Position numbers and translations under genes: made by a program. This document shows, one piece after another, positions 1-64,000 of a stretch of DNA of 64,000 nt (positions are counted from its first letter, which is position 1; each line of letters starts with the position of its first letter). The notes beneath the pieces were generated by a model. The model was not told the DNA's origin and did no database searches. It worked only from the letters and a program-made list of their open reading frames with translations. The DNA comes from Yponomeuta sedellus (taxonomy: Eukaryota; Arthropoda; Insecta; Lepidoptera; Yponomeutidae): positions 17,997,693 to 18,061,692 of the forward strand of contig OW203743.1 of the NCBI GenBank assembly GCA_934045075.1, in the 5' to 3' direction.

Positions 1-436
1 AAGTGGCTCCCCAGCGGCGCCCCCTGCCCCATCGCTACGACGGGGCAAGGAAACGCCGCGTCTCCTCGGGGGGGCCATATAGGCCCCCATACGCTCCAAT
101 GCGCCGCCCCCCCCCATCCCATTGCTAAAACAATGGGACTAGAGGGGGCGGCGCATCGCTGCGAGGCCCGTCGCGTCGCTCACCAGCGCTTCTCTGATGA
201 AGCAGAGAAGGTGGAGAGCGAGCGCGCGGGCCCTCTCTGTGCCGGAAGGCACCCCCGGATCACGCAGGGGCGCCTTCCGGCCCGCCGTGTTACAGGAGGA
301 GAGTCCCCTGACCCTCCGCCCACGGCCCTGGTCCGACTGGTACGAGGCGCACAAGGCGCCCCCCCCAGCCGGACCTCCTCCTCTTGGTCGCCCGGGTCCC
401 GCTCCACAGTGTGAAACAGGGCCCAGGCGACTAGAC

Positions 437-596
437 GGTCGCAGGGGATAGGGAGAGAGGCGCACCGCTATACCAGCACTCCTCTTCCCCTGCGACCCCA
501 CCGCGTCCGCCATCAACCGGTGGCGGCCCCGGTAAGGCCGCGGCAGGCAGGGAGAGCGGCGCACCGTAATACCGGCACTCCTCTCCCGCCGCGGCC
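437..596 (-). ncRNA. Twin 61-nt structured RNA modules
   Basis: Two modules, 437-497 and 536-596, are each 61 nt long. The internal sequence is nearly identical (GAGTGCYGGTATTRCGGTGC, R/Y read on the minus strand). Each is closed by a different outer stem: GGTCGCAGGGG with CCCCTGCGACC in one, GGCCGCGGC with GCCGCGGCC in the other. A shared core with independently paired closing stems is what a duplicated, folded RNA domain would show. A hairpin CCACCG/CGGTGG lies between them. Six of the nine copies keep both modules; copies 2, 4 and 9 lack both. Role unknown. Confidence 0.6.
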
Positions 597-717
597 TCCT
601 CCCTTCGGCTGCGATGCCGCCCATACGACATCGCAGCCCGCCTCAGTGGCGGTGCTGCCCATACAGCACCGCCACCTACTGACCGCTCAACTCGCGAGCG
701 AGGAGCGGTCCCTCCTG

Positions 718-802
718 GGTTGCTCTTAGTTTCACCGTGGCGGTCCTGAACCACGGCTACTTAGCCCCCTCGCCACGACAAGGCGGCAACCGTCGAGGGG
801 GA
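718..802 (-). ncRNA. HDV-like self-cleaving ribozyme, 5' end of short retroposon copy 1
   Basis: Read on the minus strand from 802: P1 CCCCCTC pairs with GAGGGGG (7 bp); P2 GGTTGC pairs with GCAACC at 723-718; P3 is GCC/GGC with loop TTGTCGT; P4 is CCGTGG/CCACGG. The joining strand before P2' carries C-T-A-A at 729-726, matching the CNRA catalytic motif of HDV-like ribozymes. Other copies have CCAA or CAAA here, so only the free N position varies. The predicted cleavage point is the first base of P1, which is where the element starts apart from the six extra junction bases. P1.1 is not obvious and the P4-to-P2 joint is longer than usual, so activity is inferred. Confidence 0.7.
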
Positions 803-808
803 CACGGA

Positions 809-836
809 GGTTAGGTTAGGTTAGGTTAGGTTAGGT
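809..836. repeat. Telomeric repeat tract
   Basis: About five units of the pentanucleotide, read as AGGTT on the + strand, between short copy 1 and the poly(T) of the RNase H LINE. Confidence 0.95.
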
Positions 837-1013
837 TTTTTTTTTTTTTTTCATTCTAAAGTCTTTTTGTTGGAATATGGGTATTATTTAGAGGCTCAGT
901 AGGATTAGTGTTGCAGGGAGAAGGTGGTCGACTTTGAGCCTGCTATTGGATACAGGCCCATTGCCGCCAAATATTTGTTACTCAGGAGTTAGGTTGGGTT
1001 ATTTCAGTTTGAT

Positions 1014-4000
1014 TTATGTGCCATTTATGTTCTTTAGTCGTTTAATTATGGTTTCTACGTGGTTAATGAAGTATTCTGTAGCTGTTTCGTGTTTGATTGT
1101 TGCTAATAGGTCGTAAGGTTCTTGTCTTATCATGTTGCAAAACATTTCGTATTTGGTTCTTGTTTTTTCAAATATCGGGCATTCTTTTAGTAGATGGTGA
1201 GTATTTTGAGTGGTATTGTTATCACATGGGCATTGGTCGTTGTCTATTATTTTGAATTTGTGGAGGTAAGATTTATGGTATCCATGTCCGGTGAGAATTT
1301 GGGTGAGTGAGAAGGACGGTTTTACTGTTTTACGGAACTCTGTTATTTGATGGATATTTTTAAAGTAATGTCCGTTGCCCCTTGAGGAGCCGATTCGTAC
1401 TCCTTTTGCCATGCTGTGAGTGTGCGTTGTTTGAGGAGGCGCTTGACGTAAGATAGTGGGCAAACATTCATCTCCGAGGCTGTCTTTTTGAGTGCCGCTG
1501 CCTTGGCTGCAGCGTCCGCGGATTCATTGCCCTCTATACCCACGTGTGCTTTTGTCCACGCAAAGTTGGTGGATCTGTTGTTTGTGATCAGATGGAAAAG
1601 GCTGTTATGGATCTGATTTACTATGGGATCTGTATTACTTCGGTCTTGTATGGCTTTTAAGGAGGAGAGGGAGTCAGTGAAGATGGTGGCCGAGGAGTAA
1701 TTCGTGTTGCAGAGCCACTCCAAGGCTTTAGCTATAGCTAGCAATTCGCACATGAAGACTGTGGCGGTGCGGCAAAGTTTAAATTTTTTAGTTATATTAT
1801 GGTTCTGGCCTGGCAGTGTAACGACAAATGAGGCTCCCGTTTCGCCTGTTTCCTGCTTGCTGCCGTCCGTATAAATGCTAGGGTTATTCGGGTCTGACAA
1901 GGCATCAGTTTCTTCTTGGTTTGTCGCTATTTCGTATTTTATAGTGACACGTTTTGCCGGGTGTAGGAGGCTAGATATTTTTACTCTTTTGTGGAGCCTT
2001 ATATCACCAGGTAGATCCGGACATATGCCTGACTTCTTGGTATGGTAGGTTTCACTTGTTTCATCTACTACCAGGTGCAGAGGTGGAAATTGGGCCAGCG
2101 CTTCCGCAGCCACAGCTGAGATTGTGTGAAATCCTCGGATTGCTCTGATGGCGAACACTCTCTGGAAGGATCTGAGGGCTCGGCGGACGGAGTAGAACCT
2201 AGTAGCAGTGCCCCAGATTCCGGCCGCATATGTGATTGTGGGCACTACAACCTGTCTATAGATACACTCCACGTTCTCCGAGTGTACGCCCCAAGTTGGT
2301 CTGACAAACTTGCAGAGGTTTTTAAAGAGTTTTGTCGCTTTCTTGATGACATAATGTACGTGCTGGATAAAATTTAGTTTATTGTCTATGATAACTCCTA
2401 GCAGTTTTATCTGATCAGAGAGAGGAATTATAACGCTGCCCATTAGTAGTACAGCGCGCCGGGATTGTGCGGTAAATGCAATTGCTTGGGTCTTTTCCGG
2501 GCTGAACGTCAATTTCACTCTCTCGCTCCAGGCACCAATATCGCGGAGGCAGGTTGCGGCTATAGCCTCTACCTCCTCTCTGGTCTTGGCCTCGATCGTC
2601 AGCAGCACATCGTCCGCGAAGGCTTGTATGTGAGCGCCTTCTGGGAGCGGCAGTTCAAGGAGCTCGTCGAGTATTAGGTTCCAGAAAACTGGGCCACAGG
2701 CCGAGCCCTGAACGCATCCCTTGGTCATATTTTTGGACGCTGTGCTGCTGCCGTAGCACAGAGAAACTATTCTGTCGGTGAAGTAGCTTTTTATGAGCGT
2801 AAATATGTTACTCGGACATTTCACGTGCCTCAGTCGCTCAAAGAGTGCAGGCCACCAGGCGTTGTCGAAGGCTGCTTTGATGTCCAGAGATATCGCTACC
2901 ACTTGCCGGCCCGCAGATTTGGCTGTCTTGATGACACTGAGGGCGTTGTCAAGAGCGTCTACAGTCGATGTTTGCTCTCTAAATCCGTACTGGGCACTAC
3001 TCAGAGTGTTTTCGGTTTCTGCCTTGTGGATTATCCGCTTGATCATCAGCTTTTCCAGAATTTTACCGAGAACTGAGATTAGGCCGATCGGTCTGTACGA
3101 GCTGAGGGCTTCCATGTCGGTTTTATTGGGTTTAGGGAGGATTTTCACTATGGCCTTCTTCCATGATCTTGGGAAATACCCAGTTTTTAAACATCTGTTA
3201 TATATTGCAGTCAGGAGTTCCGGTTGCGCCTCAAACAACTCTCGGCAAATGTCTGAGGTCAGGTGGTCATCCCCTGGTGCCTTTTTTGGATTTGTCTGAC
3301 CGAAGCACTCGCGGATCTCCTCGACTGTGAAGGGCAGATCTTCTTCAGTTTCTGGGGAGGTGGTCATTTTCATTCGTAGGTGGCGATGGTGGTCATGTGT
3401 GTCGGGTGTGTCGTCGGGGTAAAAGTGTTTGAGCAGTGTCGTTGCGGTGTCATAGCATGAGTTGGTGTAAGTGTCCTCGCTCTTTAGGGTTTGAGGTGGT
3501 TTCCTAGGAGGTGCCTCTTTGATGATGCGGTTTGTGACTGCCCAGACGTCTTCTTTACCCTGCGCCTCGCAAAACTGTCTGAAGTGATCTGTAGACGTTT
3601 TTGAGATCGATTTGGCATACTCGAGTTTCGCTAGCCGGTACGCTTCCAGGACTTCATCGAGGGGTCTATTCGACTTCTTGAGGTCGTGGAGTCGATGGTG
3701 GAGTTTGATGCATTCCTTCTTCTGTTGCTCCAGAGCATCGGACCACCAGGGGTTGTAGTGTTTAGCGCCCGGCCTGGGACGGAATACTTTACTGCAGATG
3801 TCCTGTGTAGTACTGGTCAATTGGCCTACCATGCGGTCCAGCTCAGCATCAGAGAGTATGTCGATATTTGTTTGTTCCGCGAGTGGTTGCAGGGCGACGG
3901 TCAGTGCCATGCGGAATTCGGGCCAGTTGGCTCGGAAGGTGGAGTATTTGAAGGTGGTGTTACTCTTGATCCTCTCCGGCCTACGTGGAGTCTCCAGCTG

Positions 4001-4669
4001 GAATTCAACTGCGTTGTGGTCGGAGGTGGGGCAGGCTTCTCGGTTAACGCGCCAGCTACTCACGGCGTCGACGAGATTCTGGGATGCATATGTGACGTCA
4101 ACTATTGACGAGCAGTGGGCTCCATGTCTGATGGCCTCGAACGTCGGCTCGCTGCCACAGTTGCACCCCACCAAATCATTAGACGCCATAAGTGCCGCGA
4201 ACTCGTCACCCCGAGAGTCCGACTTGGCCGTGCCCCACTCCTGGTGGGCCCCGTTAACATCACCGCCTAGTAACCGCAGTGATGATCCGGCAGATTGTAG
4301 GAGGACATGTACTTTGTCTATCGTATGGTCGTTGTCGGTGTCTGGTTCTATATAAAAGGAGGCTACGTCCATGCTCCTGGGGCCCAGATTGATGCGGATG
4401 ACTGCCAAGTTCGCGGTTGATAATTGTGTGATACCGAGGGCGGCTATTGTAGATTTGGTGGCGATGCAGGCCTTGACGCGCAACCCTTTGGAGAACTGAT
4501 AAATGTTTAGGCCTGGTGGTGCTTTCATCTCGAGAGTAGAGCCAACGTAGGGCTCTGAGATGAGGGCTATGTCGTAGTTGTTTTTGTTGAAATATGTGAA
4601 GAATTCCTGTTGCGATACATAACTACGCTGTACATTGCATTGGATGATTTTGAGAGAGCTAGTAACCAT
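1014..4669 (-). pseudogene. ORF2: endonuclease-RT-RNase H polyprotein, one frameshift
   Basis: This would nick target DNA and reverse-transcribe the element RNA there. An APE-type endonuclease starts the frame (IIQCNVQ, LISEPY, GGDVNGAH near residue 136, TSDHNAVEF). The reverse transcriptase follows, with YRPIGLISVLGKILEK, YGFREQTSTVDAL, SLDIKAAFD and FADD near residue 685. RNase H has YTDGSK (about 930), ELLAIAKALEW, TDSLSSLKAI and AHVGIEGNESAD (about 1040). The first frame is open from 4669 to 1343. The C-terminal zinc-binding part (LTQILTGHG, then C-x-C-x9-H-x4-C) continues in another frame to the stop at 1014. The frame change lies near 1375-1400, beside a CCCC run, and a single-base indel would explain it. 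Without it the protein would be about 1,220 residues. The ATG overlaps the end of ORF1 by 11 nt. Confidence 0.85.
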
Positions 4670-6146
4670 AATCTGTATTTTCTTCGAGGGATTTGATGGC
4701 TTTAATTATTTTGGGGCATTTATGAGAATCTAGAGCAGAGTGGTTTGTGACAGCGTTTTTGGATTGGATGCAGTTGTAACAGGACTTCTTAGTTTCGTCA
4801 GATTTGACCGGACAAGAGGTCATGTGGTGCGAGGTGGAGCCGCAGTGGGCGCACGGGTAGAAGTCAGCAGTGCATTTGTTGTTAGTGTGCCCGAATTGCA
4901 GGCACTTGTAGCACTGCACGAAGCGGCTGAAGTCCGCCACGTGCACCCTCTGGTGCTCCACGTTAGCTCGCTCCGCATCCACCAACGCACGTCGTACAGT
5001 GGGAGCCACTTCTATGACTGCGTTATATAGGTGTTCGTTACGGTTTTTCAGCAGGAAGCACAATCGGATGTCTTCGTTCGCGATTTGGTTTTGCTGGCTC
5101 AGGATCTGTATTAGGTCGTCGCGGTGGACGTCCTTGCTGACGCCTTTTAAGATAAGGAGTGGGCGACGGAGCCTGGACTCTTCCGCCATGATGTTCGGCA
5201 CGTCGTTGACCTTTTTGATGGTTTCATCGCGTTGCTGGATAGTTTCGAAATCGACTTTGACCATATTGTTTTTCAAGGATCGGACTTTAGATGGCGCAAA
5301 AGTAGTGTCACGGAATGAGACGTTCTTGCGCCATTCCTCATACACATCGGACTGCCTATCGCCGGACTGCTTGCTTCTGACGATGATTGATGGGAGCGTG
5401 CGTGTGCGTAATGGTGGTTGCTTCGGGGGCGGAGCGGATACCGCTGCAGCGTACGATCTGGTTGGGAGTGCAGGTGGTGGGGGCGAGGCATTCTTGATTT
5501 CCCTGAGCTCTTCGCGGATGGTGTCCCTGATGGTGGAGAGTATGCTCTCGCTGCTCTCACTTCTTGGGACCGACGTGCTTGGGGGCTCGATTGTGGACGG
5601 GATCGTGGGCAATTTCATGAGCGCTTGGGTGGCCCTCTGGATCTCCAGGGTAGCGGCGGCGATCAGTTTTTTGTTCAGAGTTGTTACACTCTTGCCCTCG
5701 TTTACCGCGCCGTTTATGGCTTCTGAGAGCTTGTTCACGGTCGCCACAAACGAGTCCAGGCTAGTCACATCCGCAGCGAGCGCTGGCAACTCAGGTGTAG
5801 TGGTTGCATTTCGCTTGACGGGCTTCGCCGACTTGCCCTTAGGCGCCACAGGTGGTGAAAGCGCTTGAACGGGTTGAGTTGTAAGGGGATTAGGGCTAAG
5901 TTGGGTGAAGGGGACAAGGGAAGACGCCAGATCGAGCAGCGGGGCAGTATGCGCCTCGAGTGATAACGAAACCGGGGACGCTACGGGGGGCTGAGCAACA
6001 TTAGAAGCGGCGGCGCCTCCAGAATCCGACGCAGTACCAGAGCCAGGCGGAACCGAAATGGCGCGGTAGGCTCTAGTAGTCGCTGGAAGCGGTGGTGATG
6101 ACGTAGCATCCACCCCCTTTCTAGGGGGCGAGCGAGAGAGCACCAT
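4659..6146 (-). CDS. ORF1: gag-like nucleic-acid-binding protein of RNase H LINE
   Basis: A 495-residue protein that should coat element RNA in a ribonucleoprotein particle. The N-terminal third is low-complexity, rich in Ser, Pro and Ala. Residues near 340-400 look like the gag RNA-binding domain that precedes the zinc knuckles in R1/jockey ORF1s (ILKGVSKDV, IQILSQQN, then a VRRAL/VEHQRVHV segment). Three cysteine-histidine clusters end the protein between about residues 410 and 475: CYKCLQFGHTNNKC, CAHCGSTSHHMTSC and a looser CYNC...HKC. The last codons overlap the ORF2 start in a different frame, which implies reinitiation or a frameshift for ORF2 translation. The frame is intact, unlike ORF2. 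Confidence 0.85.
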   Translation of the reverse strand: MVLSRSPPRKGVDATSSPPLPATTRAYRAISVPPGSGTASDSGGAAASNVAQPPVASPVSLSLEAHTAPLLDLASSLVPFTQLSPNPLTTQPVQALSPPVAPKGKSAKPVKRNATTTPELPALAADVTSLDSFVATVNKLSEAINGAVNEGKSVTTLNKKLIAAATLEIQRATQALMKLPTIPSTIEPPSTSVPRSESSESILSTIRDTIREELREIKNASPPPPALPTRSYAAAVSAPPPKQPPLRTRTLPSIIVRSKQSGDRQSDVYEEWRKNVSFRDTTFAPSKVRSLKNNMVKVDFETIQQRDETIKKVNDVPNIMAEESRLRRPLLILKGVSKDVHRDDLIQILSQQNQIANEDIRLCFLLKNRNEHLYNAVIEVAPTVRRALVDAERANVEHQRVHVADFSRFVQCYKCLQFGHTNNKCTADFYPCAHCGSTSHHMTSCPVKSDETKKSCYNCIQSKNAVTNHSALDSHKCPKIIKAIKSLEENTDYGY

Positions 6147-6516
6147 TTGGGGAAAATCAGAGTTTTAACGGTTTTTTAGATAACTATAAGAGCTATTTTT
6201 TCCCCTTTTGCAGATTCGCGAAGCGCGGGGGCGGCTCCGGACACCAACTGAGCTGTTCTGAGCTGAGCAAAAATGGGACGATTGCCCGGTGCGAACCGTG
6301 GCAGTTAAAACGGGTTTGAGGGGGAATTTAAGGATTTATTTAAGAAAATGTGTGTTTTTAGTAGGAAAATCGTAGTTTTAACGGTTTTTTTTTTAAGAAA
6401 ACTATTAGAGCTAAATCTTTTCTTTTTGCAGATTCGCGAAGCCGGCGACGAGACGCGTCCAACGAGGTGCGGCAAGAGTAGGTGGGAGCAAAAACTAAAA
6501 TGAGTTTATACGTGGT
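6147..6516 (-). promoter_or_regulatory. 5' UTR of RNase H LINE with an internal tandem repeat
   Basis: A segment at about 6151-6220 recurs at about 6366-6441 (period near 215 bp). Both contain GTTTTAACGGTTTTTT, an AACTAT-AGAGCTA stretch and TTTTGCAGATTCGCGAAG on the + strand. Tandem 5' UTR units in LINEs often carry promoter activity; that is an inference here. The 5' terminus is placed at 6514-6517 where TTAGG begins. Confidence 0.55.
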
Positions 6517-6520
6517 TAGG

Positions 6521-7357
6521 TTTTTTTTTTTTTTGGTTACGCGGGGGAATGCATTTACGCACTTCACCACTCTGCTGTCAGGGGACAACAGAGCGGCTTC
6601 GTGTGGGACTCCCAGCCTGAGGGCTGGACTACCCACTAAACCCCCGCGGTGATCCTCCTCTCCTCTACCGGGTCGCGGGGTAGGCCAAAGGTTAAGTCAC
6701 CGCGACCCGGCAAGAGGTCGCCCCTCAACGTGAGGGGCTCGACTAGTGGGGGAGCCAAAGTGGCTCCCCAGCGGCGCCCCCTGCCCCATCGCTACGACGG
6801 GGCAAGGAAACGCCGCGTCTTCTCGGGGGGGCCATAAGGGCCCCCATACGCTCCAATGCGCCGCCCCCCCACATCACATTGCTAAAACAATGGGACTAGA
6901 GGGGGCGGCGCATCGCTGCGAGGCCCGTCGCGTCGCTCACCAGCGCTTCTCTGAGAACAGAGAAGGTGGAGAGCGAGCGCGCGGGCCCTCTCTGTGCCGG
7001 AAGGCACCCCCGGATCACGCAGGGGCGCCCTCCGGCCCGCCGTGTTAGAGGCGGAGAGTCCCCTGACCCCCCGCCCACGGCACTGATCCGACTGGTACGA
7101 GGCGCCCGGAGGCGCCCCCCCCCAGCCGGACCTCCTCCTCTTGGTCGCTTGGGTCCCACTCCACGGTGTGAAGCAGGGCCCAAGCGACTAAACGGTCGCG
7201 GTGCTGCCCAAACAGCACCGCCACCTACTGACCGCTCAACTCGCAAGCGAGGAGCGGTCCCTCCGCGGTTGCTCTTTGTTTCACCGTGGTCCCGCAACCA
7301 CGGCTACTAAAGCCCCCTCGCCACGACAAGGCGGCAACCGTGGAGGGGGATACGTTG
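6521..7357 (-). mobile_element. Short telomeric retroposon, copy 2 (short subtype)
   Basis: Complete copy with poly(T) 6521-6534 on its left (its tail) and 5' end at 7349, followed by eight extra bases before TTAGG. It belongs to the short subtype: the stretch holding the twin 61-nt modules is absent, and the CAGCACCGC hairpin runs straight into the body. The 3' terminus has the fold shared with family A: a closing stem CGCGGGGG/CCCCCGCG and a hairpin CTCTGTTGTC/GACAGCAGAG with loop CCCT. Non-coding. Confidence 0.85.
7267..7349 (-). ncRNA. HDV-like ribozyme, short copy 2
   Basis: Same fold as copy 1, with P1 CCCCCTC/GAGGGGG, P2 GGTTGC/GCAACC and P4 CCGTGGT/ACCACGG. The CNRA motif is CAAA. 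J1/2 has one substitution. Confidence 0.65.
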
Positions 7358-7364
7358 TTAGGTT

Positions 7365-7367
<3 letters not shown>
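7358..7367. repeat. Telomeric repeat tract
   Basis: Two units (TTAGGTTAGG) before the 80-nt poly(T) of copy 3. Confidence 0.9.
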
Positions 7368-7448
<81 letters not shown>

Positions 7449-8473
7449 GTAACGCGGGGGAATGCATTTACGCACTTCACCACTCTGCTGTCAGGGGACA
7501 ACAGAGCGGCTTCGTGTGGGACTCCCAGCCCGAGGGCTGGACTACCCACTAAACCCCCGCGGTGATCCTCCTCTCCTCTACCGGGTCGCGGGGTAGGCCA
7601 AAGGTTAAATCACCGCGACCCGGCAAGAGGTCGCCCCTCCACGTGAGGGGCTCGACTGGTGGGGGAGCCAGAGTGGCTCCCCAGCGGCGCCCCCTGCCCC
7701 ATCGCTACGACGGGGCAAGGAAACGCCGCGTCTCCTCAGGGGGGCCATATAGGCCCCCATACGCTCCAACGCGCCGCCCTCCCCCGACCCATTGCCCATA
7801 CAATAGGACAAGAGGAGGGCGGCGCATCGCTGCGAGGCCCGTCGCGTCGCTCACCAGCGCTTCTCTGATGAAGCAGAGAAGGTGGAGAGCGAGCGCGCGG
7901 GCCCTCTCTGTGCCGGAAGGCACCCCCGGATCACGCAGGGGCGCCTTCCGGCCCGCCGTGTTAGAGGCGGAGAGTCCCCTGACCCTCCGCCCACGGCCCT
8001 GGTCCGACTGGTACGAGGCGCACAAGGCGCCCCCCCCAGCCGGACCTCCTCCTCTTGGTCGCCCGGGTCCCGCTCCACAGTGTGAAACAGGGCCCAGGCG
8101 ACTAAACGGTCGCAGGGGATAGGGAGAGAGGCGCACCGCAATACCAGCACTCCTCCTCCCCTGCGACCCCACCGCGTCCGCCATCAACCGGTGGCGGCCC
8201 CGGTAAGGCCGCGGCAGGCAGGGAGAGCGGCGCACCGTAATACCGGCACTCCTCTCCCGCCGCGGCCTCCTCCCTTCGGCTGCGATGCCGCCCATACGAC
8301 ATCGCAGCCCGCCTCAGTGGCGGTGCTGCCCATACAGCACCGCCACCTACTGACCGCTCAACTCGCGAGCGAGGAGCGGTCCCTCCTGGGTTGCTCTTGG
8401 TTTCACCGTGGCGGTCCTGAACCACGGCTACTTAGCCCCCTCGCCACGACAAGGCGGCAACCGTCGAGGGGGG
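7368..8473 (-). mobile_element. Short telomeric retroposon, copy 3 (long subtype)
   Basis: Complete copy with an 80-nt poly(T) at 7368-7447 and 5' end at 8472/8473. Both 61-nt modules are present. Its body is very close to copy 1, including the GATGAAGCAGAG variant near 7867. Non-coding. Confidence 0.85.
8389..8472 (-). ncRNA. HDV-like ribozyme, short copy 3
   Basis: P1 8472-8466, P2' GCAACC at 8394-8389, CNRA motif CCAA, P4 CCGTGG/CCACGG. Same core as copy 1. Confidence 0.65.
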
Positions 8474-8597
<124 letters not shown>

Positions 8598-8601
8598 GTT
8601 A

Positions 8602-8710
8602 CGCGGGGGAATGCATTTACGCACTTCGGCGCCCTGCTGTCGGGGGACAACAGGGCGCCTTTGTGTGGGACTCCCAGCCCGAAGGCTGGACTACCCACTA
8701 AACCCCCGCG
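8602..8710 (-). promoter_or_regulatory. 3' terminal RNA fold of family A
   Basis: A closing stem CGCGGGGG/CCCCCGCG encloses three hairpins and abuts poly(A). Hairpin 1 is GTGGG/CCCAC around an inner CCAGCC/GGCTGG stem. Hairpin 2 is a 14-bp GGCGCCCTGTTGTC/GACAGCAGGGCGCC stem with loop CCCC. Hairpin 3 is TGCG-TAAA-TGCA. It follows a TTTAGT motif. Copies 2 and 3 change both sides of hairpin 2. Probably the signal the reverse transcriptase recognises on its template, as 3' UTR structure is for related elements. Confidence 0.75.
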
Positions 8711-9015
8711 GTGTTCCTCCTCTACTCTACCGGGTCACGGGATATGCCAGAGGTTAAGTCACCGCGACCCGGCGAGAGGGCGTCCCATAGGACTCTCCTT
8801 GTGAGGGGGGGCCGCGTGGACCCCCCCTGCGCTATGAAAGCGTCGACTTGCCCGCACGGCCGCCCCCCGGGGCTCCTCTGTATTCAGAGGAGGCCGTGGG
8901 CGGGCGCGCGGGCACCCTATGTTTTGCCGGAAGGCACCCCGGAACACACGAGGGCGCCTTCCGGCTCGCCGTGATGTTGGGCGGGGGGTCCCCCGACCCT
9001 CCGCCCACGGCCGCT

Positions 9016-12000
9016 CTAGTCGGGGGCGCGCGCATATCCCGCGCGGCGCCGCCCCCTATTTGGACGGCGGGGCGGGAGCGTGAGCCCTGCCCGCTCCCGT
9101 TCCCGCAGCTCCTCTCGTTTGGCCGCCATCACCTCGCCAGCGAACGTGGCGACGGCGGCCCAACTCTCTTGGCTGCCGGCCATTTGCGGGATAATGGCCG
9201 GCAGCGACAGGTCGGCCCCCACAACGGCCATGAGGGAGGTCCGCTGCGCGCTCCAGGCGGAGCACACAGCTAGCGTGTGCTCCGCCGTATCCTCCTCGTT
9301 GGACGCGCAGTACCGGCACTCGGGGCCCGACTCTATCCCTACCACCTCCCACAGGTACTTGGCAAAGCAGCCGTGACCTGTGAGGAGTTGGGTCAGGTGA
9401 TAGGTCGACGCCCCGTGCGCCCGCTCCACCCATGGCCGCAGGACAGGCCGGACCGCCTCCACAAGTCTCCGACTCGCGGAGGGGTCCTCCAACCTCAGGG
9501 CCCACCTCCGGAAGAGATCGTCGCGAGCCTTCTGCCTCCAACGTACGATCTCTGCCGGGGTGGGCCACCCTCCACTGTTCCGCATCAGGGCACTCCGCTC
9601 GTATACCTCCCTGAGGACTCCCGCCTCGAGGTCCCAGGGGAGACTCGCCGCTAACAAACACGCCGCCTCGTAGGAGACGGTGTGGTACGCCCTTGCAGCC
9701 CTCTGCGCTATTACCCGTTGCGGGCGGCGCAACAAAGCTATGTTGCTAGCGCAGAGGGCCTCCGCCCATATGGGCGCTCCATACAGTGCTTTGGAGCGCA
9801 CCACACCGTCGTAGAGGCGGCGACAAGCGCTCCCCGGACCACCGCTGTTAGGCAGCAACCTCGCGAGCCTCCCGGCATACGACACCAGCTTTGGCGTCAG
9901 CTGCCGGAAGTGCTCGCGGAAACTCCACCGACTGTCGAGGACCAGTCCCAGGTACTTCATGGTACCCCCGACAGCGATGGAGGCGCCACCAACGGTGATC
10001 TCGGAACCTCGAGGCGGCCTCATCCGAGGCCCATAAAAGAAGATGGCCTCGGACTTCTCGAGGGCGACCGTGAGCCCTAGTGCCCTGATGCGGCGCACGA
10101 CCTGCGCTACTCCCGCCGTAGCCAGGACCTTGGCGTCCCGGAAAGTGGGTCCTCGCGCGGTGACCAGGGTGTCGTCGGCGTAACAGAGTACGCCGACTCC
10201 CCGAAGAGTGGTACCGCGCAGGACCCAGTCGTACCCGACGTTCCACAGGAGCGGCCCGAGCACCGACCCCTGTGGAACACCACAGGACATCTCCCTGCGG
10301 ACCACCTCCGACCGGGACGGGTAACACACGGCCCGGTCTACGAAGTAGTCCGCAAGGACCCGCCTGAGGTACCACGGCACTTCGTGGTACCCCAGGGCCT
10401 CCGCTATGGCCTGCCAGGGGAGGGTATTGAAGGCGTTGGAGATGTCTAAAGAGACGGCCAACAACACCTCCCCCCGGCCAGTCACCTCCACGACGCTGTC
10501 TCTGAGACGGGAGATGGCGTCCAACGTCGATCTCCCGCGACGGAAGCCGAATTGGTCGCCGCTCAAGTTGGGCCCCGCCCCCTCCAGGTGCCGGACGAGA
10601 CGCGCAGCGAGCACCCGCTCGAAAAGCTTGCACGTCTCGTCCAACAAAACGATGGGGCGGTAGGCCGACGGCGACTCCATCGGCCGCCCGTGCTTCCGTA
10701 GCAGCACGAGTCTGCCCTCCTTCCACCGTCGCGGGACCCTTCCCGACGCCAAAGACTCCGTCATCAAAGACAGCGTCGCCTCCCCGAAAGCCGGCATGAC
10801 GGCGGCGATGACCCGCCCAGGGACGCCGTCCGGACCCGGGGCGCGGCTCTTAAGCTTCATCTTAAGAACCGCTACCCCTAACTCGGCTTCGGACACGGGC
10901 GGGACATCATGGTCCTCCACTGGCGCCGGCAAAGCCGCCATCTGCGGCGGGACCCACTCTTCCGCCTGTGCGGGGAAGAGGGTGCGGACCACCAAGTCGG
11001 CGAAGGCCGGCTCGAGCGACCGGGTGAGTGGGGGCGCCCAAGGCTTCAGCTTTTCGCATACCACCTTATACGGACGCCCCCACGGGTCCAGGTCGAGGCT
11101 CTCCAGCCACTCGACCCAGGCCGCCTCCTTAGCGGCCCTGATCCCCGCACAGAGTGCAGCTCGGGCCGCTCGGTAAGCGACGAGATGCTCCTCCTCCTGG
11201 ACGAGGTCTCTGCCCCGACGCCTGCGGTAGCGGGTGTACGTCCGCTGGGCTGCGTGGCAAGCGGCGCGCAGCCCCGCCAGGTGCGGTTGCCACCAATACA
11301 CCCGCCTCCGCGGCGGAGCAGGACCCCTCCGCCGCATCGCGGCATCGCAGACGCGAGACAGCGCCCCCGCAAGGCGGTCCGCCCCCGCGTCTACGTCCAG
11401 CACCTCGTCGCTTGACCCAGCGACCCATCGCTCCACGATAGCCGCCTCCCTGGCCGCATCCCGGTCCAGGGTGGCGAGCCGCCACCGCGGGCCCTCCCCC
11501 GCCAGGGGACGGCTCAGGTCCGCCGGAGCACCGGTGGGGGCCGCAGCGATGCCGAACCACACATACCGGTGGTCCGACAAGGTCTCGACCCCCTCGGCAA
11601 CTCTCCAGCCATGCGCGCGGTTTGCCAGAGCGGGACTGGCGAACGTCAGATCCACTATGGATCCGCCCTGGGACCGCACGCATGTCTGCACCGCCCCCCG
11701 GTTGAGCAGCACGAGCCCAGTGGACACCGCCCACTCCTCCAACACCTCCCCCCGCGGGTCAGTTGCCGGGTTCCCCCACGCCCTGGATTTGGCGTTGAAA
11801 TCCCCGGCAACGACGGCGGGGGTGGGGTGCACATCAGCCAACATTGCCCCGACTTCCACGAGCCATTGCTCGAAGTCGGCGAGGCTTCTGTTGGGTGAAA
11901 AGTACACCCCACACACTGCAATGTCTCCCAGTACGACGAGCACACAACCGTGTCCTCTCAGCACTCTGCTGTGAGACAGAGCGCCGCACTGGGAGACAAT

Positions 12001-12168
12001 TGCCACCGAGCCGTCGCGATCGCCGACCCAGTCGTCCCGGGTGCGAACGCAGTACGGCTCAGCGACAACGGCCACGGTCGCCTGCCACTGCGCAGCGGTC
12101 TGGAGCAAAAGATCCTGAGCCGCCGCACAGTGGTTGACGTTGGCCTGCAGTATGCTGGTGTTGGCCAT
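9016..12168 (-). CDS. Family A ORF2: endonuclease-reverse transcriptase
   Basis: A 1,050-residue enzyme for target-primed reverse transcription into telomeric DNA. The N-terminal APE-type endonuclease has LQANVNHC, VVAEPY, AGDFNAKS (about residue 122) and LSDHRYVWF. The reverse transcriptase has LLRKHGRP, SAYRPIVLLDETCKLFE, QFGFRRGRSTLDAI, SLDISNAFNTLPW, CGVPQGSVLGPLLWN and the catalytic CYADDTLV near residue 663. A C-terminal CCHC (CRYC...HTLAVC, near 950) is typical of the clade. There is no RNase H. The ATG directly follows the ORF1 TAG (TAGATG) in the same frame, so reinitiation at the stop is the likely mode of expression. No frameshift is seen. Confidence 0.93.
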   Translation of the reverse strand: MANTSILQANVNHCAAAQDLLLQTAAQWQATVAVVAEPYCVRTRDDWVGDRDGSVAIVSQCGALSHSRVLRGHGCVLVVLGDIAVCGVYFSPNRSLADFEQWLVEVGAMLADVHPTPAVVAGDFNAKSRAWGNPATDPRGEVLEEWAVSTGLVLLNRGAVQTCVRSQGGSIVDLTFASPALANRAHGWRVAEGVETLSDHRYVWFGIAAAPTGAPADLSRPLAGEGPRWRLATLDRDAAREAAIVERWVAGSSDEVLDVDAGADRLAGALSRVCDAAMRRRGPAPPRRRVYWWQPHLAGLRAACHAAQRTYTRYRRRRGRDLVQEEEHLVAYRAARAALCAGIRAAKEAAWVEWLESLDLDPWGRPYKVVCEKLKPWAPPLTRSLEPAFADLVVRTLFPAQAEEWVPPQMAALPAPVEDHDVPPVSEAELGVAVLKMKLKSRAPGPDGVPGRVIAAVMPAFGEATLSLMTESLASGRVPRRWKEGRLVLLRKHGRPMESPSAYRPIVLLDETCKLFERVLAARLVRHLEGAGPNLSGDQFGFRRGRSTLDAISRLRDSVVEVTGRGEVLLAVSLDISNAFNTLPWQAIAEALGYHEVPWYLRRVLADYFVDRAVCYPSRSEVVRREMSCGVPQGSVLGPLLWNVGYDWVLRGTTLRGVGVLCYADDTLVTARGPTFRDAKVLATAGVAQVVRRIRALGLTVALEKSEAIFFYGPRMRPPRGSEITVGGASIAVGGTMKYLGLVLDSRWSFREHFRQLTPKLVSYAGRLARLLPNSGGPGSACRRLYDGVVRSKALYGAPIWAEALCASNIALLRRPQRVIAQRAARAYHTVSYEAACLLAASLPWDLEAGVLREVYERSALMRNSGGWPTPAEIVRWRQKARDDLFRRWALRLEDPSASRRLVEAVRPVLRPWVERAHGASTYHLTQLLTGHGCFAKYLWEVVGIESGPECRYCASNEEDTAEHTLAVCSAWSAQRTSLMAVVGADLSLPAIIPQMAGSQESWAAVATFAGEVMAAKREELRERERAGLTLPPRRPNRGRRRAGYARAPD

Positions 12169-14607
12169 CTACACTTGGGCGGTGTCCATCTCCTCCGGTG
12201 GCCCTCGGGTTGCTACAGGTGGCTGGCTATTGCCGCCACCTGTTTTGCCACCACGGCTTCGGCCGCCCCTTTTGGGGGCTCCCGCCGAGCAGCCCTTGGC
12301 GCCCAAGCGATGGGCAGCTGCTACTCCCTTCGCTGCACACGCCGGGCAGTGGGCTTCAGCCGCACACCCCGCGGACTTGTGGCCGGGCTGGCCGCAGCGG
12401 AAGCACAATCCGCTGCGATCCGCGGTGCACGGGCACTTTGCTCCGACGTGGCCCGGTTCGAGGCAGCGGAAGCAACGCTGCGGCCTGGGCGCGAGGAGAG
12501 TGGCTCGGACTTGAGTCCACCCCACGGTTAGGCGCCGGCCATCCGTCACCTTCCGTGCAGCCGCGATGGGGCACTTGACCCACACGGCTCCCTCGCGCCC
12601 AGGCGGTCGGACAACTGCGCCCACCTTAACGTTGGTGGCGGCGCAGTCTCCGACCTCCGCCACCATCGCCGCCACCCTCTCCGGCGTAGTGGCGTCGCTC
12701 AGACCGGTGATGCGCAACTCGACGCATCTCTCCGGCCTGGCGACGCGGACCTCCGCACCGAGCGCCTCTCTTAGCCTCTCGGCGAGGGCGTCGGCTTTCC
12801 GGCCTCGCTCGGTACCTGCGACCTCAAGGATTTTGCCCCCCGTGGCTGCTGTCCGGAATCGCAGGCCGTCAATACCGAGGCCTTTGAGGTCGATTGACCT
12901 TTCAGCCTCGGTCAAGACGGCCGCGTATGTCACACCCCTCTCCGCGGCCTCACTCTGCAGAGTAAGGACCACGGCGGCGGTGCGGGGGGCGCGGAGCTTT
13001 TTCGCCCTCTTCTTGGCCGCTCGCGAAGAGGCCGGCGCCGCTTTTGTGGGCGTTGTCGTCTTTTTAGGACGTCCAGCAACCACACTCCACGTTTCCGTAA
13101 CGCCTTGCGGAGAGGTGGAGGCCGCTGGGGGACATGCCTGCCGGGAGGCTTGCGCCTCCACAGCCGCAGCGCTATTCCTCTTCCGCCTTCCTCTCCGCCC
13201 ATTTCCCCTACCAGTGCCGTTTACGGCAGCCGGGGGCCCGGAACTGGAAGGAAGAGAGGCCCCGGCAAGGCAAGCGCCGGTCGGAGCGGCCGCGGGCCAA
13301 GCAGGCGGCCTCTTCGGGCAAGGAGCAGCCGAGGCGGCCGGATCGAGGCGAATGACTGCGGGGCCGGCTGGGCGGACGGCGGGGGAGCCGACGGGGCGAT
13401 CGGTGGGACCGGAAGGGCGGATGGCCGGACCGGCGGAGCGGACAGCCGCGTTGCGTGCGTCAGCCGCCAGTGGCGGACGCAGTCGCGGCTCCGGTAGCAG
13501 GCGGTCCGCGATCCCGTTCAGGCGAGCGTCGACCATGGACAGGATTTCCTCCCTTGTCATGGTGGGACCGGCGCTCGCCTGGATTTTCTTCATCCCTTCC
13601 ATCTCCGCGCGTAGGGCCCTCAGCTCGCCCTGGAGTCGGACGACCTCGTCCGACTCGGTGCGGGCCCTGAGCTCCCGCGCGCTCTCCAGGATGGAGTTGG
13701 CAGCGGTCCTAAGGCTTTGTACACACTGGCCCTTCAGTCTCGACGACTTCTGGGCCACCGCGTGTATTGCCCGGACCGCCTCCTCAATCGAGCCGGTCAG
13801 CTGCTCAGCCCGAAGGTCATGAGCAGCCAACAACGGCATCGACGGCGCAGCTGGTGGCGGTGAGGGCGGGGGAGAGTCCCGCATGAAGCAGGCTCTCCTC
13901 GCCTCCCGTCGCTGGCGCTCCTTCGCCAACTCCTCCTCGGCCTGGAGCTCCAGCTCCCGCTCTCTGGCCTCCTGGAGCTCGGCCTTGGCCTTGGCGAGGC
14001 CGACATACTGGCCCGTCGTCGGGGGACGGCCGCGACCGCGCTTGCCACCAGCCGGACTCTCACACGTCCCCGCCACGCACTCGCTCTCCGCGTCCGACTC
14101 GGCGAGGCGCTTGCGCCAGAGCCGGCTAGGTGACGGGGTGGGGGAGCGCGAGCTCACCTCCATGAGGGTGCCCGTGCTGCTGTCGGATTCCGACAGCCGC
14201 ACGGACATCCTGGTTAGGTCGCAGCGTGGTAGCCGCACTGACACCTCCCTGAGAACAACAGGGGATGGACTCGCGGGCTCCGATCCAGCTTCCGACCCGC
14301 CTGAATCCGCCCTAAGAAGGGCAGCATCCGGGCCGTCCAGAGCCGCCCTGACAAGGGCAACCCCAGACTCACCCTGAGCCGCCCTGAAAAGGGCAGCGTC
14401 AGGGCCGTCCGGAACCGCCCCGACAGGGGCAGCCCCAGACCCGGCCGACGCCGCCCTGACAAGGGCAGCATCGGACTCTTCTCGTTCAACAAAGCACTTG
14501 GTGCCCCTCCCGTATACTACGGGGCAGCTCTCCGCTGGAGCGGAGAGGTGGGATTCCCCCTTTCGGGGACCCACCCGGGAAGCAGTTTCATTACTTGTAC
14601 TTGACAT
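12169..14607 (-). CDS. Family A ORF1: gag-like protein with three zinc knuckles
   Basis: An 812-residue protein expected to bind element RNA and take the particle to telomeres, as ORF1 proteins of telomere-specific LINEs do. The N-terminus carries RVGPRKGESHLSA and CPVVYGRG, shared with family B ORF1. Residues about 42-105 are five 12-residue repeats of the type AALVRAASAGSG. A charged, probably coiled-coil stretch (KAKAELQEARERELE) lies near residue 200. The C-terminus has CFRCLEPGHVGAKC, CFRCGQPGHKSAGC and CPACAAKGV...LGAKGC between about 707 and 765. The start at 14607 (ATTATGTC) is supported by the matching start in family B. Confidence 0.9.
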   Translation of the reverse strand: MSSTSNETASRVGPRKGESHLSAPAESCPVVYGRGTKCFVEREESDAALVRAASAGSGAAPVGAVPDGPDAALFRAAQGESGVALVRAALDGPDAALLRADSGGSEAGSEPASPSPVVLREVSVRLPRCDLTRMSVRLSESDSSTGTLMEVSSRSPTPSPSRLWRKRLAESDAESECVAGTCESPAGGKRGRGRPPTTGQYVGLAKAKAELQEARERELELQAEEELAKERQRREARRACFMRDSPPPSPPPAAPSMPLLAAHDLRAEQLTGSIEEAVRAIHAVAQKSSRLKGQCVQSLRTAANSILESARELRARTESDEVVRLQGELRALRAEMEGMKKIQASAGPTMTREEILSMVDARLNGIADRLLPEPRLRPPLAADARNAAVRSAGPAIRPSGPTDRPVGSPAVRPAGPAVIRLDPAASAAPCPKRPPAWPAAAPTGACLAGASLPSSSGPPAAVNGTGRGNGRRGRRKRNSAAAVEAQASRQACPPAASTSPQGVTETWSVVAGRPKKTTTPTKAAPASSRAAKKRAKKLRAPRTAAVVLTLQSEAAERGVTYAAVLTEAERSIDLKGLGIDGLRFRTAATGGKILEVAGTERGRKADALAERLREALGAEVRVARPERCVELRITGLSDATTPERVAAMVAEVGDCAATNVKVGAVVRPPGREGAVWVKCPIAAARKVTDGRRLTVGWTQVRATLLAPRPQRCFRCLEPGHVGAKCPCTADRSGLCFRCGQPGHKSAGCAAEAHCPACAAKGVAAAHRLGAKGCSAGAPKRGGRSRGGKTGGGNSQPPVATRGPPEEMDTAQV
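14280..14480 (-). repeat. 36-bp coding repeats, each forming an RNA hairpin
   Basis: Five tandem repeats, most spaced exactly 36 bp, encode the 12-residue repeats of ORF1. Each contains a 5-bp stem with a 4-nt loop on the RNA strand (GCCCT-loop-AGGGC). One unit has GCCCC/GGGGC instead, a paired change on both sides. Family A copy 3 has a similar array near 62000-62130. Confidence 0.6.
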
Positions 14608-15053
14608 AATGCTTCGCGCTCCTTAGGGTGGAGCGCAAACCCGTAGCAACACGCCCGCTCTACGGCTGACGGATAAGGACGCCCTCGCGACTGGTCACCC
14701 ACCAGCCACGCATCCCATCGCCGGGCGTCTAAGCTTGGGATTGGGGATTTTTATAGAGGTTTTCTCCTCGCAGCCCGAAGGCCCCCGGTCCCACTCAATG
14801 TGAGATTACGGGTTTTGCCGACGGTGGCAGAAGCCTACCCGGTAGCTGTGCAAGCGCAACCACCGAGCCCGCCGACAGGTGCGGAGCCCAAGTTGGACCC
14901 CGCCGGACGTCCAGCAGCAGATTGCCACTGGACGTCGCCCCCGCCTGGTTTTGGTCCGCGCCGGCCGAAGCCGGTACCCCCCATATCTGGAGGGCGTTCC
15001 CCTATCCGCCACCTGGGGACGCGTCCGATGGGAGACCAGAAACTCCACACGGA
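14608..15053 (-). promoter_or_regulatory. 5' UTR of family A copy 1
   Basis: About 446 bp, aligning along its length with the family B 5' UTR at 19048-19498 (shared TCCGTGTGGAGTTTCTGGTC start and a TATAAAAATCCCC block near 14745). In LINEs this region normally holds the internal promoter. I tested the 5' end for an HDV-like fold and did not find one. Confidence 0.7.
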
Positions 15054-15066
15054 AGGTTAGGTTAAG
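15054..15066. repeat. Telomeric repeat tract with TTAAG variant
   Basis: AGGTTAGGTTAAG before the poly(T) of short copy 4. Confidence 0.85.
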
Positions 15067-15899
15067 TTTTTTTTTTTTTTTTTTGGTAACGCGGGGGAAT
15101 GCATTTACGCACTTCACCACTCTGCTGTCAGGGGACAACAGAGCGGCTTCGTGTGGGACTCCCAGCCCGAGGGCTGGACTACCCACTAAACCCCCGCGGT
15201 GATCCTCCTCTCCTCTACCGGGTCGCGGGGTAGGCCAAAGGTTAAGTCACCGCGACCCGGCAAGAGGTCGCCCCTCCACGTGAGGGGCTCGACTGGTGGG
15301 GGAGCCAAAGTGGCTCCCCAGCGGCGCCCCCTGCCCCATCGCTACGACGGGGCAAGGAAACGCCGCGTCTCCTCGGGGGGGCCATAAAGGCCCCCATACG
15401 CTCCAATGCGCCGCCCCCCCACATCACATTGCTAAAACAATGGGACTAGAGGGGGCGGCGCATCGCTGCGAGGCCCGTCGCGTCGCTCACCAACGCTTCT
15501 CTGAGAACAGAGAAGGTGGAGAGCGAGCGCGCGGGCCCTCTCTGTGCCGGAAGGCACCCCCGGATCACGCAGGGGCGCCTTCCGGCCCGCCGTGTTAGAG
15601 GCGGAGAGTCCCCTGACCCCCCGCCCACGGCACTGATCCGACTGGTACGAGGCGCCCGGAGGCGCCCCCCCCCAGCCGGACCTCCTCCTCTTGGTCGCTT
15701 GGGTCCCACTCCACGGTGTGAAGCAGGGCCCAAGCGACTAAACGGTCGCGGTGCTGCCCATGCAGCACCGCCACCTACTGACCGCTCAACTCGCAAGCGA
15801 GGAGCGGTCCCTCCGCGGTTGCTCTTTGTTTCACCGTGGTCCCGCAACCACGGCTACTAAAGCCCCCTCGCCACGACAAGGCGGCAACCGTCGAGGGGG
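15067..15899 (-). mobile_element. Short telomeric retroposon, copy 4 (short subtype)
   Basis: Complete copy with poly(T) 15067-15084 and 5' end at 15899, lacking the 61-nt modules. Body nearly identical to copies 2 and 9. Non-coding. Confidence 0.85.
15817..15899 (-). ncRNA. HDV-like ribozyme, short copy 4
   Basis: P1 at 15899-15893, P2' at 15822-15817, CNRA motif CAAA. The element joins AGGTTAGG directly at the predicted cleavage point. Confidence 0.68.
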
Positions 15900-15912
15900 A
15901 GGTTAGGTTAAG
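15900..15912. repeat. Telomeric repeat tract with TTAAG variant
   Basis: Same AGGTTAGGTTAAG sequence as at 15054-15066. Confidence 0.85.
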
Positions 15913-16953
15913 TTTTTTTTTTTTTTTTTTTTTTGGTAACGCGGGGGAATGCATTTACGCACTTCACCACTCTGCTGTCAGGGGACAACAGAGCGGCTTC
16001 GTGTGGGACTCCCAGCCCAAGGGCTGGACTACCCACTAAACCCCCGCGGTGATCCTCATCTCCTCTACCGGGTCGCGGGGTAGGCCAAAGGTTAAGTCAC
16101 CGCGACCCGGCAAGAGGTCGCCCCACTGGAGGGGCTCGACTGGTGGGGGAGCCAGAGTGGCTCCCCAGCGGCGCCCCCTGCCCCATCGCAACGACGGAGC
16201 AAGGGAACGCCGCGTCTCCTCAGGGGGGCCATATAGGCCCCCATACGCTCCAATGCGCCGCCCCCCCCCATCCCATTGCTAAAACAATGGGACTAGAGGG
16301 GGCGGCGCATCGCTGCGAGGCCCGTCGCGTCGCTCACCAGCGCTTCTCTGAGAACAGAGAAGGTGGAGAGCGAGCGCGCGGGCCCTCTCTGTGCTGGAAG
16401 GCACCCCCGGATCACGCAGGGGCGCCCTCCGGCCCGCCGTGTTAGAGGCGGAGAGTCCCCTGACCCCCCGCCCACGGCACTGATCCGACTGGTACGAGGC
16501 GCCCGGAGGCGCCCCCCCCAGCCGGACCTCCTCCTCCTGGTCGCTTGGGTCCCACTCCACGGTGTGAAGCAGGGCCCAAGCGACCAAACGGTCGCAGGGG
16601 ACAGGGAGAGAGGCGCACCGCAATACCAGCACTCCTCTTCCCCTGCGACCCCACCGCGTCCGCCATCAACCGGTGGCGGCCCCGGTAAGGCCGCGGCAGG
16701 CAGGGAGAGCGGCGCACCGTAATACCGGCACTCCTCTCCCGCCGCGGCCTCCTCCCTTCGGCTGCGATGCCGCCCATACGACATCGCAGCCCGCCTCAGT
16801 GGCGGTGCTGCCCATACAGCACCGCCACCTACTGACCGCTCAACTCGCAAGCGAGGAGCGGTCCCTCCGCGGTTGCTCTTTGTTTCACCGTGGTCCCGCA
16901 ACCACGGCTACTAAAGCCCCCTCGCCACGACAAGGCGGCAACCGTCGAGGGGG
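15913..16953 (-). mobile_element. Short telomeric retroposon, copy 5 (mosaic: long body, short-subtype ribozyme)
   Basis: Complete copy with poly(T) 15913-15934. It has both 61-nt modules like the long subtype, but its ribozyme has the CAAA motif and GCGGG P4 loop of the short subtype, so the two subtypes have exchanged segments. Non-coding. Confidence 0.85.
16871..16953 (-). ncRNA. HDV-like ribozyme, short copy 5
   Basis: Mapped in detail on the minus strand. P1 CCCCCTC is 16953-16947 and pairs with 16923-16917. J1/2 is GAC. P2 GGTTGC (16943-16938) pairs with 16876-16871. P3 is GCC/GGC with loop TTGTCGT. P4 CCGTGGT (16907-16901) pairs with ACCACGG (16894-16888). The CNRA motif is CAAA with the putative catalytic C at 16882. 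Confidence 0.7.
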
Positions 16954-16998
16954 AGGTTAGGTTAAGTTAGGTTAGGTTAGGTTAGGTTAGGTTAGGTT
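16954..16998. repeat. Telomeric repeat tract
   Basis: About nine units, one of them the TTAAG variant, between minus copy 5 and plus element F. Confidence 0.95.
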
Positions 16999-16999
16999 T

Positions 17000-17164
17000 G
17001 GGGTGCGATGCCAGATTACCTTCCCGTGTGCCCTTCCGCTTCCGTTCCTACTGATTCATTTTTGAACCAGTAGGAAGGGTAAGTGGCAAGGGCCGGTGCA
17101 CCCTGGGCGCTGGTCAGTAACTTCTCTTTATGGGATCTTGCTGGCCAGCGGCGAAAAATCTGGC
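17000..17164 (+). ncRNA. HDV-like self-cleaving ribozyme at 5' end of element F
   Basis: All parts of the HDV-like double pseudoknot are visible. P1 GGGGTGC (17000-17006) pairs with GCACCCT (17098-17104). P2 GCCAGATT (17010-17017) pairs with AATCTGGC (17157-17164). P3 is ACC/GGT (17018-17020, 17095-17097). J1/4 is GGG (17105-17107) and can form P1.1 with CC of loop L3. P4 CGCTGGTCAG (17108-17117) pairs with CTGGCCAGCG (17141-17150) with one G-U. J4/2 contains CGAA at 17152-17155, with C17152 as the putative catalytic base. L3 is enlarged by an inserted stem (GCCCTT/AAGGGC, then CCTACTG/CAGTAGG). P1 begins where the telomere repeat ends. Confidence 0.82.
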
Positions 17165-17775
17165 GGGAGGGGTCGCGTGGGCCCTGTTTCACTTTGTGGA
17201 GCGGGACCCAGGCGACCAACCGAATGAAGGACCGACTGGGGGGGGCGCCGCTGCGCGGAAGCGCGCGCGCCTCGTACCAGTCGGACCAGAGTGGCCGCCG
17301 GGACGCGGAGGGTCGGGGGACTCTCCGCGTCCATCACGGCGGGCCGGAAGGCGCCCTTGCGTGTTCCGAGGGTGCCTTCTGGCACGGAGGGGGCCCGCGC
17401 GGTCGCTCACCGCCTTCTCTGCTTTCAGAGAAGTGCTGGTGGGCGACGTGACGGGCCTCACGTGTGGGGCGTGTGGGGACCGGGACGCTTGGGCCCCCAC
17501 GCGCCTCAACGAGGAGGTGCGCCGCCCTCCCCGTCTCATCGACCGGCTTGCGATGGGATGGAGGGGGCGGCGCGTTGGGGCGTATGGGGGCCAAGATCAT
17601 ACGCACTTGGCCCCTATGCGCTCCAACGAAGAGATGCGGCGTTTTCTAGCCCCGTCGTCGAGCACCGACGGGGCAGAAGCGCCGCCGAAGGAGTGCCCGA
17701 AAGGGCGCCCGCAGACGGGGTCGCGGAAGTGTGCGCAAGCGTTCCCGTGGCCCCGTCCTTTGCGGTGCGGAGGAA

Positions 17776-17885
17776 CACCCCAGGAGTTTTAGTCGGTATA
17801 CCGCCCTTTTCAGGGCGGGGAGTCCGACATAACCACTGTGCTCCCCCGAGCCGGTGGTACCCGTAATTGGGGTTTCTCCTGGGTG
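17776..17885 (+). promoter_or_regulatory. 3' terminal RNA fold of element F
   Basis: A closing stem CACCCCAGGAG/CTCCTGGGTG (one bulge) lies directly before poly(A). It encloses hairpin 1 GTCGG/CCGAC (with inner CCGCCC/GGGCGG), hairpin 2 ACCAC/GTGGT (with inner GCTC/GAGC) and hairpin 3 ACCC/GGGT. The TTTTAGT motif precedes hairpin 1, as in families A to D. Confidence 0.7.
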
Positions 17886-17947
<62 letters not shown>

Positions 17948-17949
<2 letters not shown>

Positions 17950-17960
17950 TTAGGTTAGGT
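17948..17960. repeat. Telomeric repeat tract
   Basis: Two to three units between the poly(A) of F and the poly(T) of short copy 6: two elements inserted tail to tail. Confidence 0.9.
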
Positions 17961-19011
17961 TTTTTTTTTTTTTTTTGGTTACGCGGGGGAATGCATTTAC
18001 GCACTTCACCACTCTGCTGTCAGGGGACAACAGAGCGGCTTCGTGTGGGACTCCCAGCCCGAGGGCTGGACTACCCACTAAACCCCCGCGGTGATCCTCC
18101 TCTCCTCTACCGGGTCGCGGGGTAGGCCAAAGGTTAAGTCACCGCGACCCGGCAAGAGGTCGCCCCTCCACGTGAGGGGCTCGACTAGTGGGGGAGCCAA
18201 AGTGGCTCCCCAGCGGCGCCCCCTGCCCCATCGCTACGACGGGGCAAGGAAACGCCGCGTCTCCTCGGGGGGGCCATAAAGGCCCCCATACGCTCCAATG
18301 CGCCGCCCCCCCACATCACATTGCTAAAACAATGGGACTAGAGGGGGCGGCGCATCGCTGCGAGGCCCGTCGCGTCGCTCACCAGCGCTTCTCTGAGAAC
18401 AGAGAAGGTGGAGAGCGAGCGCGCGGGCCCTCTCTGTGCCGGAAGGCACCCCCGGATCACGCAGGGGCGCCTTCCGGCCCGCCGTGTTAGAGGCGGAGAG
18501 TCCCCTGACCCCCCGCCCACGGCACTGATCCGACTGGTACGAGGCGCCCGGAGGCACCCCCCCCAGCCGGACCTCCTCCTCTTGGTCGCTTGGGTCCCAC
18601 TCCACGGTGTGAAGCAGGGCCCAAGCGACTAAACGGTCGCAGGGGACAGGGAGAGAGGCGCACCGCAATACCAGCACTCCTCTTCCCCTGCGACCCCACC
18701 GCGTCCGCCATCAACCGGTGGCGGCCCCGGTAAGGCCGCGTCAGGCAGGGAGAGCGGCGCACCGTAATACCGGCACTCCTCTCCCGCCGCGGCCTCCTCC
18801 TTACGGCTGCGATGCCGCCCATACGACATCGCAGCCCGCCTCAGTGGCGGTGCTGCCCATACAGCACCGCCACCTACTGACCGCTCGACTCGCAAGCGAG
18901 GAGCGGTCCCTCCGCGGTTGCTCTTGGTTTCACCGTGGGTGTGTTCCCGCCCGTAGGCCCCCACGGCTACTTAGCCCCCTCGCCACGACAAGGCGGCAAC
19001 CGTCGAGGGGG
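17961..19011 (-). mobile_element. Short telomeric retroposon, copy 6 (long subtype)
   Basis: Complete copy with poly(T) 17961-17976 and both 61-nt modules. The P4 loop of its ribozyme is longer (GGGGGCCTACGGGCGGGAAC), as in copies 7 and 8. Non-coding. Confidence 0.85.
18916..19011 (-). ncRNA. HDV-like ribozyme, short copy 6
   Basis: P1 CCCCCTC/GAGGGGG, P2 GGTTGC/GCAACC, CNRA motif CCAA. P4 is CCGTGGG/CCCACGG, a paired change from CCGTGGT/ACCACGG of copies 2, 4, 5 and 9. Confidence 0.68.
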
Positions 19012-19047
19012 AGGTTAGGTTAGGTTAGGTTAGGTTAGGTTAGGTTA
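19012..19047. repeat. Telomeric repeat tract
   Basis: About seven perfect units. On the right, GGTTA joins GTCTTCCGTG of family B. Confidence 0.95.
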
Positions 19048-19498
19048 GTCTTCCGTGTGGAGTTTCTGGTCTCCCATCGGACGCGTCCCCAGGTGGCGGA
19101 TAGGGGAACGCCCTCCAGATATGGGGGGTACCGGCTTCGGCCGGCGCGGACCAAAACCAGGTGGTGGGGACATCCAGTGGCAGCCTGCTGCTGGAGGTCC
19201 GGCGGGGTCCAATTCGGACTCTGCACTTGGCGGCGGGCTCGGTATGTGCGCTTGCGCAGTTACCGGGCAGGCTTCGGCCACCGTCGGCAAACCCGGAACC
19301 CCACATTGAGTGGCCCGGGGGCTTTCGGGCTGCGAGGAGAAAACCTCTATAAAAATCCCCAATCCCAAGCTTAGACGCCCGGCGATGGGATGCATGGCTG
19401 GTGGGTGACCAGTCGTGAGGGCGTCCTTATCCGTCCGCCGTAGAGCGGGCGTGTTTTGACGGGTCTGCGCTCCACCCAAAGGAGCGCAAAAAAGCATT
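19048..19498 (+). promoter_or_regulatory. 5' UTR of family B
   Basis: Aligns with the family A 5' UTR at 14608-15053 and 62271-62715. It contains GGCTTCGGCC-type hairpins and a CTATAAAAATCCCC block at about 19347. Internal promoter expected from LINE biology; none is proven by the sequence. Confidence 0.65.
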
Positions 19499-21760
19499 AT
19501 GTCAGATACGGACAATGGAACTGGTTCCCGGGTGGGTCCCCGAAAGGGGGAATCCCACCTCTCTGCTTCGGCGGAGAGCTGCCCCGTAGTATACGGGAGG
19601 GGCAACAAATGCTTTAAGGACGGGCAGACCGCCCGTCCTCACCCCTACGACCATGGCAAGAAAACCGGCAAACCGATGCGAGACGCCTCCGGGCGTTTCC
19701 TCTCCCAAACGGCCCTTCTCAGGGCCAACCCCGACCCCCATCCTGACGATGCCGAGGCGTCGGAAGATGGACGCGCACCATCTGCGGCCAGCCAGGTGGA
19801 ACTGGACCTGTCGGACACCGACGGTAACGCCTCTGCGGCGGAACTGCCGAACCGACGGGCCAACAAGCGGGCCTTCCTGAGGCAGAGTTCGGCGGGCTCC
19901 TCCGACTCGGCCAAAAGTGGCCCCAGGAAGAAGGGGAAGACAAAGAAGTCGTCGGCCCCTGCCGTGGCTAGCTCCAGCCACGATGTCGGCTTGCTGGAGG
20001 CTCAGCTGCATCTCGAGGCAGCCAACAGGGCGCAGCTCGAGTTGGAGCTCGAGGAGCAGGTCGCCGCCAGGGAGGAGCAGGCGCGCGTCCGCAGGGCTAA
20101 GACGGGCTACGGCTCGTCAAAAGTCCTGTACGCGGACTACTCCCTGGCGGAGCTAGAGGCGGTGGCCAAGGAGGACCAAGAGGAGATTGTAAGGGTCGCC
20201 TCGAGGTCCTCCAACCTGAAGGGTACCTTTCAGAAGGCCCTCAAATGCCGGGCTGCCAGCATGCGCGATATCGTGTGCGAGATGGCGCAACGCACGACCA
20301 ATGACGAAGTGGGGCAACTGCAGGCGAGGGTCGATCGCCTGCAGAAGGAGGTCAGCGAGCTTCACAAGAAGCTCGCTGAAGCTACAGCGCAGCCCGTTGG
20401 GGCCCCGCCGACAGCGCCGGCGGTCGACCTCTCCTCCTCCAAACTTGAGGAAATTATCCTCAAGGTAGTAAGGGAGGAGAGGGCGTTTACCAGAGCCTGC
20501 ATAGCGGGCATAGAGGACAGGCTCCTGCCTGAGAAGCGTATCCGCCCGCCACTCGCAGCGGACAAGTCGGCGCCTGTCCTGGCCCCGGCCCCGATGGCTC
20601 CTCCCCCGATCCCGAAGCCCTCAAAGGGCAAGGGCAAGGGGAAGAAGTCGCCGGCGGCCCCACCCGCACCAGTGGCGGAACGGGAGGCTGAACCGGCGGC
20701 GGTTCCTAGCACGCGCCTCCAGAGGGACGACGCCTTCCTTCCCTCCACCACCCCGTCCAACGAATCGTGGACTGGGGTGGTCAGGAGGAAGAGGAGAGGT
20801 GCCAAGAACGTGGTGTCGGCCGTTGCCCCCCCTGCCAATACCCCTCCCGGCCCGTCGAAGGCGACGGGCAAGGGACAGGGGAAAGGTGGGGGGAAGAAGT
20901 CGGCCCCCAAGCCAGCCGGGGGGAAACTTGTTCCTCCCAAAACTGCGGCCGTCGTAGTGACGCTCACTGCGGAAGCCGTGGAGAGGGGCGAGACGTACGA
21001 GTCCGTTCTGAAACGGGCTCGTACCAACGTCGACCCCGCTGCGCTGGGGATTGGACCGGTGACGTGCCGCCTGACCCAAACCGGCGCTCGACTGTTCGAG
21101 TTCCCGGGGGCCAAACGCATCGAAAACGCTGACCTCTTCGCGTCAAAGATGCAAGAGGTCATAGCGGATGTGGCCAAGGTGGTCAGGCCCACCAAGACCG
21201 CGACCTTGGAGGTGACCGGCCTCGACGACTCGGTCACCAATGAGGAGGTGGTGACGGCGGTCGCAACTGCGGGAGGTTGCGAGGCGGCGGCGGTGCGGGG
21301 CCGGGCCATCAGACCGGGCCGCGGCGGTCTGGGCACTATGCGTCTGGAGTGCCCAGTCGCAGCCGCGAAGGCTGTACTGGCCAAGGGGCGGCTCCCCGTG
21401 GGCTTCGGAGTGGCCACTGTGAGGGCGCTTGAAAGCATGCCTTTCCGCTGCTTCAAGTGCCTCGGAGTCGGTCACACCAGAGCTCTGTGTCAGTCCCGTG
21501 TGGACAGGTCGGAGCTCTGTCACCGCTGCGGGGAGGCGGGGCACAAGGCGAACGCCTGCGGCGTGGCCTCGCCGCGCTGCGCCGTCTGCTCCGCCAGCGG
21601 CCGCCCAGCCGACCACGTGATGGCGGGGAGGAGATGTAATCCTCCCCCAAAGAAGGGGCAGAAGCAAGTGCCAGCCCGGCCTGCTTCTGCCGCCGTCGCC
21701 GTTGGGCCCACCGAGGTTCCGCCGCCGCCGGCCGATGAGGGAAGTGCGATGGACCAGTGA
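19499..21760 (+). CDS. Family B ORF1: gag-like protein with three zinc knuckles
   Basis: A 753-residue RNA-binding protein. The first 40 residues (RVGPRKGESHLSA, CPVVYGRG) match family A; the rest diverges. A charged helical region near residues 165-205 (LELEEQVAAREEQ) may be a coiled coil. The conserved gag segment has TAAVVVTLTAEAVERGETY near residue 480. Three CCHC knuckles lie at about 648-705: CFKCLGVGHTRALC, CHRCGEAGHKANAC and CAVCSASGRPADHV...RRC. The TGA stop overlaps the ORF2 ATG by one base (TGATG), the same kind of overlap (UAAUG) that supports translational coupling in Bombyx SART1. The frame is intact. Confidence 0.9.
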   Translation: MSDTDNGTGSRVGPRKGESHLSASAESCPVVYGRGNKCFKDGQTARPHPYDHGKKTGKPMRDASGRFLSQTALLRANPDPHPDDAEASEDGRAPSAASQVELDLSDTDGNASAAELPNRRANKRAFLRQSSAGSSDSAKSGPRKKGKTKKSSAPAVASSSHDVGLLEAQLHLEAANRAQLELELEEQVAAREEQARVRRAKTGYGSSKVLYADYSLAELEAVAKEDQEEIVRVASRSSNLKGTFQKALKCRAASMRDIVCEMAQRTTNDEVGQLQARVDRLQKEVSELHKKLAEATAQPVGAPPTAPAVDLSSSKLEEIILKVVREERAFTRACIAGIEDRLLPEKRIRPPLAADKSAPVLAPAPMAPPPIPKPSKGKGKGKKSPAAPPAPVAEREAEPAAVPSTRLQRDDAFLPSTTPSNESWTGVVRRKRRGAKNVVSAVAPPANTPPGPSKATGKGQGKGGGKKSAPKPAGGKLVPPKTAAVVVTLTAEAVERGETYESVLKRARTNVDPAALGIGPVTCRLTQTGARLFEFPGAKRIENADLFASKMQEVIADVAKVVRPTKTATLEVTGLDDSVTNEEVVTAVATAGGCEAAAVRGRAIRPGRGGLGTMRLECPVAAAKAVLAKGRLPVGFGVATVRALESMPFRCFKCLGVGHTRALCQSRVDRSELCHRCGEAGHKANACGVASPRCAVCSASGRPADHVMAGRRCNPPPKKGQKQVPARPASAAVAVGPTEVPPPPADEGSAMDQ
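19531..19604 (+). promoter_or_regulatory. Hairpin cluster inside the ORF1 start
   Basis: Within codons 11-35 lie GGTGGG-t-CCCC-GAAA-GGGG-gaat-CCCACC (19531-19559, GNRA loop) and an 8-bp stem with a TTCG loop (19559-19578). Then comes TGCCCC/GGGGCA or, alternatively, CCCGTA/TACGGG. Family A copies at 14529-14575 and 62191-62238 keep the folds; in hairpin 2 a T-G pair becomes C-G and the loop becomes TCCA or TGCG. Confidence 0.6.
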
Positions 21761-24700
21761 TGGGTAGGGTCCATCGCATTTTACAGGCGAACACCAACCA
21801 CTGCCGAGTGGCCCAGGACCTACTGGTCCAGGTCATGGCCGAGTGGTTGGTGGACGTGGCGGTTGTCGCCGAGCCGTACTCCGTCCCTGGCCGCTGGCTA
21901 GGAGATAGGGACGGCTCGGTGGCGCTCGTAGCGCGGTCTTCCACGGACTCCCCTCCCCTCTCGCTCTTAGAGAGGGGACCGGGATACGTGGCCGCCGCGT
22001 GGGGAGAGATAGCCTTTGTGGGCGTATATCTCTCCCCGAATCGCCCACTGTCGGACTTCGAGAATTTTCTCGGAGTCCTCGCCGCAGTGGTCGGCAGGGT
22101 GGGTTCGCGTCAGGTCTCCGTCCTGGGAGACCTGAACGCCAAATCGGTGGCGTGGGGCAACCCGGCCACGGACGCGCGCGGGCGGGAGCTGGAGCTCTGG
22201 GCGGCCTCCTCCGGTCTCTCCCTCTTGAACAGGGGGAGCGTCCACACGTGCGTGCGACGGCGGGGCGGGTCAGTCGTGGATGTCACCTTTGCATCCCCCG
22301 CACTAGCTGCGCGTGTGGACAACTGGCGGGTGGACATGGTGGAGACTTTCTCGGACCACCGCTACGTGCGGTTCGAGATCTCCACCCAGAGCCCCCAGGG
22401 AGCGGCCCCGCCGGGCCAATCCCCATTCCCTCGGTGGGCTCTCGTCCACCTGGACAGGGAGGCAGCCGGGGAGGCGGCCTTCGTCCAGGACTGGCTCTCG
22501 CCGGCCTTAAATGTCCTGGACGTGGACGCCGCCGCGGCCGGGCTGAGGGGTTCGTTGACCGAGGTATGCAACTCAAGCATGCCTCGGTCACGTCGTCGGC
22601 CCCCCCGACGCGCTGTCCACTGGTGGTCGGAGGAGTTGGCGGGTCTCCGGACCGACTGCGTAGCGGCCCGTCGGGAGTACGCCAGGAGTCGGCGGCGGCG
22701 AGTGCGCGACCAGGCCAACGAGGACCGCCTTTACGACCTATACGTGGGCGCAAAGGGGGTCCTCAGGTCTGCAATACTCGCCGCCCAGGACTCGTCACGA
22801 GACGAGCTCCTGGAGGGTCTCGACAACGACCCTTTTGGGAGGCCGTATAAGGCGGCGCGGAACAAACTGCGCCCCTTTGGCCCCCCACTGTCGGAGACCC
22901 TCGAGCCGGCATTGCTGGACGGGGTGGTCCGGTCCCTGTTTCCGGACAGGGCCAACTTCACCCCGCCAGTGATGGATCCTCCCCGGGCCGAGGCTCAGCA
23001 GGAGGAGGAGGAGGTCCCTCCTCTCACGGAGGCCGAATTCTGTGCGGTGGCGCTCCGCCTCCGCGCGAAGAAGACGGCCCCCGGGCCGGACGGCGTCCCC
23101 GCCAGGGTGGTGGCAATAGCTGCCACCCGGATGGTGGACAGATTTCGGGACCTCTTCGACGCGTGTCTTGCGTCGGGGAGGTTCCCGAAACCTTGGAAGG
23201 AGGGGCAGCTGTGCCTCCTTCGTAAGGAAGGGCGCCCGGCGGACTCCCCCTCGGCATACCGGCCCATCGTCTTGCTCGATGAGGTCGGTAAGATGTTCGA
23301 GGGGATCATCGCCGGCCGCCTGAACGAGCACCTGCGCGTGGTTGGGCCGGACCTCTCGGACGCTCAGTATGGTTTCCGGACTGAGCGTTCGACAGTGGAC
23401 GCCCTGGCCCTACTAAAGGGCCAGGTGAAGGAGGCCATGGGCGCCGGGGATGGAGTGTTGGCTGTGTCTTTCGACATAGCCAACGCGTTCAACTCCATCC
23501 CCCATCCCACCGTCCTCGAGGCGCTCCGTTTCCACGGAGTGCCTCGATATTTGCGGGGCCTTCTGGCGAACTACTTGGAGGACCGAGTGGTCCTCCTCGT
23601 GGACAAGGCTGGCCGGCTCCGGCGATATAGCGTCGAATCCGGTGTTCCGCAGGGGTCGGTCTTAGGACCTCTTCTCTGGAACATCGGGTTCGACTGGTTG
23701 TTGCGGGGAACCCTCCTCCGGGGCACGAGCGTCATCTGCTATGCAGATGACACTCTCCTCACCGCCCGGGGAGGGAACTTTAGGGAGGCGGCCAGTTTGG
23801 CCTCGGCGGGCGGCTCCTTAACAGCCGGGAGGATCCGCCGCCTAGGGCTGAGGGTGGCGCTGCACAAGACCGAGGCCGTGTTCTTTCACGGTCCCAAGCA
23901 GCGCCTCCCGCCTGACGCCCACATCTTCGTGGAAGGCGTCAGGGTTGAGGTAAAGGCCCAGATGAAATATCTGGGCCTGACTCTGGACAGCAGGTGGCGC
24001 TTCGGTCCGCACTTCAGCGGACTGTCGTCGCGCCTGCTGAAGGTGGCGAGGGCCCTCTCATGGCTCATGCCGAATTTGGGAGGGCCGAGTGGGCGATGCC
24101 GGCGGCTGTACGCCGGCATTCTGAGGAGCATGGCCCTGTACGGAGCGCCCATCTGGGCAGACTCCCTCCAGAGGAGGGAAAATGCCACAGCGCTCCGGGC
24201 GCCTCAAAGGGCCATCGCCCAGAGGGTGGCGCGAAGCTACCGCTCGGTAGGTTTCGCGGCAGCCTGCGCTCTGGCGGGCACCCCGCCTTGGGAGCTAGAG
24301 GCGTGGGTGCTCGCCAGAGTGCACGAATGGACGGCGGCGCGAAGGGCGCGCGGGGAGCGCCCCGCTCCTGAGGAACGGGCGGCCGTCAGGCGGGAGGCGA
24401 TGGAAGCCGTCATCCACCACTGGAGGGCGGCCCTCGCCACCGCAACGTTTGGCCGCCGAACCCTGGATGCGCTCGGGCCGGTCCTTCAGGACTGGCTTGA
24501 GCGGTCGCACGGTTTCCTCTCTTTCCGGCTGGTGCAGGTGCTGTCCGGGCACGGATGCTTCGGTTCGTACCTGCACCGGATCGGGAGAGAGGAAAGTCCG
24601 GGGTGCCAGGACTGCGGCGCGGCGTACGACACGGCGCAGCACATCCTTGAGGTGTGCCCGTCGCTGTCCGAGCGGCGCCGCAGTCTAATCGCCGTGGTTG

Positions 24701-27268
24701 GGCCGGACCTCTCGCTGCCCGGCTTGGTAAATGCCATGCTGGGTAGCGAGGAGGCGTGGACGGCGGTCGCCTCCTTCTGTGAGGACGTGATGTCACAGAG
24801 GGAGGAGGCGGAGCGTGCGCGGGAGAACGATGGACAGGGAGGCAGCCGGGGAGGCGGCCTTCGTCCAGGACTGGCTCTCGCCGGCCTTAAATGTCCTGGA
24901 CGTGGACGCCGCCGCGGCCGGGCTGAGGGGTTCGTTGACCGAGGTATGCAACTCAAGCATGCCTCGGTCACGTCGTCGGCCCCCCCGACGCGCTGTCCAC
25001 TGGTGGTCGGAGGAGTTGGCGGGTCTCCGGACCGACTGCGTAGCGGCCCGTCGGGAGTACGCCAGGAGTCGGCGGCGGCGAGTGCGCGACCAGGCCAACG
25101 AGGACCGCCTTTACGACCTATACGTGGGCGCAAAGGGGGTCCTCAGGTCTGCAATACTCGCCGCCCAGGACTCGTCACGAGACGAGCTCCTGGAGGGTCT
25201 CGACAACGACCCTTTTGGGAGGCCGTATAAGGCGGCGCGGAACAAACTGCGCCCCTTTGGCCCCCCACTGTCGGAGACCCTCGAGCCGGCATTGCTGGAC
25301 GGGGTGGTCCGGTCCCTGTTTCCGGACAGGGCCAACTTCACCCCGCCAGTGATGGATCCTCCCCGGGCCGAGGCTCAGCAGGAGGAGGAGGAGGTCCCTC
25401 CTCTCACGGAGGCCGAATTCTGTGCGGTGGCGCTCCGCCTCCGCGCGAAGAAGACGGCCCCCGGGCCGGACGGCGTCCCCGCCAGGGTGGTGGCAATAGC
25501 TGCCACCCGGATGGTGGACAGATTTCGGGACCTCTTCGACGCGTGTCTTGCGTCGGGGAGGTTCCCGAAACCTTGGAAGGAGGGGCAGCTGTGCCTCCTT
25601 CGTAAGGAAGGGCGCCCGGCGGACTCCCCCTCGGCATACCGGCCCATCGTCTTGCTCGATGAGGTCGGTAAGATGTTCGAGGGGATCATCGCCGGCCGCC
25701 TGAACGAGCACCTGCGCGTGGTTGGGCCGGACCTCTCGGACGCTCAGTATGGTTTCCGGACTGAGCGTTCGACAGTGGACGCCCTGGCCCTACTAAAGGG
25801 CCAGGTGAAGGAGGCCATGGGCGCCGGGGATGGAGTGTTGGCTGTGTCTTTCGACATAGCCAACGCGTTCAACTCCATCCCCCATCCCACCGTCCTCGAG
25901 GCGCTCCGTTTCCACGGAGTGCCTCGATATTTGCGGGGCCTTCTGGCGAACTACTTGGAGGACCGAGTGGTCCTCCTCGTGGACAAGGCTGGCCGGCTCC
26001 GGCGATATAGCGTCGAATCCGGTGTTCCGCAGGGGTCGGTCTTAGGACCTCTTCTCTGGAACATCGGGTTCGACTGGTTGTTGCGGGGAACCCTCCTCCG
26101 GGGCACGAGCGTCATCTGCTATGCAGATGACACTCTCCTCACCGCCCGGGGAGGGAACTTTAGGGAGGCGGCCAGTTTGGCCTCGGCGGGCGGCTCCTTA
26201 ACAGCCGGGAGGATCCGCCGCCTAGGGCTGAGGGTGGCGCTGCACAAGACCGAGGCCGTGTTCTTTCACGGTCCCAAGCAGCGCCTCCCGCCTGACGCCC
26301 ACATCTTCGTGGAAGGCGTCAGGGTTGAGGTAAAGGCCCAGATGAAATATCTGGGCCTGACTCTGGACAGCAGGTGGCGCTTCGGTCCGCACTTCAGCGG
26401 ACTGTCGTCGCGCCTGCTGAAGGTGGCGAGGGCCCTCTCATGGCTCATGCCGAATTTGGGAGGGCCGAGTGGGCGATGCCGGCGGCTGTACGCCGGCATT
26501 CTGAGGAGCATGGCCCTGTACGGAGCGCCCATCTGGGCAGACTCCCTCCAGAGGAGGGAAAATGCCACAGCGCTCCGGGCGCCTCAAAGGGCCATCGCCC
26601 AGAGGGTGGCGCGAAGCTACCGCTCGGTAGGTTTCGCGGCAGCCTGCGCTCTGGCGGGCACCCCGCCTTGGGAGCTAGAGGCGTGGGTGCTCGCCAGAGT
26701 GCACGAATGGACGGCGGCGCGAAGGGCGCGCGGGGAGCGCCCCGCTCCTGAGGAACGGGCGGCCGTCAGGCGGGAGGCGATGGAAGCCGTCATCCACCAC
26801 TGGAGGGCGGCCCTCGCCACCGCAACGTTTGGCCGCCGAACCCTGGATGCGCTCGGGCCGGTCCTTCAGGACTGGCTTGAGCGGTCGCACGGTTTCCTCT
26901 CTTTCCGGCTGGTGCAGGTGCTGTCCGGGCACGGATGCTTCGGTTCGTACCTGCACCGGATCGGGAGAGAGGAAAGTCCGGGGTGCCAGGACTGCGGCGC
27001 GGCGTACGACACGGCGCAGCACATCCTTGAGGTGTGCCCGTCGCTGTCCGAGCGGCGCCGCAGTCTAATCGCCGTGGTTGGGCCGGACCTCTCGCTGCCC
27101 GGCTTGGTAAATGCCATGCTGGGTAGCGAGGAGGCGTGGACGGCGGTCGCCTCCTTCTGTGAGGACGTGATGTCGCAGAGGGAGGAGGCGGAGCGTGCGC
27201 GGGAGAACGATCCTCTCGCGCCGCTGCTCCGCCGTCGAAAGAGGGGCGGGAGAGGGCGGACACGTTAG
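21760..27268 (+). pseudogene. Family B ORF2: endonuclease-RT, broken by internal tandem duplication
   Basis: Endonuclease and reverse transcriptase of family B. The start is ATG at 21760, overlapping the ORF1 TGA. The first pass has the endonuclease (LQANTNHC, VVAEPY, LGDLNAKS, FSDHRYVRF), reverse transcriptase (SAYRPIVLLDEVGKMFE, YGFRTERSTVDAL, SFDIANAFNS, SGVPQGSVLGPLLWN, CYADDTLL near residue 660) and C-terminal CCHC (CQDC...HILEVC). At 24831 the sequence jumps back to the copy of 22451. As 2,380 is not a multiple of three, the frame shifts and stops at 25230. The second pass is open from the junction to 27268 and supplies the real C-terminus. Removing one copy arithmetically gives 1,042 residues, the size of the family A and C enzymes. 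Confidence 0.88.
22451..27210 (+). repeat. 2,380-bp tandem duplication within ORF2
   Basis: Copy 1 is 22451-24830 and copy 2 is 24831-27210. They look identical apart from one difference I noticed (tgtcacag near 24793 versus tgtcgcag near 27173). The junction has a one-base overlap, with no obvious repeat at the breakpoints. It is a recent event or an assembly error. Confidence 0.9.
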
Positions 27269-27629
27269 CGTCCCCCTTCCTCTCGCTCCATGGTGATGAG
27301 CAGCGGGCGACAGGTGCGGGGGCGCCCTCGCCCGCATTGCACCGCTCATCACCGAGCCGTACGAGGATGACCGAGCACCCACGGTTGTCCTCGGACCCCT
27401 CCCCGTAAAGGGCGGGGCGCGTCGGGCCCGCCGTGCCTAGGCGGGCAATCGCCGGCGGGGGACTGGAAGTAAAGGCTGTGCCGGTTTCCCAGACCCCCGC
27501 CACTAAAGGCGACGAGGGGTGCCGCTGGGTTGTTTAGTGGGTATACCGGGAACCGCTTTCCCGGGGAGTCCCACATACTCTCTCCCGTCCCCCGACGGGG
27601 GGGAGATGCGTAACGCATTTTTCCCAGCG
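27269..27629 (+). promoter_or_regulatory. Family B 3' UTR with the shared terminal fold
   Basis: A long stem GGTGATGAGC/GCTCATCACC starts the UTR near 27292. The terminal fold is 27523-27629: closing stem CGCTGGG/CCCAGCG; hairpin 1 GTGGG/CCCAC with inner CCGGGAA/TTCCCGG; hairpin 2 CCCGTC/GACGGG; hairpin 3 ATGCG-TAA-CGCAT. Poly(A) follows at once. Confidence 0.72.
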
Positions 27630-27689
<60 letters not shown>

Positions 27690-27691
<2 letters not shown>

Positions 27692-27699
27692 TTAGGTTA
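27690..27699. repeat. Telomeric repeat tract
   Basis: Two units (GGTTAGGTTA) between the poly(A) of B and family C copy 1. Confidence 0.9.
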
Positions 27700-27701
27700 G
27701 T

Positions 27702-27768
27702 CTGCGTCGGTACGCCATTGCGAGTAGATGTGTGCGCTGTTCGCTACTTTGCAAATAAGTACCCGCAG
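27702..27768 (+). ncRNA. 5'-terminal hairpin of family C
   Basis: CTGCG (27702-27706) pairs with CGCAG (27764-27768) and GGTAC (27709-27713) with GTACC (27759-27763). Inside, TTGC pairs with GCAA and AGTAG with CTACT (27723-27727, 27744-27748). This is a plain nested stem and does not fit the HDV-like fold. Copy 2 has the same at 34731-34797. Confidence 0.5.
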
Positions 27769-27871
27769 CAATTGCTTTTGTTTATTTATTAGTAAATAAA
27801 AGTGTGAAGTGCCTGCATACGTGTGCATCTGTGTTTGGCGTGTGCGTGCGTAGTGCACGTTATAAGATACG

Positions 27872-30400
27872 ATGGATGCGGCCGCGGCGCCTGGCGCCGA
27901 TCTGTCGGCTGCCGGCGCCGCTATGGCGGGAGACGGCGAGGCGTCTGGCGGCGGCGCTCGAACTACCCACGAGGGAAAAAAACCAACTCGCGGTAAGTTG
28001 TGGGTGGTGGCAGCGAGGAAGCGAGGCCGCTCCACTGAGTCGGATGGGTCGTGGGACTCTGAGCCAGATGGCGAGGAGGAGACGGCTTTGCTCCCAAAGG
28101 TGTCCCGCGTAGGGACGCGCGGCGGTGTCGCCGCAAGGGCCCGTGGCAGAACGGCGAAGCGCGGCGGCGCCCGTAGAACGGCTGGTGAGGCGAAGGAGGC
28201 CGCCCGCGAAGAGCAGAAGCTCTGCGCGCAGGCAGAGGTGGCGAGCCTTACGGCTCAGTACTATCGTCGGTCGACATCGCCGCGTGCCTCGACGTCAGCG
28301 GCGTTCGCGGGGGGCGTCGTACCGGTGGGGGAACTTGTGGCTCAGATAAACTCGGCTATTCTTTACATAGCTGAAGTGGGCCGCAAGTCCAAAAATATAA
28401 AGGGCGAGCTGCTTGGTGGCCTGAAGAAGGCTACGGCGGCGATCGGGGACGCTGTTGCGGAACTGAGTGTCCGCACGGCTACCGCCGAGACCCGCCGTGT
28501 CTCCGAGGAGAACGCCCGCCTCCGCGCTAGGGTCGACGAGCTGGAGAAGGCGAGCCGTGCCCCTGTTGTGGCACCCGTGCAGGCTGCCGCCGCCACTGTT
28601 CGCGCTTTGCCTGCTGCTGCTGCCGCTGTTCGTGCCTCGCCGGCTGCCGCCGCGGCGCGTGTGCCGCCGGCGGCTGACTCCGGGCGTGTACGGCTGCCGG
28701 CCGTTGCCGGATCGGCGCGAGCACCGGCGACTGCTGCGGCACGTGTGACCCACGGGTCGCCGGCCGCGACGGCGCGTGGGCCGCCGGCCGCCACGGCGCG
28801 TGGGCCGCCGGCCGTCGCGGTGCGTGTGCCGCCGGCGGTCGCGATGCGTGGGCCGCCGGCCGCTATGGTGCGTGGGCCGCCGGCCGCTACGGTGCGTGGG
28901 CCGCCGGCCGTCACGGTGCGTGTGCCGCCGGCCGTAACGGTGCGTGGGCCGCCGGTCGTCTCTGTGCGAGGTCCGCCGGCGGCCGCGGTACGCGGGCCGC
29001 CGCTCGCCGCCGTGCGCGGGTCAACGCCCGCCGCGGTGCGCGGGTCGCCAGCCGCCGTGGTGCGTGCCGCGCCGGCCCCCGGCGCCGGCGTGCGCGCTAC
29101 GGTGTCGGCGGCTGCTGCTCGGGTGGCGGCGGCACGTGTTGCTACACGCGGCACATATGCGGGTGCGGTGGCTGGCGGACGTGTTAGCTGCTCGCCCGCT
29201 TCTGCCAGCGGGCGTGCGGTAGGCGCGCACGGCGACTTGCCCGCGACGGCGACGAGTGTGAGGGAGGACGCGGCGACCGCCCGCTCGCCACCCGCCGCTT
29301 GTGTGGATGATGAGACGAACGACGTCGACGTCGAGGTGATCGACGACACGCCGACTGCTGCCTCGCCCGCGGACTGGGTGGTGCACGAGACACCCGCCCG
29401 CCGTCGCCGGCGTCGTAGGACGATGGCGGCGCGTCGGGTACCCGACGGCGAGCTGTCGGGGCCCGCCTCTGCGTCCGTCCCGCTCGCGGGACCGGTGACG
29501 GCGGTGGCTCGTGGGACCGCGGGGACGCCACCCACGCCGGGCCAGCTGGCCGCGCGCAAGCTGCGTCTGCCGCGTTCTGCTGCAGTTGTTATTACGCTGC
29601 AGCCGGAGGCGATGGAAGCGGGCATGACGTATGCGCAGGTGATTTCGGAAGCGAGGTCAAAAATTGACATCGCTTCGCTTGAAATCACCTCGCTGCGGTT
29701 CAAGCGATCGGTCACCGGGGCGCGGGTGCTGGAGGTGGCGGGGGCGGGTGCCGCGAGTGCTACCAAGGCGGACGCGCTGGCCCGAAAACTGGAGGAGGTT
29801 CTCGGCTCGCAGACTGCGAGAGTTTCGAGGCCGATCAAGTCCGCAGAACTGCGGGTGTTCGGCCTCGACGATTCCGTCACAGCGGACGAGGTGACCGCTG
29901 CGGTGGCTCGCTCGGGTGAATGTGAACGGGGGGCGGTAAAGTGCGGTGAGGTGCGCCCTGGCGCGACCGGCGCTTGCGCAGCTTGGGTGCGCTGCCCCGT
30001 GTCTGCGGCGAAGAAGGTCCTCGCGGCGGGCCGCCTCTCAGTCGGATGGGGCATGGCCCGAGTAGAGCTGCTGACGGCGCGCCCACTGCGCTGCTACAGG
30101 TGCTTGGAGCCTGGCCACACGCGTGCGCTATGCCCGTCGACGGAGGACCGCAGTGATCTGTGTTATCGCTGCGGTGAGCCCGGCCACAAGGCCGGCGCCT
30201 GCCACGCCACGCCGCGCTGCACCCTGTGCGCGGCGGCGGGTAGGCCTTCTGAGCACACGTGCGGCAGCAAAGCCTGCCCTGCACCGAGGAGAGCGCCGGC
30301 GGTGAGTCTGGGCCCACAGGCCCCTCCCCAGCCACAGCGCCAGCCGACCCCCGGTGCAGGGGCGGCTACTGCGGAGGCTGACATGGACACTGCCGCGTAA
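27872..30400 (+). CDS. Family C ORF1 (copy 1): gag-like protein with repeat region
   Basis: An 842-residue protein, Ala- and Arg-rich. It has a basic N-terminus, a possible coiled coil near residues 205-230 (RVSEENARLRARVDELEKA) and a repeat region at about 295-400 of 8-residue units such as VRGPPAAT. The conserved gag segment SAAVVITLQPEAMEAGMTY starts near residue 570. Three CCHC knuckles at about 740-795 are CYRCLEPGHTRALC, CYRCGEPGHKAGAC and CTLCAAAGRPSEHTCGSKAC. The TAA stop is directly followed by the ORF2 ATG (TAAATG), so both ORFs share a frame with one stop between them. Confidence 0.9.
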   Translation: MDAAAAPGADLSAAGAAMAGDGEASGGGARTTHEGKKPTRGKLWVVAARKRGRSTESDGSWDSEPDGEEETALLPKVSRVGTRGGVAARARGRTAKRGGARRTAGEAKEAAREEQKLCAQAEVASLTAQYYRRSTSPRASTSAAFAGGVVPVGELVAQINSAILYIAEVGRKSKNIKGELLGGLKKATAAIGDAVAELSVRTATAETRRVSEENARLRARVDELEKASRAPVVAPVQAAAATVRALPAAAAAVRASPAAAAARVPPAADSGRVRLPAVAGSARAPATAAARVTHGSPAATARGPPAATARGPPAVAVRVPPAVAMRGPPAAMVRGPPAATVRGPPAVTVRVPPAVTVRGPPVVSVRGPPAAAVRGPPLAAVRGSTPAAVRGSPAAVVRAAPAPGAGVRATVSAAAARVAAARVATRGTYAGAVAGGRVSCSPASASGRAVGAHGDLPATATSVREDAATARSPPAACVDDETNDVDVEVIDDTPTAASPADWVVHETPARRRRRRRTMAARRVPDGELSGPASASVPLAGPVTAVARGTAGTPPTPGQLAARKLRLPRSAAVVITLQPEAMEAGMTYAQVISEARSKIDIASLEITSLRFKRSVTGARVLEVAGAGAASATKADALARKLEEVLGSQTARVSRPIKSAELRVFGLDDSVTADEVTAAVARSGECERGAVKCGEVRPGATGACAAWVRCPVSAAKKVLAAGRLSVGWGMARVELLTARPLRCYRCLEPGHTRALCPSTEDRSDLCYRCGEPGHKAGACHATPRCTLCAAAGRPSEHTCGSKACPAPRRAPAVSLGPQAPPQPQRQPTPGAGAATAEADMDTAA
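28750..29080 (+). repeat. 24-bp minisatellite coding for Pro-rich repeats
   Basis: About a dozen units of the type GTGCGTGGGCCGCCGGCCGC (24-bp period), in frame within ORF1. Copy 2 has the same array at 35779-36109. Confidence 0.8.
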
Positions 30401-33400
30401 ATGGCCACGTGCAGATTCCTGCAGGCCAATCTGAACCATTGCGCGAGAGCACAGGACTTGCTGATCCAGAGCCTTGCGCAGTGGCAGATACACGTGGCGG
30501 TTGTCGCTGAGCCTTACCGGGTTCCGGCGCACGCCGGCTGGGCGGGTGACGACGACGGCACTGTCGCATTGGTCGTGAGGACGGGCGCTGGGGCACCACC
30601 GTTGGAGCGGCTGTCGAAGGGGCGCGGGTGGGTCGCGGGGGAGGTTGATGGCACGATGATCGTCGCCGTGTACTTCTCTCCGAACGGCTCACTTGCGCAG
30701 TTCGAGCGATACCTCCGCCAGCTCGAAGTGTTGGTGGCCGGGCGCCGTCCTCGCCACGTACTCGTCGCTGGGGACCTCAACGCCAAGTCACCGATGTGGG
30801 AGTCCACGGTGACAAACGCGCGAGGCAGGGAGGCGGAGGACTGGGCCGTTGCGGGAGGATACACGGCACTGAACAGGGGAGGGGTGCACACTTGTGTACG
30901 ACACGAGGGAGGATCGGTCGTGGACGTCACGTTTGCGACACACTCCCTTGCGCGCCGCGTCACGGGTTGGGAAGTCTTGGAGGAGGTAGAAACTCTGTCG
31001 GACCACCGATACATTCGGTTCGATGTGACGGCCCTCTCTACGGCTCCGACCGACCTGTGGCACCCTCTGCCGGGAGAGCCCCCGCGCTGGGCTGTCAAAC
31101 AGCTGGACAGGGAGCTGCTGCACGAGGCTGCCGAGGTTGAGGCCTGGGTCAAGGGCTCCGCCGCCAGCCCCGAGGATATAGACGTTTCGGCCGAGGTTGA
31201 GTGGCTTCGTGGGGCGCTAACGCGAGCCTGTGACGTCGCGATGCCCCGTCTTCGGCCTGGTGCCCCCTTTCGCCGCGTGCACTGGTGGTCATCGGAGATC
31301 GCGGAACTGCGGCTCGCCTGCGTGCGCGCTAGGCGTGCACACGCCCGCAGCCGCCGGCGGCGACTCCGCGATCCCGAGGAGGAGGACCGCCTGCTTGCGG
31401 CATACAGGGAGAGCAAGACTGCTCTGTCGACAGCCATTGCGGCGGCAAAGGACGCCGGATTTGCAGAAATGCTGGCCTCCCTTGACGCAGACCCGTGGGG
31501 CCGTCCGTACCGAATGGTGCGAGACAAGCTCCGCCCGTTTGCGCCGCCGCTCACCCGGAGCATGAGGCCGGAGACGGTGGACACTGTGGTCGCCGGCCTA
31601 TTTCCACCCGCGAATGGACTTTCGCCTCCCCCGATGGGACTACCGGATGGGACGGCCGAAACCGAAGCGCCGGAAGTGACGGCGGCAGAGCTCGGTGCCG
31701 CTATGCAGCGCCTTCGCGGCCGCAGAAAGGCCCCGGGCTTGGACGGGATCCCGGGGCGCGCGTTGATCATCGCCCTGGACCCTCTGGAGGAGAGGTTCAG
31801 GGCCTTGCTCACCGCGTGCCTCGTGCGGGGCCAGTTTCCCCAGCCGTGGAAGGTGGGTAAACTTGTCCTGCTGAGGAAGGAGGGCCGACCGGCGGACTTG
31901 CCATCAGGCTACCGCCCGCTCGTTCTCTTGGATGAGGTGGGGAAGCTGTTCGAGCGCATCCTGGTGGCCCGACTCGTGCGGCACATGGAGACGGTGGGGC
32001 CGGACCTTTCCGAGGCCCAATTTGGATTCCGGCACTTCCGGTCCACCGTCGACGCGATCCGCAGAGTGAAGGGGATGGCGGAGGAGGCGCTGGCGGGACG
32101 CGATATGTTACTCGCTGTTTCGCTCGACATAGCGAACGCGTTTAACACCCTCCCCTGGGCCTGCATTGAGGAGGCGCTCCGGTACCACGGCTTCCCGGAG
32201 CACATGCGCCGCATCATCGGAGCTTACCTCTCCGAGAGGGAGATCCGGTATCCGGCGCGGGACGAGTGGGCGGCGAAACCCATGTCACGCGGCGTTCCGC
32301 AGGGCTCGGCCCTTGGCCCTACGCTGTGGAACATCGGCTTCGACTGGGTGCTGCGGGGTGCGCTACCGGAGGGGGCCGGCGTGACCTGCTATGCGGATGA
32401 TACGCTGGTCACCTCCCGCGGCGCTAACTTTAGCGAAGCGGCCGCGCTCGCTACCGCGAGTGTAGAGGAGGTGCTTCAGCGCATCCGAGGACTGGGGCTG
32501 GAGGTGGCGCTCCACAAATGCGAGGCCCTGTGCATTCATAGGCCGCGGAGGGGGCCGCCGAATGGGGCTCGAGTGACGGTGGATGGGGTGGGGATCGATG
32601 TCGGGTCGGCCATGCGCTACCTCGGCATCGTTCTGGACTCGCGTCTGACGTTTTGCGAGCACTTCCGACGGCTCGCGCCGCGACTCATGGCCGCGTGCAG
32701 TGCCCTCGGCCGCCTGCTGCCGAACGTCGGTGGGCCGAATGCGGCTTGCCGGCGGCTTTACGCGCTGGTGGTGCGGTCGATGGCGCTGTACGGAGCACCC
32801 GTGTGGGAGGACTCCCTGGGGCGGGCGAACAGGGCCCTGCTGCACCGTCCGCAGAGGGCTATTTGCCTGCGAATGGTGCACGGCTACCGCACCGTCTCTT
32901 ACGAGGCGGCGTGTGTGCTGGCCGCTTGCCTGCCCTGGGAGATGGATGCACGTGTGCTCACGCTGGTGTACGACCGCGTCGCCGAGTGCCGGGCCGCGGG
33001 GGAGCCCCCGTCGAGGGAGGAGATGCTGCGTTGGCGCATGCGAGCTCGCAGACGTCTGCTCATCAGATGGCTGCGCGCACTCGAGGAGCCTACGGCGGGC
33101 CACGACACTATCGCCGCGGTGAGGCCGGTTCTCGAGCGTTGGCTGACGAGGAGGCACGGAGTCCTCTCCTTCCACCTTACGCAGCTCCTCTCGGGGCACG
33201 GTTGCTTCGGGAGATATCTGTGGAGGGTGGCGGGAGCGGAACCCACACCCGAGTGCCACCACTGCGGTCACGACGAGGACACGGCACATCACACGTTGGT
33301 GGAGTGCCCGGCGTGGGCGGACGAGAGGGCGGCGCTGACTGTCGTGATAGGGGTGGACCTGTCGCTGCCGGCCGTCGTGCGCTCGATGGTCGACAGCGAG

Positions 33401-33559
33401 GTAGCTTGGCGGGCCGTCCAGGCCTTCGCTGAGGCAGTCATGACTGCTAAAGAGGAGGCTGAGGGGCAGCGCGAGCGTGACCCCGAGGCACGGCGCGGAA
33501 GGCGGGAGCGCAGAAGGCGCAGAGCGGGTGTCGGTCAGAGGGTGCAAGACCCGGGGTAG
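30401..33559 (+). CDS. Family C ORF2 (copy 1): endonuclease-reverse transcriptase
   Basis: A 1,052-residue enzyme. Endonuclease motifs are LQANLNHC, VVAEPY, AGDLNAKS and LSDHRYIRF. The reverse transcriptase has LLRKEGRP, SGYRPLVLLDEVGKLFE, QFGFRHFRSTVDAI, SLDIANAFNTLPW, RGVPQGSALGPTLWN and CYADDTLV near residue 663. The C-terminal CCHC is CHHC...HTLVEC. Intact. The stop TAG lies in the loop of an 8-bp hairpin (GCAAGACC/GGTCTTGC, about 33543-33565), which may affect termination or mark the start of the 3' UTR. Confidence 0.93.
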   Translation: MATCRFLQANLNHCARAQDLLIQSLAQWQIHVAVVAEPYRVPAHAGWAGDDDGTVALVVRTGAGAPPLERLSKGRGWVAGEVDGTMIVAVYFSPNGSLAQFERYLRQLEVLVAGRRPRHVLVAGDLNAKSPMWESTVTNARGREAEDWAVAGGYTALNRGGVHTCVRHEGGSVVDVTFATHSLARRVTGWEVLEEVETLSDHRYIRFDVTALSTAPTDLWHPLPGEPPRWAVKQLDRELLHEAAEVEAWVKGSAASPEDIDVSAEVEWLRGALTRACDVAMPRLRPGAPFRRVHWWSSEIAELRLACVRARRAHARSRRRRLRDPEEEDRLLAAYRESKTALSTAIAAAKDAGFAEMLASLDADPWGRPYRMVRDKLRPFAPPLTRSMRPETVDTVVAGLFPPANGLSPPPMGLPDGTAETEAPEVTAAELGAAMQRLRGRRKAPGLDGIPGRALIIALDPLEERFRALLTACLVRGQFPQPWKVGKLVLLRKEGRPADLPSGYRPLVLLDEVGKLFERILVARLVRHMETVGPDLSEAQFGFRHFRSTVDAIRRVKGMAEEALAGRDMLLAVSLDIANAFNTLPWACIEEALRYHGFPEHMRRIIGAYLSEREIRYPARDEWAAKPMSRGVPQGSALGPTLWNIGFDWVLRGALPEGAGVTCYADDTLVTSRGANFSEAAALATASVEEVLQRIRGLGLEVALHKCEALCIHRPRRGPPNGARVTVDGVGIDVGSAMRYLGIVLDSRLTFCEHFRRLAPRLMAACSALGRLLPNVGGPNAACRRLYALVVRSMALYGAPVWEDSLGRANRALLHRPQRAICLRMVHGYRTVSYEAACVLAACLPWEMDARVLTLVYDRVAECRAAGEPPSREEMLRWRMRARRRLLIRWLRALEEPTAGHDTIAAVRPVLERWLTRRHGVLSFHLTQLLSGHGCFGRYLWRVAGAEPTPECHHCGHDEDTAHHTLVECPAWADERAALTVVIGVDLSLPAVVRSMVDSEVAWRAVQAFAEAVMTAKEEAEGQRERDPEARRGRRERRRRRAGVGQRVQDPG

Positions 33560-34647
33560 GTCTTGCGCCTGAATGACGAAGTGTCGGTCGGCGCCGTGTC
33601 TAGTGTCCCTGACACGGCGGTCGGCAAGATAGAGGGATGAAAGTGATTTCATGAATGAGGATTAATTTATGGGGCGGCGGGCACCAGCCGCGCCGCCCGC
33701 GCACGCGAGGAGTGCGTGAGTAAATGTGATGGATGAACGGTGCAGAGGTCGTGCTGAATCTGGAGTTGTGATCTGGGTAGCATGACCGGCACATAAGACG
33801 AGGAGAGGGATGGCGCTCAGGTCGTGCCTGCTGGCTGGCGCGGAGCGCTCGTCACTGACCTGCGACCCGCGTCTAGTACGGTACGATCAGCGACAGAAGA
33901 AGAATGAATGGCTCGTTATACATGCCGGACCGCGGGCCGGGCGTTACCACGCGCTTGCCCCGCGATCCGAATGGTGTGCCGAGCAGATATACCAGGTGAT
34001 GGATGAGTGGTGCTCGGATCGTGCTAGATCGACGTGGAGCGGGCGCCACCACACGTGCGACCCACGATCGTAACTGGTGCGACCGTCACATAAGACGAGG
34101 AGAGGGATGGCGCTCAGATCGTGCCTTCCGGCTGGCGCGGAGCGCTCGTCACTGACCTGCGACCCGCGTCTAGTACGGTACGATCAGTGACAGAAGATGA
34201 ATGAATGGCTCGTTATACATGCCAGACCGCGGGCCGGGCGTCACCACGCGCTTGCCCCGCGATCGGAATGGTGTGCCGAGCAGAAATACAAGGTGATGGA
34301 AGAGTGGTGCTAGGTACGTGCTAGATCGACGTGGAGCGGGCGCCACCACACGTGCGACCCACGATCGTAACTGGTGCGACCAGCACAACAAACAAGATAT
34401 GATGGATGCTATGATGAAGAGAATGGGGGTAGCGGAGCGCCTATGGCTCCTCCACCGCTACCCTATGCGGAAACGCAAAAGGTGGGGACGGGGTCGCCAG
34501 CCGAGTTGCGGAGGTGTCTTTGCGAATCACGTAGCTCGGTGTGAATGGCGAGAGACGGAACACCGGAGGGGTTTTAGTGGGTGCAAGCCCCACATAACCC
34601 GGCGTTTTCCCCGAGACGCCGGGTATCTGTCAGAGATTTCCCCTCCG
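33560..34647 (+). promoter_or_regulatory. Family C 3' UTR (copy 1): duplicated 297-bp block and terminal fold
   Basis: A hairpin CGCCGTGTC/GACACGGCG lies near 33592-33622. A block of about 297 bp is present twice, about 33784-34080 and 34081-34377 (CATAAGACGAGGAGAGG recurs at exactly 297 bp), followed by a short third start. The terminal fold is 34564-34647: closing stem CGGAGGGG/CCCCTCCG, hairpin 1 GTGGG/CCCAC, hairpin 2 ACCCGGCGT/ACGCCGGGT (9 bp) and hairpin 3 ATCT/AGAT. Confidence 0.75.
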
Positions 34648-34708
<61 letters not shown>

Positions 34709-34710
<2 letters not shown>

Positions 34711-34728
34711 TTAGGTTAGGTTAGGTTA
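34709..34728. repeat. Telomeric repeat tract
   Basis: Four units between family C copies 1 and 2. Confidence 0.95.
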
Positions 34729-34900
34729 GTCTGCGTCGGTACGCCATTGCGAGTAGATGTGTGCGCTGTTCGCTACTTTGCAAATAAGTACCCGCAGCAA
34801 TTGCTTTTGTTTATTTATTAGTAAATAAAAGTGTGAAGTGCCTGCATACGTGTGCATCTGCGTTTGGCCTGTGCGTGCGTAGTGCACGTTATAAGCTACG

Positions 34901-37429
34901 ATGGATGCGGCCGCGGCGCCTGGCGCCGATCTGTCGGCTGCCGGCGCCGCTATGGCGGGAGACGGCGAGGCGTCTGGCGGCGGCGCTCGAACTACCCACG
35001 AGGGAAAAAAACCAACTCGCGGTAAGTTGTGGGTGGTGGCAGCGAGGAAGCGAGGCCGCTCCACTGAGTCGGATGGGTCGTGGGACTCTGAGCCAGATGG
35101 CGAGGAGGAGACGGCTTTGCTCCCAAAGGTGTCCCGCGTAGGGACGCGCGGCGGTGTCGCCGCAAGGGCCCGTGGCAGAACGGCGAAGCGCGGCGGCGCC
35201 CGTAGAACGGCTGGTGAGGCGAAGGAGGCCGCCCGCGAAGAGCAGAAGCTCTGCGCGCAGGCAGAGGTGGCGAGCCTTACGGCTCAGTACTATCGTCGGT
35301 CGACATCGCCGCGTGCCTCGACGTCAGCGGCGTTCGCGGGGGGCGTCGTACCGGTGGGGGAACTTGTGGCTCAGATAAACTCGGCTATTCTATACATAGC
35401 TGAAGTGGGCCGCAAGTCCAAAAATATAAAGGGCGAGCTGCTTGGTGGCCTGAAGAAGGCTACGGCGGCGATCGGGGACGCTGTTGCGGAACTGAGTGTC
35501 CGCACGGCTACCGCCGAGACCCGCCGTGTCTCCGAGGAGAACGCCCGCCTCCGCGCTAGGGTCGACGAGCTGGAGAAGGCGAGCCGTGCCCCTGTTGTGG
35601 CACCCGTGCAGGCTGCCGCCGCCACTGTTCGCGCTTTGCCTGCTGCTGCTGCCGCTGTTCGTGCCTCGCCGGCTGCCGCCGCGGCGCGTGTGCCGCCGGC
35701 GGCTGACTCCGGGCGTGTACGGCTGCCGGCCGTTGCCGGATCGGCGCGAGCACCGGCGACTGCTGCGGCACGTGTGACCCACGGGTCGCCGGCCGCGACG
35801 GCGCGTGGGCCGCCGGCCGCCACGGCGCGTGGGCCGCCGGCCGTCGCGGTGCGTGTGCCGCCGGCGGTCGCGATGCGTGGGCCGCCGGCCGCTATGGTGC
35901 GTGGGCCGCCGGCCGCTACGGTGCGTGGGCCGCCGGCCGTCACGGTGCGTGTGCCGCCGGCCGTAACGGTGCGTGGGCCGCCGGTCGTCTCTGTGCGAGG
36001 TCCGCCGGCGGCCGCGGTACGCGGGCCGCCGCTCGCCGCCGTGCGCGGGTCAACGCCCGCCGCGGTGCGCGGGTCGCCAGCCGCCGTGGTGCGTGCCGCG
36101 CCGGCCCCCGGCGCCGGCGTGCGCGCTACGGTGTCGGCGGCTGCTGCTCGGGTGGCGGCGGCACGTGTTGCTACACGCGGCACATATGCGGGTGCGGTGG
36201 CTGGCGGACGTGTTAGCTGCTCGCCCGCTTCTGCCAGCGGGCGTGCGGTAGGCGCGCACGGCGACTTGCCCGCGACGGCGACGAGTGTGAGGGAGGACGC
36301 GGCGACCGCCCGCTCGCCACCCGCCGCTTGTGTGGATGATGAGACGAACGACGTCGACGTCGAGGTGATCGACGACACGCCGACTGCTGCCTCGCCCGCG
36401 GACTGGGTGGTGCACGAGGCACCCGCCCGCCGTCGCCGGCGTCGTAGGACGATGGCGGCGCGTCGGGTACCCGACGGCGAGCTGTCGGGGCCCGCCTCTG
36501 CGTCCGTCCCGCTCGCGGGACCAGTGACGGCGGTGGCTCGTGGGACCGCGGGGACGCCACCCACGCAGGGCCAGCTGGCCGCGCGCAAGCTGCGTCTGCC
36601 GCGTTCTGCTGCAGTTGTTATTACGCTGCAGCCGGAGGCGATGGAAGCGGGCATGACGTATGCGCAGGTGATTTCGGAAGCGAGGTCAAAAATTGACATC
36701 GCTTCGCTTGAAATCACCTCGCTGCGGTTCAAGCGATCGGTCACCGGGGCGCGGGTGCTGGAGGTGGCGGGGGCGGGTGCCGCGAGTGCTACCAAGGCGG
36801 ACGCGCTGGCCCGAAAACTGGAGGAGGTTCTCGGCTCGCAGACTGCGAGAGTTTCGAGGCCGATCAAGTCCGCAGAACTGCGGGTGTTCGGCCTCGACGA
36901 TTCCGTCACAGCGGACGAGGTGACCGCTGCGGTGGCTCGCTCGGGTGAATGTGAACGGGGGGCGGTAAAGTGCGGTGAGGTGCGCCCTGGCGCGACCGGC
37001 GCTTGCGCAGCTTGGGTGCGCTGCCCCGTGTCTGCGGCGAAGAAGGTCCTCGCGGCGGGCCGCCTCTCAGTCGGATGGGGCATGGCCCGAGTAGAGCTGC
37101 TGACGGCGCGCCCACTGCGCTGCTACAGGTGCTTGGAGCCTGGCCACACGCGTGCGCTATGCCCGTCGACGGAGGACCGCAGTGATCTGTGTTATCGCTG
37201 CGGTGAGCCCGGCCACAAGGCCGGCGCCTGCCACGCCACGCCGCGCTGCACCCTGTGCGCGGCGGCGGGTAGGCCTTCTGAGCACACGTGCGGCAGCAAA
37301 GCCTGCCCTGCACCGAGGAGAGCGCCGGCGGCGAGTCTGGGCCCACAAGCCCCTCCCCAGCCACAGCGCCAGCCGACCCCCGGTGCAGGGGCGGCTACTG
37401 CGGAGGCTGACATGGACACTGCCGCGTAA
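34901..37429 (+). CDS. Family C ORF1 (copy 2)
   Basis: 842 residues, same domains as copy 1 (coiled coil, 8-residue Pro repeats, three CCHC knuckles). It differs by a few residues, for example Thr to Ala in VVHEAPARR and Pro to Gln in PPTQGQ. It ends TAAATG into ORF2. Intact. Confidence 0.9.
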   Translation: MDAAAAPGADLSAAGAAMAGDGEASGGGARTTHEGKKPTRGKLWVVAARKRGRSTESDGSWDSEPDGEEETALLPKVSRVGTRGGVAARARGRTAKRGGARRTAGEAKEAAREEQKLCAQAEVASLTAQYYRRSTSPRASTSAAFAGGVVPVGELVAQINSAILYIAEVGRKSKNIKGELLGGLKKATAAIGDAVAELSVRTATAETRRVSEENARLRARVDELEKASRAPVVAPVQAAAATVRALPAAAAAVRASPAAAAARVPPAADSGRVRLPAVAGSARAPATAAARVTHGSPAATARGPPAATARGPPAVAVRVPPAVAMRGPPAAMVRGPPAATVRGPPAVTVRVPPAVTVRGPPVVSVRGPPAAAVRGPPLAAVRGSTPAAVRGSPAAVVRAAPAPGAGVRATVSAAAARVAAARVATRGTYAGAVAGGRVSCSPASASGRAVGAHGDLPATATSVREDAATARSPPAACVDDETNDVDVEVIDDTPTAASPADWVVHEAPARRRRRRRTMAARRVPDGELSGPASASVPLAGPVTAVARGTAGTPPTQGQLAARKLRLPRSAAVVITLQPEAMEAGMTYAQVISEARSKIDIASLEITSLRFKRSVTGARVLEVAGAGAASATKADALARKLEEVLGSQTARVSRPIKSAELRVFGLDDSVTADEVTAAVARSGECERGAVKCGEVRPGATGACAAWVRCPVSAAKKVLAAGRLSVGWGMARVELLTARPLRCYRCLEPGHTRALCPSTEDRSDLCYRCGEPGHKAGACHATPRCTLCAAAGRPSEHTCGSKACPAPRRAPAASLGPQAPPQPQRQPTPGAGAATAEADMDTAA

Positions 37430-40400
37430 ATGGCCACGTGCAGATTCCTGCAGACCAATCTGAACCATTGCGCGAGAGCACAGGACTTGCTGATCCAGAG
37501 CCTTGCGCAGTGGCAGATACACGTGGCGGTTGTCGCTGAGCCTTACCGGGTTCCGGCGCACGCCGGCTGGGCGGGTGACGACGACGGCACTGTCGCATTG
37601 GTCGTGAGGACGGGCGCTGGGGCACCACCGTTGGAGCGGCTGTCGAAGGGGCGCGGGTGGGTCGCGGGGGAGGTCGATGGCACGATGATCGTCGCCGTGT
37701 ACTTCTCTCCGAACGGCTCACTTGCGCAGTTCGAGCGATACCTCCGCCAGCTCGAAGTGTTGGTGGCCGGGCGCCGTCCTCGCCACGTACTCGTCGCTGG
37801 GGACCTCAACGCCAAGTCACCGATGTGGGAGTCCACGGTGACAAACGCGCGAGGCAGGGAGGCGGAGGACTGGGCCGTTGCGGGAGGATACACGGCACTG
37901 AACAGGGGAGGGGTGCACACTTGTGTACGACACGAGGGAGGATCGGTCGTGGACGTCACGTTTGCGACACACTCCCTTGCGCGCCGCGTCACGGGTTGGG
38001 AAGTCTTGGAGGAGGTAGAAACTCTGTCGGACCACCGATACATTCGGTTCGATGTGACGGCCCTCTCTACGGCTCCGACCGACCTGTGGCACCCTCTGCC
38101 GGGAGAGCCCCCGCGCTGGGCTGTCAAACAGCTGGACAGGGAGCTGCTGCACGAGGCTGCCGAGGTTGAGGCCTGGGTCAAGGGCTCCGCCGCCAGCTCC
38201 GAGGATATAGACGTTTCGGCCGAGGTTGAGTGGCTTCGTGGGGCGCTAACGCGAGCCTGTGACGTCGCGATGCCCCGTCTTCGGCCTGGTGCCCCCTTTC
38301 GCCGCGTGCACTGGTGGTCATCGGAGATCGCGGAACTGCGGCTCGCCTGCGTGCGCGCTAGGCGTGCACACGCCCGCAGCCGCCGGCGGCGACTCCGCGA
38401 TCCCGAAGAGGAGGACCGCCTGCTTGCGGCATACAGGGAGAGCAAGACTGCTCTGTCGACAGCCATTGCGGCGGCAAAGGACGCCGGATTTGCAGAAATG
38501 CTGGCCTCCCTTGACGCAGACCCGTGGGGCCGTCCGTACCGAATGGTGCGAGACAAGCTCCGCCCGTTTGCGCCGCCGCTCACCCGGAGCATGAGGCCGG
38601 AGACGGTGGACACTGTGGTCGCCGGCCTATTTCCACCCGCGAATGGACTTACGCCTCCCCCGATGGGACTACCGGATGGGACGGCCGAAACCGAAGCGCC
38701 GGAAGTGACGGCGGCAGAGCTCGGTGCCGCTATGCAGCGCCTTCGCGGCCGCAGAAAGGCCCCGGGCTTGGACGGGATCCCGGGGCGCGCGTTGATCATC
38801 GCCCTGGACCCTCTGGAGGAGAGGTTCAGGGCCTTGCTCACCGCGTGCCTCGTGCGGGGCCAGTTTCCCCAGCCGTGGAAGGTGGGTAAACTTGTCCTGC
38901 TGAGGAAGGAGGGCCGACCGGCGGACTTGCCATCAGGCTACCGCCCGCTCGTTCTCTTGGATGAGGTGGGGAAGCTGTTCGAGCGCATCCTGGTGGCCCG
39001 ACTCGTGCGGCACATGGAGACGGTGGGGCCGGACCTTTCCGAGGCCCAATTTGGATTCCGGCACTTCCGGTCCACCGTCGACGCGATCCGCAGAGTGAAG
39101 GGGATGGCGGAGGAGGCGCTGGCGGGACGCGATATGTTACTCGCTGTTTCGCTCGACATAGCGAACGCGTTTAACACCCTCCCCTGGGCCTGCATTGAGG
39201 AGGCGCTCCGGTACCACGGCTTCCCGGAGCACATGCGCCGCATCATCGGAGCTTACCTCTCCGAGAGGGAGATCCGGTATCCGGCGCGGGACGAGTGGGC
39301 GGCGAAACCCATGTCACGCGGCGTTCCGCAGAGCTCGGCCCTTGGCCCTACGCTGTGGAACATCGGCTTCGACTGGGTGCTGCGGGGTGCGCTACCGGAG
39401 GGGGCCGGCGTGACCTGCTATGCGGATGACACGCTGGTCACCTCCCGCGGCGCTAACTTTAGCGAAGCGGCCGCGCTCGCTACCGCGAGTGTAGAGGAGG
39501 TGCTTCAGCGCATCCGAGGACTGGGGCTGGAGGTGGCGCTCCACAAATGCGAGGCCCTGTGCATTCATGGGCCGCGGAGGGGGCCGCCGAGTGGGGCTCG
39601 AGTGACGGTGGATGGGGTGGGGATCGATGTCGGGTCGGCCATGCGCTACCTCGGCATCGTTCTGGACTCGCGTCTGACGTTTTGCGAGCACTTCCGACGG
39701 CTCGCGCCGCGACTCATGGCCGCGTGCAGTGCCCTCGGCCGCCTGCTGCCGAACGTCGGTGGGCCAAATGCGGCTTGCCGGCGGCTTTACGCGCTGGTGG
39801 TGCGGTCGATGGCGCTGTACGGAGCACCCGTGTGGGAGGACTCCCTGGGGCGGGCGAACAGGGCCCTGCTGCACCGTCCGCAGAGGGCTATTTGCCTGCG
39901 AATGGTGCACGGCTACCGCACCGTCTCTTACGAGGCGGCGTGTGTGCTGGCCGCTTGCCTGCCCTGGGAGATGGATGCACGTGTGCTCACGCTGGTGTAC
40001 GACCGCGTCGCCGAGTGCCGGGCCGCGGGGGAGCCCCCGTCGAGGGAGGAGATGCTGCGTTGGCGCATGCGAGCTCGCAGACGTCTGCTCATCAGATGGC
40101 TGCGCGCACTCGAGGAGCCTACGGCGGGCCACGACACTATCGCCGCGGTGAGGCCGGTTCTCGAGCGTTGGCTGACGAGGAGGCACGGAGTCCTCTCCTT
40201 CCACCTTACGCAGCTCCTCTCGGGGCACGGTTGCTTCGGGAGATATCTGTGGAGGGTGGCGGGAGCGGAACCCACACCCGAGTGCCACCACTGCGGTCAC
40301 GACGAGGACACGGCACATCACACGTTGGTGGAGTGCCCGGCGTGGGCGGACGAGAGGGCGGCGCTGACTGTCGTGATAGGGGTGGACCTGTCGCTGCCGG

Positions 40401-40588
40401 CCGTCGTGCGCTCGATGGTCGACAGTGAGGTAGCTTGGCGGGCCGTCCAGGCCTTCGCTGAGGCAGTCATGACTGCTAAAGAGGAGGCTGAGAGGCAGCG
40501 CGAGCGTGACCCCGAGGCACGGCGCGGAAGGCGGGAGCGCAGAAGGCGCAGAGCGGGTGTCGGTCAGAGGGTGCAAGACCCGGGGTAG
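37430..40588 (+). CDS. Family C ORF2 (copy 2), with Gly-to-Ser in the RT core
   Basis: 1,052 residues, endonuclease, reverse transcriptase (YADD) and CCHC as in copy 1. The conserved VPQG motif reads GVPQSSALGP, from GGC to AGC at about 39332. This glycine is near-invariant in LINE reverse transcriptases, so activity may be reduced. The frame is otherwise intact. Confidence 0.9.
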   Translation: MATCRFLQTNLNHCARAQDLLIQSLAQWQIHVAVVAEPYRVPAHAGWAGDDDGTVALVVRTGAGAPPLERLSKGRGWVAGEVDGTMIVAVYFSPNGSLAQFERYLRQLEVLVAGRRPRHVLVAGDLNAKSPMWESTVTNARGREAEDWAVAGGYTALNRGGVHTCVRHEGGSVVDVTFATHSLARRVTGWEVLEEVETLSDHRYIRFDVTALSTAPTDLWHPLPGEPPRWAVKQLDRELLHEAAEVEAWVKGSAASSEDIDVSAEVEWLRGALTRACDVAMPRLRPGAPFRRVHWWSSEIAELRLACVRARRAHARSRRRRLRDPEEEDRLLAAYRESKTALSTAIAAAKDAGFAEMLASLDADPWGRPYRMVRDKLRPFAPPLTRSMRPETVDTVVAGLFPPANGLTPPPMGLPDGTAETEAPEVTAAELGAAMQRLRGRRKAPGLDGIPGRALIIALDPLEERFRALLTACLVRGQFPQPWKVGKLVLLRKEGRPADLPSGYRPLVLLDEVGKLFERILVARLVRHMETVGPDLSEAQFGFRHFRSTVDAIRRVKGMAEEALAGRDMLLAVSLDIANAFNTLPWACIEEALRYHGFPEHMRRIIGAYLSEREIRYPARDEWAAKPMSRGVPQSSALGPTLWNIGFDWVLRGALPEGAGVTCYADDTLVTSRGANFSEAAALATASVEEVLQRIRGLGLEVALHKCEALCIHGPRRGPPSGARVTVDGVGIDVGSAMRYLGIVLDSRLTFCEHFRRLAPRLMAACSALGRLLPNVGGPNAACRRLYALVVRSMALYGAPVWEDSLGRANRALLHRPQRAICLRMVHGYRTVSYEAACVLAACLPWEMDARVLTLVYDRVAECRAAGEPPSREEMLRWRMRARRRLLIRWLRALEEPTAGHDTIAAVRPVLERWLTRRHGVLSFHLTQLLSGHGCFGRYLWRVAGAEPTPECHHCGHDEDTAHHTLVECPAWADERAALTVVIGVDLSLPAVVRSMVDSEVAWRAVQAFAEAVMTAKEEAERQRERDPEARRGRRERRRRRAGVGQRVQDPG

Positions 40589-41676
40589 GTCTTGCGCCTG
40601 AATGACGAAGTGTCGGTCGGCGCCGTGTCTAGTGTCCCTGACACGGCGGTCGGCAAGATAGAGGGATGAAAGTGATTTCATGAATGAGGATTAATTTATG
40701 GGGCGGCGGGCACCAGCCGCGCCGCCCGCGCACGCGAGGAGTGCGTGAGTAAATGTGATGGATGAACGGTGCAGAGGTCGTGCTGAATCTGGAGTTGTGA
40801 TCTGGGTAGCATGACCGGCACATAAGACGAGGAGAGGGATGGCGCTCAGGTCGTGCCTGCTGGCTGGCGCGGAGCGCTCGTCACTGACCTGCGACCCGCG
40901 TCTAGTACGGTACGATCAGCGACAGAAGAAGAATGAATGGCTCGTTATACATGCCGGACCGCGGGCCGGGCGTTACCACGCGCTTGCCCCGCGATCCGGA
41001 TGGTGTGCCGAGCAGATATACCAGGTGATGGATGAGTGGTGCTCGGATCGTGCTAGATCGACGTGGAGCGGGCGCCACCACACGTGCGACCCACGATCGT
41101 AACTGGTGCGACCGTCACATAAGACGAGGAGAGGGATGGCGCTCAGATCGTGCCTTCCGGCTGGCGCGGAGCGCTCGTCACTGACCTGCGACCCGCGTCT
41201 AGTACGGTACGATCAGTGACAGAAGATGAATGAATGGCTCGTTATACATGCCAGACCGCGGGCCGGGCGTCACCACGCGCTTGCCCCGCGATCGGAATGG
41301 TGTGCCGAGCAGAAATACAAGGTGATGGAAGAGTGGTGCTAGGTACGTGCTAGATCGACGTGGAGCGGGCGCCACCACACGTGCGACCCACGATCGTAAC
41401 TGGTGCGACCAGCACAACAAACAAGATATGATGGATGCTATGATGAAGAGAATGGGGGTAGCGGAGCGCCTATGGCTCCTCCACCGCTACCCTATGCGGA
41501 AACGCAAAAGGTGGGGACGGGGTCGCCAGCCGAGTTGCGGAGGTGTCTTTGCGAATCACGTAGCTCGGTGTGAATGGCGAGAGACGGAACACCGGAGGGG
41601 TTTTAGTGGGTGCAAGCCCCACATAACCCGGCGTTTTCCCCGAGACGCCGGGTATCTGTCAGAGATTTCCCCTCCG
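40589..41676 (+). promoter_or_regulatory. Family C 3' UTR (copy 2)
   Basis: Same parts as copy 1: 297-bp duplication at about 40813-41406 and terminal fold 41593-41676, identical in stems. Confidence 0.75.
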
Positions 41677-41747
<71 letters not shown>

Positions 41748-41749
<2 letters not shown>

Positions 41750-41761
41750 TTAGGTTAGGTT
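41748..41761. repeat. Telomeric repeat tract
   Basis: Two to three units between family C copies 2 and 3. Confidence 0.9.
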
Positions 41762-44599
41762 CTCGAAGTGTTGGTGGCCGGGCGCCGTCCTCGCCACGTA
41801 CTCGTCGCTGGGGACCTCAACGCCAAGTCACCGATGTGGGAGTCCACGGTGACAAACGCGCGAGGCAGGGAGGCGGAGGACTGGGCCGTTGCGGGAGGAT
41901 ACACGGCACTGAACAGGGGAGGGGTGCACACTTGTGTACGACACGAGGGAGGATCGGTCGTGGACGTCACGTTTGCGACACACTCCCTTGCGCGCCGCGT
42001 CACGGGTTGGGAAGTCTTGGAGGAGGTAGAAACTCTGTCGGACCACCGATACATTCGGTTCGATGTGACGGCCCTCTCTACGGCTCCGACCGACCTGTGG
42101 CACCCTCTGCCGGGAGAGCCCCCGCGCTGGGCTGTCAAACAGCTGGACAGGGAGCTGCTGCACGAGGCTGCCGAGGTTGAGGCCTGGGTCAAGGGCTCCG
42201 CCGCCAGCCCCGAGGATATAGACGTTTCGGCCGAGGTTGAGTGGCTTCGTGGGGCGCTAACGCGAGCCTGTGACGTCGCGATGCCCCGTCTTCGGCCTGG
42301 TGCCCCCTTTCGCCGCGTGCACTGGTGGTCATTGGAGATCGCGGAACTGCGGCTCGCCTGCGTGCGCGCTAGGCGTGCACACGCCCGCAGCCGCCGGCGG
42401 CGACTCCGCGATCCCGAGGAGGAGGACCGCCTGCTTGCGGCATACAGGGAGAGCAAGACTGCTCTGTCGACAGCCATTGCGGCGGCAAAGGACGCCGGAT
42501 TTGCAGAAATGCTGGCCTCCCTTGACGCAGACCCGTGGGGCCGTCCGTACCGAATGGTGCGAGACAAGCTCCGCCCGTTTGCGCCGCCGCTCACCCGGAG
42601 CATGAGGCCGGAGACGGTGGACACTGTGGTCGCCGGCCTATTTCCACCCGCGAATGGACTTACGCCTCCCCCGATGGGACTACCGGATGGGACGGCCGAA
42701 ACCGAAGCGCCGGAAGTGACGGCGGCAGAGCTCGGTGCCGCTATGCAGCGCCTTCGCGGCCGCAGAAAGGCCCCGGGCTTGGACGGGATCCCGGGGCGCG
42801 CGTTGATCATCGCCCTGGACCCTCTGGAGGAGAGGTTCAGGGCCTTGCTCACCGCGTGCCTCGTGCGGGGCCAGTTTCCCCAGCCGTGGAAGGTGGGTAA
42901 ACTTGTCCTGCTGAGGAAGGAGGGCCGACCGGCGGACTTGCCATCAGGCTACCGCCCGCTCGTTCTCTTGGATGAGGTGGGGAAGCTGTTCGAGCGCATC
43001 CTGGTGGCCCGACTCGTGCGGCACATGGAGACGGTGGGGCCGGACCTTTCCGAGGCCCAATTTGGATTCCGGCACTTCCGGTCCACCGTCGACGCGATCC
43101 GCAGAGTGAAGGGGATGGCGGAGGAGGCGCTGGCGGGACGCGATATGTTACTCGCTGTTTCGCTCGACATAGCGAACGCGTTTAACACCCTCCCCTGGGC
43201 CTGCATTGAAGAGGCGCTCCAGTACCACGGCTTCCCGGAGCACATGCGCCGCATCATCGGAGCTTACCTCTCCGAGAGGGAGATCCGGTATCCGGCGCGG
43301 GACGAGTGGGCGGCGAAACCCATGTCACGCGGCGTTCCGCAGGGTTCGGCCCTTGGCCCTACGCTGTGGAACATCGGCTTCGACTGGGTGCTGCGGGGTG
43401 CGCTACCGGAGGGGGCCGGCGTGACCTGCTATGCGGATGACACGCTGGTCACCTCCCGCGGCGCTAACTTTAGCGAAGCGGCCGCGCTCGCTACCGCGAG
43501 TGTAGAGGAGGTGCTTCAGCGCATCCGAGGACTGGGGCTGGAGGTGGCGCTCCACAAATGCGAGGCCCTGTGCATTCATGGGCCGCGGAGGGGGCCGCCG
43601 AATGGGGCTCGAGTGACGGTGGATGGGGTGGGGATCGATGTCGGGTCGGCCATGCGCTACCTCGGCATCGTTCTGGACTCGCGTCTGACGTTTTGCGAGC
43701 ACTTCCGACGGCTCGCGCCGCGACTCATGGCCGCGTGCAGTGCCCTCGGCCGCCTGCTGCCGAACGTCGGTGGGCCGAATGCGGCTTGCCGGCGGCTTTA
43801 CGCGCTGGTGGTGCGGTCGATGGCGCTGTACGGAGCACCCGTGTGGGAGGACTCCCTGGGGCGGGCGAACAGGGCCCTGCTGCACCGTCCGCAGAGGGCT
43901 ATTTGCCTGCGAATGGTGCACGGCTACCGCACCGTCTCTTACGAGGCGGCGTGTGTGCTGGCCGCTTGCCTGCCCTGGGAGATGGATGCACGTGTGCTCA
44001 CGCTGGTGTACGACCGCGTCGCCGAGTGCCGGGCCGCGGGGGAGCCCCCGTCGAGGGAGGAGATGCTGCGTTGGCGCATGCGAGCTCGCAGACGTCTGCT
44101 CATCAGATGGCTGCGCGCACTCGAGGAGCCTACGGCGGGCCACGACACTATCGCCGCGGTGAGGCCGGTTCTCGAGCGTTGGCTGACGAGGAGGCACGGA
44201 GTCCTCTCCTTCCACCTTACGCAGCTCCTCTCGGGGCACGGTTGCTTCGGGAGATATCTGTGGAGGGTGGCGGGAGCGGAACCCACACCCGAGTGCCACC
44301 ACTGCGGTCACGACGAGGACACGGCACATCACACGTTGGTGGAGTGCCCGGCGTGGGCGGACGAGAGGGCGGCGCTGACTGTCGTGATAGGGGTGGACCT
44401 GTCGCTGCCGGCCGTCGTGCGCTCGATGGTCGACAGCGAGGTAGCTTGGCGGGCCGTCCAGGACTTCGCTGAGGCAGTCATGACTGCTAAAGAGGAGGCT
44501 GAGAGGCAGCGCGAGCGTGACCCCGAGGCACGGCGCGGAAGGCGGGAGCGCAGAAGGCGCAGAGCGGGTGTCGGTCAGAGGGTGCAAGACCCGGGGTAG
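41762..44599 (+). pseudogene. Family C ORF2 (copy 3), N-terminus missing
   Basis: Open from LEVLVAGRRPRH (residue about 110 of the full protein) to the normal stop. It lacks the start and the first endonuclease motifs but retains AGDLNAKS, the whole reverse transcriptase (RGVPQGSALGP, CYADDTLV) and the CCHC. It has no ORF1 and no promoter, so it is not an autonomous copy. Confidence 0.9.
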
Positions 44600-45687
44600 G
44601 TCTTGCGCCTGAATGACGAAGTGTCGGTCGGCGCCGTGTCTAGTGTCCCTGACACGGCGGTCGGCAAGATAGAGGGATGAAAGTGATTTCATGAATGAGG
44701 ATTAATTTATGGGGCGGCGGGCACCAGCCGCGCCGCCCGCGCACGCGAGGAGTGCGTGAGTAAATGTGATGGATGAACGGTGCAGAGGTCGTGCTGAATC
44801 TGGAGTTGTGATCTGGGTAGCATGACCGGCACATAAGACGAGGAGAGGGATGGCGCTCAGGTCGTGCCTGCTGGCTGGCGCGGAGCGCTCGTCACTGACC
44901 TGCGACCCGCGTCTAGTACGGTACGATCAGCGACAGAAGAAGAATGAATGGCTCGTTATACATGCCGGACCGCGGGCCGGGCGTTACCACGCGCTTGCCC
45001 CGCGATCCGAATGGTGTGCCGAGCAGATATACCAGGTGATGGATGAGTGGTGCTCGGATCGTGCTAGATCGACGTGGAGCGGGCGCCACCACACGTGCGA
45101 CCCACGATCGTAACTGGTGCGACCGTCACATAAGACGAGGAGAGGGATGGCGCTCAGATCGTGCCTTCCGGCTGGCGCGGAGCGCTCGTCACTGACCTGC
45201 GACCCGCGTCTAGTACGGTACGATCAGTGACAGAAGATGAATGAATGGCTCGTTATACATGCCAGACCGCAGGCCGGGCGTCACCACGCGCTTGCCCCGC
45301 GATCGGAATGGTGTGCCGAGCAGAAACACAAGGTGATGGAAGAGTGGTGCTAGGTACGTGCTAGATCGACGTGGAGCGGGCGCCACCACACGTGCGACCC
45401 ACGATCGTAACTGGTGCGACCAGCACAACAAACAAGATATGATGGATGCTATGATGAAGAGAATGGGGGTAGCGGAGCGCCTATGGCTCCTCCACCGCTA
45501 CCCTATGCGGAAACGCAAAAGGTGGGGACGGGGTCGCCAGCCGAGTTGCGGAGGTGTCTTTGCGAATCACGTAGCTCGGTGTGAATGGCGAGAGACGGAA
45601 CACCGGAGGGGTTTTAGTGGGTGCAAGCCCCACATAACCCGGCGTTTTCCCCGAGACGCCGGGTATCTGTCAGAGATTTCCCCTCCG

Positions 45688-45721
<34 letters not shown>
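41762..45721 (+). mobile_element. Family C LINE, copy 3: 5'-truncated
   Basis: It begins inside the endonuclease part of ORF2 directly after GGTT and keeps the 3' UTR (297-bp duplication about 44824-45417, terminal fold 45604-45687) and a 34-nt poly(A). A typical 5' truncation from incomplete reverse transcription. Confidence 0.92.
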
Positions 45722-45723
<2 letters not shown>

Positions 45724-45745
45724 TTAGGTTAGGTTAGGTTAGGTT
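45722..45745. repeat. Telomeric repeat tract
   Basis: Almost five units between family C copy 3 and element D. Confidence 0.95.
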
Positions 45746-48274
45746 CTTATGGATGTAGCGGTGCGCTCCAGCAACGGAGCTCAGAGCCGAGACATCGCAC
45801 GGCCTAGACGCTGGGCACTGAAGAAACTCAACCGGGACCTGCTCGTGGCCGCCGCGAATACTGCAGCATGGGTGGAATCACCGACCACTGCCGACGCGGA
45901 GGCGGAGACAGCATGGTTCCGGGAACGGATGATTCAGGTGTGCGATGCTGCGATGCCTCGAACACGGCCGACCGAGCGCACCGCTACCTACTGGTGGTCC
46001 GACAGCCTGGCAAGACAGCGGGCGTCGTGCATGAGGGCCAGAAGAGCGTTTTTGCGAAGTCGTAGGCGACGTCGTGCTTCCTCCGAGGAGAGGACGGCGG
46101 CCTACGCCGTATATCGTGAGGCGACCATCAGTTTCCAAGCGGCTGTTGCAGACGCGAAGGAGAAGGCGCACCTTGAGCTCCTCGAGAGTCTCAACGGGGA
46201 CCCATGGGGGCGTCCATACAAAATGGTTATGGACAAGCTCAGACCGTGGGTTCCTCCGTTGACCGAGACGCTTGATCCGGGCCTCGTGGTGAACGTGGTT
46301 GACACACTATTCCCACGAATTACCGACAACCCGCCAAGCGCTCCATACTCGGCGTCGATGCTGCCGCCCTCGGAGGGAAATGTGGAGGTTGGAAAGGAGG
46401 AGCTGGGGCGAGCCGTGAGGCGCCTAGCAGTGCGGAACACCGCCCCAGGCCCCGACGGAATCCCAGGTCGCGCCTGGGTACTCGCGCTTGGTGCCCTCGG
46501 TGAGCGTTTCCGGCTCCACCTAACCAACTGCCTCAGGTCTGGGCGCTTCCCGTCGGAGTGGAAACGGGCGCGACTGGTCCTGCTGAAGAAAGAGGGCAGA
46601 CCGGTGGACTCTCCGTCGGCGTACCGGCCGATCTGCTTGCTGGACGAGGCCGGAAAGCTCTTCGAGCGAGTGATAGCGGAGCGCATAAACCTCCACCTGT
46701 GGAGCGTCGGTCCGGACTTATCGGACAGCCAATTTGGTTTCCGACACGGGCGCTCCACAGTGGATGCCATCCTACGCGTCCGCTCCGTCGCGCAAGAAGC
46801 GGTATCCCAGGGCAGGGTGGTGCTAGCGATTAGCCTTGATATCGTGAACGCATTTAACTCCCTGCCCTGGAGGGCTATCAGAGAGGCACTCGACTACCAC
46901 GGTCTGCCCGAGCATCTGCGGAGCATCGTCGGCGATTACTTCCGAGACCGTGGCATTGAATACACTGGTCGGGGCAGGGCTTCGCACAGCCGGGAGATGT
47001 ACTGCGGGGTTCCGCAGGGGTCGGTTCTGGGGCCACTCCTGTGGAACCTCGCGTACGACGTGGTGCTCCGGATCGCTCTCCCCGTCGGTGTCCGGGTGGT
47101 ATGTTACGCCGACGACACCCTTGTTCTGGCCGAGGGAGACAATTTCGACCGAACGACCCGTGTCGCCGAATGCGGAGTTGCGTGTGTGGTCCGCAGAATC
47201 CGGGCCCTCGGATTACAAATCGCACCACAGAAGACCGAAGCCCTCTGGTTTCACGACCTCCCCAAGGGCTCGGAGCCGCCAAGCTCTGTCGTTCGCGTCG
47301 GGGATGCCGTTGTCCAGGTGGGGAGATACTTGAAGTATCTCGGCGTTGTCTTGGACGGTCGCTGGGAGTTCGTCGAGCACTTCGACCGTCTGGTCCCCCG
47401 GATCGAGAGGGTAGCGGGTGCTCTGCACCGAATCCTGCCCAATCTAGGGGGGCCGCGGGAGAGTGTTCGGCGGCTCTACACGGGGGTCGTGCGGTCCATG
47501 GCCCTATATGGAGCGCCAATCTGGGCGGATGAGCTGGCCGGCAACCGTGCATGCAAAGCCAAACTGCTTAGCGTGCAGCGCCGGCTAGCCATAAGGGTGG
47601 CGCGCGGGTACCGCACGATCTCCCATGAGGCGGCAGGTCTTTTAGCCAGATATCCCCCCCTGGACATTTTGGCGTCGATGGACAAGACCGTATATTGTGA
47701 GCTTCGTCACCAGCGGGATAGCGGAGCGGATCTGCCCCCCAGGGCTGTTACTCTGTTGCGCCAAGCAGCCCATGACGACGCGCTCGAAAAATGGAGGGCG
47801 CGACTGCAGGAGCCGGCAAGCCAAAGGCAGCGAGTCGTAGGTGCAATTCTGCCCGTTTTCCGAGAGTGGATGAGCCGAGGGGAAGGCCAAATAGGCTACC
47901 GGCTGACGCAGGTGCTCACCGGGCACGGGTGCTTCGGGGAGTACCTGCACCGAATCGGCAAAGAGCAATCGGCGGCATGCCACCATTGCAACGCCAGCAG
48001 CGACGACGCGCAGCACACTCTGGAGATCTGCCCTGCGTGGCAATCGCAGCGGCAAGACCTCGTCGCTGCGATCGGGGGAGATCTCAGATTGCCCTCCGTG
48101 GTGGCAGCAATGGTGCAGGGCAAGCCTCAATGGGATGCGATGGCTGCCTTTTGTGAGTCAGTGATGACCCTCAAAGAGGAAGCTGAAAGAGAGAGGGAGA
48201 AGGCCGACCCCGCAAGGAGGCGGAGGCGCAGAGGCGGCGCAAATCAGCCCCGCCCTGGCCAAAATGCCCTGTAG
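45746..48274 (+). pseudogene. Element D ORF2: reverse transcriptase part, endonuclease missing
   Basis: About 840 residues, open from the truncation point to a TAG at 48272-48274. It has LLKKEGRP, SAYRPICLLDEAGKLFE, QFGFRHGRSTVDAI, SLDIVNAFNSLPW, CGVPQGSVLGPLLWN and CYADDTLVLAEG, then LTQVLTGHGCFGEYLHRIG and a CCHC (CHHC...HTLEIC). The endonuclease and ORF1 are absent, so this copy cannot move by itself. No internal stop or frameshift is seen, which suggests a recent insertion. Confidence 0.9.
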
Positions 48275-48415
48275 TCATGGGCTTAGAATAAGACTACGGT
48301 ATCCCCTGCCTGTCGTAAGAGCCGACTAAAAGGGGGACCAGCCCTGTAGTCCCGGGCTTAGAATAGGGCCACGGTACCTCCTGCCTGTCGTAAGAGGCGA
48401 CTAAAAGGAGACTCC
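48266..48415 (+). repeat. 75-bp tandem repeat at the ORF2 end of element D
   Basis: Two units, 48266-48340 and 48341-48415, each with CCTGCCTGTCGTAAGAG and CGACTAAAAGG and a potential hairpin GTCG/CGAC. The ORF2 stop lies within the first unit. Confidence 0.75.
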
Positions 48416-48709
48416 GGGGTCGTGGGTGGTTAGAGTGGGGGCTCGAGCCACCGTTCCAAGCGACCCCGTGGAGGCGGCGGTGTGTGGTGGCCGCACACTG
48501 CCGTTTGGTGAGGCTGTCCCGGCATAGCCGGTTACGAAGACGGGTGCGTAAGGCACTGTGCGCGAGGGCTCCGGTGTGTTCATTGAGATCCCGGAGCCCT
48601 CCTCCACACGCACGGAGAGGGCCACCGGGGGGGTTTTAGTTGGTAAGAATCCAACATAACCCGGCTTTCCCCCCAGGAAGTCGGGTATCTTTTGAAGATT
48701 TCCCCCCCG
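48416..48709 (+). promoter_or_regulatory. Element D 3' UTR with the shared terminal fold
   Basis: The terminal fold is 48626-48709: closing stem CGGGGGGG/CCCCCCCG, hairpin 1 GTTGG/CCAAC, hairpin 2 ACCCGGCTTTCC/GGAAGTCGGGT with wobbles, hairpin 3 ATCTT-TTG-AAGAT. Compared with family C, both arms of hairpin 1 and of the closing stem differ while pairing is kept. Confidence 0.75.
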
Positions 48710-48730
48710 TCAACAAAAAAAAAAAAAAAA

Positions 48731-48747
48731 GGTTAGGTTAGGTTAGG
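48731..48747. repeat. Telomeric repeat tract
   Basis: Three to four units; here the array switches from plus- to minus-strand elements (poly(A) left, poly(T) right). Confidence 0.9.
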
Positions 48748-49793
48748 TTTTTTTTTTTTTTGGTAACGCGGGGGAATGCATTTACGCACTTCACCACTCT
48801 GCTGTCAGGGGACAACAGAGCGGCTTCGTGTGGGACTCCCAGCCCGAGGGCTGGACTACCCACTAAACCCCCGCGGTGATCCTCCTCTCCTCTACCGGGT
48901 CGCGGGGTAGGCCAAAGGTTAAGTCACCGCGACCCGGCAAGAGGTCGCCCCACTGGAGGGGCTCGACTGGTGGGGGAGCCAGAGTGGCTCCCCAGCGGCG
49001 CCCCCTGCCCCATCGCAACGACGGAGCAAGGGAACGCCGCGTCTCCTCAGGGGGGCCATATAGGCCCCCATACGCTCCAATGCGCCGCCCCCCCCCATCC
49101 CATTGCTAAAACAATGGGACTAGAGGGGGCGGCGCATCGCTGCGAGGCCCGTCGCGTCGCTCACCAGCGCTTCTCTGAGAACAGAGAAGGTGGAGAGCGA
49201 GCGCGCGGGCCCTCTCTGTGCTGGAAGGCACCCCCGGATCACGCAGGGGCGCCTTCCGGCCCGCCGTGTTAGAGGCGGAGAGTCCCCTGACCCCCCGCCC
49301 ACGGCACTGATCCGACTGGTACGAGGCGCCCGGAGGCGCCCCCCCCAGCCGGACCTCCTCCTCTTGGTCGCTTGGGTCCCACTCCATGGTGTGAAGCAGG
49401 GCCCAAGCGACTAAACGGTCGCAGGGGACAGGGAGAGAGGCGCACCGCAATACCAGCACTCCTCTTCCCCTGCGACCCCACCGCGTCCGCCATCAACCGG
49501 TGGCGGCCCCGGTAAGGCCGCGGCAGGCAGGGAGAGCGGCGCACCGTAATACCGGCACTCCTCTCCCGCCGCGGCCTCCTCACTTCGGCTGCGATGCCGC
49601 CCATACGGCATCGCAGCCCGCCTCAGTGGCGGTGCTGCCCATACAGCACCGCCACCTACTGACCGCTCGACTCGCAAGCGAGGAGCGGTCCCTCCGCGGT
49701 TGCTCTTGGTTTCACCGTGGGTGTGTTCCCGCCCGTAGGCCCCCACGGCTACTTAGCCCCCTCGCCACGACAAGGCGGCAACCGTCGAGGGGG
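48748..49793 (-). mobile_element. Short telomeric retroposon, copy 7 (long subtype)
   Basis: Complete copy with poly(T) 48748-48761 and both 61-nt modules. Its 3' half matches copy 5 closely (both have CCCCACTGGAGGGG near the 3' end), while its 5' half and long P4 loop match copy 6, so it looks mosaic. Non-coding. Confidence 0.85.
49698..49793 (-). ncRNA. HDV-like ribozyme, short copy 7
   Basis: P1 49793-49787, P2' 49703-49698, P4 CCGTGGG/CCCACGG, CNRA motif CCAA. The element joins AGGTTAGG directly at P1. Confidence 0.68.
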
Positions 49794-49806
49794 AGGTTAG
49801 GTTAGG
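49794..49806. repeat. Telomeric repeat tract
   Basis: Two to three units between short copies 7 and 8. Confidence 0.9.
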
Positions 49807-50870
49807 TTTTTTTTTTTTTTTTTTTGGTAACGCGGGGGAATGCATTTACGCACTTCACCACTCTGCTGTCAGGGGACAACAGAGCGGCTTCGTGTGGGAC
49901 TCCCAGCCCGAGGGCTGGACTACCCACTAAACCCCCGCGGTGATCCTCCTCTCCTCTACCGGGTCGCGGGGTAGGCCAAAGGTTAAGTCACCGCGACCCG
50001 GCAAGAGGTCGCCCCTCCTCGTGAGGGGCTCGACTGGTGGGGGAGCCAGAGTGGCTCCCCAGCGGCGCCCCCCGCCCCATCGCAACGCCTCATACGATGG
50101 GGCAAGGAAACGCCGCGTCTCCTCGGGGGGGCCCTATAGGCCCCCATACGCTCCAACGCGCCGCCCTCCCCCGACCCATTGCTCATACAATAGGACAAGA
50201 GGAGGGCGGCGCATCGCTGCGAGGCCCGTCGCGTCGCTCACCAGCGCTTCTCTGATGAAGCAGAGAAGGTGGAGAGCGAGCGCGCGGGCCCTCTCTGTGC
50301 TGGAAGGCACCCCCGGATCACGCAGGGGCGCCTTCCGGCCCGCCGTGTTAGAGGCTGAGGGTCCCCTGACCCTCCGCCCACGGCACTGGTCCGACTGGTA
50401 CGAGGCGCTCGGACGCCCCCCCCAGCCGGACCTCCTCCTCTTGGTCGCTTGGGTCCCACTCCACAATGTGAAGCAGGGCCCAAGCGACTAAACGGTCGCA
50501 GAGGATAGGGAGAGAGGCGCACCGCAATACCAGCACTCCTCTTCCCCTGCGACCCCACCGCGTCCGCCATCAACCGGTGGCGGCCCCGGTAAGGCCGCGG
50601 CAGGCAGGGAGAGCGGCGCACCGTAATACCGGCACTCCTCTCCCGCCGCGGCCCCCTCCTTACGGCTGCGATGCCGCCCATACGACATCGCAGCCCGCCT
50701 CAGTGGCGGTGCTGCCCATACAGCACCGCCACCTACTGACCGCTCGACTCGCAAGCGAGGAGCGGTCCCTCCGCGGTTGCTCTTGGTTTCACCGTGGGTG
50801 TGTTCCCGCCCGTAGGCCCCCACGGCTACTTAGCCCCCTCGCCACGACAAGGCGGCAACCGTCGAGGGGG
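49807..50870 (-). mobile_element. Short telomeric retroposon, copy 8 (long subtype)
   Basis: Complete copy with poly(T) 49807-49825. Body shares the GATGAAGCAGAG and AATAGGACAAGAGG variants with copy 3, and the ribozyme shares the long P4 loop of copies 6 and 7. Non-coding. Confidence 0.85.
50775..50870 (-). ncRNA. HDV-like ribozyme, short copy 8
   Basis: Same core as copies 6 and 7: P1 50870-50864, P2' 50780-50775, CNRA motif CCAA. Confidence 0.68.
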
Positions 50871-50898
50871 AGGTTAGGTTAGGTTAGGTTAGGTTAGG
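50871..50898. repeat. Telomeric repeat tract
   Basis: Five to six units. Confidence 0.95.
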
Positions 50899-51331
50899 TT
50901 TTTTTTTTTTTTGGTTACGCGGGGGAATGCATTTACGCACTTCGGCGCCCTGTTGCCGGGGGACAACAAGGCGCCTTTGTGTGGGACTCCCAGCCCGGAG
51001 GCTGGACTACCCACTAAACCCCCGCGGTGTTCCTCCTCTACTCTACCGGGTCACGGGATATGCCAGAGGTTAAGTCACCGTGACCCGGCGAGAGGGCGTC
51101 CCATAGGACTCTCCTTGTGAGGGGGGGCCGCACGGACCCCCCCTGCGCTATGAAAGCGTCGACTTGCCCGCACGCCCGCCCCCCGGGGCTCCTCTGTATT
51201 CAGAGGAGGCCGTGGGCGGGCGCGCGGGCACCCTATGTTTTGCCGGAAGGCACCCCGGAACACGCGAAGGCGCCTTCCGGCTCGCCGTGATGGTGGGCGT
51301 GGGGTCCCCCGACCCTCCGCCCACGGCCGCT

Positions 51332-54300
51332 CTAGTCGGGGGCGCGCGCATATCCCGCGCGGCGCCGCCCCCTATTTGGACGACGGGGCGGGAGCGTGAG
51401 CCCTGCCCGCTCCCGTTCCCGCAGCTCCTCTCGTTTGGCCGCCATCACCTCGCTAGCGAACAAGGCGACGGCGGCCCAACTCTCTTGGCTGCCGGCCATT
51501 TGCGGGATAATGGCCGGCAGCGACAGGTCGGCCCCCACAACGGCCATGAGGGAGGTCCGCTGCGCGCTCCAGGCGGAGCACACAGCTAGCGTGTGCTCCG
51601 CCGTATCCTCCTCGTTGGACGCGCAGTACCGGCACTCGGGGCCCGACTCTATCCCTACCACCTCCCACAGGTACTTGGCAAAGCAGCCGTGACCTGTGAG
51701 GAGTTGGGTCAGGTGATAGGTCGGCGCCCCGTGCGCCCGCTCCACCCATGGCCGCAAGACCGGCCGGACCGCCTCCACGAGTCTCCGACACGCGGAGGGG
51801 TCCTCCAACCTGAGGGCCCACCTGCGGAAGAGATCGTCGCGAGCCTCCTGCCTCCAACGTACGATCTCTGCCGGGGTGGGCCACCCTCCACTGTTCCGCA
51901 TCAGGGCACCCTGCCTGTACACCTCCTCGAGGACTCCCGCCTCGAGGTCCCAGGGGAGACTCGCCGCTAATAAACACGCCGCCTCGTAGGAGACGGTGTG
52001 ATACGCTCTTGCAGCCCTCTGCGCTATTACCCGTTGCGGGCGGCGCAACAAAGCTATGTTGCTAGCGCAGAGGGCCTCCGCCCATATGGGCGCTCCATAC
52101 AGTGCTTTGGAGCGCACCACACCGTCGTAGAGGCGGCGACAAGCGCTCCCCGGACCACCGCTGTTAGGCAGCAACCTCGCGAGCCTCCCGGCATACGACA
52201 CCAGCTTTGGCGTCAGCTGCCGGAAGTGCTCGCGGAAACTCCACCGACTGTCGAGGACCAGTCCCAGGTACTTCATGGTACCCCCGACAGCGATGGAGGC
52301 GCCACCAACGGTGATCTCGGAACCTCGAGGCGGCCTCATCCGAGGCCCATAAAAGAAGATGGCCTCGGACTTCTCGAGGGCGACCGTGAGCCCTAGTGCC
52401 CTGATGCGGCGCACGACCTGCGCTACTCCCGCCGTAGCCAGGACCTTGGCGTCCCGGAAAGTGGGTCCTCGCGCGGTGACCAGGGTGTCGTCGGCGTAAC
52501 AGAGTACGCCGACTCCCCGAAGAGTGGTACCGCGCAGGACCCAGTCGTACCCGACGTTCCACAGGAGCGGCCCGAGCACCGACCCCTGTGGAACACCACA
52601 GGACATCTCCCTGCGGACCACCTCCGACCGGGACGGGTAACACACGGCCCGGTCTACGAAGTAGTCCGCAAGGACCCGCCTGAGGTACCACGGCACTTCG
52701 TGGTACCCCAGGGCCTCCGCTATGGCCTGCCAGGGGAGGGTATTGAAGGCGTTGGAGATGTCTAAAGAGACGGCCAACAACACCTCCCCCCGGCCAGTCA
52801 CCTCCACGACGCTGTCTCTGAGACGGGAGATGGCGTCCAACGTCGATCTCCCGCGACGGAAGCCGAATTGGTCGCCGCTCAAGTTGGGCCCCGCCCCCTC
52901 CAGGTGCCGGACGAGACGCGCAGCGAGCACCCGCTCGAAAAGCTTGCACGTCTCGTCCAACAAAACGATGGGGCGGTAGGCCGACGGCGACTCCATCGGC
53001 CGCCCGTGCTTCCGTAGCAGCACGAGCCTGCCCTCCTTCCACCGTCGCGGGACCCTTCCCGACGCCAAAGACTCCGTCATCAAAGACAGCGTCGCCTCCC
53101 CGAAAGCCGGCATGACGGCGGCGATGACCCGCCCAGGGACGCCGTCCGGACCCGGGGCGCGGTTCCTAAGCTTCATCTTAAGAACCGCTACCCCTAACTC
53201 GGCTTCGGACACGGGCGGGACATCATGGTCCTCCACTGGCGCCGGCAAAGCCGCCATCTGCGGCGGGACCCACTCTTCCGCCTGTGCGGGGAAGAGGGTG
53301 CGGACCACCAAGTCGGCGAAGGCCGGCTCGAGCGACCGGGTGAGTGGGGGCGCCCAAGGCTTCAGCTTTTCGCATACCACCTTATACGGACGCCCCCACG
53401 GGTCCAGGTCGAGGGTCTCCAGCCACTCGACCCAGGCCGTCTCCTTGGCGGCCCTGATCCCCGCACAGAGCGCGGCTCGGGCCGCTCGGTAAGCGACGAG
53501 ATGCTCCTCTTCCTGGGCGAGGTCTCTGCCCCGACGCCTGCGGTAGCGGGTGTACGTCCGCTGAGCTGCGTGGCAAGCGGCGCGCAACCCCGCCAGGTGC
53601 GGTTGCCACCAGTACACCCGCCTCCGCGGCAGAGCAGGAACTCTCCGCCGCATCGCGGCATCGCAGACGCGAGACAGCGCCCCCGCAAGGCGGTCCGCCC
53701 CCGCGTCTACGTCCAGCACCTCGTCGCTTGACCCAGCGACCCATCGCTCCACGATAGCCGCCTCCCTGGCCGCATCCCTGTCCAGGGTGGCGAGCCGCCA
53801 CCGCGGGCCCTCCCCCGCCAGGGGACGGCTCAGGTCCGCCGGAGCACCGGTGGGGGCCGCAGCGATGCCGAACCACACATACCGGTGGTCCGACAAGGTC
53901 TCGACCCCCTCGGCGACCCTCCAGCCATGCGCGCGGTTTGCCAGGGCGGGACTGGCGAACGTCAGATCCACTATGGATCCGCCCTGGGACCGAACGCATG
54001 TCTGCACCGCCCCCCGGTTGAGCAGCACAAGCCCAGTGGACACCGCCCACTCCTCCAACACCTCCCCCCGCGGGTCAGTTGCCGGGTTCCCCCACGCCAT
54101 GGATTTGGCGTTGAAATCCCCGGCAACGACGGCGGGGGTGGGGTGCACGTCAGCCAACATTGCCCCGACTTCCACGAGCCATTGCTCGAAGTCGGCGAGG
54201 CTTCTGTTGGGCGAAAAGTACACCCCACACACTGCAATGTCTCCCAGTACGACGAGAACACAACCGTGCCCTCTCAGCACTCTGCTGTGACACAGAGCGC

Positions 54301-54484
54301 CGCACCGGGAGACAATTGCCACCGAACCGTCGCGATCGCCGACCCAGTCATCCCGGGTGCGGACGCAGTATGGTTCGGCGACAACGGCCAAGGTCGCCTG
54401 CCACTGCGCAGCGGTCTGGAGCAAGAGGTCCTGAGCCGCTGCACAGTGATTGACGTTGGCCTGCAGTATGCTGGTGTTGGCCAT
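51332..54484 (-). CDS. Family A ORF2 (copy 2)
   Basis: 1,050 residues, all endonuclease, reverse transcriptase (SLDISNAFN, CGVPQGSVLGP, CYADDTLV) and CCHC motifs intact. Differs from copy 1 at scattered positions, for example EEVYRQGALMRN for REVYERSALMRN. With no promoter or complete ORF1 in front, expression is unlikely unless driven from a neighbour. Confidence 0.9.
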   Translation of the reverse strand: MANTSILQANVNHCAAAQDLLLQTAAQWQATLAVVAEPYCVRTRDDWVGDRDGSVAIVSRCGALCHSRVLRGHGCVLVVLGDIAVCGVYFSPNRSLADFEQWLVEVGAMLADVHPTPAVVAGDFNAKSMAWGNPATDPRGEVLEEWAVSTGLVLLNRGAVQTCVRSQGGSIVDLTFASPALANRAHGWRVAEGVETLSDHRYVWFGIAAAPTGAPADLSRPLAGEGPRWRLATLDRDAAREAAIVERWVAGSSDEVLDVDAGADRLAGALSRVCDAAMRRRVPALPRRRVYWWQPHLAGLRAACHAAQRTYTRYRRRRGRDLAQEEEHLVAYRAARAALCAGIRAAKETAWVEWLETLDLDPWGRPYKVVCEKLKPWAPPLTRSLEPAFADLVVRTLFPAQAEEWVPPQMAALPAPVEDHDVPPVSEAELGVAVLKMKLRNRAPGPDGVPGRVIAAVMPAFGEATLSLMTESLASGRVPRRWKEGRLVLLRKHGRPMESPSAYRPIVLLDETCKLFERVLAARLVRHLEGAGPNLSGDQFGFRRGRSTLDAISRLRDSVVEVTGRGEVLLAVSLDISNAFNTLPWQAIAEALGYHEVPWYLRRVLADYFVDRAVCYPSRSEVVRREMSCGVPQGSVLGPLLWNVGYDWVLRGTTLRGVGVLCYADDTLVTARGPTFRDAKVLATAGVAQVVRRIRALGLTVALEKSEAIFFYGPRMRPPRGSEITVGGASIAVGGTMKYLGLVLDSRWSFREHFRQLTPKLVSYAGRLARLLPNSGGPGSACRRLYDGVVRSKALYGAPIWAEALCASNIALLRRPQRVIAQRAARAYHTVSYEAACLLAASLPWDLEAGVLEEVYRQGALMRNSGGWPTPAEIVRWRQEARDDLFRRWALRLEDPSACRRLVEAVRPVLRPWVERAHGAPTYHLTQLLTGHGCFAKYLWEVVGIESGPECRYCASNEEDTAEHTLAVCSAWSAQRTSLMAVVGADLSLPAIIPQMAGSQESWAAVALFASEVMAAKREELRERERAGLTLPPRRPNRGRRRAGYARAPD

Positions 54485-55377
54485 CTACGCTTGGGCGGTG
54501 TCCATCTCCTGCGTTGGCACTCGGGGTGCTACAGGAGGCTGGCTACTGTTGCCGCCACCTGTTTTCCCACGGCCGCCTCGGCCGCCCTTTTTTGGGGCTC
54601 CCGCCGAACACCCCTTGGCGCCCAGGCGGTGGGCAGATGCCACCCCTTTCGCCGCGCACGCTGGGCAGTGGGCCTCAGCCACGCACCCCGCGGACTTGTG
54701 GCCGGGTTGACCGCAGCGGAAACACAGTCCGCTGCGATCCGCGGTGCACGCGCACTTTGCTCCGACGTGGCCCGGCTCGAGGCAGCGGAAGCAACGCTGC
54801 GGCCTGGGCGCGAGGAGGGTGGCTCGGACTTGAGTCCACCCCACGGTTAGGCGCCGGCCATCCGTCACCTTTCGTGCAGCCGCGATGGGGCACTTGACCC
54901 ACACGGCTCCCTCGCGCCCAGGCGGTCGGACAACCGCGCCCACCTTAACGTTGGTGGCGGCGCAGTCTCCGACCTCCGCCACCATCGCCGCCACCCTCTC
55001 CGGCGTAGTGGCGTCGCTCAGACCGGTGATGCGCAACTCGACGCATCTCTCTGGCCTGGCGACGCGGACCTCCTCACCGAGCGCCTCCCTCAGCCTCTCG
55101 GCAAGGGCGTCAGCTTTCCGGTCTCGCTCGGCACCGGCCACCTCGAGGATTTTGCCCCCAGTGGCCGCCGTCCGGAACCGTAGGCCGTCAATCCCGAGGC
55201 CTTTGAGGTCGATTGACCTTTCAGCCTCGGTCAAGACGGCCGCGTAGGTCACGCCCTTCTCCGCGGCCTCACTCTGCAGAGTGAGGACCACGGCGGCGCT
55301 GCGGGGGGCGCGGAGCCTCTTTTTTCTCTTTTTGGAGGCTGGAGGAGGGGCCTTAGTCGCCTTTGTTGGCGCCGGCG
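54485..55377 (-). pseudogene. Family A ORF1 (copy 2), C-terminal fragment
   Basis: The last 297 or so codons remain, ending TAG directly before the ORF2 ATG. The retained part holds the gag domain (VLTLQSEAAEKGVTY) and three knuckles (CFRCLEPGHVGAKC, CFRCGQPGHKSAGC, CPACAAKGVASAH). The frame is open through to the truncation. Confidence 0.88.
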
Positions 55378-55380
55378 AGG

Positions 55381-56207
55381 TTTATTTATTTTTGGTAACG
55401 CGGGGGAATGCATTTACGCACTTCACCACTCTGCTGTCAGGGGACAACAGAGCGGCTTCGTGTGGGACTCCCAGCCCGAGGGCTGGACTACCCACTAAAC
55501 CCCCGCGGTGATCCTCCTCTCCTCTACCGGGTCGCGGGGTAGGCCAAAGGTTAAGTCACCGCGACCCGGCAAGAGGTCGCCCCTCCACGTGCGGGGCTCG
55601 ACTAGTGGGGGAGCCAAAGTGGCTCCCCAGCGGCGCCCCCTGCCCCATCGCTACGACGGGGCAAGGAAACGCCGCGTCTCCTCGGGGGGGCCATAAGGGC
55701 CCCCATACGCTCCAATGCGCCGCCCCCCCACATCACATTGCTAAAACAATGGGACTAGAGGGGGCGGCGCATCGCTGCGAGGCCCGTCGCGTCGCTCACC
55801 AGCGCTTCTCTGAGAACAGAGAAGGTGGAGAGCGAGCGTGCGGGCCCTCTCTGTGCCGGAAGGCACCCCCGGATCACGCAGGGGCGCCTTCCGGCCCGCC
55901 GTGTTAGAGGCGGAGAGTCCCCTGACCCCCCGCCCACGGCACTGATCCGACTGGTACGAGGCGCCCGGAGGCGCCCCCCCCAGCCGGACCTCCTCCTCTT
56001 GGTCGCTTGGGTCCCACTCCACGGTGTGAAGCAGGGCCCAAGCGACTAAACGGTCGCGGTGCTGCCCAAACAGCACCGCCACCTACTGACCGCTCAACTC
56101 GCAAGCGAGGAGCGGTCCCTCCGCGGTTGCTCTTTGTTTCACCGTGGTCCCGCAACCACGGCTACTAAAGCCCCCTCGCCACGACAAGGCGGCAACCGTC
56201 GAGGGGG
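55381..56207 (-). mobile_element. Short telomeric retroposon, copy 9 (short subtype)
   Basis: Complete copy with 5' end at 56207. Its tail is not pure: 55381-55393 reads as A/T-rich (TTTATTTATTTTT on the + strand), unlike the homopolymer tails elsewhere. It lacks the 61-nt modules. Non-coding. Confidence 0.85.
56125..56207 (-). ncRNA. HDV-like ribozyme, short copy 9
   Basis: P1 56207-56201, P2' 56130-56125, P4 CCGTGGT/ACCACGG, CNRA motif CAAA. Confidence 0.68.
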
Positions 56208-56222
56208 AGGTTAGGTTAGGTT

Positions 56223-56225
<3 letters not shown>
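56208..56225. repeat. Telomeric repeat tract
   Basis: Three to four units before a 70-nt poly(T). Confidence 0.95.
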
Positions 56226-56296
<71 letters not shown>

Positions 56297-56714
56297 GTTA
56301 CGCGGGGGAATGCATTTACGCACTTCGGCGCCCTGTTGCCGGGGGACAACAAGGCGCCTTTGTGTGGGACTCCCAGCCCGGAGGCTGGACTACCCACTAA
56401 ACCCCCGCGGTGTTCCTCCTCTACTCTACCGGGTCACGGGATATGCCAGAGGTTAAGTCACCGTGACCCGGCGAGAGGGCGTCCCATAGGACTCTCCTTG
56501 TGAGGGGGGGCCGCACGGACCCCCCCTGCGCTATGAAAGCGTCGACTTGCCCGCACGCCCGCCCCCCGGGGCTCCTCTGTATTCAGAGGAGGCCGTGGGC
56601 GGGCGCGCGGGCACCCTATGTTTTGCCGGAAGGCACCCCGGAACACGCGAAGGCGCCTTCCGGCTCGCCGTGATGGTGGGCGGGGGGTCCCCCGACCCTC
56701 CGCCCACGGCCGCT

Positions 56715-59700
56715 CTAGTCGGGGGTGCGCGCATATCCCGCGCGGCGCCGCCCCCTATTTGGACGGCGGGGCGGGAGCGTGAGCCCTGCCCGCTCCCGTT
56801 CCCGCAGCTCCTCTCGTTTGGCCGCCATCACCTCGCTAGCGAACGTGGCGACGGCGGCCCAACTCTCTTGGCTGCCGGCCATTTGCGGGATAATGGCCGG
56901 CAGCGACAGGTCGGCCCCCACAACGGCCATGAGGGAGGTCCGCTGCGCGCTCCAGGCGGAGCACACAGCTAGCGTGTGCTCCGCCGTATCCTCCTCGTTG
57001 GACGCGCAGTACCGGCACTCGGGGCCCGACTCTATCCCTACCACCTCCCACAGGTACTTGGCAAAGCAGCCGTGACCTGTGAGGAGTTGGGTCAGGTGAT
57101 AGGTCGACGCCCCGTGCGCCCGCTCCACCCATGGCCGCAGGACCGGCCGGACCGCCTCCACGAGTCTCCGACTCGCGGAGGGGTCCTCCAACCTCAGGGC
57201 CCACCTTCGGAAGAGATCGTCGCGAGCCTCCTGCCTCCAACGTACGATCTCTGCCGGGGTGGGCCACCCTCCACTGTTCCGCATCAGGGCACTCCGCTCG
57301 TACACCTCCCTGAGGACTCCCGCCTCGAGGTCCCAGGGGAGACTCGCCGCTAACAAACACGCCGCCTCGTAGGAGACGGTGTGGTACGCTCTTGCAGCCC
57401 TCTGCGCTATTACCCGTTGCGGGCGGCGCAACAAAGCTATGTTGCTAGCGCAGAGGGCCTCCGCCCATATGGGCGCTCCATACAGTGCTTTGGAGCGCAC
57501 CACACCGTCGTAGAGGCGGCGACAAGCGCTCCCCGGACCACCGCTGTTAGGCAGCAACCTCGCGAGCCTCCCGGCATACGACACCAGCTTTGGCGTCAGC
57601 TGCCGGAAGTGCTCGCGGAAACTCCACCGACTGTCGAGGACCAGTCCCAGGTACTTCATGGTACCCCCGACAGCGATGGAGGCGCCACCAACGGTGATCT
57701 CGGAACCTCGAGGCGGCCTCATCCGAGGCCCATAAAAGAAGATGGCCTCGGACTTCTCGAGGGCGACCGTGAGCCCTAGTGCCCTGATGCGGCGCACGAC
57801 CTGCGCTACTCCCGCCGTAGCCAGGACCTTGGCGTCCCGGAAAGTGGGTCCTCGCGCGGTGACCAGGGTGTCGTCGGCGTAACAGAGTACGCCGACTCCC
57901 CGAAGAGTGGTACCGCGCAGGACCCAGTCGTACCCGACGTTCCACAGGAGCGGCCCGAGCACCGACCCCTGTGGAACACTGCAGGACATCTCCCTGCGGA
58001 CCACTTCCGACCGGGACGGGTAACACACGGCCCGGTCTACGAAGTAGTCCGCAAGGACCCGCCTGAGGTACCACGGCACTTCGTGGTACCCCAGGGCCTC
58101 CGCTATGGCCTGCCAGGGGAGGGTATTGAAGGCGTTGGAGATGTCTAAAGAGACAGCCAACAACACCTCCCCCCGGCCAGTCACCTCCACGACGCTGTCT
58201 CTGAGACGGGAGATGGCGTCCAACGTCGATCTCCCGCGACGGAAGCCGAATTGGTCGCCGCTCAAGTTGGGCCCCGCCCCCTCCAGGTGCCGGACGAGAC
58301 GCGCAGCGAGCACCCGCTCGAAAAGCTTGCACGTCTCGTCCAACAAAACGATGGGGCGGTAGGCCGACGGCGACTCCATCGGCCGCCCGTGCTTCCGTAG
58401 CAGCACGAGCCTGCCCTCCTTCCACCGTCGCGGGACCCTTCCCGACGCCAAAGACTCCGTCATCAAAGACAGCGTCGCCTCCCCGAAAGCCGGCATGACG
58501 GCGGCGATGACCCGCCCAGGGACGCCGTCCGGACCCGGGGCGCGGTTCTTAAGCTTCATCTTAAGAACCGCTACCCCTAACTCGGCTTCGGACACGGGCG
58601 GGACATCATGGTCCTCCACTGGCGCCGGCAAAGCCGCCATCTGCGGCGGGACCCACTCTTCCGCCTGTGCGGGGAAGAGGGTGCGGACCACCAAGTCGGC
58701 GAAGGCCGGCTCGAGCGACCGGGTGAGTGGGGGCGCCCAAGGCTTCAGCTTTTCGCATACCACCTTATACGGACGCCCCCACGGGTCCATGTCGAGGGTC
58801 TCCAGCCACTCGACCCAGGCCGTCTCCTTGGCGGCCCTGATCCCCGCACAGAGCGCGGCTCGGGCCGCTCGGTAAGCGACGAGATGCTCCTCTTCCTGGG
58901 CGAGGTCTCTGCCCCGACGCCTGCGGTAGCGGGTGTACGTCCGCTGAGCTGCGTGGCAAGCGGCGCGCAACCCCGCCAGGTGCGGTTGCCACCAGTACAC
59001 CCGCCTCCGCGGCAGAGCAGGACCTCTCCGCCGCATCGCGGCATCGCAGACGCGAGACAGCGCCCCCGCAAGGCGGTCCGCCCCCGCGTCTACGTCCAGC
59101 ACCTCGTCGCTTGACCCAGCGACCCATCGCTCCACGATAGCCGCCTCGCCGGCCGCATCCCGGTCCAGGGTGGCGAGCCGCCACCGCGGGCCCTCCGCCG
59201 CCAGGGGACGGCTCAGGTCCGCCGGAGCACCGGTGGGGGCCGCAGCGATGCCGAACCACACATAGCGGTGGTCCGACAAGGTCTCGACCCCCTCGGCGAC
59301 TCTCCAGCCATGCGCGCGGTTTGCCAGAGCGGGACTAGCGAACGTCAGATCCACTATGGATCCGCCCTGGGACCGCACGCATGTCTGCACCGCCCCCCGG
59401 TTGAGCAGCACAAGCCCAGTGGACACCGCCCACTCCTCCAACACCTCCCCCCGCGGGTCAGTTGCCGGGTTCCCCCACGCCATGGATTTGGCGTTGAAAT
59501 CCCCGGCAACGACGGCGGGGGTGGGGTGCACGTCAGCCAACATTGCCCCGACTTCCACGAGCCATTGCTCGAAGTCGGCGAGGCTTCTGTTGGGCGAAAA
59601 GTACACCCCACACACTGCAATGTCTCCCAGTACGACGAGAACACAACCGTGCCCTCTCAGCACTCTGCTGTGACACAGAGCGCCGCACTGGGAGACAATT

Positions 59701-59867
59701 GCCACCGAACCGTCGCGATCGCCGACCCAGTCATCCCGGGTGCGGACGCAGTATGGTTCGGCGACAACGGCCAAGGTCGCCTGCCACTGCGCAGCGGTCT
59801 GGAGCAAGAGGTCCTGAGCCGCTGCACAGTGATTGACGTTGGCCTGCAGTATGCTGGTGTTGGCCAT
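56715..59867 (-). CDS. Family A ORF2 (copy 3), with Gly-to-Ser in the RT core
   Basis: 1,050 residues with the same domains as copy 1 and catalytic YADD. The conserved block reads CSVPQGSVLGP where copies 1 and 2 have CGVPQGSVLGP, from a GC-to-AC type change near 57980. The effect is uncertain. The ATG follows the ORF1 TAG with no spacer. Confidence 0.91.
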   Translation of the reverse strand: MANTSILQANVNHCAAAQDLLLQTAAQWQATLAVVAEPYCVRTRDDWVGDRDGSVAIVSQCGALCHSRVLRGHGCVLVVLGDIAVCGVYFSPNRSLADFEQWLVEVGAMLADVHPTPAVVAGDFNAKSMAWGNPATDPRGEVLEEWAVSTGLVLLNRGAVQTCVRSQGGSIVDLTFASPALANRAHGWRVAEGVETLSDHRYVWFGIAAAPTGAPADLSRPLAAEGPRWRLATLDRDAAGEAAIVERWVAGSSDEVLDVDAGADRLAGALSRVCDAAMRRRGPALPRRRVYWWQPHLAGLRAACHAAQRTYTRYRRRRGRDLAQEEEHLVAYRAARAALCAGIRAAKETAWVEWLETLDMDPWGRPYKVVCEKLKPWAPPLTRSLEPAFADLVVRTLFPAQAEEWVPPQMAALPAPVEDHDVPPVSEAELGVAVLKMKLKNRAPGPDGVPGRVIAAVMPAFGEATLSLMTESLASGRVPRRWKEGRLVLLRKHGRPMESPSAYRPIVLLDETCKLFERVLAARLVRHLEGAGPNLSGDQFGFRRGRSTLDAISRLRDSVVEVTGRGEVLLAVSLDISNAFNTLPWQAIAEALGYHEVPWYLRRVLADYFVDRAVCYPSRSEVVRREMSCSVPQGSVLGPLLWNVGYDWVLRGTTLRGVGVLCYADDTLVTARGPTFRDAKVLATAGVAQVVRRIRALGLTVALEKSEAIFFYGPRMRPPRGSEITVGGASIAVGGTMKYLGLVLDSRWSFREHFRQLTPKLVSYAGRLARLLPNSGGPGSACRRLYDGVVRSKALYGAPIWAEALCASNIALLRRPQRVIAQRAARAYHTVSYEAACLLAASLPWDLEAGVLREVYERSALMRNSGGWPTPAEIVRWRQEARDDLFRRWALRLEDPSASRRLVEAVRPVLRPWVERAHGASTYHLTQLLTGHGCFAKYLWEVVGIESGPECRYCASNEEDTAEHTLAVCSAWSAQRTSLMAVVGADLSLPAIIPQMAGSQESWAAVATFASEVMAAKREELRERERAGLTLPPRRPNRGRRRAGYARTPD

Positions 59868-62270
59868 CTACGCTTGGGCGGTGTCCATCTCCTGCGTTGG
59901 CACTCGGGGTGCTACAGGTGGCTGGCTACTGTTGCCGCCACCTGTTTTCCCACGGCCTCCTCGGCCGCCCTTTTTTGGGGCTCCCGCCGAACACCCCTTG
60001 GCGCCCAGGCGGTGGGCAGATGCCACCCCTTTTGCCGCGCACACTGGGCAGTGGGCTTCAGCCACGCACCCCGCGGACTTGTGGCCGGGTTGACCGCAGC
60101 GGAAACACAGTCCGCTGCGATCCGCGGTGCACGCGCACTTCGCCCCGACGTGGCCCGGCTCGAGACAGCGGAAGCAACGCTGTTGCCTGGGCGCGAGGAG
60201 GGTGGCTCGGACTTGAGTCCACCCCACGGTTAGGCGACGGCCGTCCGTTATCTTTCGTGCAGCCGTGATGGGGCACTTAACCCACACGGCTCCCTCGCGC
60301 CCAGGAGGCCGGGCAAGCGCACCCACCTTTACATTGGTGGCGGTGCAGTCTCCGACCTCCGCCACCATCGCCGCCACCCTTTCCGGCGTGACCGCCTCAC
60401 TCAGGCCGGTGATGCGCATCTCCACGCACCTTTCCGGCCTGGCGACGCGGACTTCATCTCCAAGGGCCTCCCTCAACCGCTCGGCGAGAGCGTCCGCCTT
60501 TTTGCTCTTCTCGGCCCCGGCCACCTCGAGGATTTTGCCCCCCGTGGCCGCCGTCCGGAACCGCAGACCGTCGATCCCGAGGCCCTTTAGGTCAATCGAC
60601 CTTTCGGCCTCGGTCAAGACGGCCGCGTAGGTCACGCCCCTCTCCACGGCCTCACTCTGTAAAGTGAGGACCACGGCGGCGCTGCGGGGTGCGCGGAGCC
60701 TCTTTTTCCTCTTTTTCGAGGCCGGAGAAGGGGCTTTTGTCGTCTTTGCTGGCGCCGGCGTCCTCTTCGGGCGCCCAGCCACCACATTCCACGCCTCCAT
60801 CGTGCGTGGCTGGGGCTGTGGAGGAGAGGAGGTCGGGGGGCACTCACGCCGAGCGGCCAGCGCCTCCACTGCTGCAGCGCTTCTCCTCCTCCGTCTCACT
60901 CCAACCCCAGCACTCCCGCCCGCGCCGTTGGCGTCAGCCAGGGGTACGGCGGGACCGGAGGCGGGTGTCTCAGTGCGGCGAGCGCCGGTCGAAGCAGCCG
61001 CGGGGCGGGCAGGAGGCCCTCTCGGTCGGGGGACCACCGGAACCGCCGCATCGGGGCGGACGGGGGGACCGGTTTGACTCGCGGAGGGGCCAGCAGGGCG
61101 GAGAGCGGCACGGCGGGCGTCGGCCGCCAGCGGCGGACGCAGTCGCGGCTCCGGCAGCAGGCGGTCCGCAATTCCATCCAGGCGAGCGTCGACCATGAAG
61201 AGGATTTCATCCCTCGTCATGGCGGGAGTGGCGCTCGCCTGGATTTTCTTCATCCCCTCCATCTCCGCGCGGAGGGCCCTCAGCTCGCCCTGGAGTCGGA
61301 CGACCTCGTCCGACTCGGTACGGGCTTTAAGCTCCCGCGCGCTCTCCAAAATGGAGTTGGCGGCGGTCCTGAGACTTTGCACGCACTGGCCCTTTAGTCT
61401 CGACGACTTCTGGGCCACCGCATGTATCGTCCGGACCGCCTCCTCGATGGAGCTGGTCAGCTGCTCAGCCCGGAGGTCGTGAGCAGCCAACAACGGCATC
61501 GACGGTACAGCTGGTTGCGGTGAGGGGGGTGGAGAGTCCCGCATGAAGCAGGCTCTCCTCGCCTCTCGTTCCTGGCGCTCCTCCAGCTCCTCCTCAGCCT
61601 GGAGCTCCAGCTCCCGCTCTCTGGCCTCCTGGAGCTCGGCCTTGGCCTTGGCGAGCCCTACATATTGTCCCGTAGTCGGGGGGCGGCCGCGACCACGTTT
61701 GCTAGCAGCCGCAGCAGTCGGACTTTCACTCCGGCTGGGCATGCCGTCGCTCTCAACGTCCGACTCGGCGAGGCGCTTGCGCCAGAGTCGGCTGGGCGAG
61801 GGAGTGGGAGAGCGCGAGCTTACCTCCATGAGGGTACCCGTGCTGCCGCTGTCAGTCTCCGACAGCTGCAGCATGCTCCCCAGGTCGCAGCGCGGCAACC
61901 GCACCGATACCTCTCTGAGGACAACCGGGGATGGACTCCCGGGTCTCAGGTTACAGGCACCGCCCAACTTTGCCTGAAGCGCAGAGCCGGACCCACCGTC
62001 CGGAGCCGCCCTGACAAGGGCAGCCCCAGACCCGCCCGGATCCGCCCTGAAAAGGGCAGCGTCAGGGCCGTCCGGAGCCGCCCCAACAAGGGCAACCCCA
62101 GACCCATCCGAAGCCGCCCTGACAAGGGCAGCATCGGACTCGTCTTGTTGTAGAAAGCACTTGGTGCCCCTCCCGTATACTACGGGGCAGCTCTCCGCCG
62201 CAGCGGAGAGGTGGGATTCCCCCTTTCGGGGACCCACCCGGGAAGCAGTATCCTTATCTGTATTTGACAT
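59868..62270 (-). CDS. Family A ORF1 (copy 3)
   Basis: 800 residues. N-terminal RVGPRKGESHLSA and CPVVYGRG, then 12-residue repeats (AALVRAASDGSG type) with RNA hairpins at about 62000-62130, a coiled-coil candidate (KAKAELQEARERELE) and three C-terminal knuckles. The central linker (Pro/Ala-rich) diverges strongly from copy 1, while the gag and zinc regions are well kept. Intact, with the start ATG in the same context as copy 1. Confidence 0.9.
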   Translation of the reverse strand: MSNTDKDTASRVGPRKGESHLSAAAESCPVVYGRGTKCFLQQDESDAALVRAASDGSGVALVGAAPDGPDAALFRADPGGSGAALVRAAPDGGSGSALQAKLGGACNLRPGSPSPVVLREVSVRLPRCDLGSMLQLSETDSGSTGTLMEVSSRSPTPSPSRLWRKRLAESDVESDGMPSRSESPTAAAASKRGRGRPPTTGQYVGLAKAKAELQEARERELELQAEEELEERQEREARRACFMRDSPPPSPQPAVPSMPLLAAHDLRAEQLTSSIEEAVRTIHAVAQKSSRLKGQCVQSLRTAANSILESARELKARTESDEVVRLQGELRALRAEMEGMKKIQASATPAMTRDEILFMVDARLDGIADRLLPEPRLRPPLAADARRAALRPAGPSASQTGPPVRPDAAVPVVPRPRGPPARPAAASTGARRTETPASGPAVPLADANGAGGSAGVGVRRRRRSAAAVEALAARRECPPTSSPPQPQPRTMEAWNVVAGRPKRTPAPAKTTKAPSPASKKRKKRLRAPRSAAVVLTLQSEAVERGVTYAAVLTEAERSIDLKGLGIDGLRFRTAATGGKILEVAGAEKSKKADALAERLREALGDEVRVARPERCVEMRITGLSEAVTPERVAAMVAEVGDCTATNVKVGALARPPGREGAVWVKCPITAARKITDGRRLTVGWTQVRATLLAPRQQRCFRCLEPGHVGAKCACTADRSGLCFRCGQPGHKSAGCVAEAHCPVCAAKGVASAHRLGAKGCSAGAPKKGGRGGRGKTGGGNSSQPPVAPRVPTQEMDTAQA

Positions 62271-62715
62271 AATGCTTTGCGCTCCTTAGGGTGGAGCGCA
62301 AACCCGTCAGAACACGCCCGCTCTACGGCGGACGGATAAAGACGCCCTCACGACTGGTCACCCACCAGCCATGCATCCCATCGCCGGGCGTCTAAGCTTG
62401 GGATTGGGGATTTTTATAGAGGTTTTCTCCTCGCAGCCCGAAGACCCCCGGTCCCACTCAATGTGAGATTACGGGTTTTGCCGACGGTGGCAGAAGCCTG
62501 CCCGGTAGCTGCGCAGGCGCGACCACCGAGCCCGCCGACAGGTGCGGAGCCCAAGTTGGACTCCGCCGGACGTCCAGCAGCAGATTGCCACTGGACTTCC
62601 CCCCCGACTGGTTTTGGTCCGCGCCGGCCGAAGCCGGTACCCCCCATATCTGGAGGGCGTTCCCCTATCCGCCACCTGGGGACGCGTCCGATGGGAGACC
62701 AGAAACTCCACACGG
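62271..62715 (-). promoter_or_regulatory. 5' UTR of family A copy 3
   Basis: Aligns with 14608-15053 and with the family B 5' UTR on the opposite strand. Starts one base shorter than copy 1 (CCGTGTGG). Confidence 0.7.
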
Positions 62716-62750
62716 AGGTTAGGTTAGGTTAGGTTAGGTTAGGTTAGGTT

Positions 62751-62753
<3 letters not shown>
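62716..62753. repeat. Telomeric repeat tract
   Basis: Seven to eight perfect units. Confidence 0.95.
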
Positions 62754-62810
<57 letters not shown>

Positions 62811-62815
62811 CGTGG
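62754..62815 (-). mobile_element. Poly(A)-only insertion (extreme truncation)
   Basis: About 57 T residues followed only by CGTGG before the telomere repeat resumes. It looks like a minus-strand insertion that copied the tail and about five bases. No family here ends CACG before poly(A); the 5' terminus of the RNase H LINE does read CCACG on its own strand, but five bases are too few to assign it. Confidence 0.6.
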
Positions 62816-63039
62816 GTTAGGTTAGGTTAGGTTAGGTTAGGTTAGGTTAGGTTAGGTTAGGTTAGGTTAGGTTAGGTTAGGTTAGGTTAGGTTAGGTTAG
62901 GTTAGGTTAGGTTAGGTTAGGTTAGGTTAGGTTAGGTTAGGTTAGGTTAGGTTAGGTTAGGTTAGGTTAGGTTAGGTTAGGTTAGGTTAGGTTAGGTTAG
63001 GTTAGGTTAGGTTAGGTTAGGTTAGGTTAGGTTAGGTTG
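62816..63039. repeat. Longest telomeric repeat array, about 45 perfect units
   Basis: Uninterrupted GGTTA units with no variant seen, in contrast to the one-to-nine-unit tracts between other elements. Confidence 0.97.
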
Positions 63040-64000
63040 GATTGCCCTGGAGGGCAATCAGGGCGGCACTGGCTTACCACCAGTTGCCTCCGTACCTGCG
63101 GTCCGTTGTGGCAGCTTACCTGCGGGACAGAAGCATCGAGTACCTGGGTCAGGACGGGACTGTCCACCGGAGGGAGGTCTTCTGCGGCGTTCCTCAGGGG
63201 TCCGTTCTGGGGCCCCTCTTGTGGAATCTGGCGTACGACGCGGTCCTTAGAATCCTCCTCCCCAACGACGTGCGTGTGGTCTGCTATGCGGACGACACGC
63301 TGGTGTTGGCGGAGGGCGCTGACTTCGGGGAGACCACGCGGCTGGCCGAGCTCGGAGTGGCGTGCGTCGTACGCAAGATCAGGGAGCTTGGACTCGAGGT
63401 GGCCCCGCACAAGACCGAGGCTATGTGGTTCCACAACCTTCCGCGAGGTGTGGAGCCACCAAGCTTGTCGGTGAGCGTGGGCAGTACGAGGGTACAGATC
63501 GGTCGGTACCTAAAGTACCTGGGCGTCATCCTAGATGGTCGGTGGGATTTCGTCGAGCATTTCGACCGTTTGGTTCCCCGGATCGATAGGGTAGCGGGTG
63601 CTCTGCACCGTATCCTGCCCAATCTCGGGGGACCAAATGAGAGCGTTCGCCGCCTTTATGCAGGGGTCGTGCGGTCCATAGCCCTTTACGGAGCGCCCCT
63701 GTGGGCTGAAAGACTGTCCAGCGATCCACGCTGCAGAGGGAAGCTAAAGAGTGTGCAGCGCCGAATGGCAATCAGGGTTGCGCGCGGGTATCGCACGATA
63801 TCCTTTGAGGCGGCGACGATCTTGGCGCGGTTTACGCCCCTTGACTTACTGGCGAATATGGACGCGAGGGTGTACCACCGACTACGCGACATTCGCCAGG
63901 GGGGCGAAAACCCGCCGCCCAGGGAGGTCGGAATGCTCCGACTCCACGAACATCGCCAAGCGTGGCGCGAGTGGCAGGAGCGGCTCAGAGAGCCAAGAAG
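63040..64000 (+). mobile_element. Element E: 5'-truncated LINE, continues past window
   Basis: A plus-strand, D-like R1-clade element truncated inside the reverse transcriptase at the edge of the long telomere tract. Its 3' end is outside the window. Confidence 0.88.
63042..64000 (+). pseudogene. Element E ORF2: reverse transcriptase fragment
   Basis: Frame 63042-63998 has no stop over 319 codons. It starts LPWRAIRAALAYHQLPP, which matches the segment after SLDIVNAFNS in element D, then has CGVPQGSVLGPLLWN, CYADDTLVLAEG, LKYLGVILDGRW, LHRILPNLGGPNESVRRLY and RVARGYRTISFEAA. All upstream RT blocks, the endonuclease and ORF1 are missing. Closest relative in the window is D ORF2, but clearly a different family member. 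Confidence 0.88.

Follow-up and report, generated by a model that had tools for sequence, protein, structure and literature searches.

How LINE and SINE-like RNAs of telomere arrays acquire precise 5' ends is the question raised by this locus. The window, that is, the whole 64,000-nt stretch of DNA analyzed here, is the final 64 kb of contig C24 in a host genome of 657.5 Mb and 57 contigs, and it represents an insect-type (TTAGG)n chromosome end crowded with non-LTR elements in both orientations. One of these, the plus-strand element F (17000-17947), consists of an 886-bp body (17000-17885) and a tail of 62 A residues (17886-17947), with telomeric repeats on either side. The (TTAGG)n array 5' of F occupies 16954-16998; its last 15 nt (16984-16998) recur in the 3' flank (17947-17961) as a putative target-site duplication, the exact length of which is unreadable inside the repeat. 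Positions 17172-17459 of the body are approximately 80% identical to minus-strand short elements (S) of the same window, and a 3' hairpin spans 17792-17828, where GUCGG (17792-17796) pairs with CCGAC (17824-17828) around an inner stem (17801-17806 with 17813-17818). No ORF of at least 250 amino acids was found in the 886 bp and A tail of F, which therefore contains no EN-RT frame. This lack, together with a ribozyme-type 5' end and a LINE-type 3' end, characterizes a SIDE, and F is best explained as a telomeric SIDE, a short retroposon that targets telomeres and is not autonomous.

The first nucleotides of F (17000-17164, plus strand) fold into the nested double pseudoknot of an HDV-like ribozyme, in the order P1-P2-P3-L3-P3'-P1'-J-P4-J4/2-P2', with self-cleavage predicted between 16999 and 17000. 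P1 comprises 7 bp, of which the first is G.U (GGGGUGC, 17000-17006, with GCACCCU, 17098-17104). P2 comprises 8 bp (GCCAGAUU, 17010-17017, with AAUCUGGC, 17157-17164), extendable by U17009.G17165, and P3 comprises 3 bp (ACC, 17018-17020, with GGU, 17095-17097), which are invariant in the alignment described below (A1). L3 begins with the core U-N-C-N-C-G (17021-17026), so that U17021 and G17026 are spaced like U20 and G25, whose pair is regarded as a signature of this ribozyme class (PMC3386971). P1.1 is formed by two pairs, U17022-G17106 and C17023-G17105, between L3 and the P1'-P4 joint, which reads GGG (17105-17107). P4 with its loop L4 (17108-17120 with 17138-17150) is followed by J4/2 (GCGAAA, 17151-17156), where C17152 is the equivalent of the catalytic C75. 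F thus shows the double pseudoknot, the C in J4/2, the U/G spacing of L3 and the P1.1 of the HDV-like class. The first-pass annotation of this DNA had listed P1 (7 bp), P2 (8 bp), P3 (3 bp), the GGG joint and CGAA in J4/2, and all of these pairings are present. Its P4 is present as well but has 13 pairs, one of them G.U, instead of 10, and the span that it gave to the ribozyme ends at 17164 as described but starts at 17000, not at 16999. Nor does P1 follow directly on the telomere repeat in this copy, since an extra T (16999), just 5' of the predicted cleavage site, separates the last GGTT from the first base of F (G1); among the copies compared, this T is present only in the window's own F copy (locus L009).

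A loose HDV descriptor gave many matches in the G+C-rich window, and a strict descriptor (P1 ≥7, P2 ≥7, P3 of 3, P4 ≥6, C-N-R-A in J4/2 and a G in the P1'-P4 joint) was therefore adopted together with shuffled controls. The strict descriptor has a single match on both strands of the window, at 17000. In 100 dinucleotide-shuffled windows it matched 24 times, once with both P2 and P4 of at least 8 pairs and never with P2 ≥9 and P4 ≥10. Since this descriptor was set after F had been seen, the independent evidence lies in the conservation of the fold in relatives. Of 20,000 shuffled versions of the first 171 nt of F, examined with the fold anchored at the initial 7 nt, 3 folded, none of them with the U..G core. 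A covariance-model search had been proposed as a check: Rfam produced no HDV-like match in the window at the gathering threshold, nor in 16900-17300 or locus L041 at E ≤10. For search tools this means that the Rfam models overlooked the ribozyme in the stretches tested (window, 16900-17300 and L041).

L3 of F is 74 nt long. It opens U-N-C-N-C-G-U-G-U and then forms a hairpin of approximately 64 nt (17030-17093), located 3' of the catalytic core nucleotides, with 3 unpaired nucleotides between the G25 equivalent and the hairpin. A long hairpin is folded by each of the 10 distinct L3 sequences in A1 (z from -4.8 to -8.8 against mononucleotide shuffles), and that of F has a z of -7.9 against dinucleotide shuffles; in the subtype of loci L039 and L016 its sequence is largely rebuilt. 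In a modelled post-cleavage structure, the nucleotide that follows G25 is reported to be bulged out (PMC3386971). Probably the hairpin is a peripheral domain that was inserted without disturbing the U-N-C-N-C-G core, and such an insertion would mean that the HDV active site tolerates more than is known so far.

Copies of F abound in the host genome. A DNA search with 16990-17175 as the query returned 1182 first-look candidates, of which the best 40 were scored, all with 99-100% identity. The best 40 of 1393 candidates for 17600-17800 are all identical over the query, as are the best 40 of 501 candidates for a diverged subtype (L007). Unscored candidates are unproven as copies, so the copy number of F is given as a lower bound: it is at least in the scores and may possibly exceed a thousand. 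Diverged ribozymes were obtained from the flanks of scored loci and by a further search. The resulting alignment A1 contains 12 distinct ribozyme sequences of about four subtypes and 33 pairs, including P1.1. Pairing is present in 97.2% of its cells, compared with 24-44% when the partners are slid by 1-3 columns. Compensatory double changes occur at 8 of the 33 pairs (two in P2, five in P4 and one in P1.1), but on few branches of a single family, so they represent few evolutionary events, a kinship that the shuffle control ignores. In that control, none of 500 shuffles matched the observed pairing percentage, number of double-change cells or covariation score, and one equaled the observed number of double-change pairs. 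Further pair types number 12, against a shuffle mean of 15.3, and are equally or more numerous in all 500 shuffles. The innermost P2 pair is broken in 6 of the 12 rows, and the outer P2 pair is lost in L015. The first-pass annotation had suggested that homologues with unmaintained P1 or P2 pairs would speak against the ribozyme. P2 passes through compensation, whereas P1 never varies among intact copies; a search of the genomic copies for covariation in P1 found none, the only change being one replaced end. P3 is likewise constant, so neither P1 nor P3 is supported by covariation.

The covariance model built from A1 gave 80 full-length matches in 62 sources, besides 5 partial antisense hairpin matches, which were dropped. 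Two places occur twice, in the overlapping loci L019 and L066, and the matches thus reduce to 78 separate places, among which 25 different sequences occur. P1 is complete (7/7) at 77 of them, the exception (L051) having telomere repeat instead of P1. All 78 retain the equivalents of U20, G25 and C75 and the inner C-G pair of P1.1, and the outer P1.1 pair is UG at 45, CG at 25, UA at 8 and unpaired at none, although these copies are closely related and the counts accordingly represent few evolutionary events. Two scans of viral contigs found no relative. The conserved HDV-like fold in F is real.

The predicted cleavage point is also the genomic 5' end of F copies. Of 40 loci picked on 17600-17800 alone, 34 contain the start region and 6 do not (truncated or rearranged). 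The start is exactly at G1 in 33 of the 34, while L076 deviates in its first bases. The earlier claim of a complete fold with an expanded 74-nt L3 at the exact 5' end is supported. When every fetched locus is included, the upstream sequence runs straight into GGGGTGC in 64 of 65 distinct contexts. These junctions support the view that cleavage would set the exact 5' end of F.

F had been described as a telomeric element whose self-cleavage would fit RNA made by read-through of the array. Many copies, however, are found scattered at GGTTNNNNNAGG sites and flanked by 13-18 bp duplications; the target is thus not strictly telomeric, and read-through of telomere arrays cannot be the only source of F RNA. 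Duplications were surveyed in 34 F copies with a recognized 3' end. Fourteen are outside telomere repeats and have duplications of 13-18 bp, of which up to 3 bases perhaps belong to the A tail as well; one further copy (L028) has inserted into another F (15 bp), two are beside A runs (7), L056 has none, and the remainder are inside telomere repeats, where the length is unreadable. The nested copy (L028, minus strand, 584) was inserted at the telomere-F junction of the other F and duplicated AGGTTGGGGTGCGAT. The 49 contexts that have no plain telomere-repeat flank form 38 site clusters. In raw counts, AGG is located 14-18 nt upstream of G1, at the start of the duplication, in 36 of 38 clusters, and TT precedes that AGG by 4-8 bases in 31 of 38; when the telomere-like or nested clusters (L021, L028, L047 and L049) are set aside, the counts are 32 of 34 and 29 of 34. 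The target site of F is GGTTNNNNNAGG, which the telomere repeat also fits, and F thus appears to use a telomere-type endonuclease that cuts single look-alike sites too. Upstream of the ribozyme-bearing leader, L047 and L050 have (GGATA)n flanks instead of (GGTTA)n, a variant repeat that likewise harbors insertions.

The ribozyme is not special to the short element: the same type is found on three LINE types of the TRAS/SART kind. The first (L039, on contig C20) is a LINE of approximately 6 kb with a zf-CCHC domain (zinc knuckle) in ORF1; the second (L110, C1, the element of L003) has its ORF1 region split in two frames; and the third (L111, C54, the element of L055) has ORFs of 702 and 1025 amino acids. 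Pfam identified EN and RT in ORF2 of all three; the ENs of L039 and L111 were compared with the PDB, where both have TRAS1 as their closest relative. Each is inserted between T and A of (TTAGG)n, reading ...GGTT, the element with A(n), and GGTTAGG; the published site rule of SART places the insertion between TT and AGG (PMC7265360). The first 189-194 nt of F are 93-95% identical to the LINE leaders of L003, L055, L056 and L063, and about 70% identical (76% over 90 nt) to those of the L016/L039 type. ORF2 identity is 47-48% between L110 and either L039 or L111, and 69% between L039 and L111. The leaders of L110 and L111 are nevertheless each 93-95% identical to that of F over the ribozyme, which fits an exchange of 5' cassettes.

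The same identities bear on a possible origin of F by internal deletion of a single LINE: against the 93-95% of the leader, the 3' tail reaches only 64-67% identity with any LINE over at least 73 nt, a 97% match at L039:1-58 lying in another F copy upstream of L039, and the body is shared with S. A 3' hairpin of the form GU(N)GG...CC(N')AC before the tail is common to F and other elements. Its variable pair is C-G in F, A-U in L039, G-C at 27629, 34647, 8597 and the S ends, and U-A at the 48714 end and in L111; a regular expression for the hairpin had no match in L110. Kept with compensation in F and LINEs, this hairpin is likely to be the handle for a LINE reverse transcriptase.

With P1 required to begin at the first base and the search covering 200 nt, five LINE leaders of the window (19047, 15053, 62715, 27699 and 34728) contain no HDV fold, nor do the first four when an offset of up to 7 and an L3 of up to 12 are allowed. 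Three of these belong to oppositely oriented LINEs (19047-19380, plus strand; 15053 and 62715, minus strand) whose 5' leaders (TTCCGTGTGGAGTTTCTGG...) are almost alike, a further sign of 5' module exchange. The leader motif GAGGAG..AACCTCTATAAAAA(A)TCC is located 3' of otherwise different 5' ends in L055, L056, L063, L003, L016/L039 and the window leaders 19047, 15053 and 62715. A different LINE (852-6520, minus strand) encodes RNase H in its ORF2, which is 24-28% identical to the other ORF2s compared. A repeated plus-strand LINE has a tandem duplication of approximately 297 bp 3' of ORF2 (33784-34387, 40813-41416 and 44824-45427).

A second, weaker HDV-like 5' fold is present on the minus-strand S of the window, one copy of which (fold at 16870-16953) abuts the same array as F. 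Here P1 is CCCCCUC/GAGGGGG, P2 CGGUUGC/GCAACCG and P3 GCC/GGC, with a 7-nt L3 (UUGUCGU). P1 of S starts at 801, 7349, 8472, 15899, 16953, 19011, 49793, 50870 and 56207, all on the minus strand in TRAS-like orientation, and J4/2 reads C, then A, C or U, then AA, varying among copies. With an anchored descriptor that includes the U..G core, each of the nine S ends tested is a match (P2 ≥7 for 16953, P2 ≥6 for the other eight), and shuffling the 16953 end 20,000 times produced no match. The case for a ribozyme is nevertheless weaker in S than in F, because P1 begins 6-18 nt inside the array junction at 801, 7349 and 8472, only one G-C pair would make up P1.1, a long distance separates the C from P4, and there is hardly any variation in P1 and P2. 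In a minus-strand chimera (50913-56207), an S copy with no long A tail leads, by way of a brief A-rich segment, into a LINE truncated at its 5' end, an arrangement that looks like template jumping by the reverse transcriptase. Slightly more likely than not is the reading that the HDV-like ribozyme with a hairpin domain in L3 is a mobile 5' cassette, exchanged among telomeric LINE lineages (ORF2 identity 47-69%) and acquired by a telomeric parasite present in many copies, and that a second ribozyme of the HDV-like class, compact in form, is borne by the oppositely oriented short elements of the same telomeres.

The fold, its conservation in diverged copies, its coincidence with the 5' end and the presence of the module on three EN-RT LINE types, all computed, make it highly probable that the first ~165 nt of F are an HDV-like ribozyme like those described on telomere-specific SART LINEs, from which we infer self-cleavage. 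A chance fold in G+C-rich DNA might be suspected from the many loose-descriptor matches in the window, but this explanation is largely refuted by the compensatory conservation in diverged copies, the shuffles and the counts at 78 places, and its probability is negligible. It is very unlikely that the ribozyme was once active, lost its function through the L3 insertion and persists by descent alone. The insertion of approximately 64 nt does sit in the active-site loop, and descent alone keeps much, as the 99-100% identity of the best 40 of 1182 candidates attests; yet P2, P4 and P1.1 show compensation across diverged subtypes that all have the L3 hairpin, and the insertion spares the core, lying a few nucleotides after the G25 equivalent, where the modelled structure has the following nucleotide bulged out (PMC3386971).

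Alternatively, Pol II could initiate transcription at the exact 5' end, a mechanism proposed for Bombyx TRAS1 and SART1, with the 5' fold serving translation or template binding rather than cleavage. Core promoters with a DPE have been reported for SART1 and TRAS1 (PMC4748587), and the plus-strand LINEs of the window at 19047, 27699 and 34728 begin AGTC beside the array with no HDV fold. We consider this improbable for F, since a transcription start leaves unexplained the catalytic C and the U..G of L3 at 78 of 78 places, the covarying P1.1 and a P1 pairing that begins exactly at the observed end, and since dispersed F copies with unrelated upstream DNA begin at the same base.

Under the self-cleavage reading, transcripts starting upstream would be cleaved 5' of G17000, C17152 assisting in the reaction. 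The F RNA set free in this way would be taken up by the EN-RT of an R1-clade telomeric LINE recognizing the 3' hairpin, and reverse transcription at a nick between GGTTNNNNN and AGG would yield full-length copies with duplications of approximately 15 bp. A ribozyme cassette common to long-ORF LINEs and their parasites would offer a direct and testable answer to how LINE and SINE-like RNAs of telomere arrays obtain precise 5' ends, and F is a good system in which to pursue it, with scores of near-identical copies whose 5' ends and target sites are mapped.

The first-pass annotation had regarded an HDV-like ribozyme as unusual on a short telomeric retroposon with a stem in a 74-nt L3; HDV-like ribozymes are already reported on telomere-specific SART LINEs, with credit to Ruminski et al. 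2011, according to PMC11620745. As described there, the SART ribozymes resemble that of F in having an HDV-like fold at the 5' end of a telomere-targeting element, and F has the orientation and site of SART (TT before AGG; PMC7265360); SART elements are LINEs, however, whereas F is short and non-autonomous. A literature search for SIDEs with a ribozyme and a telomere connection found only PMC3414825, which describes R2 and R2/R1 SIDEs of Drosophila, short elements with a 5' HDV-like ribozyme at rDNA, some with an R1-type 3' end. These share with F the non-autonomous state, the 5' ribozyme and the LINE-type 3' end, but by that account they target rDNA and have a large J1/2 loop, whereas F targets telomeres, has an L3 hairpin and shares its body with another short telomeric family. 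R2 ribozymes likewise have the double pseudoknot and catalytic C, and in some species cleave at the element junction (PMC3774820). According to the same source, many R2s need target sequence in P1, whereas P1 of F is wholly inside the element. R2 elements that cleave at their own end have variable junctions, whereas those of F are uniform. The Agam-2 ribozymes combine the core with a large peripheral hairpin domain, as F does, but their hairpin (P1.2) is in J1/2 (PMC4908430), whereas in F J1/2 has 2-3 nt and the hairpin is in L3. A hairpin of approximately 64 nt in L3 of an HDV-like ribozyme is apparently new, the published SART ribozymes being known here by description only. A telomeric short element with an HDV-like ribozyme also seems to be new, as does the spread of such a cassette across LINEs whose ORF2s are 47-69% identical.
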